Assembly: GCA_021779955.1 (NCBI GenBank)
Contig: JAJXZS010000043.1
Location: 1 to 36,829, forward strand
Reading direction: 5' to 3'
DNA from: Chloroflexota bacterium
GTDB lineage: Bacteria > Chloroflexota > Anaerolineae > Anaerolineales > Anaerolineaceae
Length of the DNA stretch: 36,829 nt
Shown: positions 1-36,829 of the stretch, piece by piece
Layout: each line of letters begins with the position of its first letter
Position numbering within the stretch: position 1 is the first letter of the stretch
Made by a program: the position numbers and the translations under genes
Notes under the pieces: generated by a model
Told to the model about the DNA's origin: nothing
Databases searched by the model: none
Seen by the model: only the letters and a program-made list of their open reading frames with translations

Positions 1-1
1 C

Positions 2-268
2 CAATATGGTTTCTTCGACGGGGCCTTCCTGGGAAACAAGATGTTCTCCGTGCTGAACGCAAAGATCGATGAGATCGCGCGCCAGTATCAGGTATCCAAC
101 ACGACCATCGCCCTTGCCTGGATTTTGCGCCATCCTGCCAGGATGCAGCCGGTGATTGGAACCATGAATATCGAGCACCTCAAGGATTGCATCAAGGCTG
201 CAGACTTGATGCTCACCCGTGAAGAGTGGTACGACATCTATACCTCTGCGGGCAATCCGCTGCCGTAA
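2..268 (+). CDS. aldo/keto reductase, C-terminal part (5' end outside window)
   Basis: The reading frame is open from base 2 and ends with TAA at 266-268, so only about the last 88 residues of the protein are present. The visible part contains the family's C-terminal pattern: a helix ending ALAWILRHP, the segment PVIGTMNIEHLKD and the closing LTREEWYDIY...AGNPLP. This resembles the YdhF-type NADPH-dependent aldo/keto reductases, in which this region forms the last barrel helix and contributes to cofactor binding. The catalytic Tyr/Lys/Asp/His tetrad lies upstream of the window. Substrate cannot be told. An internal ATG at 41 is not the real start, because conserved sequence continues in frame upstream of it. 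Confidence 0.85.
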   Translation, partial: QYGFFDGAFLGNKMFSVLNAKIDEIARQYQVSNTTIALAWILRHPARMQPVIGTMNIEHLKDCIKAADLMLTREEWYDIYTSAGNPLP

Positions 269-337
269 GCTTGATCATCGAATGTGAATTCGAACGGCAT
301 TCATAGGAACTGCATTTGACCTGAAGCTCCACATAAA

Positions 338-365
338 AAACCGCGGCAGAGAAATGCCGCGGTTT
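338..365. terminator. bidirectional rho-independent terminator
   Basis: A perfect 11-bp stem (AAACCGCGGCA pairs with TGCCGCGGTTT) closes a 6-base loop, GAGAAA. It has A-rich sequence on the left and TTT on the right, so it can act on both strands. It lies 70 bases after the aldo/keto reductase stop and 73 bases after the orr stop on the other strand, so it probably closes both converging transcripts. Confidence 0.8.
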
Positions 366-398
366 CTGAATGCTTATTCCTGTTCTTGCCTTGCCCCG

Positions 399-433
399 AT
401 TACTAATTACTAATCACTAATTACTGATTATTA
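399..433. repeat. five tandem 7-bp units (ATTACTA type)
   Basis: Five consecutive heptamers are visible: ATTACTA, ATTACTA, ATCACTA, ATTACTG, ATTATTA. The array sits between the terminator and the orr stop codon and is almost pure A/T plus C, unlike the surrounding GC-richer DNA. It codes for nothing obvious. Confidence 0.8.
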
Positions 434-437
434 GTCT

Positions 438-1517
438 CTACTCTACAATCACTCTTTTCTTCACATATGGCGACGTGCTGGCAGCCAGCAAAGCGGCATA
501 ACCGGGCTCCAGCACAATTTCGCTGCCCAATCTGACCGGGTTTCTGGCCTCCTCGACGTCCAGAATCAAATGATCGCTGCTGCCGCCAAGCACGATGATG
601 CCTGGGTCTTCAGGTTCGAGGTTCTCGATCACCACATCCTGACGCCCGATATTACAGATCGCGCGCTTGCGTGTGCCGCGATCGACGAACTCCGGCGTCC
701 CGCCAAAGGCATCCTGTCCGCGCGAGCCGATAGGCACGGATGGTTTGCGTTCAAGCTCGATCACTTCTGCCACGAGCCTGTAAGTGTCCTGGCGTGTTCC
801 GGCGAAGGGTGAGCGGTCGATGACATTGCGTCCCAATTGGATGGTTTCCCCAATCCGCAATTGGTTGATCTCGGGGGGCATCCCGCCGGCTACGAGCAAA
901 GGCAGGTTTGCGCTGTTTCCGCCGCTCAGGATGCTCAACTCCATTCCCAGGCTCTGACGGCAGGCATTGCGCAGATCGATCAATTGCTGCATCTTTTCGG
1001 TGGTTGGAATGACCCCGCCGTAACAGGCCAGGTTGCAGCCCAGGCCGCTGATCACGATATTCGGTAATTTTGCAGCCTTCTCAAGCAATCCCGCAGCCCT
1101 GTCAGGCCAGACGCCTTCGCGGAGGTCGCCCAGGTCGACCATCAGAATGACTTTATGCGTTTTCTTTTGGCGAACTGCAGCCTGCGAGAGTAGTTGAATC
1201 GTTTCGAGCGAGGAATTCAGGGAAATGTCCGCCAGTTCGACCACTTTAGCCGCTGCGCTTGGGGTGGGAATGCGCACAAGCATCAAAGGCAGCTCGGTGC
1301 CCTGCCTGCGGATCGATTCAAGGTTTTCCAGCCGCGAATCTGCCAGCAGATCGACCCAGCCCTGCTCGAGCGCCCGGACGACCTCGCTCTGTGCGCGTGC
1401 CACCTTGGTGACTCCAGCCACCTGGATGTGATGAGCATGGCACAAACCCACGATTGCGCGGGCATTCTCGCTGATTCGCTCTGGATGGATTTCCAAACGT
1501 GGAGTGGGAAGCTTCAT
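438..1517 (-). CDS. orr: ornithine racemase (PLP-dependent)
   Basis: A 359-residue fold-III PLP enzyme of the alanine racemase N-terminal/YhfX type. It would convert L-ornithine to D-ornithine, the substrate of the aminomutase encoded upstream. The PLP lysine is in the N-terminal motif GVTKVA (about residue 36), followed by LLADSRLENL, a typical feature of this racemase group. Later glycine-rich segments (SGGNSANLP, RIGETIQLG) fit phosphate and substrate binding. The start at 1517 is chosen because GGAGG lies just upstream and homology begins there; a longer open frame to 1736 has no such support. The start overlaps the stop of the GlmL-like gene by 4 bases (ATGA), which implies translational coupling. 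It is the last gene of the ornithine operon. Specificity for ornithine is inferred from context. Confidence 0.88.
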   Translation of the reverse strand: MKLPTPRLEIHPERISENARAIVGLCHAHHIQVAGVTKVARAQSEVVRALEQGWVDLLADSRLENLESIRRQGTELPLMLVRIPTPSAAAKVVELADISLNSSLETIQLLSQAAVRQKKTHKVILMVDLGDLREGVWPDRAAGLLEKAAKLPNIVISGLGCNLACYGGVIPTTEKMQQLIDLRNACRQSLGMELSILSGGNSANLPLLVAGGMPPEINQLRIGETIQLGRNVIDRSPFAGTRQDTYRLVAEVIELERKPSVPIGSRGQDAFGGTPEFVDRGTRKRAICNIGRQDVVIENLEPEDPGIIVLGGSSDHLILDVEEARNPVRLGSEIVLEPGYAALLAASTSPYVKKRVIVE

Positions 1518-2854
1518 ACGACCTCCGTTGCGGTCCAATGCTGGAATGTGCTTTTGACCTCTTCCGGGTACGTCTGCGCGAGGGTTCCCAGTGCTGAGAA
1601 CAGATAATTGCGGTCCATCAAAATCAGCGCATCCGGCGTGGGCAGCAGATGTTTGCCTGCGCCTGTGCAGATGCTGCGCAGAATGTCGCGGCCGCCTTCG
1701 ACGCGGGTGAGCGCGCCGCCCGTTCCGATCACCCATTTGACTGCGGTCAGGTCTTTGCCTTTGACGATCTTTTTCTTCCCGGTGGAGGTGTAGCTATCGG
1801 TGACCACTGCAGCATGCCTGCGTACGCCAATGGACACCGCCTTGTTGCACAACCAGCGCACCAGTTCCTTCTGCCTCTCGGTCGTCGGAATGGCTTGCAG
1901 ATCCGCCAGCCGTTCCATCCATTCGGGCTCGCCGTCGAGTTCGACGATGTTGCGTGCGTTGATGAACACGCCAAGGTCGCCTTCGACGGTGCGCTTGGCT
2001 CTTGGTTCAGGCTCGATGCTGCGTGAGGTCCACTCGGGACTGCCATCTGTCACGCTGTGCACGTCAGTGGTCGCCCCGCCCACATCGAACACCAGGCAAT
2101 CGCCCATTACCTCGGCAAACAACTCGGCTCCACGCAGTACTGCCCCCGGGGTCGGCAGGATACCGTGGTGAGTCAACTCGGCAATATGCTCCATGCCAGG
2201 CGCATGGATGATGTGGCGGTTGAATACGTCGTGGATGATCTTCCTGAGCGGGTCGATGTTGAGCACGTCCACCTCAGGGAAGACATTCGCGGCGATCATC
2301 AGCTCGATGTGTGCTTCTTCGAAGATTTGCTGGATTGCCGGGCGGATGGCAGTGTTGCCGGCGTACACCACGGGCGCGGCAAGATGCAGGTTGGCGATTG
2401 CCATGGCATTTTGCAGCACGATTCCCTTCTCGCCATAATCCACGCCGCCGGCCAGGAGGATGATGTTGGGTTCGATTGACCTGATCTCATCCAGCTCGTA
2501 GCTGTCAAGGAGGCCTGCTGTAACTTTCTTGACGATCGCTCCTGCCCCGAGCGCTGCTTCGCGGGCAGCACGGGCTGTCATATTGTAGGTAAGGCCGTGG
2601 ACAGTCATCCTCAGCCCGCCTGCAGCCGAGCTGTTGACGAACATCTCAGCATCCGCACCCAGCTTGCCTGCTTGCGCCTGCAATTCGGCCACTGCCTGCT
2701 CGACGCCGGTGCGCACATCGCCAGCGTTGACCGAAGTGGGCGCAAAACCCTGCGCAATATGTTCGAACCTGCCTTCAGGCAGCAGGTTGAAGCCATTTGC
2801 CTTGGTGATAGTCGAACCGACCTCGATGGTCAGGAAGAGGGCATCCTTCGTCAC
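1514..2854 (-). CDS. GlmL/MutL-like ASKHA ATPase, likely accessory or reactivating factor of ornithine aminomutase
   Basis: About 446 residues, using a GTG start at 2854 preceded by AAGGGTG; an open frame runs further upstream but lies inside oraE. The protein belongs to the MutL/GlmL family of actin-like ATPases that accompany B12-dependent carbon-skeleton mutases and aminomutases. Phosphate-binding signatures are visible near the N terminus (IEVGSTITKANGF) and in the middle (FDVGGATTDVHSV), plus a glycine-rich turn (GTGGALTR) near residue 390. It lies 19 bases after oraE and overlaps orr by 4 bases. Its place directly beside the mutase genes suggests it maintains or reactivates OraSE or helps cofactor exchange; that role is inference. 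It is not DNA-mismatch-repair MutL. Confidence 0.82.
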   Translation of the reverse strand: MTKDALFLTIEVGSTITKANGFNLLPEGRFEHIAQGFAPTSVNAGDVRTGVEQAVAELQAQAGKLGADAEMFVNSSAAGGLRMTVHGLTYNMTARAAREAALGAGAIVKKVTAGLLDSYELDEIRSIEPNIILLAGGVDYGEKGIVLQNAMAIANLHLAAPVVYAGNTAIRPAIQQIFEEAHIELMIAANVFPEVDVLNIDPLRKIIHDVFNRHIIHAPGMEHIAELTHHGILPTPGAVLRGAELFAEVMGDCLVFDVGGATTDVHSVTDGSPEWTSRSIEPEPRAKRTVEGDLGVFINARNIVELDGEPEWMERLADLQAIPTTERQKELVRWLCNKAVSIGVRRHAAVVTDSYTSTGKKKIVKGKDLTAVKWVIGTGGALTRVEGGRDILRSICTGAGKHLLPTPDALILMDRNYLFSALGTLAQTYPEEVKSTFQHWTATEVV

Positions 2855-2873
2855 AACTTCACCCTTCGAATTT

Positions 2874-5084
2874 CTAGATTTCACCCCGGGCCTGCAAAAC
2901 CTTGACCATGGCGTTGACCACGTCGATCCCATGAGTTCCGCGACCAAAAGTGGCATCCAGTCCGGTTTCCTTTGCCATGTCTCGGTTTACCTGCGTGCCT
3001 CCGGCAATCAGGATGATCCTGTCGCGGATGCCGCGTTCGATGCACAGGTCGGCCAATTTCCGCATTTGCATGCGGTGGACATCGTTGTGACTGATGATGG
3101 TGGAGATGAGGATGGCTTGCGCACCCGTCTCGATCGCAGCGTCGATCAGTTTATCCACCGGCACGGATGTCCCAAGATACACGTATTTGACGCCGTATTT
3201 CTCAATGCCGCCGTGCTTGATGTCCAGGATTTCGCGCAGCCCAACGCTGTGCTCATCCTCGCCGACGGTGCCGGCAACAACCTTCAGCCCGACTTTCTTG
3301 ACCGCAGCGCGGAGGACTTCTTCATCCAGGATGACCTCTTTTTCGGGCACCTTCAGCGCCTTCACATCGATGTCGAAGCCGATTTTGCCTTTGACCTCGA
3401 CAAAACAGCCCTCGGCCGGGTGCATCACCTGGATGTTGACCACTTCCGGATCGATCAGGCCCAGTTTCTTCGCCATTTCCAGGCCGTAGACTCCGGCGAC
3501 ATTCTCGGGTAAAGGCACGAAGAATTGCGTCAGGATGATGCCGTCGCCTGCCCATTCGGCTTCGGGTTTGATCATGCCGCCCTTGCGGTAAGGGTGGGTC
3601 TCTTCGAGACGTTTGGTGCTGCTGTCTTCTTCATCCAGTTCGTCGATATAGGCGATCTTTTCGGGTTTGCAGAGCGTGCATCCGTTAATCGGGTCATCGG
3701 CATGTTGGATGTTTGGCGGAAGGTGGTTGTCACCGAAATGATCGCACACTGGGGCGTAATAATCAGGATCTCTCGGGACGATCGACCCGGCTCCGACGCC
3801 GCCTTTGCCGTCGCGTGCGATCCCGTCGCCGTTGCGATCGGGATATTTCGCCGAGTCCACGAAAAATCCCTGCTCAACGGCGGCAAAATATCCGCCGATC
3901 TCGAGGATTTCTTCCAGGAACGCCACGGCGCGTTCTTTGATGTCGCGCGCCATCTCGCCCAAAGGGCCGTCTTTCTTCAACTCGACCAGTTCTTTGATAC
4001 CGTCCAGGGCTGCCCAGGTTTGCTTTACCGTCTGCACGCCGCGGATGTTGTTGTAGTGCCAGGGGATGTTCCGCCCTTCATCCGGGGTGATGGTGCTCTG
4101 AATGTCGGCGCTGGTAAGCATCGAGATCAGCGTGTCGATGGTGTGCGTGCGGATGGCTTCCTCGATGTCGGCTTCGATGTAGCGCGTGTTTTGCTGTGCG
4201 CGCATTTTGAATTCGGAGAAGAAATCGCGCAGCGCAACGGCATATGGCAGGTCGTACCACAGCTTGGGAGCGGGGGGTGCGTCGGGCGGGACGGTGGAGA
4301 GCCCGATAAGGTCTTTTTTCATACCCACACGAACCGAAAAAGCGCAGTTGATGCCGTGCTGCACCATCAACTCTGGCATCACCAGCCAACCGGCTTTGGC
4401 CGTGGCGTTCGCATTATGCGCGCCGTCAATCTGGAAGATGCCGGCTCCCGCCATCACCTTTTTGGCTTCCGCGGCATCGACAAAAGACCGGTACATGTTC
4501 ACATTGCGGTACAGCACGTTGTATTGCGGATCCTGGTGCGCGCCGTTGACACCTTCCTCGGCGAACAGCACGGCAACCTCAGGCCCTGCAACGCCTGAAA
4601 CATAGCTATGGAAATTGATCGGACGGCCGACTTCTTTTTCGATCATATCGCAGGCTTTGCGGCTGGCCCGTAACTGCTTGCGCGTGATGGGCACGCCGCC
4701 GACTCCTTCAGGTGTGCCTTCGAGCAGCCCGTCGATGTGGCTTTGACCGGTGGTGCGGATAACCATAATATGGTCTGCGCCGTGCCAGGCTGCCATGCGC
4801 ATGCGCCTCAGGTCGTCTTCGAACCTGCCTGAAGCGATCTCGGTTGTGACCACGCAGCTGGGCTGCGGGTCGATATGGTCGAAGTATTTGGAAGCGGGCA
4901 GCCCGATGCTGTTCTTGAGCGGGCGCGACATGTTGCGATAATGGAAAGGACCCATCTCCACGCCATCGGATGGGCAATCACGCCAGGTCCAGCCTTTGCG
5001 TTCGGGATGGTAATTCTCGAGCCCTTCGAGGATAATTTCGATATCGAGCTTTTGATTTGGATCGAGCGGTTGTGAGTCAGACAT
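2874..5084 (-). CDS. oraE: D-ornithine 4,5-aminomutase, large (beta) subunit
   Basis: A 736-residue protein carrying the adenosylcobalamin and PLP sites of the mutase that moves the delta-amino group of D-ornithine to C4, giving 2,4-diaminopentanoate. The B12-binding signature DEHSVG is near the C terminus, with the lower-ligand His at about 612. A lysine 11 residues later (about 623, in DIKHGG) is spaced exactly as the PLP-binding lysine follows the B12 histidine in the characterised clostridial enzyme (His618/Lys629). LIAGGT later in the Rossmann domain completes the cobalamin pocket. The N-terminal two thirds match the TIM-barrel part. Length is as expected for the family. It follows oraS by 17 bases. 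A cysteine-containing acidic insert (around 455-500: CDHFGDN, NGCTLCKPE) is visible and may be lineage-specific. Confidence 0.95.
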   Translation of the reverse strand: MSDSQPLDPNQKLDIEIILEGLENYHPERKGWTWRDCPSDGVEMGPFHYRNMSRPLKNSIGLPASKYFDHIDPQPSCVVTTEIASGRFEDDLRRMRMAAWHGADHIMVIRTTGQSHIDGLLEGTPEGVGGVPITRKQLRASRKACDMIEKEVGRPINFHSYVSGVAGPEVAVLFAEEGVNGAHQDPQYNVLYRNVNMYRSFVDAAEAKKVMAGAGIFQIDGAHNANATAKAGWLVMPELMVQHGINCAFSVRVGMKKDLIGLSTVPPDAPPAPKLWYDLPYAVALRDFFSEFKMRAQQNTRYIEADIEEAIRTHTIDTLISMLTSADIQSTITPDEGRNIPWHYNNIRGVQTVKQTWAALDGIKELVELKKDGPLGEMARDIKERAVAFLEEILEIGGYFAAVEQGFFVDSAKYPDRNGDGIARDGKGGVGAGSIVPRDPDYYAPVCDHFGDNHLPPNIQHADDPINGCTLCKPEKIAYIDELDEEDSSTKRLEETHPYRKGGMIKPEAEWAGDGIILTQFFVPLPENVAGVYGLEMAKKLGLIDPEVVNIQVMHPAEGCFVEVKGKIGFDIDVKALKVPEKEVILDEEVLRAAVKKVGLKVVAGTVGEDEHSVGLREILDIKHGGIEKYGVKYVYLGTSVPVDKLIDAAIETGAQAILISTIISHNDVHRMQMRKLADLCIERGIRDRIILIAGGTQVNRDMAKETGLDATFGRGTHGIDVVNAMVKVLQARGEI

Positions 5085-5101
5085 CGATTCCCTCGCCTTT
5101 T

Positions 5102-5455
5102 CTACTGGAACAAACCGTTAAGCAGTTCTTTATTTTCGATAATCGCCGCTGCTGCAGCTTGAATGTCCATGCCGTTCTTTTGGGCAACCCGCAGCAGCAC
5201 GTTTCCGGCGCCTTTGCCAAGCAAGCCTGCCTGCAGCACCTGGTCGACCACCGCGTGCGCGGTGATGCTGTCGATGCCCATGCGCAGCAGTACAGACCGT
5301 TCGATCGAGGGTGAAGTGTGCGTCCTGGCCAGGTCGACGATCGGGTCGACCACCTGGTAGCACAGTTCCCAGAAGCGGTTCTTCAATTCTTCGTCGCTCA
5401 GTTTCTTCAGTTCCTGCCGGCGTTCTTCGAAGCGTTGATTTCTCACGGGGTCCAT
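5102..5455 (-). CDS. oraS: D-ornithine 4,5-aminomutase, small (alpha) subunit
   Basis: A 117-residue helical protein starting MDPVRNQRFEERR. It pairs with OraE to form the heterotetrameric aminomutase; the small subunit contributes to the active-site entrance and complex stability in known enzymes. The segments IVDLARTHTSPSIERSVLLR and GAGNVLLRVA are typical of the family, and the size agrees. The start at 5455 was chosen over a longer open frame (to 5584) because the extra region overlaps ortB coding sequence and shows no homology. The gap to the upstream ortB stop is 28 bases, with oraE following closely, so it is plainly part of the same transcript. Confidence 0.9.
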   Translation of the reverse strand: MDPVRNQRFEERRQELKKLSDEELKNRFWELCYQVVDPIVDLARTHTSPSIERSVLLRMGIDSITAHAVVDQVLQAGLLGKGAGNVLLRVAQKNGMDIQAAAAAIIENKELLNGLFQ

Positions 5456-5483
5456 AATTCGGTTCCTTGTCAAATATCGCGGA

Positions 5484-6890
5484 TCATTCAGGCTTGTTTT
5501 CACGTACCCAGGCCGGCGTCTTTTTGATATCGGCTGCCAGGAAGGCGATATCGATCTCGCTCCATTTCGAGGCAGGCAGCACATTGGCAGCGTTGGTAAG
5601 ATAAGACCGGCGCAGCCTGTCGATATCCTGTTCGCGGCCCGCCACCTGGTCGAGCCGCTCGGGAATCACGATCGTTTTACCCGGAACGTTGTCTTTCGGG
5701 TCACCCCGGCGGACTTCGATGCCGTTATCACGGGCAAAGGAAAGCTGGCTGTTGTGGTGCTTGCCCGCGCCGGTATACTCCGTCTCCTGGACGACGATGA
5801 TTTCATCCCGGCTCATCTGGCGCGCCATGGCCACGGCAGCGGTCAGGCTGGTGTTGCCTGCAGGGCCTCTTTCCATGCCCTCGATCTTCGTCAGCAGCTC
5901 GGTGATGTAAAATACTTCTCCCTGGCTTACCACGTGATACTCATCCATGTAACGCAGGGAGCGGGCGGCATTGCGTGGAACATCCACCCGGTCGGGCCAT
6001 GTGGCAAATGGGATGCCAAAACCGGTGTGGCCCGTGGTGAACGATTTCCGGTTGAAATCATGGTCAGAGGCCATGTGCAGGCCGCTCAGGTCCACCGAGC
6101 AGGCAACGACTTTTGTGCTCCCGCAGCCCGCCTGCAGTAGGCCACGCGCTGTGCCTGTGACGTTTCCGCCTCCGGCATGCGTGATTGCGACCACTTCGGG
6201 CGCTTTGCCGTAACGCGCTTTCACCTGCTCGCCGATCTCGTATCCCAGGCTTTCCACTCCCCTGACGGCAAACGGGGTGTAGAGGCTGGCGTTGAAGAAA
6301 CCGGTCTCCTCGAGAGTCCGCAACTGCATGTAGAAGAGCTCGGGACCAACCGTTAGCTTCAACACTTCAGCGCCGTACGCTTCGCAAGCCCGGCTCTTTT
6401 CCACGATCTCAGGCTGGCCGACGCCGCGTGAGTCATAGATCTCCTGGATGACGATGCACTTCAATCCGCGTTGCGCCGCCTGCGAGGCCACAGCCGCGCC
6501 GTAATTGCCGCTCGTCGCGGCAATCATGCCCTTGTAGCCCTTCTTCTGGGCTTCGAAAGCGCTGATCGAAGCTCTGCGCGCTTTGAACGATCCGGACGCG
6601 TTGGCTGCTTCGTCCTTCACCAGGATCATGGCGCCTTTTCCAGGCGCAGAAATCTTGCGCACTGCCTCGGTAAGGTTATGCAGTTCGAGCAGGGAAGTAT
6701 TGCCGACCTTGGTTTCGCGTTGGATGCGAATGATCTCATCCATCGTGTACCCGGTCTCGCGCATCATCCGTTCGTAGTCGAAAGCGATTGGGCTTTGGAT
6801 GAATTCATCAAAATCCAGGCCCATCGATTGCTTCATAATCTCATTTTTACGGGCGATTACAGCGGAGTAGGATATGTCTCGATCGGTCAT
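5484..6890 (-). CDS. ortB: 2-amino-4-oxopentanoate thiolase, subunit OrtB (PLP enzyme)
   Basis: A 468-residue PLP-dependent protein of the threonine synthase/cysteine synthase fold (fold II). The PLP lysine is K103 in SGSFKARRAS, and a glycine-rich phosphate-binding loop is seen at HAGGGNVTGTARG. Together with OrtA it splits 2-amino-4-oxopentanoate with CoA into acetyl-CoA and D-alanine, the last step of the pathway. Its first four bases overlap the ortA stop (ATGA), as expected for two subunits made in a fixed ratio. The long N-terminal extension before the PLP lysine and a C-terminal segment with PASKWSEIDIAFLA distinguish OrtB from ordinary threonine synthase. Context makes the assignment strong. 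Confidence 0.92.
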   Translation of the reverse strand: MTDRDISYSAVIARKNEIMKQSMGLDFDEFIQSPIAFDYERMMRETGYTMDEIIRIQRETKVGNTSLLELHNLTEAVRKISAPGKGAMILVKDEAANASGSFKARRASISAFEAQKKGYKGMIAATSGNYGAAVASQAAQRGLKCIVIQEIYDSRGVGQPEIVEKSRACEAYGAEVLKLTVGPELFYMQLRTLEETGFFNASLYTPFAVRGVESLGYEIGEQVKARYGKAPEVVAITHAGGGNVTGTARGLLQAGCGSTKVVACSVDLSGLHMASDHDFNRKSFTTGHTGFGIPFATWPDRVDVPRNAARSLRYMDEYHVVSQGEVFYITELLTKIEGMERGPAGNTSLTAAVAMARQMSRDEIIVVQETEYTGAGKHHNSQLSFARDNGIEVRRGDPKDNVPGKTIVIPERLDQVAGREQDIDRLRRSYLTNAANVLPASKWSEIDIAFLAADIKKTPAWVRENKPE

Positions 6891-7171
6891 TTTTCGTACT
6901 CCGTCCCGATGGTCAGCAGCTCGGGAATGGTGTTGCCGAAGCTGTGTGAGTAGCTCGGATTGACTTTGATCAATTTGCCGCTCAGGGTGCGCCCAATAAT
7001 GGTCTGGATGCTTGTTTCCTGGCCCAGTTCGGCATCCTCGAGCAGAAAGCCGGACGCGCGCAGCAGATAAGGTACCTTTTTGGTGTCGTCCGGCAGGGAT
7101 TGAGCCCGTTGCTCAGGCGTCAAAACCACCTGCTGGATCTCGACCCACGTCCCCTTTTTGACTTTCGCCAT
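6887..7171 (-). CDS. ortA: 2-amino-4-oxopentanoate thiolase, subunit OrtA
   Basis: A 94-residue protein, the small partner of OrtB. It begins MAKVKKGTWVEIQ and contains LLRASGFLLEDAELG and a C-terminal NPSYSHSFGNTIPELL. Size and pattern match the OrtA family. A GGAGG ribosome-binding site precedes the ATG. It starts 50 bases after the ord stop and overlaps ortB by 4 bases. No catalytic residues are known to me in this subunit; it is assigned by family likeness and by its fixed position before ortB. Confidence 0.9.
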   Translation of the reverse strand: MAKVKKGTWVEIQQVVLTPEQRAQSLPDDTKKVPYLLRASGFLLEDAELGQETSIQTIIGRTLSGKLIKVNPSYSHSFGNTIPELLTIGTEYEK

Positions 7172-7221
7172 ACTTTGCCTCCAGGGAAACTCACGAATGG
7201 ATGGATGAATTGAATATCAGC

Positions 7222-8262
7222 CTAATTTCGACGCGAATAGGCGCTCTCGCCCATCAATGCAGCAGGCACAGGCAGGTCGATCATGCGCTTCAAGCCGGGG
7301 GTGGCAGCCACAACCAGCGGGATCATATTGACTGCAATCCCTTCGGTGGCAATGCCGCCGGCGATTTCGGGTTTGATCGACATGTGGATTTCAGGTTTGC
7401 CGTAGATGTTGATGTAGTCGCCGGTCTCTTGATTTTCAAGGTTGGGATGGATCTGTTGGGGATGGATCAGCCGGATGACTTCCTGGCTGCCGCGATACCC
7501 CACGCCAATGTGCGAACAGCCTGCAACCATGCCGGGCTCGACGGCGACGTATGGGGTTTCACGCCTGACCTTGCTGATGATCGGCTCGCGGGTTTGCTCG
7601 ATGCGGTCAACGCCCAGCCCCAATGCGTCGCTGATCATGCGGATCGATTCCGGGAAGCCAACGTGCCCTACGATGGAACCGTCGGCAATGCCTGCCCGAA
7701 AGGCTTCAGGGGTGGTCCCGACGCCCTGGCTGTTCATGACTGTGGTTCCGTATGGGCTGAGATCGTTCACCCGCGATGCTTCGATGCGTTCGACATTATG
7801 GCTGCCGCCCGTCAGGGCAACAACAAGCAAATCCAAAACAAATCCCGGGTTGACTCCGGTACCCAGGATCGTTACGCCGTTCTTTTTTGCCAATGAATCC
7901 AACTCTCGTGCCAGTTCGGGATTTTGTGCCTCGGCATCCGACATTTCTTCGGCAATCGAGATGCAATTGATCCCGGCATTGAGGATTTTTCTCAAATCGG
8001 CGATCTGGTCCTTGAGCCAGGAGGTGGTGGCAATGATCACGATATCCACTTCATGCTTGTTGAGCACATCCTCGGGGCGGTTGGTCACCTTGACGCCAAG
8101 TTGCTTGCCAACGCCGAGCACTTCCCCCAGGTCTTTGCCGGTATAATCTGGTCTGCCATCGACTGCCGCAACGATCTTAAGACCGGGTTTATCCAGCGTG
8201 AGCTTGGCCATACCGCTGCCCATGGCTCCAAGACCCCATTGAAGGACGCGAATCGGATTCAT
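7222..8262 (-). CDS. ord: 2,4-diaminopentanoate dehydrogenase
   Basis: A 346-residue NAD(P)-dependent oxidoreductase with an N-terminal Rossmann fold (QWGLGAMGSGMAKL, Gly-rich loop at about residues 9-15) resembling dihydrodipicolinate reductase. It deaminates 2,4-diaminopentanoate oxidatively at C4, giving 2-amino-4-oxopentanoate, NAD(P)H and ammonia. Further family hallmarks are ISIAEEMSDAEAQNPELA and GTGVNPGFVLDLL. The start at 8262 has a GGAG site 7 bases upstream; an open frame to 8307 is rejected because the Rossmann strand begins right after this Met. It is the promoter-proximal gene of the ornithine operon, so it is probably made first. Confidence 0.93.
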   Translation of the reverse strand: MNPIRVLQWGLGAMGSGMAKLTLDKPGLKIVAAVDGRPDYTGKDLGEVLGVGKQLGVKVTNRPEDVLNKHEVDIVIIATTSWLKDQIADLRKILNAGINCISIAEEMSDAEAQNPELARELDSLAKKNGVTILGTGVNPGFVLDLLVVALTGGSHNVERIEASRVNDLSPYGTTVMNSQGVGTTPEAFRAGIADGSIVGHVGFPESIRMISDALGLGVDRIEQTREPIISKVRRETPYVAVEPGMVAGCSHIGVGYRGSQEVIRLIHPQQIHPNLENQETGDYINIYGKPEIHMSIKPEIAGGIATEGIAVNMIPLVVAATPGLKRMIDLPVPAALMGESAYSRRN

Positions 8263-8338
8263 AGTCACTCCTGAACTGAAATGTGGATGATGAAAGGAAC
8301 TGAGCAAACGCCAGGATTTATTTTAACATAAAAGTCTG

Positions 8339-8344
8339 ATTATA
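8339..8344 (-). promoter_or_regulatory. candidate -10 element for the ornithine operon
   Basis: On the minus strand the sequence reads TATAAT, about 77 bases before the ord start codon, inside an AT-rich stretch. No convincing -35 box at 16-18 bases is seen. No B12 riboswitch can be recognised in the short leader, which is too short to hold one. Promoter identity is tentative. Confidence 0.3.
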
Positions 8345-8426
8345 TGATCTGATTAATACAATGAATGAACTATCGGACTGCGCATAGGCAAAACATGCGG
8401 GGCTCAAGACGTTCCGACGTGAGGGG

Positions 8427-8510
8427 ATGGCAAGCGCTTGCGAACCCGCCTGGCCGGTTCTCCAGGAGCACTACCGCATCGATGAGCGCGGACCGCAGGT
8501 GCTGCCCTGA
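8427..8510 (+). pseudogene. possible gene debris (27-codon open frame)
   Basis: A GC-rich patch with a short frame ending VLQEHYRIDERGPQVLP, stop TGA at 8508-8510. The base composition and residue mix look more like the C-terminal end of a once-coding sequence than random DNA, and the frame can be extended leftwards to a TAG at about 8385. I do not recognise a family. It could equally be chance. Confidence 0.2.
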
Positions 8511-8534
8511 CCGACCAAGTACCCACCTTCTCGC

Positions 8535-8564
8535 CAACCTTAAAATTTCCGTTTTCAACCTTAA
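8535..8564 (+). repeat. direct repeat CAACCTTAA x2, 21-bp period
   Basis: Two exact copies of CAACCTTAA begin at 8535 and 8556, that is, two helical turns apart on the same DNA face. The second ends 16 bases before the -35 box of the strong promoter that follows. The spacing suggests a dimeric or tandem activator or repressor site, but no regulator is identified. Confidence 0.45.
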
Positions 8565-8580
8565 GATATTCCAAAACCTC

Positions 8581-8608
8581 TTGACTAATAGAACATATGT
8601 GCTATAAT
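8581..8608 (+). promoter_or_regulatory. strong sigma-70-type promoter with embedded LexA-box-like palindrome
   Basis: TTGACT (8581-8586), a 16-base spacer, then TATAAT (8603-8608) with an extended -10 TG (TGCTATAAT). Between the boxes lies TAGAACATATGTGCTA (8589-8604), a palindrome with a single mismatched pair. Its core GAACATATGTGC differs by one base from the GAAC-N4-GTTC SOS box known from Gram-positive LexA. A repressor bound there would block RNA polymerase directly. The start would fall near 8615, just at a small CCCC/GGGG inverted repeat. Promoter call strong; LexA identity inferred. Confidence 0.6.
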
Positions 8609-8631
8609 AAACCCCAACGGGGATTTTGCAC

Positions 8632-8892
8632 ATGAACAAATGGATAGATCGAACAGGGTCGGCCTTACAATCAGATTGCAGATGGGTCACAGGGCAAGTG
8701 GGTAAAGCCTGGAGTGGTTCAATTGAATTGAAGAATCAATTCAATATCAATTCAATCCTTTTTGGGTTCTGCTGGGCTCTACCGCTCAGGCGTGCGTTAT
8801 CTCGTCCAGAACTTACGGTGGGCATTCGATTTTTCGTACTCGATTTTCGAATAGCGACAATGAACCACGCGGCCTTGCTGGGGATTGCTTGA
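8632..8892 (+). CDS. doubtful small ORF downstream of the LexA-like promoter
   Basis: An ATG at 8632, with GGGGA 8 bases upstream, opens an 86-codon frame. Only the first about 40 residues (MNKWIDRTGSALQ, then VTGQVGKAWSG) look protein-like. The frame then runs through an AT-rich hairpin and a region of poor coding character, and no known domain is recognised. It may be a short decayed gene, a chance frame in a non-coding transcript, or a real small SOS-type protein. It is listed only because of its placement behind a very good promoter. Confidence 0.2.
   Translation: MNKWIDRTGSALQSDCRWVTGQVGKAWSGSIELKNQFNINSILFGFCWALPLRRALSRPELTVGIRFFVLDFRIATMNHAALLGIA
8722..8756. repeat. AT-rich hairpin plus tandem 11-bp repeat
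   Basis: ATTGAATTGA (8722-8731) pairs perfectly with TCAATTCAAT (8736-8745) around the loop AGAA. The right arm belongs to a tandem 11-bp repeat, ATCAATTCAAT at 8735-8745 and again at 8746-8756, followed by CCTTTTT. The element may act as a weak terminator on the + strand or as a protein-binding site. Confidence 0.5.
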
Positions 8893-8947
8893 GGGGCAGT
8901 TTTCCAGCCGGTTGGCCGGAACGCTGGACTGGAGTCGCTTGCCGGAT

Positions 8948-10123
8948 CTATGCCGTATACGGGTAAATGGAGAGTTTGACAGGTATCCCACCGTTGACCA
9001 GGCGTATCGATCGGCTTGGCGCGCCAAGTCCAAGGTTTGCGATGAGCGTGTCGCTGCTCGAAAGAATGGCCAGGTTCCAGCCTGCGAAGGACTGCTTGAA
9101 GATCGAGCCAAACCGGGCATACAGATCGCGCAGGTCTTTGCCCTGCGACACCCGTACGCCGTAGGGTGGGTTGGTGACGATCCATCCTGGTTTATCGGGA
9201 GCTTCGAGCGATGAGACGGCTTGCCTGATAAAGGATATGTGACCCTTCAATCCTGCTCGCGATGCGTTGGCAGTTGCGCTTTCGATCGCTCCTTCATCCC
9301 GATCCGAGCCCAGGAGGAGAGTATCAGACATGGCAATCGACGAGCGGGCGGTTTGCAGAATACTGCGCCATTGCTCTTCCCGGTGGAGCGGCCAATGCGC
9401 AAACTGAAATTCTCGCGCGATTCCAGGGGCAATCTGGTTGGCAATCAGCCCTGCTTCGATGGGAATGGTGCCCGAACCGCAAAACGGATCGATAAGCGGA
9501 AAGTTGCCGTCCCAACCGCAGGAAAGCAGGATGCCGGCTGCAAGGTTCTCACGCAATGGAGCTTTGGCGGCAGCCAGGCGGTAACCGCGCCTGTGAAGCA
9601 GTTCGCCCGAACTGTCGATGCTGATGGTGCAGGCGTCATGGTCGAGTCGCACCAAGATCAGTTGACCCGGTTTGTCCTTGAGGGAGGTACAGTAAGTTTG
9701 CCCGGTTTGCTTGAAATGATCATTGACGGCTCCCAGTACGCGCTCGGCAACGCCGTCCGAATGGTAAAGGCGCGACTTGTGGCAGGTCACTGAAAAAAGC
9801 AAATTGGATCCTGGTTGGATGAACCCTTCCCATGGCAGGCGGCTGGCTTTCTTCCGCAACTCTGAAAAGGCGGCGGCATAGAAATTGCCAAGTCGAACGA
9901 GGACCCGGCTGGCTGTGCGGAGCTGCAGGTTGCAGCGGTAGATGTCATCAAGCGTGCCTTCGACTTCGAACCCGCCGGTTTCTTCACCGGCATGTGCTGG
10001 TGCGACTTCCCGGCTCGCCCCTGCAGCAGCATACAAGCCGAGAACTGCCAGTTCTCCGGATAAAGCCGGTTCCAAACCGGGCGGGCAGGAGATGTAGATT
10101 CTATATGTGGCTTTATTGATCAT
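8948..10123 (-). CDS. THUMP-domain class I SAM-dependent RNA methyltransferase (RlmL/YpsC-like)
   Basis: A 391-residue protein. The N-terminal about 170 residues resemble the ferredoxin-like plus THUMP RNA-binding module (starting YISCPPGLEPAL). The C-terminal half is a Rossmann methyltransferase with DPFCGSG (212-218) for SAM binding and NPPYG (318-322), the motif of N-methylating enzymes acting on an exocyclic amine. Related proteins make N2-methylguanosine in 23S rRNA. Length matches single-domain YpsC-type enzymes rather than the fused RlmKL. The start at 10123 overlaps the stop of the upstream YgiQ gene by 4 bases, so the two are translated as a coupled pair. The exact target base cannot be read from sequence. 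Confidence 0.88.
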   Translation of the reverse strand: MINKATYRIYISCPPGLEPALSGELAVLGLYAAAGASREVAPAHAGEETGGFEVEGTLDDIYRCNLQLRTASRVLVRLGNFYAAAFSELRKKASRLPWEGFIQPGSNLLFSVTCHKSRLYHSDGVAERVLGAVNDHFKQTGQTYCTSLKDKPGQLILVRLDHDACTISIDSSGELLHRRGYRLAAAKAPLRENLAAGILLSCGWDGNFPLIDPFCGSGTIPIEAGLIANQIAPGIAREFQFAHWPLHREEQWRSILQTARSSIAMSDTLLLGSDRDEGAIESATANASRAGLKGHISFIRQAVSSLEAPDKPGWIVTNPPYGVRVSQGKDLRDLYARFGSIFKQSFAGWNLAILSSSDTLIANLGLGAPSRSIRLVNGGIPVKLSIYPYTA

Positions 10124-11877
10124 TTGCGAGGGCCTTTCCGGGTCTGACGTGCAAGCGTGGGCGTTGCCTTATTTATATGCGCATCGATGCGTTTGGCACC
10201 AGTGACGATTTCCTTCTGTCTTTCCTTGCGCTTGAGGTTCTTTTCGACGAAAATCGGCGCGCTGCTGAAGGGATCTTTTTCGGTATAGTACATCACACTG
10301 GCATAGGTGGATGGTGTTGGCGTGAAAATTTGCACCTGCTCGGGCGTCAGCTTCAGGGAATGGCTGACAAATTCGTGCAGCCTCCTCATTTCGATCTCCC
10401 CGCAGCCGGGGTATGCGGCGATCAGGTAATAGGTCAGGAACTGGTTCTTGCCGGCTTCGCGCGAGAATTGGGTGAATTGCTTCTTGAATTCGATCAGCGA
10501 TTCAACTCCCGGTTTGCCCATCAGGCGCAGAACACCAGGCTCTGAATGCTCAGGTGCCACCTTCATCTGCCCCGAAACGTGATGCTGCACAACTTCGCGC
10601 AAATACTCTGTGCCGTTCTTCTGGTCAGCCATCACCATGTCATAGCGAATGCCTGATCCGATAAAAACTTTGCGAACACCGGGAATCGCTCTCAATTCCT
10701 TCAATAGCTTCGTCTGGCGTGAGTGATCGATCTTTAGCGCAGGGCAGGGTTCTGGAAAGAGGCAGCGCTTATCTTCGCAAACACCGGACTTGAGCTTTTT
10801 GGCACATTCGATGCCATACATGTTTGCCGTTGGGCCGCTGACGTCCTGGATGATCCCCTTAAATTCAGGCTCGAGCGCCATCGATTTTGCTTCATCGAGG
10901 ATCGACTCCTCGCTACGCCAGGTGACCGTCCTGCCTTCGTGGACCGCGATCGCGCAGAAGTTGCATTCGCCATAGCATCCGCGGTGCGTTGGGATGGAAA
11001 AGCGGATCGTCTCGAGCGCTTTTGCCGCGCCTGTCTTTTCATAATAGGGGTGCTGCCTGCGCTCGTAATGAATCCGGTACACGGCGTCGAGCTCTTTTTG
11101 ATTCAGGGGCAGTGCAGGCGGATTCTGGACGTAGTAGCGGTCAGCCTTCTTCTGCACCAGCGTCTTCGCCGTGATTGGATCGTTGTTCTTGTAAAACACC
11201 TCGTACATCTCGGCGAAACGATCCTTGTCTGCCGTTACTTCTTCGAAAGAGGGCAGTTCCTGCGCGCCTTCAGGGATCTCGTGCGACAGATAGGCCAATC
11301 CGCGGATGGACGTGGGGTCTGCCTGATGCTTCAACGCTGCAGCCAGCTCGAGCACGCTCTTCTCAGCCATGCCGTAGAGCAGAAAGTTGGCTTTACTGTC
11401 AAACAATATTGGAGCGCGTAATTTGTCTTCCCAATAGTCGTAGTGGGTGATGCGGCGCAGGCTGGCTTCGATACCGCCAAGCACAATGGGCGCAGTGTTT
11501 TTGAAAGCCCTGCGAATGAGGTTGCAGTACGCAATCACCGCCCGGTCGGGGCGTCTGTCGTTCACGCCACCTGGCGTGAAATCATCAGAGCGGCGTTTGC
11601 GCAGGGTGGCTGTGTAATTTGCCACCATGGAATCGACAGTGCCGCCTGTAACTCCCCAGAAGAGTTTCGGCTGCCCGAGACGTTGAATATCCGAAAGGTC
11701 TTTCGTCGAGGGCTGGGCGATGATTCCCACCCTGAAGCCTGCCTGCATCAACACCTTGCCGATGAGCGCAGCGCCGGAATAGGGAGAATCGATATAGGTG
11801 TCACCCGAAACCAGGATGATATCCAGATCCGACCAGCCCAAATAATTCAATTCTTCTATCGTAGTGGGAATAAACAC
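10120..11877 (-). CDS. YgiQ family radical SAM protein
   Basis: A 585-residue radical SAM protein with the 4Fe-4S cluster motif CYGECNFC (Cys 301, 305, 308) following the conserved stretch FSIPTHRGC. N-terminal landmarks typical of YgiQ are DIILVSGDTYIDSPYSGAALIG and GVTGGTVDSMVANYT; part of this region resembles a cobalamin-binding fold. The molecular function of YgiQ is not established. The start is GTG at 11877 with AAAGGTG upstream. The C-terminal tail is basic (TLARQTRKGPRK). It is followed directly by the RNA methyltransferase gene with a 4-base overlap, which hints at a link to RNA modification, though this is only context. Confidence 0.93.
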   Translation of the reverse strand: MFIPTTIEELNYLGWSDLDIILVSGDTYIDSPYSGAALIGKVLMQAGFRVGIIAQPSTKDLSDIQRLGQPKLFWGVTGGTVDSMVANYTATLRKRRSDDFTPGGVNDRRPDRAVIAYCNLIRRAFKNTAPIVLGGIEASLRRITHYDYWEDKLRAPILFDSKANFLLYGMAEKSVLELAAALKHQADPTSIRGLAYLSHEIPEGAQELPSFEEVTADKDRFAEMYEVFYKNNDPITAKTLVQKKADRYYVQNPPALPLNQKELDAVYRIHYERRQHPYYEKTGAAKALETIRFSIPTHRGCYGECNFCAIAVHEGRTVTWRSEESILDEAKSMALEPEFKGIIQDVSGPTANMYGIECAKKLKSGVCEDKRCLFPEPCPALKIDHSRQTKLLKELRAIPGVRKVFIGSGIRYDMVMADQKNGTEYLREVVQHHVSGQMKVAPEHSEPGVLRLMGKPGVESLIEFKKQFTQFSREAGKNQFLTYYLIAAYPGCGEIEMRRLHEFVSHSLKLTPEQVQIFTPTPSTYASVMYYTEKDPFSSAPIFVEKNLKRKERQKEIVTGAKRIDAHINKATPTLARQTRKGPRK

Positions 11878-11950
11878 TCAAAACACCTTTCAGACCCTTA
11901 ACAGCAATGAAGTATACCATTTGGATGGGAAAAGGTGATTAAGCACTTTT

Positions 11951-12793
11951 TCACGGTTTGCGCTTGACCGCCACAAAACCGACGGCGCCAGGGCCGAAAT
12001 GGACGCCGATCGCTGGCGAAACGTCCACAGAAAATTCGATGCCTTGATTTGGGGCGAATTTTTCAACCTGTTCAGCCAGCGAAGCAGCTTTTTCAGGGAC
12101 GCCGGTATGCACGATTGCCAGCCTCTCGAGGGGACCCAGGTTACGCAAGATCGAAACGAGGCGGTCCATCGATTGACGTGAAGTTCGGGCAAGCTCGAGT
12201 CCCACCTGCCCAAGGTGGATATGCACGACCGGTCGAATTTGCAGGACCGTCCCAACCCCCGCCACGATTTGGGAAATCCTTCCACTGCGCCGTAAATACT
12301 TCAGCGTATCGGCGGTTGCATAGGCGTATGTGCGTCGGGAAAGTTCGGTGATTTGCTTGACGATTGCTTCGAGGGTCTCGCCGGCCTGGGCTGCCCTTGC
12401 CGCTGCCTCGACGAGCAACCCCGTACCCAGCGAAAGCTGCCCCGAATCGAAAGGTCTTATGATCGATTTCGCCACGGATTCAGCTGCAAGCACAGCCGTG
12501 TTATATGTTGAAGCCAGCTTCGATGAGATGTGGATCGAGAGGACGGAGCTTGCGCCATTTTCGATTAGCGACCTGTAGGAATCCGTGAAGGATCCCAGGG
12601 AAGGCGCAGCGCTCGTCGGATAGAGAGAAGAATGATCCAATTTGGCATAGAACTCTTTACTGGTAATATCGATTCCATCCAGATAACTCCTGTCTGCAAA
12701 ATGGATGTGGCACGGCAAAACTGTGATTTCCAGCGTGTCCGTCAACGCCTTGGGGAGGTCGCAGGTGCTATCGGTGACGATTTTGACGCACAT
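11951..12793 (-). CDS. DegV family protein (fatty-acid binding)
   Basis: A 280-residue protein of the DegV family, which binds a fatty acid; some members (FakB) present it to a FakA kinase for incorporation into lipids. Visible hallmarks are CVKIVTDSTCDLP at the start, PTSAAPSLGSF (about 65-76) for head-group binding, and SSKLASTYNTA. The ATG at 12793 is preferred because family proteins begin right before KIVTDST; a TTG 12 codons upstream is possible. No fakA is seen in the window. It stands alone on the minus strand, with a divergent hydrolase gene about 100 bases away. Distant from the YgiQ start by 73 bases, so read-through into ygiQ is possible. Confidence 0.9.
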   Translation of the reverse strand: MCVKIVTDSTCDLPKALTDTLEITVLPCHIHFADRSYLDGIDITSKEFYAKLDHSSLYPTSAAPSLGSFTDSYRSLIENGASSVLSIHISSKLASTYNTAVLAAESVAKSIIRPFDSGQLSLGTGLLVEAAARAAQAGETLEAIVKQITELSRRTYAYATADTLKYLRRSGRISQIVAGVGTVLQIRPVVHIHLGQVGLELARTSRQSMDRLVSILRNLGPLERLAIVHTGVPEKAASLAEQVEKFAPNQGIEFSVDVSPAIGVHFGPGAVGFVAVKRKP

Positions 12794-12858
12794 GTCTCTT
12801 ATGCCCTTTCCATTAGCAATGGCGATCAATCATCTGCTTCCATTTTACCGCCAACCAG

Positions 12859-12864
12859 TATAAT
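12859..12864 (+). promoter_or_regulatory. candidate -10 box for the UlaG-like hydrolase gene
   Basis: TATAAT lies 40 bases before the ATG at 12899; only a poor -35 candidate (TTCCAT, 15-base spacing) is visible. An ideal Shine-Dalgarno AAGGAGG (12886-12892), 6 bases from the ATG, fixes the start of the gene. Confidence 0.4.
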
Positions 12865-12898
12865 CATTGCGTAGCCATCTCCACGAAGGAGGTCATGC

Positions 12899-13741
12899 AT
12901 GCCTTTTTCTCATGCACTTTTCGATTCGCTAGAGGTGCCGCCCCAAACCCTGTTGATTGAGTACCTGGGACAAGCAGGATACCGGATCAAAGCTGATAAG
13001 ACTTCCTTCCTGATCGACCCGTATTTGAGTAATTACGTTGTCGATGGCGGGTTTGGCCCTGCAGAAATCTTTCATAGGGAATTTCCACCACCCGAAAATC
13101 CCGTAGAATTATGCGACATCGATTTTATATTCATCACCCACGACCATGCCGATCATTGCGATCCGAATACGGTGCTTCCGCTCATCGAAGCGAATCCGGA
13201 GATTAAGATTATCTGTCCTGCCACGGCTGCCCGAAAGCTGCTTTCATTTGGCGTCGATCGTTCCCGCTTTATCGATCCCATCGTGGGGCAGCGCCTGTAT
13301 GCAGGCGACCTGGCGTTCACCGCGGTGGCTTCTGCTCATTACGAGCATGAACTCGACCCGCTCACCGGTACGGATATCTACCTTGGCTACGTGATCACTG
13401 TCAATGATGTTGTGCTCTATCACTCAGGCGATACCATTCTATATCCCGGCATGTACGATCAGTTGAGCCTTGCGTCCGACCATTTCGACGTGGTCTGCCT
13501 TCCTGTCAACGGCAGGGATGCTCAGCGTGAAGCGCAGGGGATGATCGGTAACCTGGATGCCGGCGAAGCCCTCGAATTGGCGCTTCAGCTCCAAGCCCAG
13601 GTGATGCTCCCGATGCATAACGACCTATTTGCAGCAAATCGGGTCAGCCCGGCAATCCTGGCCCAACTGGCGGATACGCGAGCTCCCCACCAACGAATCC
13701 ACTGGTTGAAACCCGGCGAACTGTACTGGTACATTCAATAA
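12899..13741 (+). CDS. UlaG-like metallo-beta-lactamase-fold hydrolase
   Basis: A 280-residue metal-dependent hydrolase. The metal-binding motif HDHADH is at 81-86 after strand DFIFIT; the first strands (LIEYLGQAGYRIKA, then FLIDPYLS) are typical of the UlaG group, which includes L-ascorbate-6-phosphate lactonase and N-acyl-phosphatidylethanolamine hydrolase-like proteins. Further metal ligands are likely in SAHYEHELD, YHSGDT and MLPMHND. No ascorbate or sugar-acid genes flank it, so the substrate is unknown; the UlaG-specific reaction should not be assumed. The start is fixed by a perfect ribosome-binding site. It is a single-gene unit, converging on slyD. Confidence 0.85.
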   Translation: MPFSHALFDSLEVPPQTLLIEYLGQAGYRIKADKTSFLIDPYLSNYVVDGGFGPAEIFHREFPPPENPVELCDIDFIFITHDHADHCDPNTVLPLIEANPEIKIICPATAARKLLSFGVDRSRFIDPIVGQRLYAGDLAFTAVASAHYEHELDPLTGTDIYLGYVITVNDVVLYHSGDTILYPGMYDQLSLASDHFDVVCLPVNGRDAQREAQGMIGNLDAGEALELALQLQAQVMLPMHNDLFAANRVSPAILAQLADTRAPHQRIHWLKPGELYWYIQ

Positions 13742-13775
13742 AAAAAGCAACCCGGCGATACCTCCGCCAGGTTGC
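13741..13775 (-). terminator. rho-independent terminator of slyD
   Basis: Stem GCAACC...GGTTGC plus GGCG/CGCC, one internal C-A mismatch and a 7-base loop. On the minus strand it is followed directly by six T, giving a clear intrinsic terminator for the leftward slyD transcript. The T-run shares a base with the stop codon of the convergent hydrolase gene; on the + strand there is no T-tract, so that gene may lack its own strong terminator. Confidence 0.75.
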
Positions 13776-13797
13776 AGTCTAATTTGCTGAGTTCCAA

Positions 13798-14346
13798 TTA
13801 GCTTCCGCAGCCGCAAGATCCATCTTCGCAGCCGCAGTCGCCATCACAATCGCAGTCGTCTTCAGAGTGGACATGACCGTGTTCCAGCTCTTCTGCAGTT
13901 GGAGCGCGCAGCCCAGCGATGGTGACATCGAATTGCAGGTCTTTGCCTGCCAATGGATGATTTGCGTTCAGGGTGACAGTCTCGTCATCGAATGCTTCGA
14001 TGACTGCCACAATGACTTCGCCATCTTCATCCTGGATCGAGACTTCCACGCCCTGTTCCATGGGGATTTCGGACGGGAATTCCGAGCGTCCGACAGTCAT
14101 GACCGCTTCGGGATCATAAATGCCATACCCTTCGGCGGCGGGAACAGATACGCTCTTTTTATCGCCGATGGACATTCCGTACAATTCCTTCTCAAGACCT
14201 GGGATGATATTTCCGCATCCCTGGATGAATTCGATGGGCTCGGAATCCTCGGAAGAGTCGACGATTTCACCATCGACTGTCAGCGAATAATCCATGCTAA
14301 CGACAAGGTCTTTTTCGACCTTACTAAAATTGGAGGTTGCGTTCAA
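13798..14346 (-). CDS. slyD: SlyD-like FKBP-type peptidyl-prolyl isomerase with metal-binding tail
   Basis: A 182-residue protein. The FKBP domain with an inserted 'insert-in-flap' chaperone domain spans about 10-155 (VEKDLVVSMDYSL at the start, FIQGCGNIIPGLEKELYGM and AAEGYGIYD following). It catalyses prolyl isomerisation and acts as a folding helper in the cytoplasm. The last about 30 residues are rich in His, Asp and Cys (HGHVHSEDDCDCDGDCGC and more), as in SlyD tails that bind nickel or zinc and serve hydrogenase maturation in some bacteria. No hydrogenase genes are in view. The start appears to be TTG at 14346 with AGAGAG 5-6 bases before; the nearest downstream ATG would cut into the domain. 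Confidence 0.88.
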   Translation of the reverse strand: MNATSNFSKVEKDLVVSMDYSLTVDGEIVDSSEDSEPIEFIQGCGNIIPGLEKELYGMSIGDKKSVSVPAAEGYGIYDPEAVMTVGRSEFPSEIPMEQGVEVSIQDEDGEVIVAVIEAFDDETVTLNANHPLAGKDLQFDVTIAGLRAPTAEELEHGHVHSEDDCDCDGDCGCEDGSCGCGS

Positions 14347-14392
14347 AACTACTCTCTTTCTGTCTCATGCTTCTCAAATGGAATAGGCGGCA

Positions 14393-14423
14393 ATTATATC
14401 ACGCGCGGCGCTGAATGGATCAA
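14393..14423 (-). promoter_or_regulatory. candidate slyD promoter
   Basis: Minus strand TTGATC, a 19-base spacer, and TATAAT (14393-14398), placing the start about 40 bases before the TTG start codon. The spacer is somewhat long; the -10 box is perfect. Confidence 0.4.
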
Positions 14424-14426
14424 GAA

Positions 14427-15995
14427 TCACAAGGTTGTCTCCACCGTATGCACACGGATTGCAGCTTCTCCGGGCACAGGGCATTTGAACTCACAGGTTC
14501 CGCAGCCGATGCATGTCTCGGAATTGACGACGGGTAGTTGAAGTTCAATCTTCTGCCCCTGCGGGTCTAGAATCGTGCGAGTCTCCAGATTGATTGCCTT
14601 CTTATCCAACGGACACATCTCTTCACAAACGATGCACGGCGTTTGATGCCCCCAGGCCAGGCAGATATCATGATCGATCACTGCCTTTCCGATCACCACT
14701 TTGTGCTTTTCATCGAGCAAAAGGGAAGGGATCGCCTGTACAGGGCAGGTCTGACCACAGGCATTGCAGTTGTAATCGCAAAATCCGTTTCGAGGGACAA
14801 AAACGGGCGTCATAAATCCTACGACAGAACTATTCTCAGGGTCAAATTGGAGTGCCTGGGTTGGACACGCTTTGACGCACAATCCGCAGCGGACACACTT
14901 TGAAAGCAGTCCAACTTCTGTTGATCCGGGCGGGCGCAACGCGAAACGGGTGTCAGGCAGCTTTAGCACATTCGAATTCACGATTACGGCGCCAACGGCA
15001 AAAGCTCCGAAGGATTCAAGAAAGGTTCGCCTGCCCGGATCGTACTCGTAGCCGGTTTCAGGTCTGGCAGCTTGCCTGAATGCAAACTCACTATTCTTGC
15101 AGGTTCCCAGGCAGTTGAAACAGAGGGTGCATTCTGATGGATCGCTTCTGAAGCCATGGGCTCGATCGATGGTTCCTGTGGGGCATGTCGCCTCGCATAA
15201 TCCGCAAGATGTGCATGAGTTCTTGACCGTGCGCCTGAAAAGCGAGAGTTTGGCTCCAAGGCCGAGCACTGCGCCAAGCGGGCATAGGTATCTGCACCAG
15301 AAGCGTTCAGCCAGGAAGTTGAGTGCGATCAGCAGGGCGAAAAAGCCCAAAACGATTGCCGGGTAAAGGAAGATTGCAGGGGTGGACTGGAAGACCGCCG
15401 GCCGCAGCCATTGATCAAATTTGTATACTGTATCGGCGAGAGGAGGTACATTCACAAGAATCAGTTCGAGTTGGTAGATCGACTTGTCCAATACAGGCAA
15501 AAGACCCACCGTCAATGTTCGCGTCGTAATCGTGATGGGATCGAGAAAGAGCAACGTCAGGTTGCTGAAGACTGCAGCCAGGATGGCGGTCAGGAGGATG
15601 GCATACTTGGCGCTTCTCAGTCTATCCGAAATGTGGGCTTGCTTCTTCCGAATCCGTGCAAGAGGGAAGATATCGAGGATTGTTCCAAGAGGGCAGAGCC
15701 AACCGCACCACGCCCGTCCGGCCACGAAACTGGAGGCGAGCAAAACAAGCGCCACACTACTGCCAATCAAAAAAGTCCTGCTGCTAATCATGGTCGTCAG
15801 CATGGTAAATGGACTGATGCGCACTGCCAGATTATTCGCTGGTGATGCCATCCCGCCCAAGCGAGTCGCCATGAGCGTGATCATGAACGCACATAACGAG
15901 AACGCCTGAATCCATCTTCTGGCTGAAACCAGGGTAGAACGCCTGCGTTTCCCTTTCTTATGCGCCTTAGGCGTATTATGATCAGGCATCGGCAT
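14427..15995 (-). CDS. membrane polyferredoxin, NapH-NapG-type fusion
   Basis: 522 residues. The N-terminal half is membrane-embedded: hydrophobic helices at about 30-50, 74-94, 130-150 and 207-229, with two CxxxCP motifs at helix ends (CGWLCPLG at 97-104, CRYLCPLG at 234-241) as in NapH/CcoG/NosR proteins. Cytoplasmic-type 4Fe-4S motifs follow at 261-271 (CTSCGLCEATC) and 289-299. At 321-345 comes GRRTFLESFGAFAVGAV, an internal twin-arginine-like segment plus hydrophobic stretch, then four more cysteine clusters (367-377, 406-417, 445-461, 495-505), as in NapG. It probably passes electrons across or along the membrane. It overlaps the DUF362 gene by 14 bases. GAGG precedes the ATG. The redox partner is unknown. 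Confidence 0.82.
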   Translation of the reverse strand: MPMPDHNTPKAHKKGKRRRSTLVSARRWIQAFSLCAFMITLMATRLGGMASPANNLAVRISPFTMLTTMISSRTFLIGSSVALVLLASSFVAGRAWCGWLCPLGTILDIFPLARIRKKQAHISDRLRSAKYAILLTAILAAVFSNLTLLFLDPITITTRTLTVGLLPVLDKSIYQLELILVNVPPLADTVYKFDQWLRPAVFQSTPAIFLYPAIVLGFFALLIALNFLAERFWCRYLCPLGAVLGLGAKLSLFRRTVKNSCTSCGLCEATCPTGTIDRAHGFRSDPSECTLCFNCLGTCKNSEFAFRQAARPETGYEYDPGRRTFLESFGAFAVGAVIVNSNVLKLPDTRFALRPPGSTEVGLLSKCVRCGLCVKACPTQALQFDPENSSVVGFMTPVFVPRNGFCDYNCNACGQTCPVQAIPSLLLDEKHKVVIGKAVIDHDICLAWGHQTPCIVCEEMCPLDKKAINLETRTILDPQGQKIELQLPVVNSETCIGCGTCEFKCPVPGEAAIRVHTVETTL

Positions 15996-17004
15996 TGATT
16001 TCCTCGAGCTTCACCTGTGAAAGATCACCGACCCCGAGATTTCGATCGATCGCTTTCCGCACATAACCTACATCAGACGGGCTCATATTGAAGAGCGAAG
16101 TTGCCCAACTGTCGACGGTCACGATATCCGGCGAAATGGCGATCGTGTTCGTTTCCTTGACATCATCCAGGCTTCCGCCTGTGGGTCCGTTGGCCAACAG
16201 GATGCGGATGGCGTCCATTACGGTCACTGTCGGCCTGACAAGCGTGGCAAGATCGACAATAGACTCATGCAAGCTGCTGTGAAGCTGTTCGCGCCCGTTC
16301 ACAGTGCCCATAAGATTCTTCATGCCCAAAGTAAGCGTCGCCGCACTGTGATCTTTAGCAATCGGGACATTGATGATCGTATCGGCCGTGAGAAATTCTT
16401 CATAGAGCTTGAAGGAGGATTGGGCCACACCGTTTGGGCAGGATGTGTCCTTGAATTTCAAATGCTGCATTACTTCCATTTCGCCGCCTGCGTTGGCGAC
16501 CTGCTCAGCTATGCCGCTGTTCGCATAGCATTCCTGGGCTGTGCCTCCAAAGGGGTTGTCCATAACCCTCACACGCCCGGCGCCTGCCTCAAAGCAGAGC
16601 TTTACCAGGGCTCCAACGAGCCATGGATCGGTGGTCACGGCGTATTTATATGTGCGATAGCCTGCGCAGATGTTCGGTTTGATGATGACGTTCGCGCCCG
16701 ATTTGACGAATCTTTCCAATCCGCCGATCGCCTGCATGCCCTTCCTGATCATGCTTTCAGGGTTTGTGCCATGGACGACGACAAGGCCAGGCGCTTCCCC
16801 CGTAGGAGACTGGGTGGGTTCCATCTCGTTTGTGGATGGTTCTGTAGACAGATCAGGAGTCTGCGTTGCTTTCATTTGGGAGATGTCTCGCCCCGTCGAA
16901 TCTGTTGGTTTGATTCCGCAAGCTGCTAAAAGTTGCTGAGTTGCCAGCGCGGTCATTCCCAGGCCTGCCATACGCAAAAATTGTCTTCGATTGAATGCTT
17001 TCAT
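15982..17004 (-). CDS. DUF362 family Tat lipoprotein
   Basis: A 340-residue protein. The N terminus has a twin-arginine signal (NRRQFLRMAGLG) that ends in a lipobox, LLAAC, so it is probably exported folded and anchored as a lipoprotein. A Ser/Thr/Glu/Pro-rich linker to about residue 75 leads to the DUF362 domain (VIIKPNICAGYRTYKYAVTT, VPIAKDHSAATLTLGMKNLMG, a Gly-rich GRVRVMDNPFGG). It lacks the ferredoxin domain that some DUF362 proteins carry; the adjacent polyferredoxin may supply it. The start at 17004 is set by GGAGG and the Tat motif. Biochemical function of DUF362 proteins is not established. It shares an operon with the overlapping polyferredoxin gene. Confidence 0.8.
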   Translation of the reverse strand: MKAFNRRQFLRMAGLGMTALATQQLLAACGIKPTDSTGRDISQMKATQTPDLSTEPSTNEMEPTQSPTGEAPGLVVVHGTNPESMIRKGMQAIGGLERFVKSGANVIIKPNICAGYRTYKYAVTTDPWLVGALVKLCFEAGAGRVRVMDNPFGGTAQECYANSGIAEQVANAGGEMEVMQHLKFKDTSCPNGVAQSSFKLYEEFLTADTIINVPIAKDHSAATLTLGMKNLMGTVNGREQLHSSLHESIVDLATLVRPTVTVMDAIRILLANGPTGGSLDDVKETNTIAISPDIVTVDSWATSLFNMSPSDVGYVRKAIDRNLGVGDLSQVKLEEINADA

Positions 17005-17074
17005 GAAACCTCCATGCCATCTTTTGAGGACAGCGTCCCCCTGCAAGGATTTCGATTCTTGATGGAAATTTCGG

Positions 17075-17776
17075 TTATTCGTTTGAAAGGACTGAGCACT
17101 GATTTATTGCCGTGGATTGTACCAGTTTTTGGACATCAGCCATGATGGTTTCAAATGGTAAAGTGGTGACGAAATGCCCTGGAACCAGTTGACTCCAATC
17201 GATTGCTTCAAACAAGGCGATATTCCTGTTTGTGACGGCACTGCATACGGATTGGAAGAAGAACTGGCTATTCGTCAATACAACGTGCTTCTCATCATCG
17301 GTTTGTGGTGGGGCCGCCAGAATTGGCGTGTTCTGACCCGTAATCAACGCATTGAACAGGGAGAGCCCCGTATTGTCGGTTGTGATGACGCCGGTAATGT
17401 CAACATCGAACTTTTTATTCAATTCAACGATAAACTTGCTGTTGACCTGCCCTTTTTTGTCGAGGCTGAATGCCGCTGAAAGCGAACTCTGCACGGTGGC
17501 ATCGTGCGAAGGCATCATCGGAATGAACATCACCTGGTTTGCCCCTGCATAATAGACAAAAACACCCCAAACAGAGATGAGATTGGGCTTATCTCTGGAG
17601 AGGTCGTCTACATGAACAAGTATGTAATTCTGCTGGGCTTTGGCAAGCGCTGTCGCGGCATTTGCGGGTAGATTGCCACCTGACGAATTCGGATTGATAT
17701 TGGAAGCCGCCTGAAAGCCGAGGTAGGCAAAGAACACGAAAACCAGGATGACTAAGACAATGGCGATTCTTTTCAT
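17075..17776 (-). CDS. membrane-anchored protein with degenerate LCP-like domain
   Basis: 233 residues with an N-terminal membrane anchor (about 4-24, IVLVILVFVFFAYLG) and the rest outside the cell. The segment NYILVHVDDLSRDKPNLISV, then VMFIPMMPS, followed by a later DVDITGVITTDNTGL, parallels the order of core strands in LytR-CpsA-Psr proteins, which attach glycopolymers to peptidoglycan. The arginine pair that binds the polyprenyl pyrophosphate ligand in true LCP enzymes is not visible, so this may be a non-catalytic relative. It lies 70 bases before the DUF362 gene in the same direction and could share its transcript. The LCP link is tentative; otherwise it is a hypothetical protein. Confidence 0.5.
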   Translation of the reverse strand: MKRIAIVLVILVFVFFAYLGFQAASNINPNSSGGNLPANAATALAKAQQNYILVHVDDLSRDKPNLISVWGVFVYYAGANQVMFIPMMPSHDATVQSSLSAAFSLDKKGQVNSKFIVELNKKFDVDITGVITTDNTGLSLFNALITGQNTPILAAPPQTDDEKHVVLTNSQFFFQSVCSAVTNRNIALFEAIDWSQLVPGHFVTTLPFETIMADVQKLVQSTAINQCSVLSNE

Positions 17777-17929
17777 GCTTTCCTGTGCAATTGGGCAGGC
17801 CTGCTTCTCTCGATGTTCAATAAGGAACAGCTTTTAGCTTCAAATACAAGTATAGCCCAAAAGCCAGCAATTCCAAACGTAAATGTCTTTGCAGCCCTGT
17901 AAGCGATCACAAGCCAGAGTTAACGCAAA

Positions 17930-17952
17930 GCAGCAGAGTTGACCTCTGCTGC
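17930..17952 (-). terminator. hairpin terminator of the ftsZ operon
   Basis: A perfect 9-bp stem GCAGCAGAG/CTCTGCTGC with a 5-base loop, followed on the minus strand by TTT only. It lies about 34 bases after the last small gene of the ftsZ operon. The rest of the 209-base gap up to 17777 shows nothing else recognisable. Confidence 0.6.
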
Positions 17953-17985
17953 GCACAATTCAAAAGGGAGAAAGAGGATTTTGAT

Positions 17986-18201
17986 CTAGAAAAGCGATGA
18001 GACCGTGAAAGCGAGGATCCCCGTGCCGAAGCCTGCGCATGCAATTACGAATATCGTGGCGACCTTTTTGGTCAGGGCTTCATTCTGATAAAACCGCAAT
18101 GCAGCGCTGACGATACTGCGGATGGGGCGGGAACCGGTCAGCATGATGATTGCCATGTCCCAGAAGCGAAGCTCAAGTTTTTGCGATAAGTCTGCGATCA
18201 T
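17986..18201 (-). CDS. small membrane protein, unknown
   Basis: 71 residues. The N-terminal half is polar (MIADLSQKLELRFWDMAI...); the C-terminal about 22 residues (KVATIFVIACAGFGTGILAF) form one likely membrane helix, so it would be a tail-anchored protein. A GAGAGGTG ribosome-binding site sits before the ATG, nearly the same as before ftsZ. It begins 10 bases after the stop of the preceding small gene and is the last of the ftsZ operon. No family is recognised. The good ribosome-binding site and tight spacing argue it is real. Confidence 0.6.
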   Translation of the reverse strand: MIADLSQKLELRFWDMAIIMLTGSRPIRSIVSAALRFYQNEALTKKVATIFVIACAGFGTGILAFTVSSLF

Positions 18202-18211
18202 TGTTCACCTC

Positions 18212-18430
18212 TCAACGTGATGTCGATAGTTTCAGGATCTTGCCCGATTCGCTGGCGGTGACGCGTACCGTCCTGCTCAAGCTGTGGCCGTCTTCGGTCT
18301 TTGCGCTGCCCTTGAATACAAGTTGAACGTTGCCAGTAGTCTGGCTCTTGACCGAAGGTTTGACGCCTTTGAGCTCGGGGAATTTACGATATACGGATTG
18401 ACAAACCTGGTTCAATGCTCCGCTGTCCAT
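18212..18430 (-). CDS. small protein directly after ftsZ, unknown
   Basis: 72 residues (MDSGALNQVCQSVYRKFPEL..., ending GKILKLSTSR), predicted mixed alpha/beta with no membrane segment. The start at 18430 is preferred because GGAG lies 8 bases before; an ATG four codons earlier (18442) is possible but sits too close to its AGGAAG. Only 20 bases separate it from the ftsZ stop. The pattern of alternating hydrophobic strands (VQLVFKGSA, RTVRVTAS, ILKLS) suggests a small beta-sheet domain. No family is recognised. The position suggests a link with cell division or simple co-regulation; nothing in the sequence decides this. Confidence 0.6.
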   Translation of the reverse strand: MDSGALNQVCQSVYRKFPELKGVKPSVKSQTTGNVQLVFKGSAKTEDGHSLSRTVRVTASESGKILKLSTSR

Positions 18431-18450
18431 GCTATGCTCCATTCTTCCTG

Positions 18451-19611
18451 TTAGTGCACACGCCGACGCAGGAATGCAGGGATATCGAGGTCGACAAAGG
18501 CTCCTGCCATCTCATATTGAGGTTGATTCGTCTCGGCGGCCGGTGTATCGAAGTTGAATGGGGCTGTCTGCTCTTCTTCGCGCACCTTCTGAATGGGAGT
18601 TTGAGTCTGCTTGTGAGCAGCCTCGATGCCTGTGGCACCAATCCCTGTGATTACCAAGATGACCTGAGCGCGATTTTCCATGCGTTCGTCCGTGATCACG
18701 CCTGGGACGATTTCTGCCCGACCGCCTGTCTTTTCCTGCAGTGCATTCAGGGCATCCGCCACCTCGACAAACGAGAGGTCACTGCCGCCTGTGAAGTTGG
18801 CAATAATACCGTTTGCGTTTTCCATGCTGATGGTTTCAAGCATGGGGTGGTGGAGGGCGTTTTCGAGGGCTTGCATCGCTTTGTTTTCGCCTTCGCCGGT
18901 TCCCACTGCGAGCAGGGAGCCGCCACCGTTGAGCATCATGTTACGAACATGCGCGAAATCGACATTAATCAGTCCAGGTTGGGTGATGAGTTCCGAAATG
19001 CCCTGGATTCCCTGGCGCAGAACATCATCTGCCATGCGGAAGGCCATCTCAAGCGGGAGATCGCGCGGGGCAACCTGCAGCAGCCGGTCATTAGGGACCG
19101 TGATCAACGTATCGGTGAAGGGCTGTAGTTTAGCCAGGCCTTCCCGTGCATTGCGCTGACGGCGGCCCATCTCAAACGAGAAAGGCATGGTGACGATAGC
19201 CACTACCACTGCGCCAAGGCTGCGCGCGACGCGCGCCGCTATCGAAATGGCACCTGTTCCGGTACCGCCGCCCATACCGGCTGTCAGGAAAACCATATCT
19301 GCACCGGTAAGAGCAAGGTTGAGGTCTTTATAACTTTCTTCTGCAGCGGCTTCACCCACAGCGGGGTTCCCACCGGCTCCCAAACCCCTGGTCAATGCAG
19401 GTCCCAATTGGATCTTGGTTGGCGCCAGGCTCTTGCGCAGTACCTGGGCATCTGTGTTTGCTACGATAAAGTCGATGCCTTCCAATCCGAGTTCGACCAT
19501 GCGATCGACTGCATTCTGGCCGCCGCCGCCCAGGCCCACGACCTTGAGCACAGGCATGTGAGCATCGATTGGAGTATGCTTGATGGGGTTTGTGGGAAGG
19601 TTCATGTTCAT
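18451..19611 (-). CDS. ftsZ: cell division protein FtsZ
   Basis: 386 residues. The tubulin signature GGGTGTG is at 114-120, with the N-terminal nucleotide-binding loop VVGLGGGGQNAVDRM (24-38) and the catalytic T7-type loop LINVDFAHVRN (about 208-218). FtsZ polymerises with GTP into the division ring at mid-cell. After a short variable linker the C-terminal peptide DLDIPAFLRRR matches the conserved tail that binds ZipA/FtsA-like partners. The first 18 residues are an extra short extension. The usual dcw neighbours (ftsA, ftsQ, mur genes) are absent on both sides, so here ftsZ sits outside a dcw cluster. It starts 3 bases after the stop of the upstream CWB2-containing gene and carries a GAGAGG site. 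Confidence 0.97.
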   Translation of the reverse strand: MNMNLPTNPIKHTPIDAHMPVLKVVGLGGGGQNAVDRMVELGLEGIDFIVANTDAQVLRKSLAPTKIQLGPALTRGLGAGGNPAVGEAAAEESYKDLNLALTGADMVFLTAGMGGGTGTGAISIAARVARSLGAVVVAIVTMPFSFEMGRRQRNAREGLAKLQPFTDTLITVPNDRLLQVAPRDLPLEMAFRMADDVLRQGIQGISELITQPGLINVDFAHVRNMMLNGGGSLLAVGTGEGENKAMQALENALHHPMLETISMENANGIIANFTGGSDLSFVEVADALNALQEKTGGRAEIVPGVITDERMENRAQVILVITGIGATGIEAAHKQTQTPIQKVREEEQTAPFNFDTPAAETNQPQYEMAGAFVDLDIPAFLRRRVH

Positions 19612-19614
19612 GGT

Positions 19615-20940
19615 TTACCTCTCTGCCAGTAATGTTGCAATTGTTGTACCATCTCCAGAGATTCGCTCCACGTTACAACCGTTTTCGCTGAGTTGTTCGT
19701 AGACCGCTGTTGAGAAAGATTGCTCTCCGCCGATCAAGGTGACATTTGCCGCATGCATCGCTTCGTTGACTGAAAATCCGATGGTGGGTTGATGCTTTTT
19801 GACAAACGGTTTGATCGCATCTAGATGCCAGTCTGAAATACCCCATTCATAATGCGGCAGAAGCAAATAGTGCTGAATTGGGTGAGCGGCGTCAGTTTTT
19901 AACTCTTTTGCTGATTTACCAGCGCTTTCAACCTTTGAGATAGTATCACATGGCTGGGTCTCTACTTTCGAAAGCATTTGGGCAGCCAGGCAAGGATGAT
20001 CTTTATCGCTGAACCATACAAACTCGGCTTCCTGGGAATCAGAAGTGGCTGACAGACGGTAAAAACTGCAAGACACCACGTAATCAGGCACTGATTCGTC
20101 CGGTCGATCGCTCTTTTGATTCAGGGCGTACATGATCTGGCGCACAATTTGCTCGTGTTCTTCAGGAGTATAGCTTCCACCTGTCGAATCGTTCTTGATC
20201 CCTGCGCCCAGGAGATAGATGGGCAGGCTCTTTTGCAGCATTTCCTGGAAGATTGCATCGTACCACTCATAGACGTGGAATCCGCACTCGTCCTGGCTGT
20301 TCTCGGGCGTGAAGTAGGGGAGATTATGTGTCCATTGCTTTGGACCGCCGGCGCCCCATGCGAGGGGATGCCCGCCTGTAAATGCATACGCAGCCAGGGC
20401 CATGCTGTCCAGAAGTGCGTTTTGCTTGCGGCGGAGCAACGAGGTGATCGCTGATTTGAGGAATACGGTGTCCCAATAGCTGCCACCGGGTTCGAGAGGT
20501 GGAAAGATGGGCGTCATGCCTGCGTGCAGTACGGCATTTGCCAGCGGAATGTATTTATCGAGGAAGCGTTCGACAAGCCCCTGCTGTGCCCATGCTGAGG
20601 ATGTCCAGGAGCTGTTGGAGTTGGGTTTATCGAAAAGGATGATATAACGGATCCCCCAGCGTGCGTAAGCTTCTAAGATTGCGGACATATCTGCAGCCGA
20701 GGGAGAGTCTGGCAGCGGCAGGGGGATCTGGATAACCGGCGTAATTTCTGCACCTATCAACGCGCTGATGAACTGCTCCGGAATGGCTCTTGTTGCCGCA
20801 GACTTCAGGATCAACGTTGACACATTCATCTGCTTCAATATAGGCAGCCAATCCACCAGATCGTGATTGGTGTAGTGCAGCGTGTCGTTGAAGTAATGCA
20901 TGCCAAGTCGTTCAGATTGGATCGAGTTTGTTTTTTTCAT
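19615..20940 (-). CDS. TIM-barrel-like protein with C-terminal CWB2-like repeat, unknown
   Basis: 441 residues. The N-terminal about 300 residues (LGMHYFNDTLHYTNHDLVDW, WGIRYIILFDKPNSNSSW, ANAVLHAGMTPIFPPLEPG, FHVYEWYDAIFQEML) have the look of a glycoside hydrolase-type beta/alpha barrel, with Glu/Asp/Trp residues at strand ends. The C-terminal about 40 residues (VTLIGGEQSFSTAVYEQL, RISGDGTTIATLLA) resemble a single cell-wall-binding repeat 2 unit. No signal peptide is visible, which is odd for a cell-wall-binding protein. The start at 20940 has AGGGA upstream. It lies directly before ftsZ (3-base gap), so both are made from one transcript. Catalytic function is not established. Confidence 0.6.
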   Translation of the reverse strand: MKKTNSIQSERLGMHYFNDTLHYTNHDLVDWLPILKQMNVSTLILKSAATRAIPEQFISALIGAEITPVIQIPLPLPDSPSAADMSAILEAYARWGIRYIILFDKPNSNSSWTSSAWAQQGLVERFLDKYIPLANAVLHAGMTPIFPPLEPGGSYWDTVFLKSAITSLLRRKQNALLDSMALAAYAFTGGHPLAWGAGGPKQWTHNLPYFTPENSQDECGFHVYEWYDAIFQEMLQKSLPIYLLGAGIKNDSTGGSYTPEEHEQIVRQIMYALNQKSDRPDESVPDYVVSCSFYRLSATSDSQEAEFVWFSDKDHPCLAAQMLSKVETQPCDTISKVESAGKSAKELKTDAAHPIQHYLLLPHYEWGISDWHLDAIKPFVKKHQPTIGFSVNEAMHAANVTLIGGEQSFSTAVYEQLSENGCNVERISGDGTTIATLLAER

Positions 20941-21023
20941 ATTTCCCTGCCTTTGCACTATTCTGTGACACTTATGTAGCAAGAAACATGCCATCCATCA
21001 GCTGTACGTAAATTGGGGATATC

Positions 21024-21032
21024 TGCTATAAT
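21024..21032 (+). promoter_or_regulatory. extended -10 promoter, probably giving a leaderless mRNA
   Basis: TGCTATAAT is an extended -10 box. The expected start (about 7 bases on) falls at 21039-21042, right at the ATG of the SDR gene (21042). No Shine-Dalgarno precedes that ATG, consistent with leaderless translation. Confidence 0.5.
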
Positions 21033-21041
21033 TTGTCAGTT

Positions 21042-21947
21042 ATGATCCTCGTCACCGGCGGAACCGGTTTCATTGGAAGAAATCTGGTGCGCGGCCTCGT
21101 TGAATCCGGCTATCAAGTTCGGATCTTGCTGAGACCATCCAAACGTTCTCCCAGACTCCCCACAGGAATCCCAGTCGAAGTTGCAGTCAGCAGCCTTTCA
21201 GATGAGAGGGGGCTTCGCGCTTCAATGAAGGGCGTCGATACCATTTTTCATCTTGCAAGTGCTGAACGGCAAGGTGCTCACGGGGACCTCAACATCGTCG
21301 ATATTCAGGGGACTGCCGCAATCTCCCGGACGGCACATGAAGCCGGAATCGAGCGGTTCATCTTTATCAGCCATCTCGGCGCAGATCGTATGTCTGCATA
21401 TCCTGCACTTAAGGCCAAGGGAATTGCTGAAGGGCACATTGCGGGAAGCAAAGTGCCATACACCATCATTCGAACAGATGCAGTTTACGGACCTGGCGAC
21501 CAGTTTACCCTCCCCATTTACCAAATGCTCCGAGCTTTCCTGTTTTTCACCATTCCCGGTGACGGTTCGACGCTGCTTCAGCCTTTATCAGTAAAAGACC
21601 TGGTAACTTGTCTTTTGATGCTTCTCGAAGACCAGCGTTCGGTCAATAGGACGATCGCGCTGGGCGGGGGAGAGCTCATCAGGTACCGAGAAATTGTCAA
21701 TGCAGTGATGCTTGCATCGGGGAAGAGCCGTCCGATCGTGAATATGACGCCCGCGTACGTACGCACGGTTGGACTGTGGCTCGATCAGCTCTTCCCGCGC
21801 TTTCCCATTTCGATTTATTGGCTTGATACCCTGGCAATGAACCGGACAACCAGCCTCGATATACTGCCCAAGGAGTTCGGTATCATTCCAGCCAGATTCA
21901 ACCAGCACCTCGATTATTTGCACGAACCAGCCAACTCGGCTTTATAG
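21042..21947 (+). CDS. NAD(P)-binding atypical short-chain dehydrogenase (NDUFA9-like)
   Basis: 301 residues. The nucleotide-binding loop is VTGGTGFIGRNLVRGL at the very start, followed by DTIFHLAS. In place of a full YxxxK motif it has YPALKAKGIAEGHI, as in atypical SDRs related to NDUFA9, and later FTLPIYQML and LQPLSVKDLV, which are typical of these quinone- or isoprenoid-linked, sugar-epimerase-like proteins. The substrate is unknown. The ATG at 21042 is preferred over the in-frame TTG at 21033 because MILVTGG is the canonical first strand. It is followed after 14 bases by the GH57 gene, so the two are probably cotranscribed. The upstream gene runs in the opposite direction. Confidence 0.82.
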   Translation: MILVTGGTGFIGRNLVRGLVESGYQVRILLRPSKRSPRLPTGIPVEVAVSSLSDERGLRASMKGVDTIFHLASAERQGAHGDLNIVDIQGTAAISRTAHEAGIERFIFISHLGADRMSAYPALKAKGIAEGHIAGSKVPYTIIRTDAVYGPGDQFTLPIYQMLRAFLFFTIPGDGSTLLQPLSVKDLVTCLLMLLEDQRSVNRTIALGGGELIRYREIVNAVMLASGKSRPIVNMTPAYVRTVGLWLDQLFPRFPISIYWLDTLAMNRTTSLDILPKEFGIIPARFNQHLDYLHEPANSAL

Positions 21948-21961
21948 GTAAACCTGCAATC

Positions 21962-23359
21962 ATGAATCAAAAATCATTCTGCGTACACGCTCATTTCTAC
22001 CAACCCTCAAGGGAAGATCCACTCACAGGTGAGATTCCCCTCGAAGTGGGCGCAGATCCTTTTGACAATTGGAACGAGAAAATCTTTGCCGGCTGCTACG
22101 GCCCCAACGCCGAAATCGGCAACTTCAAGAAGATCAGCTTCAACCTTGGGCCAACGTTGACGCGCTGGATGCGCGCCAAGAAGCCCCAGACGCTTGCGAA
22201 AATCGTTTCCGCCGACCGTGAAAATCTGATCGCCCACGGAGTGGGCAACGCCATGGCTCAACCTTATCATCACACGATCCTGCCGCTCGCCACGCGCAGA
22301 GATATTCGTATCCAGGTTGCATGGGGGATTGCGGATTTCGTCAGAACCTTTGAACACCGGCCTGAGGGCATGTGGTTGCCTGAGACTGCAGCCAACCTTG
22401 AAACCCTGGATGTTCTTGCGGAGTTGGGTATCCAGTTCACCATCCTTGCCCCGTGGCAGGCAGATGGCATACTTTCCAACCCGTTCCAACCCTACCAGGT
22501 GCAAACATCAGAAAACCGCAGCATCACCGTCTTTTTCTACGACAGCACCCTTTCCAGCGATATCAGCTTCAACCCAGGCGCAACAGTCAATGCCGACGGG
22601 TTTGCGAGCAGATATGTGCATCCACGTTTCAAGAATACGAATGCACCTGAAATGCTGATGGTCGCTTCAGATGGTGAACTATACGGTCATCACCAGTTAT
22701 TCCGTGAAAAGTTTCTGGCCCGCCTGCTGGACGGCGCTTTGCGCCAGGAAGGTGTTGAACCATCTTACCCGGGTCTTTGGTTGAAGAACAACGCATTTCA
22801 CCAAGCCATCCAGATCCGCGAGAATACTTCGTGGAGTTGCCATCACGGAGTCGAAAGATGGAGGGATGAATGCGGCTGCACACCCAATAGCGGGTGGAAG
22901 AGGCCGCTACGCGAAGCGATGAATTCCATTGCAGGGATGATCGATGAAGCTTTCGAATGCTATGCCTCACAGTTCATCGCCGATCCGTGGGATGCTGTCG
23001 AATCCTACTCCGAAGTTATACTTGAAAAGATTAGTGCGGATGAGTGGTTGAGCCAAAAGTGCAACACTCCACTCAATCTTGAGCAGAAGATGCACCTGCT
23101 GAGCCTTTTCGTCGCCCAGGTGGAGCGGCAGCGCATGTTCACTTCTTGCGGATGGTTCTTCGATGATTTTGACCGAATCGAGCCTCGAAATAATGTGGCT
23201 TACGCTGCACATGCCGTATGGCTCGCTGAACGGGCATGCAAAATCAATCTGTACTCCGAAGCGATCAAGGCATTCAAGCCGGTCGTCAGCTCCAGGAGTG
23301 GTTTGAAAGGCGACGATGTCTTCGCTTCAGCTTTCTACCGCTTCAGTACCCGCTCCTGA
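21962..23359 (+). CDS. glycoside hydrolase family 57 protein
   Basis: 465 residues, a retaining alpha-glucan-acting family with a (beta/alpha)7 barrel. Family landmarks: HAHFYQPSREDP near the start, GMWLPETAANLETLDVL with the probable nucleophile Glu141, and ASDGELYGHHQ with the probable acid/base Asp237. There is no signal peptide, so it would act in the cytoplasm, probably on glycogen or maltodextrin. The closest described likeness is to the GH57/DUF3536 group rather than to classical amylopullulanase; the precise reaction is not known. The gene meets the GH13 gene tail to tail with a 15-base gap, and both may process the same glucan. Confidence 0.85.
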   Translation: MNQKSFCVHAHFYQPSREDPLTGEIPLEVGADPFDNWNEKIFAGCYGPNAEIGNFKKISFNLGPTLTRWMRAKKPQTLAKIVSADRENLIAHGVGNAMAQPYHHTILPLATRRDIRIQVAWGIADFVRTFEHRPEGMWLPETAANLETLDVLAELGIQFTILAPWQADGILSNPFQPYQVQTSENRSITVFFYDSTLSSDISFNPGATVNADGFASRYVHPRFKNTNAPEMLMVASDGELYGHHQLFREKFLARLLDGALRQEGVEPSYPGLWLKNNAFHQAIQIRENTSWSCHHGVERWRDECGCTPNSGWKRPLREAMNSIAGMIDEAFECYASQFIADPWDAVESYSEVILEKISADEWLSQKCNTPLNLEQKMHLLSLFVAQVERQRMFTSCGWFFDDFDRIEPRNNVAYAAHAVWLAERACKINLYSEAIKAFKPVVSSRSGLKGDDVFASAFYRFSTRS

Positions 23360-23374
23360 GCGGTCTCAGTCAAC

Positions 23375-26300
23375 TTAATCTCTCTGTAATGCCGCGATTT
23401 CCATCAACTTATCCAGCTTGTATTCTGAAACTTCCTTGATTTCGACCATTCTGGCCAGAATCTCGTGACTGCCCAGGATCGCCTCAACCACTCTGGCGCG
23501 GTCAACGACTTTCTGCGTCAATTCGTCGAACACAGGCAGCAAAGTGAGCAATTCCACGAAAGTGGAATATGCATCTGCATCGAACCAAACCTGGCCTTCG
23601 AACCTGTTGACCTTGAGGAAATGTTGAATCTCAGGACGGGACATCCATTGCTCGATAATTTCGTAAAAATCCATACTTCGGGTTGTTGAATACCATCTCT
23701 GTTCGGTGATCATCATGCGGATGGCATCGACCCAGCGTTCGACTTCGGCGGGATCGGTACCCAGGCTTTGCAGTGTTTCGCGCGAGATGCAGTTGAATTG
23801 CCACTCGTCGAACCAGGCGGCTGACATCTCTTCGAAATGCTCCTGATCGTTTAAATATCCGATGCCATGAAGCATACTGAAGATGAAGAAGGCAGCCAGC
23901 TTTACCGGTAACTCATTTAAAGAGCTCACCATCTCTTTTGCCACCTGCGCTGATGCGGTAAGATTGGTCTCTCCCAACCAGCGATCCATATTGTGTATCT
24001 TTATGGCAGCGCGGATGGAAGCCTGGATCTTCAGATTATGGCGTTCGATATCCACCTGTACGCCAATTGTTTGACCGATGCTGGACAAAAGATGTGAGAT
24101 CAGATCTGACGTGGCTTCGGGCAGCACCGGTTCGCCCTGGTGATTGTCAAGCGAAATGCTCATGAGCTTTTTTAGATGCCATGGGGCAAGCAGCTCGTTT
24201 GCGGCATTGAGAATAGGTTGAATCAGCATCGAGCCGAGCGCGGCTTCAATATCGGGCACGCCGTTTTCCCCAAGCAAGGCATACAAGCGGTCATAAGCAT
24301 GCCACTCATCGACTGTCACCTGCTTGAAATCCAGGTAGACATGCGATTCGTAACCGTTGAGATGGAAATGCAGACCTTCAGAGCGAATCCTGGTGCAGGA
24401 TCGCAGAAATTGTTGTCCGCTGGTCTGATCTCTGAAGATGAGGTAATCCCGGTCGCCCGTTGATGGCGTCAACTGATCGGCGAGCACCGTCTGCCGCGAG
24501 GATTTTTGACTGCCCTGCCTGACCAGCTGCGCAACAGATGTTTTTACCCATCCATCCGCTTGCTGGTACGCATTGTTGTATACCACAAGCGTCTTATCCT
24601 GCCCAAATGCATTGGTGAACGCGAAGACATTTTCGTTGACTGTGCCATCGGATTGGTAGAAATCGTAAAGCCAGAAGTTGTCCACGCCTGAGAAAAGCTC
24701 CCTACGATGCAGGAGAGGGGCAATCTGTTGATTGTGACGGTTGACCAATGCCTCATCAGGCTGTTCGTCGATATAAGCACGTCTGAATTCCATGCCGTAC
24801 TTCTCAGAAAAGCCTTCCACCTGGCCGTGACCGAACATGGGCAGTCCTGGGAGGGTTGCCATTAGCCCGCAAATTCCGAAGTACTTATCCCCATTGCCAA
24901 ACTGGTCCAATGCTGTCCGTTCATCAGGATTATTCATAAAGTTGACGTAGCGTTTCAAAATTTCAGGCTCGAATTCAAGCGTGTTCTTGAGAAGTTGGCG
25001 GTAATGAGCATTGTCCTCATTACGCAGCATATTCATGAAGGCGCTATTATAAACTCGGTGCATCCCCAGCGTACGTACAAAGTAGCCTTCCATCATCCAA
25101 AAGGCTTCGGCGAGCAACAGAGTGTCTGGTGCTTCGCGGGCTACCCGATCGACCACTTCGCGCCAGAATTCCACGGGCATAGCCTGGTCGAACTGCTGCT
25201 GGGTCATGGCATGCTGCGCCCGCGAGGGTATGTCACCGCCTGCGCCTGGCTGAGGGAACCAAAGGCGCTGGTAGTGCTTTTTAGCGAGGGTCATCGCCGC
25301 ATCGAAGCGGATAATGGGGAATTTGCGGGCAACATCGAGAATGGTCTGGATTACAGATTCACGCACCTGGGGATCGAGATAGTTGAGCTGTGCTGTATCA
25401 TTCCAGGGCATGCTGGTGCCGTCATTACCATGGTAGATGTACTTGGTCTGCCCGCTGCGCCTATCGATGCGGCGGAAGACCACGGCTGCATCCGTGCGGT
25501 CATAGTAATGATCTTCAATCTGGATCACGCTGTTCGCGTCGGAAGAAAGGTCGGGTCCATTGAACGAATATCCCGGGAAGGGACTTTCGTCCAATGAGAG
25601 AAAACGTTCCGGGTGATTGTTTACCCATTCAGAATCGATAGCCATGTGATTGGGCACCATGTCGCTGGCAAGGCGAATGCCGAAAGCCCAGGCTCGATCG
25701 CGCAGAACTCGATAAGCCTGTTCACCACCCAGATCAAACGCAATATCGTAAGAACGCAGAGAATAGGCCGATGCGATCGCGTCAGGATTGCCCATGAGTT
25801 GTTTGATCTTTGCCGATGCAGCGCTGCGCTCCCATAAACCAATCAGCCAGAACCCCGTAAACCCACGGTCAGCCAGTATACGCAATTCCTCCTCGGGGAT
25901 CTGGTCAAGATGGCGGATGTCAGCTTTGTACTTTTTACTCAGTTGATCAAGCCAGACGAAGGCATTTTTGGCAATCAACACCAGGCGGGGCATCCATTCG
26001 CGATCGGCGCTGAAGGCTTCAGCTTCATCGACTCCGTAGACATTGCCTTTGCGATAAACAGGTACTTCCACCGGACCGGGGCCGCCAAATCCCTGTTTAT
26101 TCTCTTCTTTCAGGACATCGAGGCCGATCAGGAGCCGGTAGAGGAAGCTGCCAAGTAGAGAACCCCACTTCTCACGGATGAATTCGAGTTGTCCGCTCAA
26201 ATCGTGCGGCACAGCAATCGAAGGGCTAAGAAGCATGTCTACCAGGGATTGGTTCTCTGGACCAAACGGCGGTTTGGCAGAGAAAACCTCGCGGATGGTG

Positions 26301-26842
26301 TGGATGGCGTATTCGTAGTGCGGGCTGTCCGTGAGCTCTGGGGATGCAAAGAGCTCACCAAAAGGCTTCAGTGCCGGATTCTCATCCTCAAGCCAATAAA
26401 GCAGGAGTTCTTCAAGCACATCCTCCCGGTTTGGCCTGCCGTCCGTGGTCCCGGCAAGATAAGCTTCCACGCTCATCGTACTGCCGAAAACAGGATTTGG
26501 CGGGAACTCGGATATAAAGAGCTTCAGGAATGCCAGGTATGTCTCATGGCCAAAGCGAGTGTCCAGCAATCTGTCGATCTCGGAAAAGACGCCCACTTCG
26601 CGTTCATCGCGGTAGAGCTGGATGATATAGTGGAAGATTTCGTCGATAAGCCCCATCGCGTTGGCCTGCCCAACCTTGATTGCATCCTCGGGCTTGCGAA
26701 TCAGGTCACGCTGACGGTTCATCTTATCGGCAAATCGTTTTACAGCTTGAAAATTGAGGAATATCGCCCTGCCATTGTAAGAAAACAGGGTTTCCTCGAT
26801 GTCGTATTTTTCACGAGCTCGCTTGGAGATATGAAATTCCAT
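23375..26842 (-). CDS. very large GH13-type alpha-amylase family protein with long flanking domains
   Basis: 1155 residues. The GH13 barrel spans about 320-700. Motif I is DMVPNH (394-399), motif II RFDAA with the likely nucleophile Asp514 and Arg512, motif III LLLAEAFW with acid/base Glu579, and motif IV FMNNPDE with Asp640; in motif IV the usual His before the Asp is replaced by Pro. About 310 residues precede and 400 follow the barrel, both mostly helical with no recognised domain (a Gly/Pro hinge, GFGGPGPVE, is at 251-259). No signal peptide, so cytoplasmic. GGAGG precedes the ATG. It lies 41 bases after the AlkZ-related gene. Hydrolase or transferase activity cannot be told, although the retained triad suggests it is active. 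Confidence 0.82.
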   Translation of the reverse strand: MEFHISKRAREKYDIEETLFSYNGRAIFLNFQAVKRFADKMNRQRDLIRKPEDAIKVGQANAMGLIDEIFHYIIQLYRDEREVGVFSEIDRLLDTRFGHETYLAFLKLFISEFPPNPVFGSTMSVEAYLAGTTDGRPNREDVLEELLLYWLEDENPALKPFGELFASPELTDSPHYEYAIHTIREVFSAKPPFGPENQSLVDMLLSPSIAVPHDLSGQLEFIREKWGSLLGSFLYRLLIGLDVLKEENKQGFGGPGPVEVPVYRKGNVYGVDEAEAFSADREWMPRLVLIAKNAFVWLDQLSKKYKADIRHLDQIPEEELRILADRGFTGFWLIGLWERSAASAKIKQLMGNPDAIASAYSLRSYDIAFDLGGEQAYRVLRDRAWAFGIRLASDMVPNHMAIDSEWVNNHPERFLSLDESPFPGYSFNGPDLSSDANSVIQIEDHYYDRTDAAVVFRRIDRRSGQTKYIYHGNDGTSMPWNDTAQLNYLDPQVRESVIQTILDVARKFPIIRFDAAMTLAKKHYQRLWFPQPGAGGDIPSRAQHAMTQQQFDQAMPVEFWREVVDRVAREAPDTLLLAEAFWMMEGYFVRTLGMHRVYNSAFMNMLRNEDNAHYRQLLKNTLEFEPEILKRYVNFMNNPDERTALDQFGNGDKYFGICGLMATLPGLPMFGHGQVEGFSEKYGMEFRRAYIDEQPDEALVNRHNQQIAPLLHRRELFSGVDNFWLYDFYQSDGTVNENVFAFTNAFGQDKTLVVYNNAYQQADGWVKTSVAQLVRQGSQKSSRQTVLADQLTPSTGDRDYLIFRDQTSGQQFLRSCTRIRSEGLHFHLNGYESHVYLDFKQVTVDEWHAYDRLYALLGENGVPDIEAALGSMLIQPILNAANELLAPWHLKKLMSISLDNHQGEPVLPEATSDLISHLLSSIGQTIGVQVDIERHNLKIQASIRAAIKIHNMDRWLGETNLTASAQVAKEMVSSLNELPVKLAAFFIFSMLHGIGYLNDQEHFEEMSAAWFDEWQFNCISRETLQSLGTDPAEVERWVDAIRMMITEQRWYSTTRSMDFYEIIEQWMSRPEIQHFLKVNRFEGQVWFDADAYSTFVELLTLLPVFDELTQKVVDRARVVEAILGSHEILARMVEIKEVSEYKLDKLMEIAALQRD

Positions 26843-26883
26843 AAATTACCCCTCCATTCGGTTTTCAGGCTGCAGGCTAGACA

Positions 26884-27756
26884 CTATTTACTTTTAATTG
26901 TATTGCCAATTTCCAGTGTTCCAACCCATGAATCGTCCGAGTTTTCGAGATGAATGTCCGGGATAATCTCCTCACGCTTGCGAAGACCTTCGACGACCCT
27001 GTGAGTCACAGCCGAATCCCAGAGGAAGAGCGATGCAATCTCGCGTTCACGGGCAATCCCCACGGAGAGAAGGTAGGTCAGAACGAGCTTGTTGCGCGCC
27101 TGGCTCTCAGAGATATTTCGCGCTTCATCGATCAAGTTCGGGTACTGGCGATGTGTCAAATCGTAGGTGAAGGCGTAATGCCACGCCCCGACGTCGGCAA
27201 TACCTATGGGCAGAACGCGAAAGTCCATCTGCAACTGGTCAAGCGCACGGTTGAACGGACTCGATGAATTCTTGCCTATCAGATGAGCTTCCTTGCGCAG
27301 GCTGATCGTATCCATGGCGCCTTTTTCGATCAGCGTCTCGAAGACGAGCTTTGTTTCCAGCGTCAGATGGCCCAATTGGTATTGATCCTCGAAATCATCC
27401 TCGGGCGATCCGTAGTTGGGGGAAAGGGCGTAGAAATAAGGAAGTAATGCATATGAGATGAAAGCGTTCTTGTGCTTGATTACTCGACCGTAATACCAGA
27501 CGTGTTGATCGAGCAGGCTGTCTTTCCAATTCCAGGTGATGTGACCGGGGTCATCGTGGTCATCAGGGACGGGACGGTCGCCGGCGGCACCTGCCCACAG
27601 GCTAGGCAGCGTGAGTCCCTTGATCGGCCAAAAAGCGACGAAACCCCGCTCGTTGACGAAGCTGACCGCATCGGAAGAGGATTTGAGTATCAGGTGTGAT
27701 TTCAGGTGGAAGGTATTGGCGCGGTATTCCTTCAAATTGGCAAGGGAAAGATCCAT
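26884..27756 (-). CDS. AlkZ-related winged-helix protein
   Basis: 290 residues. It resembles the AlkZ/YcaQ-related family (HTH_42-type tandem winged helices), whose founding members are DNA glycosylases that remove bulky alkylated bases. Landmarks are FWPIKGLTLPSLWAG, DDPGHITWNWKD, RALDQLQMDFRVLPIG and YDLTHRQYPNLIDEAR, followed by a C-terminal helical, winged-helix-like stretch. The catalytic Gln/Asp motif of AlkZ cannot be placed with certainty (LQMDF is only a possible match), so enzymatic activity is open. GAGGTG precedes the ATG. The pairing with the GH13 gene is functionally unexplained; the family assignment itself is moderate. Confidence 0.5.
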   Translation of the reverse strand: MDLSLANLKEYRANTFHLKSHLILKSSSDAVSFVNERGFVAFWPIKGLTLPSLWAGAAGDRPVPDDHDDPGHITWNWKDSLLDQHVWYYGRVIKHKNAFISYALLPYFYALSPNYGSPEDDFEDQYQLGHLTLETKLVFETLIEKGAMDTISLRKEAHLIGKNSSSPFNRALDQLQMDFRVLPIGIADVGAWHYAFTYDLTHRQYPNLIDEARNISESQARNKLVLTYLLSVGIAREREIASLFLWDSAVTHRVVEGLRKREEIIPDIHLENSDDSWVGTLEIGNTIKSK

Positions 27757-27895
27757 CTTCGATCACCTCGGAAATAGTTTACCACGAAAATGTGTTCTAT
27801 TGTTGAGAAAAAGGAAAAATAGGAGGGGGTTGCCTATCGCATTAATGAGAACGCAGCTTTGGATAAAGAGCATGAGCGCGGGTCGATTCAGTTTT

Positions 27896-27990
27896 AGATT
27901 CTTCGCGGCGCTCAGAATCACACTAATAATAAACCGCAAAGAATGATGACTGTCAATGAATAGAAGCCGGCGAAGAATGACAACCAACGA
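27896..27990. repeat. remnant of dispersed 'VILSAAKNL'-type repeat
   Basis: The core AGATTCTTCGCGGCGCTCAG (27896 on), continuing AATCAC, is read on the minus strand as the spurious peptide VILSAAKNL, well known from repeat-derived false ORFs in many bacterial genomes. A second partial copy, GGCGAAGAATGACA (27969-27982), lies close by. The open minus-strand frame 27763-28017 is therefore not taken as a gene. The 272-base gap 27757-28028 holds nothing else except, by position, the promoter of the AlkZ-related gene. Confidence 0.55.
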
Positions 27991-28028
27991 GAAATGACAT
28001 TGAGAGCAGAAAGGCAAAAGGCGTGGAA

Positions 28029-29183
28029 TCAGATGCGCAAAATGTGAGTGATGATGTTGGAGCCACTACCACCAATGTTCTGCGCCATGCCGATACGGGC
28101 TTTATCCACCTGGGTGCCGACAGCTTCGCCGCGCAATTGCTGCACGACCTCGACGATCTGATACATGCCGGTCGCTCCGACCGGATGACCGCGAGCTTTG
28201 AGCCCTCCTCGTGTGGCAATCGGTATCTTCCCGCCTATCGTAATTTCTCCATCCAGCGCAAGTTGGGGTCCTTTGCCTTTTTCTGCAAATCCATTGGCTT
28301 CGAGTGATAGTGCTGCCATGATCGAAAATGCGTCATGCAATTCGAAGAGATCAATCTCTTTCGGTGTTATCCCGGCTTGAATGTAGGCTGTCTTGCTCGA
28401 CTCGTAAGCCGCCTTCAGCCAGGTGGGCTCGCGCCGTTGATCGACAGCAATCGTGTCCGTTGCAGCGCCGGAACCGGCAACCCTAACGATGCGACCGCCG
28501 TTTGCAGCCTTTACCCGGTCAAGCGGAACAAGGATCGCCGCTGCAGCCCCGTCTCCAATGGCCGACGCATCCATCAGATTGATCGGGTCGGCGATCATGT
28601 GAGCTTTGGCATAAATTTCAGCAGTGATCGGCTCGTGAAAGCGCGCGAACGGGTTTTGCATGGCATTCGCGTGGGCGTTGATTGAGAATGGTGCGAAATC
28701 TTCCTTCCTCCAACCGAATTCGTACATATAGCGGCGCATGATCAGCGCATTGAGAGCCACAAAGGATAATCCCTGATTAGCTTCCCAATCTGCATCGGCT
28801 GCGGTTGCCAACTGGCTTGTGATCTCATCGCCAGGAGAGTCTGTCATTTTCTCGACGCCGACCGCCAGGGCTGTATCCACCTCACCGGAAGCAACAGCCA
28901 TCAATGCAGTGCGAAATGCGGCGGCACCCGAACTGCAAGCAGCTTCCGTGTGAAAAGCTTCGGTGTAGCGCATGCCGATCCAATCTGCCACGTAAGCGCC
29001 GAGATGCAATTGCTGGTTTGCCGAGCCAGACATCATGTTCCCTACGTAAACAGCATCTACTCGATCGAGATGGGCATCGTGCAGCGCTGCCAGAGCAGCT
29101 TCTCCAGCAAGCTCGCGTAAGGATTTGTCCCACAGCTCATCCACTTTTGTTTGTCCGATTCCGATGACCGCAACTTCGCGCAT
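28029..29183 (-). CDS. SCP2-type thiolase / acetyl-CoA acetyltransferase
   Basis: 384 residues. Active-site Cys83 lies in EAACSSGAAA, the His in ELHDAFS (about 296), and the second His in GHPVGATG near residue 340. The NEAF motif of classical thiolases is replaced by HDAF, as in SCPx/archaeal-type thiolases; in archaea these work with an HMG-CoA synthase and a DUF35 protein in the mevalonate route. Neither partner gene is seen here. The start at 29183 has AAAGGA upstream; a TTG-type extension to 29204 is unlikely. It could make acetoacetyl-CoA or degrade beta-ketoacyl-CoA. It is not part of the ornithine operon 20 kb away, though both involve acetyl-CoA. It is monocistronic as far as can be seen. 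Confidence 0.85.
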   Translation of the reverse strand: MREVAVIGIGQTKVDELWDKSLRELAGEAALAALHDAHLDRVDAVYVGNMMSGSANQQLHLGAYVADWIGMRYTEAFHTEAACSSGAAAFRTALMAVASGEVDTALAVGVEKMTDSPGDEITSQLATAADADWEANQGLSFVALNALIMRRYMYEFGWRKEDFAPFSINAHANAMQNPFARFHEPITAEIYAKAHMIADPINLMDASAIGDGAAAAILVPLDRVKAANGGRIVRVAGSGAATDTIAVDQRREPTWLKAAYESSKTAYIQAGITPKEIDLFELHDAFSIMAALSLEANGFAEKGKGPQLALDGEITIGGKIPIATRGGLKARGHPVGATGMYQIVEVVQQLRGEAVGTQVDKARIGMAQNIGGSGSNIITHILRI

Positions 29184-29271
29184 GTTCCAATCCTTTCTAT
29201 GCATCTTCTTAACTGGATTATAAGGGCAAGTCCTCTCAGGAACTATCAGCTTTCACCTGTTGGGTAGGGTT

Positions 29272-29277
29272 TATAAT
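29272..29277 (+). promoter_or_regulatory. candidate -10 box for the CapA operon
   Basis: TATAAT lies 41 bases before the GTG start of the CapA gene; the best -35 candidate is TTTCAC with 15-base spacing, which is short. Confidence 0.35.
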
Positions 29278-29317
29278 TCTTTCACCGGACGTCATCCTGC
29301 GTTATTGGGAGAAACAA

Positions 29318-30985
29318 GTGAAGCATCGCATTTCAAAGTTGATGACCGTTGCATTATCGATCGCGATCCTTTCCAGCGCCTGCAATCTGCCTCTCTCGGC
29401 ATTTCAGGGCACCCAGCCTGCAGTTGAGGGGAATCCGCTGGTGAAGTACACACCGACAGCGACAATACAGGTGTTACCCGCTTTCCAGGGTCTGTGGATA
29501 GAGCCTTCTGTTCCATCTCAAATTGTGAATTCGATTTCCAGCATTGCTTATCCGTCAGCAGCCGATAGCTCCGTGGCTGCGCTCGTGCTTCGAGAAGTTG
29601 GAAGCGGAACTGCTGCCGGAAACCTTGTTGCTGAATCGACCTGGGTGTATGCGTTGGTGGCTCCGTTCTTGACGGTTCGCGATGGAGTCACTTTCGAACA
29701 GCTGCAACAGATTTGGCAGGGGAATGCAAGTGACGACCTCGCTGGAGTTCAGCTTCAGGTAACGCAATCGACGCTGGCAGCCTTTACGGAGAAGTGGGGC
29801 GCGCCATCGCCGACGAGTGTCAAATTGGTTAGTGAAAACGAAATCGCTCCTGCCGATACGGCATGGGGTATTATCCCGTTCGGAGACATTCGTCCCGCAT
29901 ACAAAGTACTTAAGATCGACGGGCTCAGCCCACTGGATAAACCGCTGGCACTTGACACGTATACGCTGGTAGTTAACTACGGCCTTTACGAGCAATCTGG
30001 CGGCGACTCAGCGACACTCGACCTTGCGGAGCAGTTGAAATCTCAACTTCCGGCAACGAACCGGGACGAGAACCGGATGACTGTGCTCATCATGAGCGGA
30101 ACGACCGCAATGACAAGAGCGACGGCGTTCAAAATCGATACCAAGGGAATCGATTACGTAATCAGTGGGGTAAAAGACTGGTTCCTCGCGGCTGATCTGC
30201 GGCATGTGAGCAATGAAGTTTCGTTCGACCCGGACTGCCCCAAGCCAGACCCGAACAGCACCAGCATGCGCTTCTGCTCCAGTCCGGCCTATATCGATGT
30301 ACTCAAGGGATTGGGGATCAACGTTGTGGAACTCACAGGCAACCATGAAAACGACTACGGCGCAGATGCATTTGTGAGCACGGTCCAGACGTATAACGAC
30401 CTGGGATGGACGATCTACGGAGGCGGACTGACGCCCGACGACGCCAGGAAACCGGCGCTCGTTGAGAACAATGGCAATAAGATCGCTTTCATTGGCTGTA
30501 ATCCGGTAGGACCTGCCAATGATTGGGCGAGCAGCACTCAAGCCGGGGTTGCCAAATGCGACCCTGATTACTATTACGCCCAGATCAGCCAACTCAAACA
30601 GCAGGGATACGTGGTGATTGCCACATTCCAGCACCAGGAAGTGTACCAATACATGTACGATCCCTACTTCAAGGCCGATTTTCAGCATGCCGCTGACAGC
30701 GGCGCGGATATCGTCAGCGGGGCGCAGGCGCATTATCCGATGGGCTTTGAATTACGGGGGAATAGCCTGATCCATTATGGGATGGGCAACTTCCTCTTCG
30801 ATCAAATGGACTATCCGGTCGTAGGCACAAGGCGCGAGTTCATCGACAGGCATATCATCTATGACGGTAAGTATCTCAATACCGAGCTGCTCTCCGCCAT
30901 GCTAACCGACTATTCACGACCACGGCCGATGACAGACGAAGAGCGTACCCAATTCCTTACCGACCTGTTCGATGCAAGCCGATAG
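29318..30985 (+). CDS. CapA-family lipoprotein with N-terminal substrate-binding-like domain
   Basis: 555 residues with a GTG start. The N-terminal signal ends SSAC (Cys22), a lipobox with Ser at -3. Residues about 50-240 resemble a periplasmic binding protein-like domain (WVYALVAPFLTVRDGVTFEQ, AWGIIPFGDIRPAYKVLKID). The C-terminal about 300 residues form a CapA/PgsA-type calcineurin-fold domain: GNHENDYG (metal binding), GQAQ-like SGAQAHYPMG and HYGMGNFLFDQ. The usual opening GDxM/GD-type metal motif is changed to SGTTAMTRAT. CapA proteins are tied to poly-gamma-glutamate or other capsule formation; no capB/capC genes are nearby, so that role is doubtful. The cyclase gene follows after 16 bases. 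Confidence 0.8.
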   Translation: MKHRISKLMTVALSIAILSSACNLPLSAFQGTQPAVEGNPLVKYTPTATIQVLPAFQGLWIEPSVPSQIVNSISSIAYPSAADSSVAALVLREVGSGTAAGNLVAESTWVYALVAPFLTVRDGVTFEQLQQIWQGNASDDLAGVQLQVTQSTLAAFTEKWGAPSPTSVKLVSENEIAPADTAWGIIPFGDIRPAYKVLKIDGLSPLDKPLALDTYTLVVNYGLYEQSGGDSATLDLAEQLKSQLPATNRDENRMTVLIMSGTTAMTRATAFKIDTKGIDYVISGVKDWFLAADLRHVSNEVSFDPDCPKPDPNSTSMRFCSSPAYIDVLKGLGINVVELTGNHENDYGADAFVSTVQTYNDLGWTIYGGGLTPDDARKPALVENNGNKIAFIGCNPVGPANDWASSTQAGVAKCDPDYYYAQISQLKQQGYVVIATFQHQEVYQYMYDPYFKADFQHAADSGADIVSGAQAHYPMGFELRGNSLIHYGMGNFLFDQMDYPVVGTRREFIDRHIIYDGKYLNTELLSAMLTDYSRPRPMTDEERTQFLTDLFDASR

Positions 30986-31001
30986 TATGTGAGAGTGCAA
31001 A

Positions 31002-31637
31002 ATGAAGATTTATGATGTTTCGCTCAGAGTTCAACCTGGGATGGTTGTATGGCCCGATGACCCACAGGTCCAATTGAGCCGGTTTGCAAGCATCACATCC
31101 GGTGACGAGTACAATGCTACCCGCTTTGCCATGAGTGCACATACGGGTACGCACGTAGATGCACCGTTCCACTTCATTGAAGAGGGTCGCAAGGTCGATG
31201 AGCTCAACCTGGATGTTCTATGCGGACCCGTCCAAGTGGTGCAATTACCCAGCAACGTTTATGCCATCGACGCAGAGGTGATCAAAGCGGCGGGCATCGA
31301 ACCATTGACTGGGCGGGTGCTCTTTCGAACTTCTAATTCGGATCTGTGGCGTTCGCAGCCTGGTAAGTTCAGCAAAGAGTACGTAGGGTTGACCGAAGAC
31401 GCAGCGGAGATGCTTTTGGAGATGAAGCTCAAGCTGGTGGGGGTAGACTATCTTTCGGTTGCAGCCTGGGACCATCTACGCGGCGTGCATGAGATGCTGC
31501 TTGGCGCAGGCATGGTACTGCTGGAGGGTCTTGATCTATCAGGGGTGTCCGCAGGACGGTATACTTTGTTTTGCCTGCCCATGAACCTTGCAGGAGCAGA
31601 TGGCGCTCCCGCGCGTACGATCCTGGTCGAGGGGTAG
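31002..31637 (+). CDS. cyclase family protein (KynB-like metal-dependent hydrolase)
   Basis: 211 residues. The metal-binding motif HTGTHVDAPFHF (His47, His51, Asp53, His57) is the hallmark of the family that includes bacterial arylformamidase (KynB) and isatin hydrolase. A second signature, LVGVDYLSVAAWD, and a terminal HEMLLGAGMVLLEGLDL match too. Zn or Mn would bind at the HxGTHxD site. No kynurenine-pathway gene is in the window, so formylkynurenine need not be the substrate. It follows the CapA gene by 16 bases and is likely cotranscribed. The 161 bases after it, up to the aminotransferase, contain no recognisable element beyond a vague AT-rich -10-like stretch. Confidence 0.87.
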   Translation: MKIYDVSLRVQPGMVVWPDDPQVQLSRFASITSGDEYNATRFAMSAHTGTHVDAPFHFIEEGRKVDELNLDVLCGPVQVVQLPSNVYAIDAEVIKAAGIEPLTGRVLFRTSNSDLWRSQPGKFSKEYVGLTEDAAEMLLEMKLKLVGVDYLSVAAWDHLRGVHEMLLGAGMVLLEGLDLSGVSAGRYTLFCLPMNLAGADGAPARTILVEG

Positions 31638-31798
31638 AAGAAGGGGATCTTGCCGGTTATTCAGGCACTGAAAGGTAATAAGGGGGAAGCGGTACCTCTC
31701 GTGCAACCTTTCGCCAGCTTGCATCATCAATTAGATAATGAAACTTCACCTCGTTTTATGATAGGATATGTTTATCAAATCATTGCGAGGTGGGGTTT

Positions 31799-33148
31799 AT
31801 GATCGAGATTCCCGATTCAGAGATTTTGCCACAATCAATGGAACACAACATTTGGACATGGTCTGCCCAGTCGAAAGTGAGCCCTATTCCGATCAAGAAA
31901 GCGAAGGGTGTTTACTTCTGGGATGTCGACGGCAAAAGATATCTGGATTTCAATTCAATGGTGATGTGTGTCAATATCGGTCACGGCGATGAGCGGGTAA
32001 TCGAGGCAATCGTCGATCAAGCGAGAGAATTACCTTTTGCCGGACCTGGAATGGCAACCAAACCGAGGGCCGTGTTGGGATCGCTGCTCTCGGAAATCAC
32101 CCCGAGCGGTTTGACGAAGTTCCTTTATACTTTGGGAGGAGCAGATGCAAACGAGAATGCGATCAAGTTCGCCAGAGCGTACACGGGAAAATCCAAGATC
32201 CTGGCGCGATATCGCTCTTATCACGGTGCCACTTATGGCGCTTTGGCTTTGACAGGCGACCCGCGCAGGACAGCCTGGGAACCGGTAGTCATGCCGGGCG
32301 TTGTGCATTTTCTCGACCCATACCGCTACCGCTCGACATTCCACAGGAACCGTGAGGATGTGAGCGAAGCTGAATTTTGCAGCGATTACCTGGCACACCT
32401 GGAGGAAATTATCCTCTTTGAAGGCCCCAAGACAATTGCCGCTGTGATGGTGGAGCCGGTGACAGGCACCAATGGGGTGATCATCCCGCCTGAAGGATAT
32501 TTACAGGGGGTGCGAAGTCTTTGCGATAAATATGAAATCTTGCTCATTGCAGACGAGGTGATGAGCGGGTTTGGAAGAACAGGTGAATGGTTCGCGGTCA
32601 ATCACTGGAATGTTATCCCTGATATCATGACCATGGCCAAAGGGCTGACCTCGGGGTACGCGCCGCTTGGAGCGGTAGCGATGAAGCCGGAGATTGCCGC
32701 AACCTTCAACGATAGGGTCTTCGAGGGAGGATTGACATACAATGGTCATCCAATCTCGCTGGCAGCAGCGATCGCGACAATTAAAGTGATGCAGGAAGAT
32801 CATATTGTTGAAAAGGCAAAAGAAACCGGCAAGGTGATGTCCGATATGCTCGCAGAACTTGTGGACAGGCACCCATCGGTGGGAGATGCCAGGTCGATCG
32901 GTTTATTTGGCATCGTGGAAATCGTGAAGAATCGGAAGACAAAGGAGCCAATGGCGCCTTTCGGCGGATCGAGTAATGAGATGAATGCCTTCAAAAAGTA
33001 CATGCTGGAGCATGGGGTTTTCGTCTACACCCACTGGCATACTGTGCTGCTCATCCCGCCGCTGATCATCACCCCTGAGCAGCTCGCAGAAGGATTTATG
33101 GTCCTGGAAAAGGCTCTCGAAATTACAGACCAGGCTGTGAAAGTATGA
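31799..33148 (+). CDS. class III pyridoxal-phosphate aminotransferase
   Basis: 449 residues, fold-I class III aminotransferase (4-aminobutyrate, beta-alanine, taurine and related omega-amino substrates). The PLP lysine is K281 in MTMAKGLTSGYAPLG; Asp252 in LLIADEVMSGFGRTG contacts the pyridine nitrogen; PLP phosphate contacts include GADANENAIK (114-123). The substrate amine is not predictable; the pattern is nearest to taurine/beta-alanine-pyruvate-type enzymes. The start at 31799 (ATG) has an AGGTGG site about 7 bases before, preferred over GTG at 31790. Only one base separates it from thioredoxin reductase downstream. Confidence 0.87.
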   Translation: MIEIPDSEILPQSMEHNIWTWSAQSKVSPIPIKKAKGVYFWDVDGKRYLDFNSMVMCVNIGHGDERVIEAIVDQARELPFAGPGMATKPRAVLGSLLSEITPSGLTKFLYTLGGADANENAIKFARAYTGKSKILARYRSYHGATYGALALTGDPRRTAWEPVVMPGVVHFLDPYRYRSTFHRNREDVSEAEFCSDYLAHLEEIILFEGPKTIAAVMVEPVTGTNGVIIPPEGYLQGVRSLCDKYEILLIADEVMSGFGRTGEWFAVNHWNVIPDIMTMAKGLTSGYAPLGAVAMKPEIAATFNDRVFEGGLTYNGHPISLAAAIATIKVMQEDHIVEKAKETGKVMSDMLAELVDRHPSVGDARSIGLFGIVEIVKNRKTKEPMAPFGGSSNEMNAFKKYMLEHGVFVYTHWHTVLLIPPLIITPEQLAEGFMVLEKALEITDQAVKV

Positions 33149-33149
33149 A

Positions 33150-34109
33150 ATGGATAAAAAAATGAGCGACACAGAGAAGAATGTAGAAAAAAAGAGCAAT
33201 CATGAAAATATGATCATCCTTGGAAGCGGACCTGCAGGACTGGCTGCTGCATTGTATGCCGCCAGGGCGGAATGCAATCCGCTGGTTCTTACGGGCACCG
33301 AGCCAGGCGGCCAGGCAGCTCTGACAAACATGATCGAAAACTATCCCGGTTTTCCCGAAGGCGTAGGTGGTGTAGAACTGGCTACATTAATGCAGAATCA
33401 TGCTGAGAAGTTCGGCGCGAGGATCGAGATGGACACGGTAACAAGCGTCGATCTGAGCAAGCGGCCTTTCTTGGTGAACACATACGACAAGACTTACACA
33501 GCGGATACGCTGATCATTGCGACAGGTGCAAGCCCGGTTCAATTGGACGTGCCCGGAGAGAAGGAATATACAGGACGGGGAGTATCCTACTGCGCCACAT
33601 GCGACGGCTGGTTCTTCCGCAAAAAAAAGATTGTGGTTGTGGGGGGTGGTGATAGCGCGCTGGAGGAGGCGATCTTCCTCACACGATTCGCATCCGAAGT
33701 GACCCTGATTCACAGACGCGATCAATTCAGGGCTGGCGCAATCCTTCAGTCACGCCTCAAGGAAAACAAGAAGATCAAGGTGATCTTTGATGCCGTGGTC
33801 GATGAGATCGTGGGCGAGTCAGGAGTAGAGAAAGTGCGCGTCCACAATGTCAAGAGCGGGGACAAATCCGAGATTATTACCGAGGGAGTGTTTATCTTCA
33901 TCGGGCAGAAACCGAATACCGAGCTTTACCAGGGCCAGTTGGACCTGGACGAACACGGATACGTTAAGGTCGATAACAAGATGATGACTTCGGTGCAGGG
34001 TATCTTTGCAGCAGGAGAAGTTGCCGATCCAATCTTCAGGCAGGTGGTGACCTCTGCAGGGATGGGGGCTGCAGCAGCAATGCAAGCCGTAAAGTTCACT
34101 CAGAATTAA
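33150..34109 (+). CDS. trxB: thioredoxin reductase
   Basis: 319 residues. The FAD-binding loop is GSGPAGLAAALYAAR (25-39). The redox-active disulfide CATC is at 148-151 (YCATCDGWFF), and the NADPH-binding loop GGGDSALEEA at about 165-174, in the arrangement of low-molecular-weight bacterial TrxB. A family signature near the end reads FAAGEVADP (Glu where Asp is usual). It uses NADPH to reduce thioredoxin. The N terminus carries about 20 extra polar residues; ATG 33162 would be an alternative start. The single-base gap to the aminotransferase gene suggests cotranscription. A long hairpin terminator follows after 11 bases. No trxA is visible beside it. Confidence 0.93.
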   Translation: MDKKMSDTEKNVEKKSNHENMIILGSGPAGLAAALYAARAECNPLVLTGTEPGGQAALTNMIENYPGFPEGVGGVELATLMQNHAEKFGARIEMDTVTSVDLSKRPFLVNTYDKTYTADTLIIATGASPVQLDVPGEKEYTGRGVSYCATCDGWFFRKKKIVVVGGGDSALEEAIFLTRFASEVTLIHRRDQFRAGAILQSRLKENKKIKVIFDAVVDEIVGESGVEKVRVHNVKSGDKSEIITEGVFIFIGQKPNTELYQGQLDLDEHGYVKVDNKMMTSVQGIFAAGEVADPIFRQVVTSAGMGAAAAMQAVKFTQN

Positions 34110-34120
34110 TCGATAATTAC

Positions 34121-34154
34121 AAACGGCGCGCTTACGATATCAAGCGCGCCGTTT
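34121..34154. terminator. strong rho-independent terminator after trxB
   Basis: A perfect 13-bp stem AAACGGCGCGCTT/AAGCGCGCCGTTT with an 8-base loop and a run of seven T on the + strand. On the minus strand the T-tract is shorter, so it may also stop the converging LysM transcript, whose stop codon lies 17 bases away. Confidence 0.85.
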
Positions 34155-34170
34155 TTTTGTTAATGGCAGG

Positions 34171-35325
34171 TCAGGGTGTGGTTTGCGGAGCAGTGGGCGA
34201 GCCAGACCATCCAAATACGTTGGACTGGCTGACCTGTCCGTTGGTCTGGTAGATTGCCTGCCCATCCGAGGTTGTGCCCGTTTGGCGAACCACAACCACG
34301 TACCAGCGGAATATGTGATTGGTATTGTCCGTCGGGCGCAGGGTGGCGGGGACGATCAGCTTTGTATCTGTCACGTATTCGGTGACTTTGGCAGTGCCGC
34401 CAGATGTGACGTCTTCGACTGTCACGGCGTAAGCTTCGTTCTCGCGGAGAGTTCCGGCCGATGCCCATTGCAGGGTGATGGTCTCATTGGCGTTTGAGTA
34501 GACCGTGCCGTCGGCTGGAAGAAGCAGGCTCACCGCAGGATAGGGCGGCGGAGCCGTTGGAGTTGGCGTCGGACCTTCGGTAGGACGGCGCTCGCACAAT
34601 GGCAGATCGAGCATCATGCCCGGATAGACGTAGTCATTGGGCAAATTGTTGAAGTTCTTGATGGATTCGACACTGATATTGTAGTTCATCGAAATCGAAC
34701 TCAACGTGTCAGTATCCTTGACCTCATAGGGGATCACGCCGCAAGCCTGGCTGGTCGCTTCAGCAGGAGCGAGGGTGCCCGTGGGTGCAGGGGAAGCGGT
34801 GGGTGACGGCCGGGGGATCTGTAGAGGTTGACCTTCGTACAGCGTGCCGCACTCAGGAGGTAGGTTGTTCAGGTCTATAATGCTCTGCACCGATACATGG
34901 TAGATCCCCGCGATGCTGGAGCAATATTGGCCGGCTGCCACGGTGATCGAGATCGGTGGTTCAGCGGTTGCTGTAGGGCCTGGTGTGGCGGTGTTGGTGG
35001 GCAGGGGTGTGACTGTGAGCGTTGGTGTGACGGTCATGGTCGGAGTTGCCGTGCCGGTGGCCGTCATGCCCGTGCCTTTCAGAATAAAGAAAACGATCAT
35101 GGCGCCTAAACCGAGAACCAGGACGCCCAAACCGATGGCAAGGGGTAGGCTCAATTTCAACTCGGGAAGCCGGGTGGATTGGACTGCAGCAGATTCAATC
35201 TTCTTTGTTGTTGGGGCTGGGGTAAATGTTCTGCCGCATACGAGGCAACGGGTGGCATTTTCGCTCAACCGTGTTCCGCAAGTCGGACATACTTTCGATG
35301 AAGATAGGTTTGTTTCCGAAGTCAT
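34171..35325 (-). CDS. zinc-ribbon, transmembrane, LysM-repeat protein
   Basis: 384 residues. A zinc ribbon (Cys13, Cys16, Cys27, Cys30: CPTCG...CLVCG) lies at the cytoplasmic N terminus. One membrane helix follows at about 61-82, then a long Thr/Pro/Ala-rich linker (ATPTMTVTPTLTV and more) with two LysM-like domains at about 127-172 and 198-240 (VSVQSIIDLNNLP, ISVESIKNFNNLP). The last about 110 residues look like a fibronectin-type beta-sandwich domain (ITLQWASAGTL, FRWYVVVV). LysM domains bind N-acetylglucosamine polymers, so it probably tethers the cell envelope to the membrane. The signal-anchor topology (zinc ribbon inside, LysM outside) is inferred. AAGAGA sits upstream of the ATG. It is monocistronic, divergent from hemW. 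Confidence 0.83.
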   Translation of the reverse strand: MTSETNLSSSKVCPTCGTRLSENATRCLVCGRTFTPAPTTKKIESAAVQSTRLPELKLSLPLAIGLGVLVLGLGAMIVFFILKGTGMTATGTATPTMTVTPTLTVTPLPTNTATPGPTATAEPPISITVAAGQYCSSIAGIYHVSVQSIIDLNNLPPECGTLYEGQPLQIPRPSPTASPAPTGTLAPAEATSQACGVIPYEVKDTDTLSSISMNYNISVESIKNFNNLPNDYVYPGMMLDLPLCERRPTEGPTPTPTAPPPYPAVSLLLPADGTVYSNANETITLQWASAGTLRENEAYAVTVEDVTSGGTAKVTEYVTDTKLIVPATLRPTDNTNHIFRWYVVVVRQTGTTSDGQAIYQTNGQVSQSNVFGWSGSPTAPQTTP

Positions 35326-35358
35326 AGTATCTCTTTTCCAGGGGTTTCAAGAGCCGAC

Positions 35359-35367
35359 ATTATAACA
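35359..35367 (-). promoter_or_regulatory. extended -10 of the LysM-protein gene, overlapping a hemW -10
   Basis: Minus strand TGTTATAAT (extended -10) gives a start about 25 bases before the LysM gene ATG. The same patch reads TATAAC (35361-35366) on the + strand, a possible -10 for hemW, so the two divergent promoters overlap. Confidence 0.45.
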
Positions 35368-35427
35368 CAGGCAGACAGGCTCAATTTCTCCTGTTCAGGG
35401 AGGATGGAGTGTGTTATTCTACGCTTC

Positions 35428-36684
35428 ATGCAACACACGAGTATCTATTACCATATTCCGTTTTGCCGCAAACGGTGCGGATATTGCGATTTTAACACAT
35501 TTGCGGGGCTTTCCAGATTCATCCCGGCTTACGTCGATGCGATTTGTCAAGAAATCGAAATCGTAGGCAGCCTTCAGAAAACCGCCGAAACGGTTCACAC
35601 TTGCTTCTTTGGCGGCGGGACGCCTTCACTCCTCAAAGTCGAGCAGGTAAGCCAGATTATAACAGCAACCAGGCGTAGTTTTGAGGTTTGTCAAGGGGCG
35701 GAAATTACACTGGAAGCCAACCCGGGGACGGTGACTCGCGAGAGTGTCGAAGGATATGTGGCGAGCGGGGTCAATCGATTCAGTTTTGGTATGCAATCGG
35801 CGAGTCCAGACGATTTGCGAATCCTGGATCGAACACACAGCTTCGAACAAGTTGTGGATGCAGTCAAATTCTGTAAAATGAGCGGGATCGAACACATCAA
35901 TCTCGACCTGATCTTCGGAATCCCCGGTCAAAGCATGGAGAGATGGAGAACCACACTCGAAAGGGCTGTTGAGACGGGAATCGACCATCTTTCGGTGTAC
36001 GGCTTGACCATCGAAGAGGGAACTCCCATGTACCGCTGGGTAGAAAAAGGAGCACTGGCTGCGCCGGATGACGACCAGGCGGCAGATATGTACGAGGCTG
36101 CCAGTGAGTTCCTGTTAAAACAAGGTTTCGAGCAGTATGAGATTTCAAACTGGGCACGCGGGGAGTCAGCCCAGTGCAAACATAATTTGCAGTACTGGCG
36201 GTATCAACCGTATTATGGCTTTGGGGCTGGGGCGCATGGGTTCGTCAATGGGGTGAGGACAGAAAATGTCGCTCTTGTTCCTGAATACCTGCAGAGAATG
36301 AAGGAACATCGTTCTGCAGTCTACCCTGCAAGCCCGGCTGTCAAAGAAGTCAACAATCTCAGCTGGTGGGATCAAGCCCAGGAAATGATGATGGTCGGCC
36401 TGAGGATGACCCAGAGCGGTGTGAGCATGCGGGATTTCCGTAGCAGATTTGGGATCGAGATCGGAGATGCGTTTGAGGGCCAGGTCAGACGGCTGAAAGA
36501 AGAGGGTCTGGTCGAACTGGTGGAGACACCTGAAAAAGCCCTTCGATTGACACGAAAGGGCAGATTATTGGGGAACCGGGTTTTCCTGGAATTTGTGGGG
36601 AATGAGGAGCCCGAGCACCTGACTCAAGTCACTCGTCGAACACCTGCACGTAAGTACCATAACCGACCGTACTCATCTCATTGA
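35428..36684 (+). CDS. hemW: radical SAM heme chaperone HemW
   Basis: 418 residues from the ATG at 35428. The radical SAM cluster motif is CRKRCGYC (Cys13, Cys17, Cys20) in the context YYHIPFC...DFNTF, and FGGGTPS (about 63-69) is the usual SAM-binding glycine motif. [21 protein letters not shown] is the HemW-specific signature separating it from HemN. It delivers heme to respiratory or other hemoproteins. The start is not certain: AGGGAGG at 35397-35403 is directly against an in-frame ATG at 35404, while 35428 lacks a Shine-Dalgarno but fits homology. The last about 20 residues (after VFLEFV) exceed the usual end and lie on the opposite strand of the L,D-transpeptidase gene, so the stop may be drifted. 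Confidence 0.9.
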
Positions 36685-36829
36685 GATCCGCTTCAGGGGT
36701 CAACCAGCGGAACATCCATTTGGCTTCATCCATGCGCATGTTGATGCAGCCGTGGCTCATGGGTACGCCAAAGTTGTTGTGCCAGTAGGTGCCGTGGAAG
36801 GCAACTCCGTTGACCGGTTCAAAGCAAGA
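36629..36829 (-). CDS. L,D-transpeptidase (YkuD), C-terminal part
   Basis: The last 66 residues plus stop are visible; the 5' end lies beyond the window. The segment [11 protein letters not shown], then [13 protein letters not shown], is the YkuD catalytic signature: first His, then the SHGCxNM box with nucleophilic Cys. These enzymes make 3-3 cross-links in peptidoglycan or attach proteins to it, outside the membrane. Its 3' end overlaps that of hemW by 56 bases on the opposite strand. Given a LysM protein about 1.3 kb away, both may serve the cell wall, but no operon link exists. Confidence 0.9.

Follow-up and report, generated by a model that had tools for sequence, protein, structure and literature searches.

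Gene pair at the locus

The window, a stretch of 36,829 nucleotides from an Anaerolineaceae genome (contig JAJXZS010000043.1, positions 1 to 36,829), carries on its minus strand two overlapping genes, one for a DUF362 protein with a predicted Tat lipoprotein signal and one for a polyferredoxin, here called PFD, in which a NapH-like and a NapG-like half are fused. The features considered in this analysis are as follows.

15982..17004, minus strand: DUF362 Tat lipoprotein with a predicted LarA fold; ORF of 340 aa, PF04015, AF2 model
16918..17004, minus strand: Tat signal peptide RRQFLRM and lipobox LLAAC of DUF362; from sequence and conservation in relatives
17009..17013, minus strand: ribosome-binding site GGAGG of DUF362; from sequence
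16279..16356, minus strand: LarA-like motif K217-x-H219-x9-K229-N ... H242 of DUF362; invariant in 32/32, aligned via the LarA homologue of the same genome
14427..15995, minus strand: NapH-NapG fusion polyferredoxin (PFD), 522 aa; ORF, Fer4_5 and several Fer4 families, NapG/napH_ profiles, Cys columns
15051..15995, minus strand: NapH-like half of PFD, residues 1-315; Kyte-Doolittle (KD) hydropathy peaks, Cys columns and, for the side that it faces, the analogous protein of PMC5449189
14964..15032, minus strand: candidate internal Tat signal of PFD, residues 322-344, made up of R322-R323 and the final membrane segment; [RK]R in 27/27
14430..14963, minus strand: NapG-like half of PFD, residues 345-522, predicted outside; 16 invariant Cys, NapG/MauM profiles

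The DUF362 frame runs from an ATG at 17004 to a stop codon ending at 15982, with GGAGG 4 nt ahead of the ATG. PFD begins with an ATG at 15995 and its stop ends at 14427; a GAGGA 5 nt ahead of this start lies within the DUF362 gene, and an in-frame ATG two codons downstream, at 15989, is an alternative start. The two genes overlap by 14 bp (15982-15995), exactly as first described. In the window the pair is flanked by genes for an FKBP protein and for a 233-aa protein without a family match, neither of which recurs beside the pair in the loci of relatives. An attempt to read function from neighbouring genes was dropped; with the exception of tatC, the downstream genes tested in other loci are mutually unrelated.

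Conservation of the pair

A scan of genome contigs with six short peptide patterns, a non-exhaustive search, found PFD directly after DUF362 in 29 of 30 loci. Among 101 genomes of the family, 19 carry both genes, two carry DUF362 only, none carries PFD only and 80 carry neither, with the genes adjacent in 18 of the 21 genomes that have a DUF362 orthologue. One of the two DUF362-only genomes has a piece of PFD at a contig end, and one genome scored as having neither (G011) does hold a more distant DUF362 (E 4.5e-28) adjoining a NapH-like frame (L058). Each pair-bearing family genome gave one strong DUF362 and one strong PFD match. The two sets overlap (L016 is G075, L018 is G064 and L021 is G048), so the locus and genome counts are not independent. 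In two genomes DUF362 and PFD lie on different contigs, and the link between them is therefore not only operonic. The original prediction had proposed a redox pair and named as a counter-indication that the genes might rarely be neighbours elsewhere; they are neighbours in nearly all of the loci and carrier genomes counted, and both adjacency and co-occurrence bear the proposal out. The pair is a widely conserved, putative redox unit in which PFD probably passes electrons to DUF362.

In five loci, four from Synergistaceae genomes and one from a Dehalococcoidia genome, tatA and tatC follow the pair directly, and no second tatC was found in any of these five genomes. This pair-tatA-tatC gene run is newly seen here; no other widely conserved neighbour was found near the pair. 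Among the matches listed for DUF362, for COG2006/PF04015, for polyferredoxin with NapG, NapH or twin-arginine, and for Synergistota with Tat, there was no work on a DUF362-polyferredoxin pair; in the matched text of PMC10892978, DUF362 occurs solely as part of the name DUF3623. One scan locus, L033, is a contig of 3 kb that is binned as Phycisphaerales and close in sequence to Synergistaceae; it is probably a stray contig.

Architecture of the polyferredoxin

PFD joins its two halves through a mid-protein twin-arginine, R322-R323 (DPGRRTFLESFG), followed by a weakly hydrophobic segment at residues 326-344 (KD 1.42, on the Kyte-Doolittle scale). The fusion and its internal motif, originally placed at residue 321, hold up across an alignment (A2) of the window protein and 26 further PFDs, from which three of 29 were excluded (L010, at a contig end; L028, split; L033, frame broken) and in which the L019 protein is missing part of its NapH half. 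These columns read RR in 24 of the 27 proteins and KR in three, that of Pelolinea included, so R323 never varies. The RR that ranks second in conservation, at residues 254-255, is kept in 18/27, which argues that the internal twin-arginine is more than chance. The last membrane segment is less hydrophobic than the first in 24/27 proteins, by a small difference in the window protein (1.42 against 1.45), and the 15 residues after it have a net positive charge in 20/27, the window protein among them; these hydrophobicity counts use the Kyte-Doolittle scale, unlike the dG scale of PMC5449189.

Twenty-eight conserved Cys columns, 26 of them present in 27/27 sequences and two in 26/27, would make seven possible [4Fe-4S] sites. 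The NapH-like half has the membrane segments, two CX3CP motifs and two [4Fe-4S] motifs expected to be cytoplasmic by analogy with PMC5449189, and the NapG-like half has 16 invariant Cys in four groups, enough for four [4Fe-4S] sites. Scores against the NCBIfam models of the NapG/NapH type all fall below cut-off (NapG, 109.7 of 269; napH_, 84 of 213.05; two further models, 103.3 of 178.85 and 76.5 of 234). The predicted structure of PFD is poor (pLDDT 65) and was not used for topology. Export of the NapG half most likely goes through Tat. The internal twin-arginine is not a novelty: it is described in PMC5449189 (Tooke et al. 2017), where Tat dependence of a homologous NapH-NapG fusion, the MLMS-1 polyferredoxin Q1NSB0, was shown experimentally by reporter fusion.

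Export signal and relatives of DUF362

The N-terminus of DUF362, MKAFNRRQFLRMAGLGMTALATQQLLAAC, holds both a Tat motif and a lipobox, in agreement with the original prediction, and the mature protein would be expected to begin at Cys29. Its PF04015 match, at 152.8 bits, is well above the Pfam gathering score of 24. The alignment of relatives (A1) comprises the window protein and 31 DUF362 sequences from the 30 scan loci, L017 contributing two; RRxF[LIV] is kept in 30/30 N-termini of these 31 sequences, L025, which is without its N-terminus, having been dropped. By hand count, a lipobox-like Cys occurs in 21/21 of the L007-L027 set, whose members are for the most part Chloroflexota, against 0/9 of L028-L036. 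Among the family genomes, deviating N-termini were seen in L055 and L056 (RREAL) and in L057 (RRELF, without the Cys). No invariant Cys was found in the aligned DUF362 relatives, and an assignment to the Npun_F2552 family (NF052623) scored 90.2 bits against an NCBIfam cut-off of 500.

Iron-sulphur domains are described as frequent companions of DUF362 (PMC5742341). A paralogue in the window's genome (L002), which shares the PF04015 domain, has a ferredoxin-like insert with visible Cys motifs (Fer4_7 at 21.1 bits, below the cut-off of 27), and its translation differs in having no Tat signal. The insert may do in cis what PFD may do in trans.

A predicted LarA-like fold and pocket in DUF362

The AF2 model of DUF362 is confident over residues 71-340 (pLDDT 95.8), and its best Foldseek matches are LarA structures (E 3.4e-7 to 5huq). 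Twelve LarA-type entries aligned at Z 15.6-18.3 and rmsd 2.6-3.3 over 203-212 residues, with the next row at Z 5.6, in a comparison list from which the absence of other folds carries no evidential weight. A PDB sequence search with DUF362, singly or as a profile, found no relatives, and the Pfam models Lar_N and LarA_C gave no match, PF04015 alone being returned at E 0.001.

Four residues, K109, H219, K229 and H242, are invariant in all 32 DUF362 sequences, which come from several phyla. In a profile alignment made via the LarA homologue of the window's own genome, the 32-sequence profile sets H149 and K159 in domain numbering (H219 and K229 of the full-length protein) on the equivalents of LarA His174 and Lys184. 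This alignment covers just 47 residues and scores 5.6 bits (E 4e-4, calculated for one target); hhalign aligns the identical region, but with a probability of only 0.74 of 100. H242 shares a loop with LarA His200 and lies two residues before its position in the profile alignment and three off in the MAFFT alignment; it was rejected as a full His200 equivalent and is called near. No equivalent of LarA His108 was found in DUF362, the GLHR motif falling on a gap in the MAFFT alignment. The roles of His174, Lys184, His200 and His108 in LarA are taken from PMC11770544. On these grounds we predict an N-domain LarA fold for DUF362, which, together with the predicted His174 and Lys184 equivalents, is newly seen here. 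For the acceptor of the electrons, which the original prediction left unnamed, the best candidate on the present evidence is DUF362 itself, a protein of predicted LarA fold.

In LarA, a pincer cofactor accepts a hydride from the 2-hydroxy acid substrate and then returns it; LarC makes this cofactor. LarC was found in 11 of the 21 DUF362-bearing family genomes; in the window's genome (G000) there were 0 candidates, and it was likewise not found in 9 of the 20 others. With LarC absent from 10 of 21 carriers, the LarA cofactor is not an obvious one for DUF362, and a LarC-made nickel-pincer was rejected as an obligate cofactor.

Electron supply and proposed mechanism

We give roughly even odds to a model in which PFD is a conduit fed from the cytoplasm that serves an exported oxidoreductase of LarA fold. 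The pairing, the co-occurrence, the conserved Tat signals, the tatAC run in five genomes, the fold and the conserved pocket residues are the computed results that it brings together. PFD would be inserted through Sec-dependent membrane segments and then, for its last segment, by Tat, leaving three iron-sulphur sites in the cytoplasm and four outside. Its donor would most likely be a cytoplasmic carrier, either ferredoxin or NADH via a dehydrogenase, with quinol as an option. Electrons would cross the membrane through PFD, and the NapG half would pass them to lipid-anchored DUF362, itself exported folded by Tat. There a LarA-like pocket would have Lys229 where LarA anchors its cofactor, His242 close to where LarA has a nickel ligand and His219 as the single acid/base His; DUF362 would be an oxidoreductase whose substrate is a small molecule outside the cytoplasm. 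In this model we infer which side each part faces, which way the electrons flow, and the donor, cofactor and substrate.

The source of the electrons had originally been taken to be membrane quinol, and as stated that route is unsupported. We consider it possible, at rather less than even odds, that the pair works as NapGH does, passing electrons from menaquinol in the membrane to the exported clusters and on to DUF362. PFD resembles NapH and NapG, and the NapGH proteins of E. coli and Wolinella are described as quinol dehydrogenases in PMC5449189. The window's genome encodes MenA (TIGR00751, 197.5 bits, cut-off 102.15) and cytochrome bd, a match to which occurs in 15 of the 21 DUF362-bearing family genomes, so quinol is possible in the window's host; an earlier conclusion from the lack of MenD and MqnA, that this genome has no quinone, was overturned by these two findings. 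Eight pair carriers, however, show no sign of quinone synthesis. In four of them (G010, G048, G064, G075) the only UbiA protein is above the cut-off for decaprenyl-phosphate phosphoribosyltransferase, a non-quinone function, and no cytochrome bd match was found; in four pair-bearing Synergistaceae genomes no UbiA protein scored above cut-off. It is for these eight genomes only, and in the sense that the genes went undetected, that a quinone-poor reading holds. MenD was above cut-off in 0/101 family genomes and MqnA/D were not found in the window's genome, observations of little weight, since genomes with cytochrome bd are also without MenD. In relatives, a similar PFD module is fused to NuoG-like and NuoF-like input domains, resembling NADH dehydrogenase. 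These fusions, and the carriers with no detected quinone prenyltransferase, make quinol doubtful as the donor. The matched passages of PMC4877987 and PMC5481317 make no mention of quinones.

It is unlikely, in our estimate, that DUF362 is instead exported to help assemble or protect the outside iron-sulphur sites of PFD, or that it is a structural partner. Its near one-to-one occurrence with PFD, with tatAC as the sole other widely conserved neighbour, would suit such a role, as would the absence of LarC from 10 of the 21 carriers and the missing match to a LarA C-terminal domain model; against this, the invariance of K109, H219, K229 and H242 goes beyond the needs of an assembly factor, and a DUF362 paralogue contains a ferredoxin-like insert. 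A role in supplying reducing power for extracellular repair or maintenance, after the fashion of MsrPQ, rather than for respiration or fermentation balance, is improbable: it would fit the single strong match to each protein per family genome, the lack of a conserved catabolic gene nearby and the parallel of MsrPQ as a split/fused case (PMC5449189), but no repair gene is conserved nearby either, and most hosts look like anaerobes, with presumably little exposure to oxidants.

A more specific and frankly speculative reading, to which we assign a low probability, the lower for the two-residue offset of the His200 match, would make DUF362 a half-racemase turned oxidoreductase, oxidising or reducing a 2-hydroxy/2-oxo acid or similar compound outside, with a pincer-like cofactor anchored on Lys and loaded before Tat export. 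Having a counterpart for just one member of LarA's catalytic His pair, and placed beside an iron-sulphur conduit, DUF362 would keep or receive the electrons in place of returning them. If this were true, carriers without LarC would use a new kind of cofactor.

DUF362 is widespread, and its Pfam name gives no function. An exported DUF362 that is tied almost one-to-one to an iron-sulphur conduit assembled by Tat, and in which LarA's acid/base His and cofactor-anchor Lys can be placed, means that a domain of no assigned function can now be tested as a redox enzyme; the conduit would also suggest a cytochrome-free transmembrane electron route for quinone-poor anaerobes.

Comparison with known systems

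With the nickel-pincer racemases of the LarA/DUF2088 group (5huq, 6d6z/7s91, 9eid, 9q3j), DUF362 shares the predicted N-domain fold, the equivalents of His174 and Lys184, and an invariant His near His200. It differs from them in lacking a His108 equivalent and a match to the C-terminal domain model, in its predicted export, in having an iron-sulphur partner, and in its occurrence in genomes, the window's and 9/20 others, where LarC was not found. PFD has two modules in common with the NapGH quinol dehydrogenase, including a half of the NapG type that in PFD too is probably exported by Tat, and departs from it in being fused, in scoring below the NCBIfam cut-offs, in its doubtful quinol donor and in its partner, DUF362.

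PFD is also close to the dual Sec-Tat polyferredoxins of PMC5449189, described as having seven [4Fe-4S] sites, three inside and four outside, and listed there with a protein from Anaerolinea thermolimosa (WP_062193756.1) among them. The NapH-NapG fusion, the RR before the last membrane segment and the seven [4Fe-4S] sites are all matched by the window protein, a likeness to Q1NSB0 and WP_062193756.1 that follows their descriptions in that paper. The sequences analysed here differ in that three of 27 have KR in place of RR. DUF362 is absent from the text of PMC5449189, and it is this protein that a polyferredoxin of Tooke's kind now gains as a partner.

Conservation of the DUF362–polyferredoxin gene pair

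As originally described, the pair consists of two minus-strand ORFs overlapping by 14 bp. The features in and around it are:

15982..17004, minus strand: DUF362, the 340-aa Tat lipoprotein (PF04015); ATG at 17004, with GGAGG ahead of it
14427..15995, minus strand: PFD, the 522-aa NapH-NapG fusion polyferredoxin; ATG at 15995, with GAGGA ahead of it, within the DUF362 gene
13798-14346: FKBP protein of SlyD type whose tail is rich in Cys, His and Asp; lies immediately downstream of the pair
17075-17776: protein of 233 aa, its N-terminus signal-like, encoded ~70 bp upstream of DUF362

Pfam searches gave 152.8 bits for DUF362 and numerous Fer4/Fer4_5 matches for PFD; in NCBIfam, the families near PFD are NapG and NapH, with scores well below both cut-offs. 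The FKBP gene is not conserved at this place in the loci of relatives, and the 233-aa protein had no match in Pfam or NCBIfam.

The neighbourhood on which the original prediction of a redox pair was built is far from rare elsewhere. Scanning the genome_contigs collection with DUF362 patterns yielded 30 loci, mostly in Chloroflexota, as well as in Synergistaceae, Spirochaetia, Ignavibacteria and Acidobacteriota. DUF362 is followed by a same-strand PFD (whole, partial or split) in 29 of them, a count that takes in L010, which lies at a contig end, L033, whose frame is broken, and L028 of the Acidobacteriota, in which NapH and NapG occupy two frames and the NapG frame has an RR at its own N-terminus; no PFD follows within the stretch covered at L027. 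Locus L017 (5084-7256) has a tandem of two DUF362 lipoproteins ahead of one polyferredoxin. L033 is a 3-kb contig binned as Phycisphaerales, with a DUF362 close to those of Synergistaceae, and is probably a stray contig.

Of the 101 genomes in the family, 21 have a strong DUF362 orthologue (E<1e-75). Strong PFDs (E<1e-110) came from 19 genomes, all of them among the 21 (Fisher p 1.3e-18, an optimistic value because the genomes are related). The two genes are adjacent in 18/21, including G002, where a partial PFD at a contig end kept that genome out of the 19. In G026 and G039 they sit on separate contigs, in each case away from the contig ends, and G023 (64% complete) gave no PFD match despite its DUF362 orthologue. 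Except for tatAC, no other widely shared neighbour was seen among the loci compared. Judged from sequence, the pair is real and conserved.

Linkage to the Tat translocase

In five loci (L013, L030, L032, L034 and L035), TatC lies just downstream of PFD, with TatA between them, identified by Pfam in four (two copies in L013) and directly from the sequence in L032. Each of these genomes has one TatC match, and in 5/5 its contig coordinates coincide with those of the gene next to the pair. The two Tat signals in the pair, together with a translocase in the same gene run in five genomes, support export of both proteins; on the sequence evidence, the pair is exported by Tat. TatC matches came from 19 of the 21 family genomes that carry DUF362 (none in G002, 87% complete, or G023), and its presence in 90/101 family genomes means that it does not discriminate pair carriers within the family.

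Predicted fold and pocket of DUF362

The structure model of DUF362 residues 71-340 (pLDDT 95.8, pTM 0.93) gave 19 Foldseek matches below 1e-3, comprising lactate racemase (LarA), malate racemase, LarA-like enzymes and 4nar, a Thermotoga protein. With VIA-align, 12 LarA-type entries scored Z 15.6-18.3 against the model and the next row 5.6; model residues 5-241 matched chain residues 4-286. According to PMC11770544, DUF362 and DUF2088 already belong to one Pfam clan. The matched LarA-type chains have 393-480 residues, whereas the DUF362 domain has 270 and is without the remainder of LarA.

Residues were mapped to LarA through a homologue from the same genome (L006:1012-2358, contig C54; Lar_N 181.8 bits), which matches nine LarA-type PDB sequences and 4nar, and a profile of 32 DUF362 proteins. 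The counterparts of its H188 and K198 in the 2yjg lactate racemase are His174 and Lys184, and the profile places H149 and K159 of the DUF362 domain (full-length H219 and K229) on H188 and K198. For LarA1, PMC11770544 assigns catalysis to His108 and His174, cofactor binding to Lys184 and nickel ligation to His200. H172 (full-length H242), invariant like these two, falls on H212 of the homologue, two residues ahead of the one aligned with His200. The H-x9-K spacing is kept in the genome's four DUF362 paralogues; one of these (L002:1273-2466, contig C20) has a ferredoxin-like insert within the domain, with Fer4_7 below cut-off. By eye, K109-P110 may be a stand-in for LarA Arg75-Pro, although MAFFT did not align them. 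DUF362 has no counterpart of LarA His108, and LarC, the maker of the LarA cofactor, was not found in this genome despite its LarA homologue.

Electron source and a second polyferredoxin type

The electron donor, the cofactor and the substrate of the DUF362-PFD unit are matters that we infer. The original prediction placed membrane quinol at the head of the route, and in the window's own genome quinol would be possible: it has cytochrome bd and five UbiA family proteins, one of which (L068:597-1577, contig C3) is MenA over cut-off. Neither MenD over cut-off nor MqnA/D was found there, for which precursor uptake or another route are possibilities. These tests say little, since genomes with cytochrome bd also lack MenD; over cut-off, MenD was found in 0/101 family genomes and MqnA/D, weakly, in 5/101. 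Against the quinol route stand eight other carriers in which no quinone UbiA was found. Pair-bearing G010, G048, G064 and G075 had no cytochrome bd match and one UbiA protein each, over the decaprenyl-phosphate phosphoribosyltransferase cut-off, and four pair-bearing Synergistaceae, whose completeness is not stated, had no UbiA over cut-off. Carriers G004 and G035, without a cytochrome bd match, have 3 and 4 UbiA proteins, among which the one typed, L089 of G004, is again of the phosphoribosyltransferase type; the remaining carriers tested (G101, G106, G107 and G108) have 2 or 3 apiece. A quinol donor for PFD appears doubtful on this distribution.

Nine family genomes have a longer PFD, eight of them lacking a strong DUF362 orthologue. 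In 8/9 the NapH-NapG core comes after a NuoG-like Fer2/Fer4 domain, and a NuoF-like flavoprotein adjoins it at L096, L101-L106 and L108, the loci of this type in G094, G065, G076, G007, G070, G080, G088 and G049; in G070 the two are joined in one 1270-aa frame. Neither part was seen within 8.4 kb in G098 (L107). The internal D-x-x-RR motif was found in eight of the nine; the search pattern did not pick it up in the PFD of G049, whose NuoF-like part is also distant (25% identity). This second type is possibly an NADH-fed transmembrane conduit. Given its domain fusions, as against the DUF362 pairing of the first type, the conduit seems modular, with a cytoplasmic NADH-type input in one form and a DUF362 output in the other.

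Comparison with dual Sec-Tat polyferredoxins

An internal twin-arginine motif in a NapH-NapG fusion has been published: Tooke et al. (PMC5449189) describe both the architecture and its Tat dependence, which they demonstrated by fusing MBP and AmiA and by changing RR to KK. The polyferredoxin architecture is already known. PFD shares the features listed there, namely a weak segment after the RR, positive charge and seven sites. The window PFD has seven hydropathy peaks above KD 1.2, two of which (95-113 and 163-181) are doubtful membrane segments, and the peak after R322-R323 is weak. This peak is lower than the first segment in 24/27 PFDs, in the window only slightly so; net positive charge follows it in 20/27, and 28 conserved Cys form the seven sites. 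What the present work contributes is DUF362 as the partner, with its fold and pocket, the link to tatAC and a doubt about quinol.
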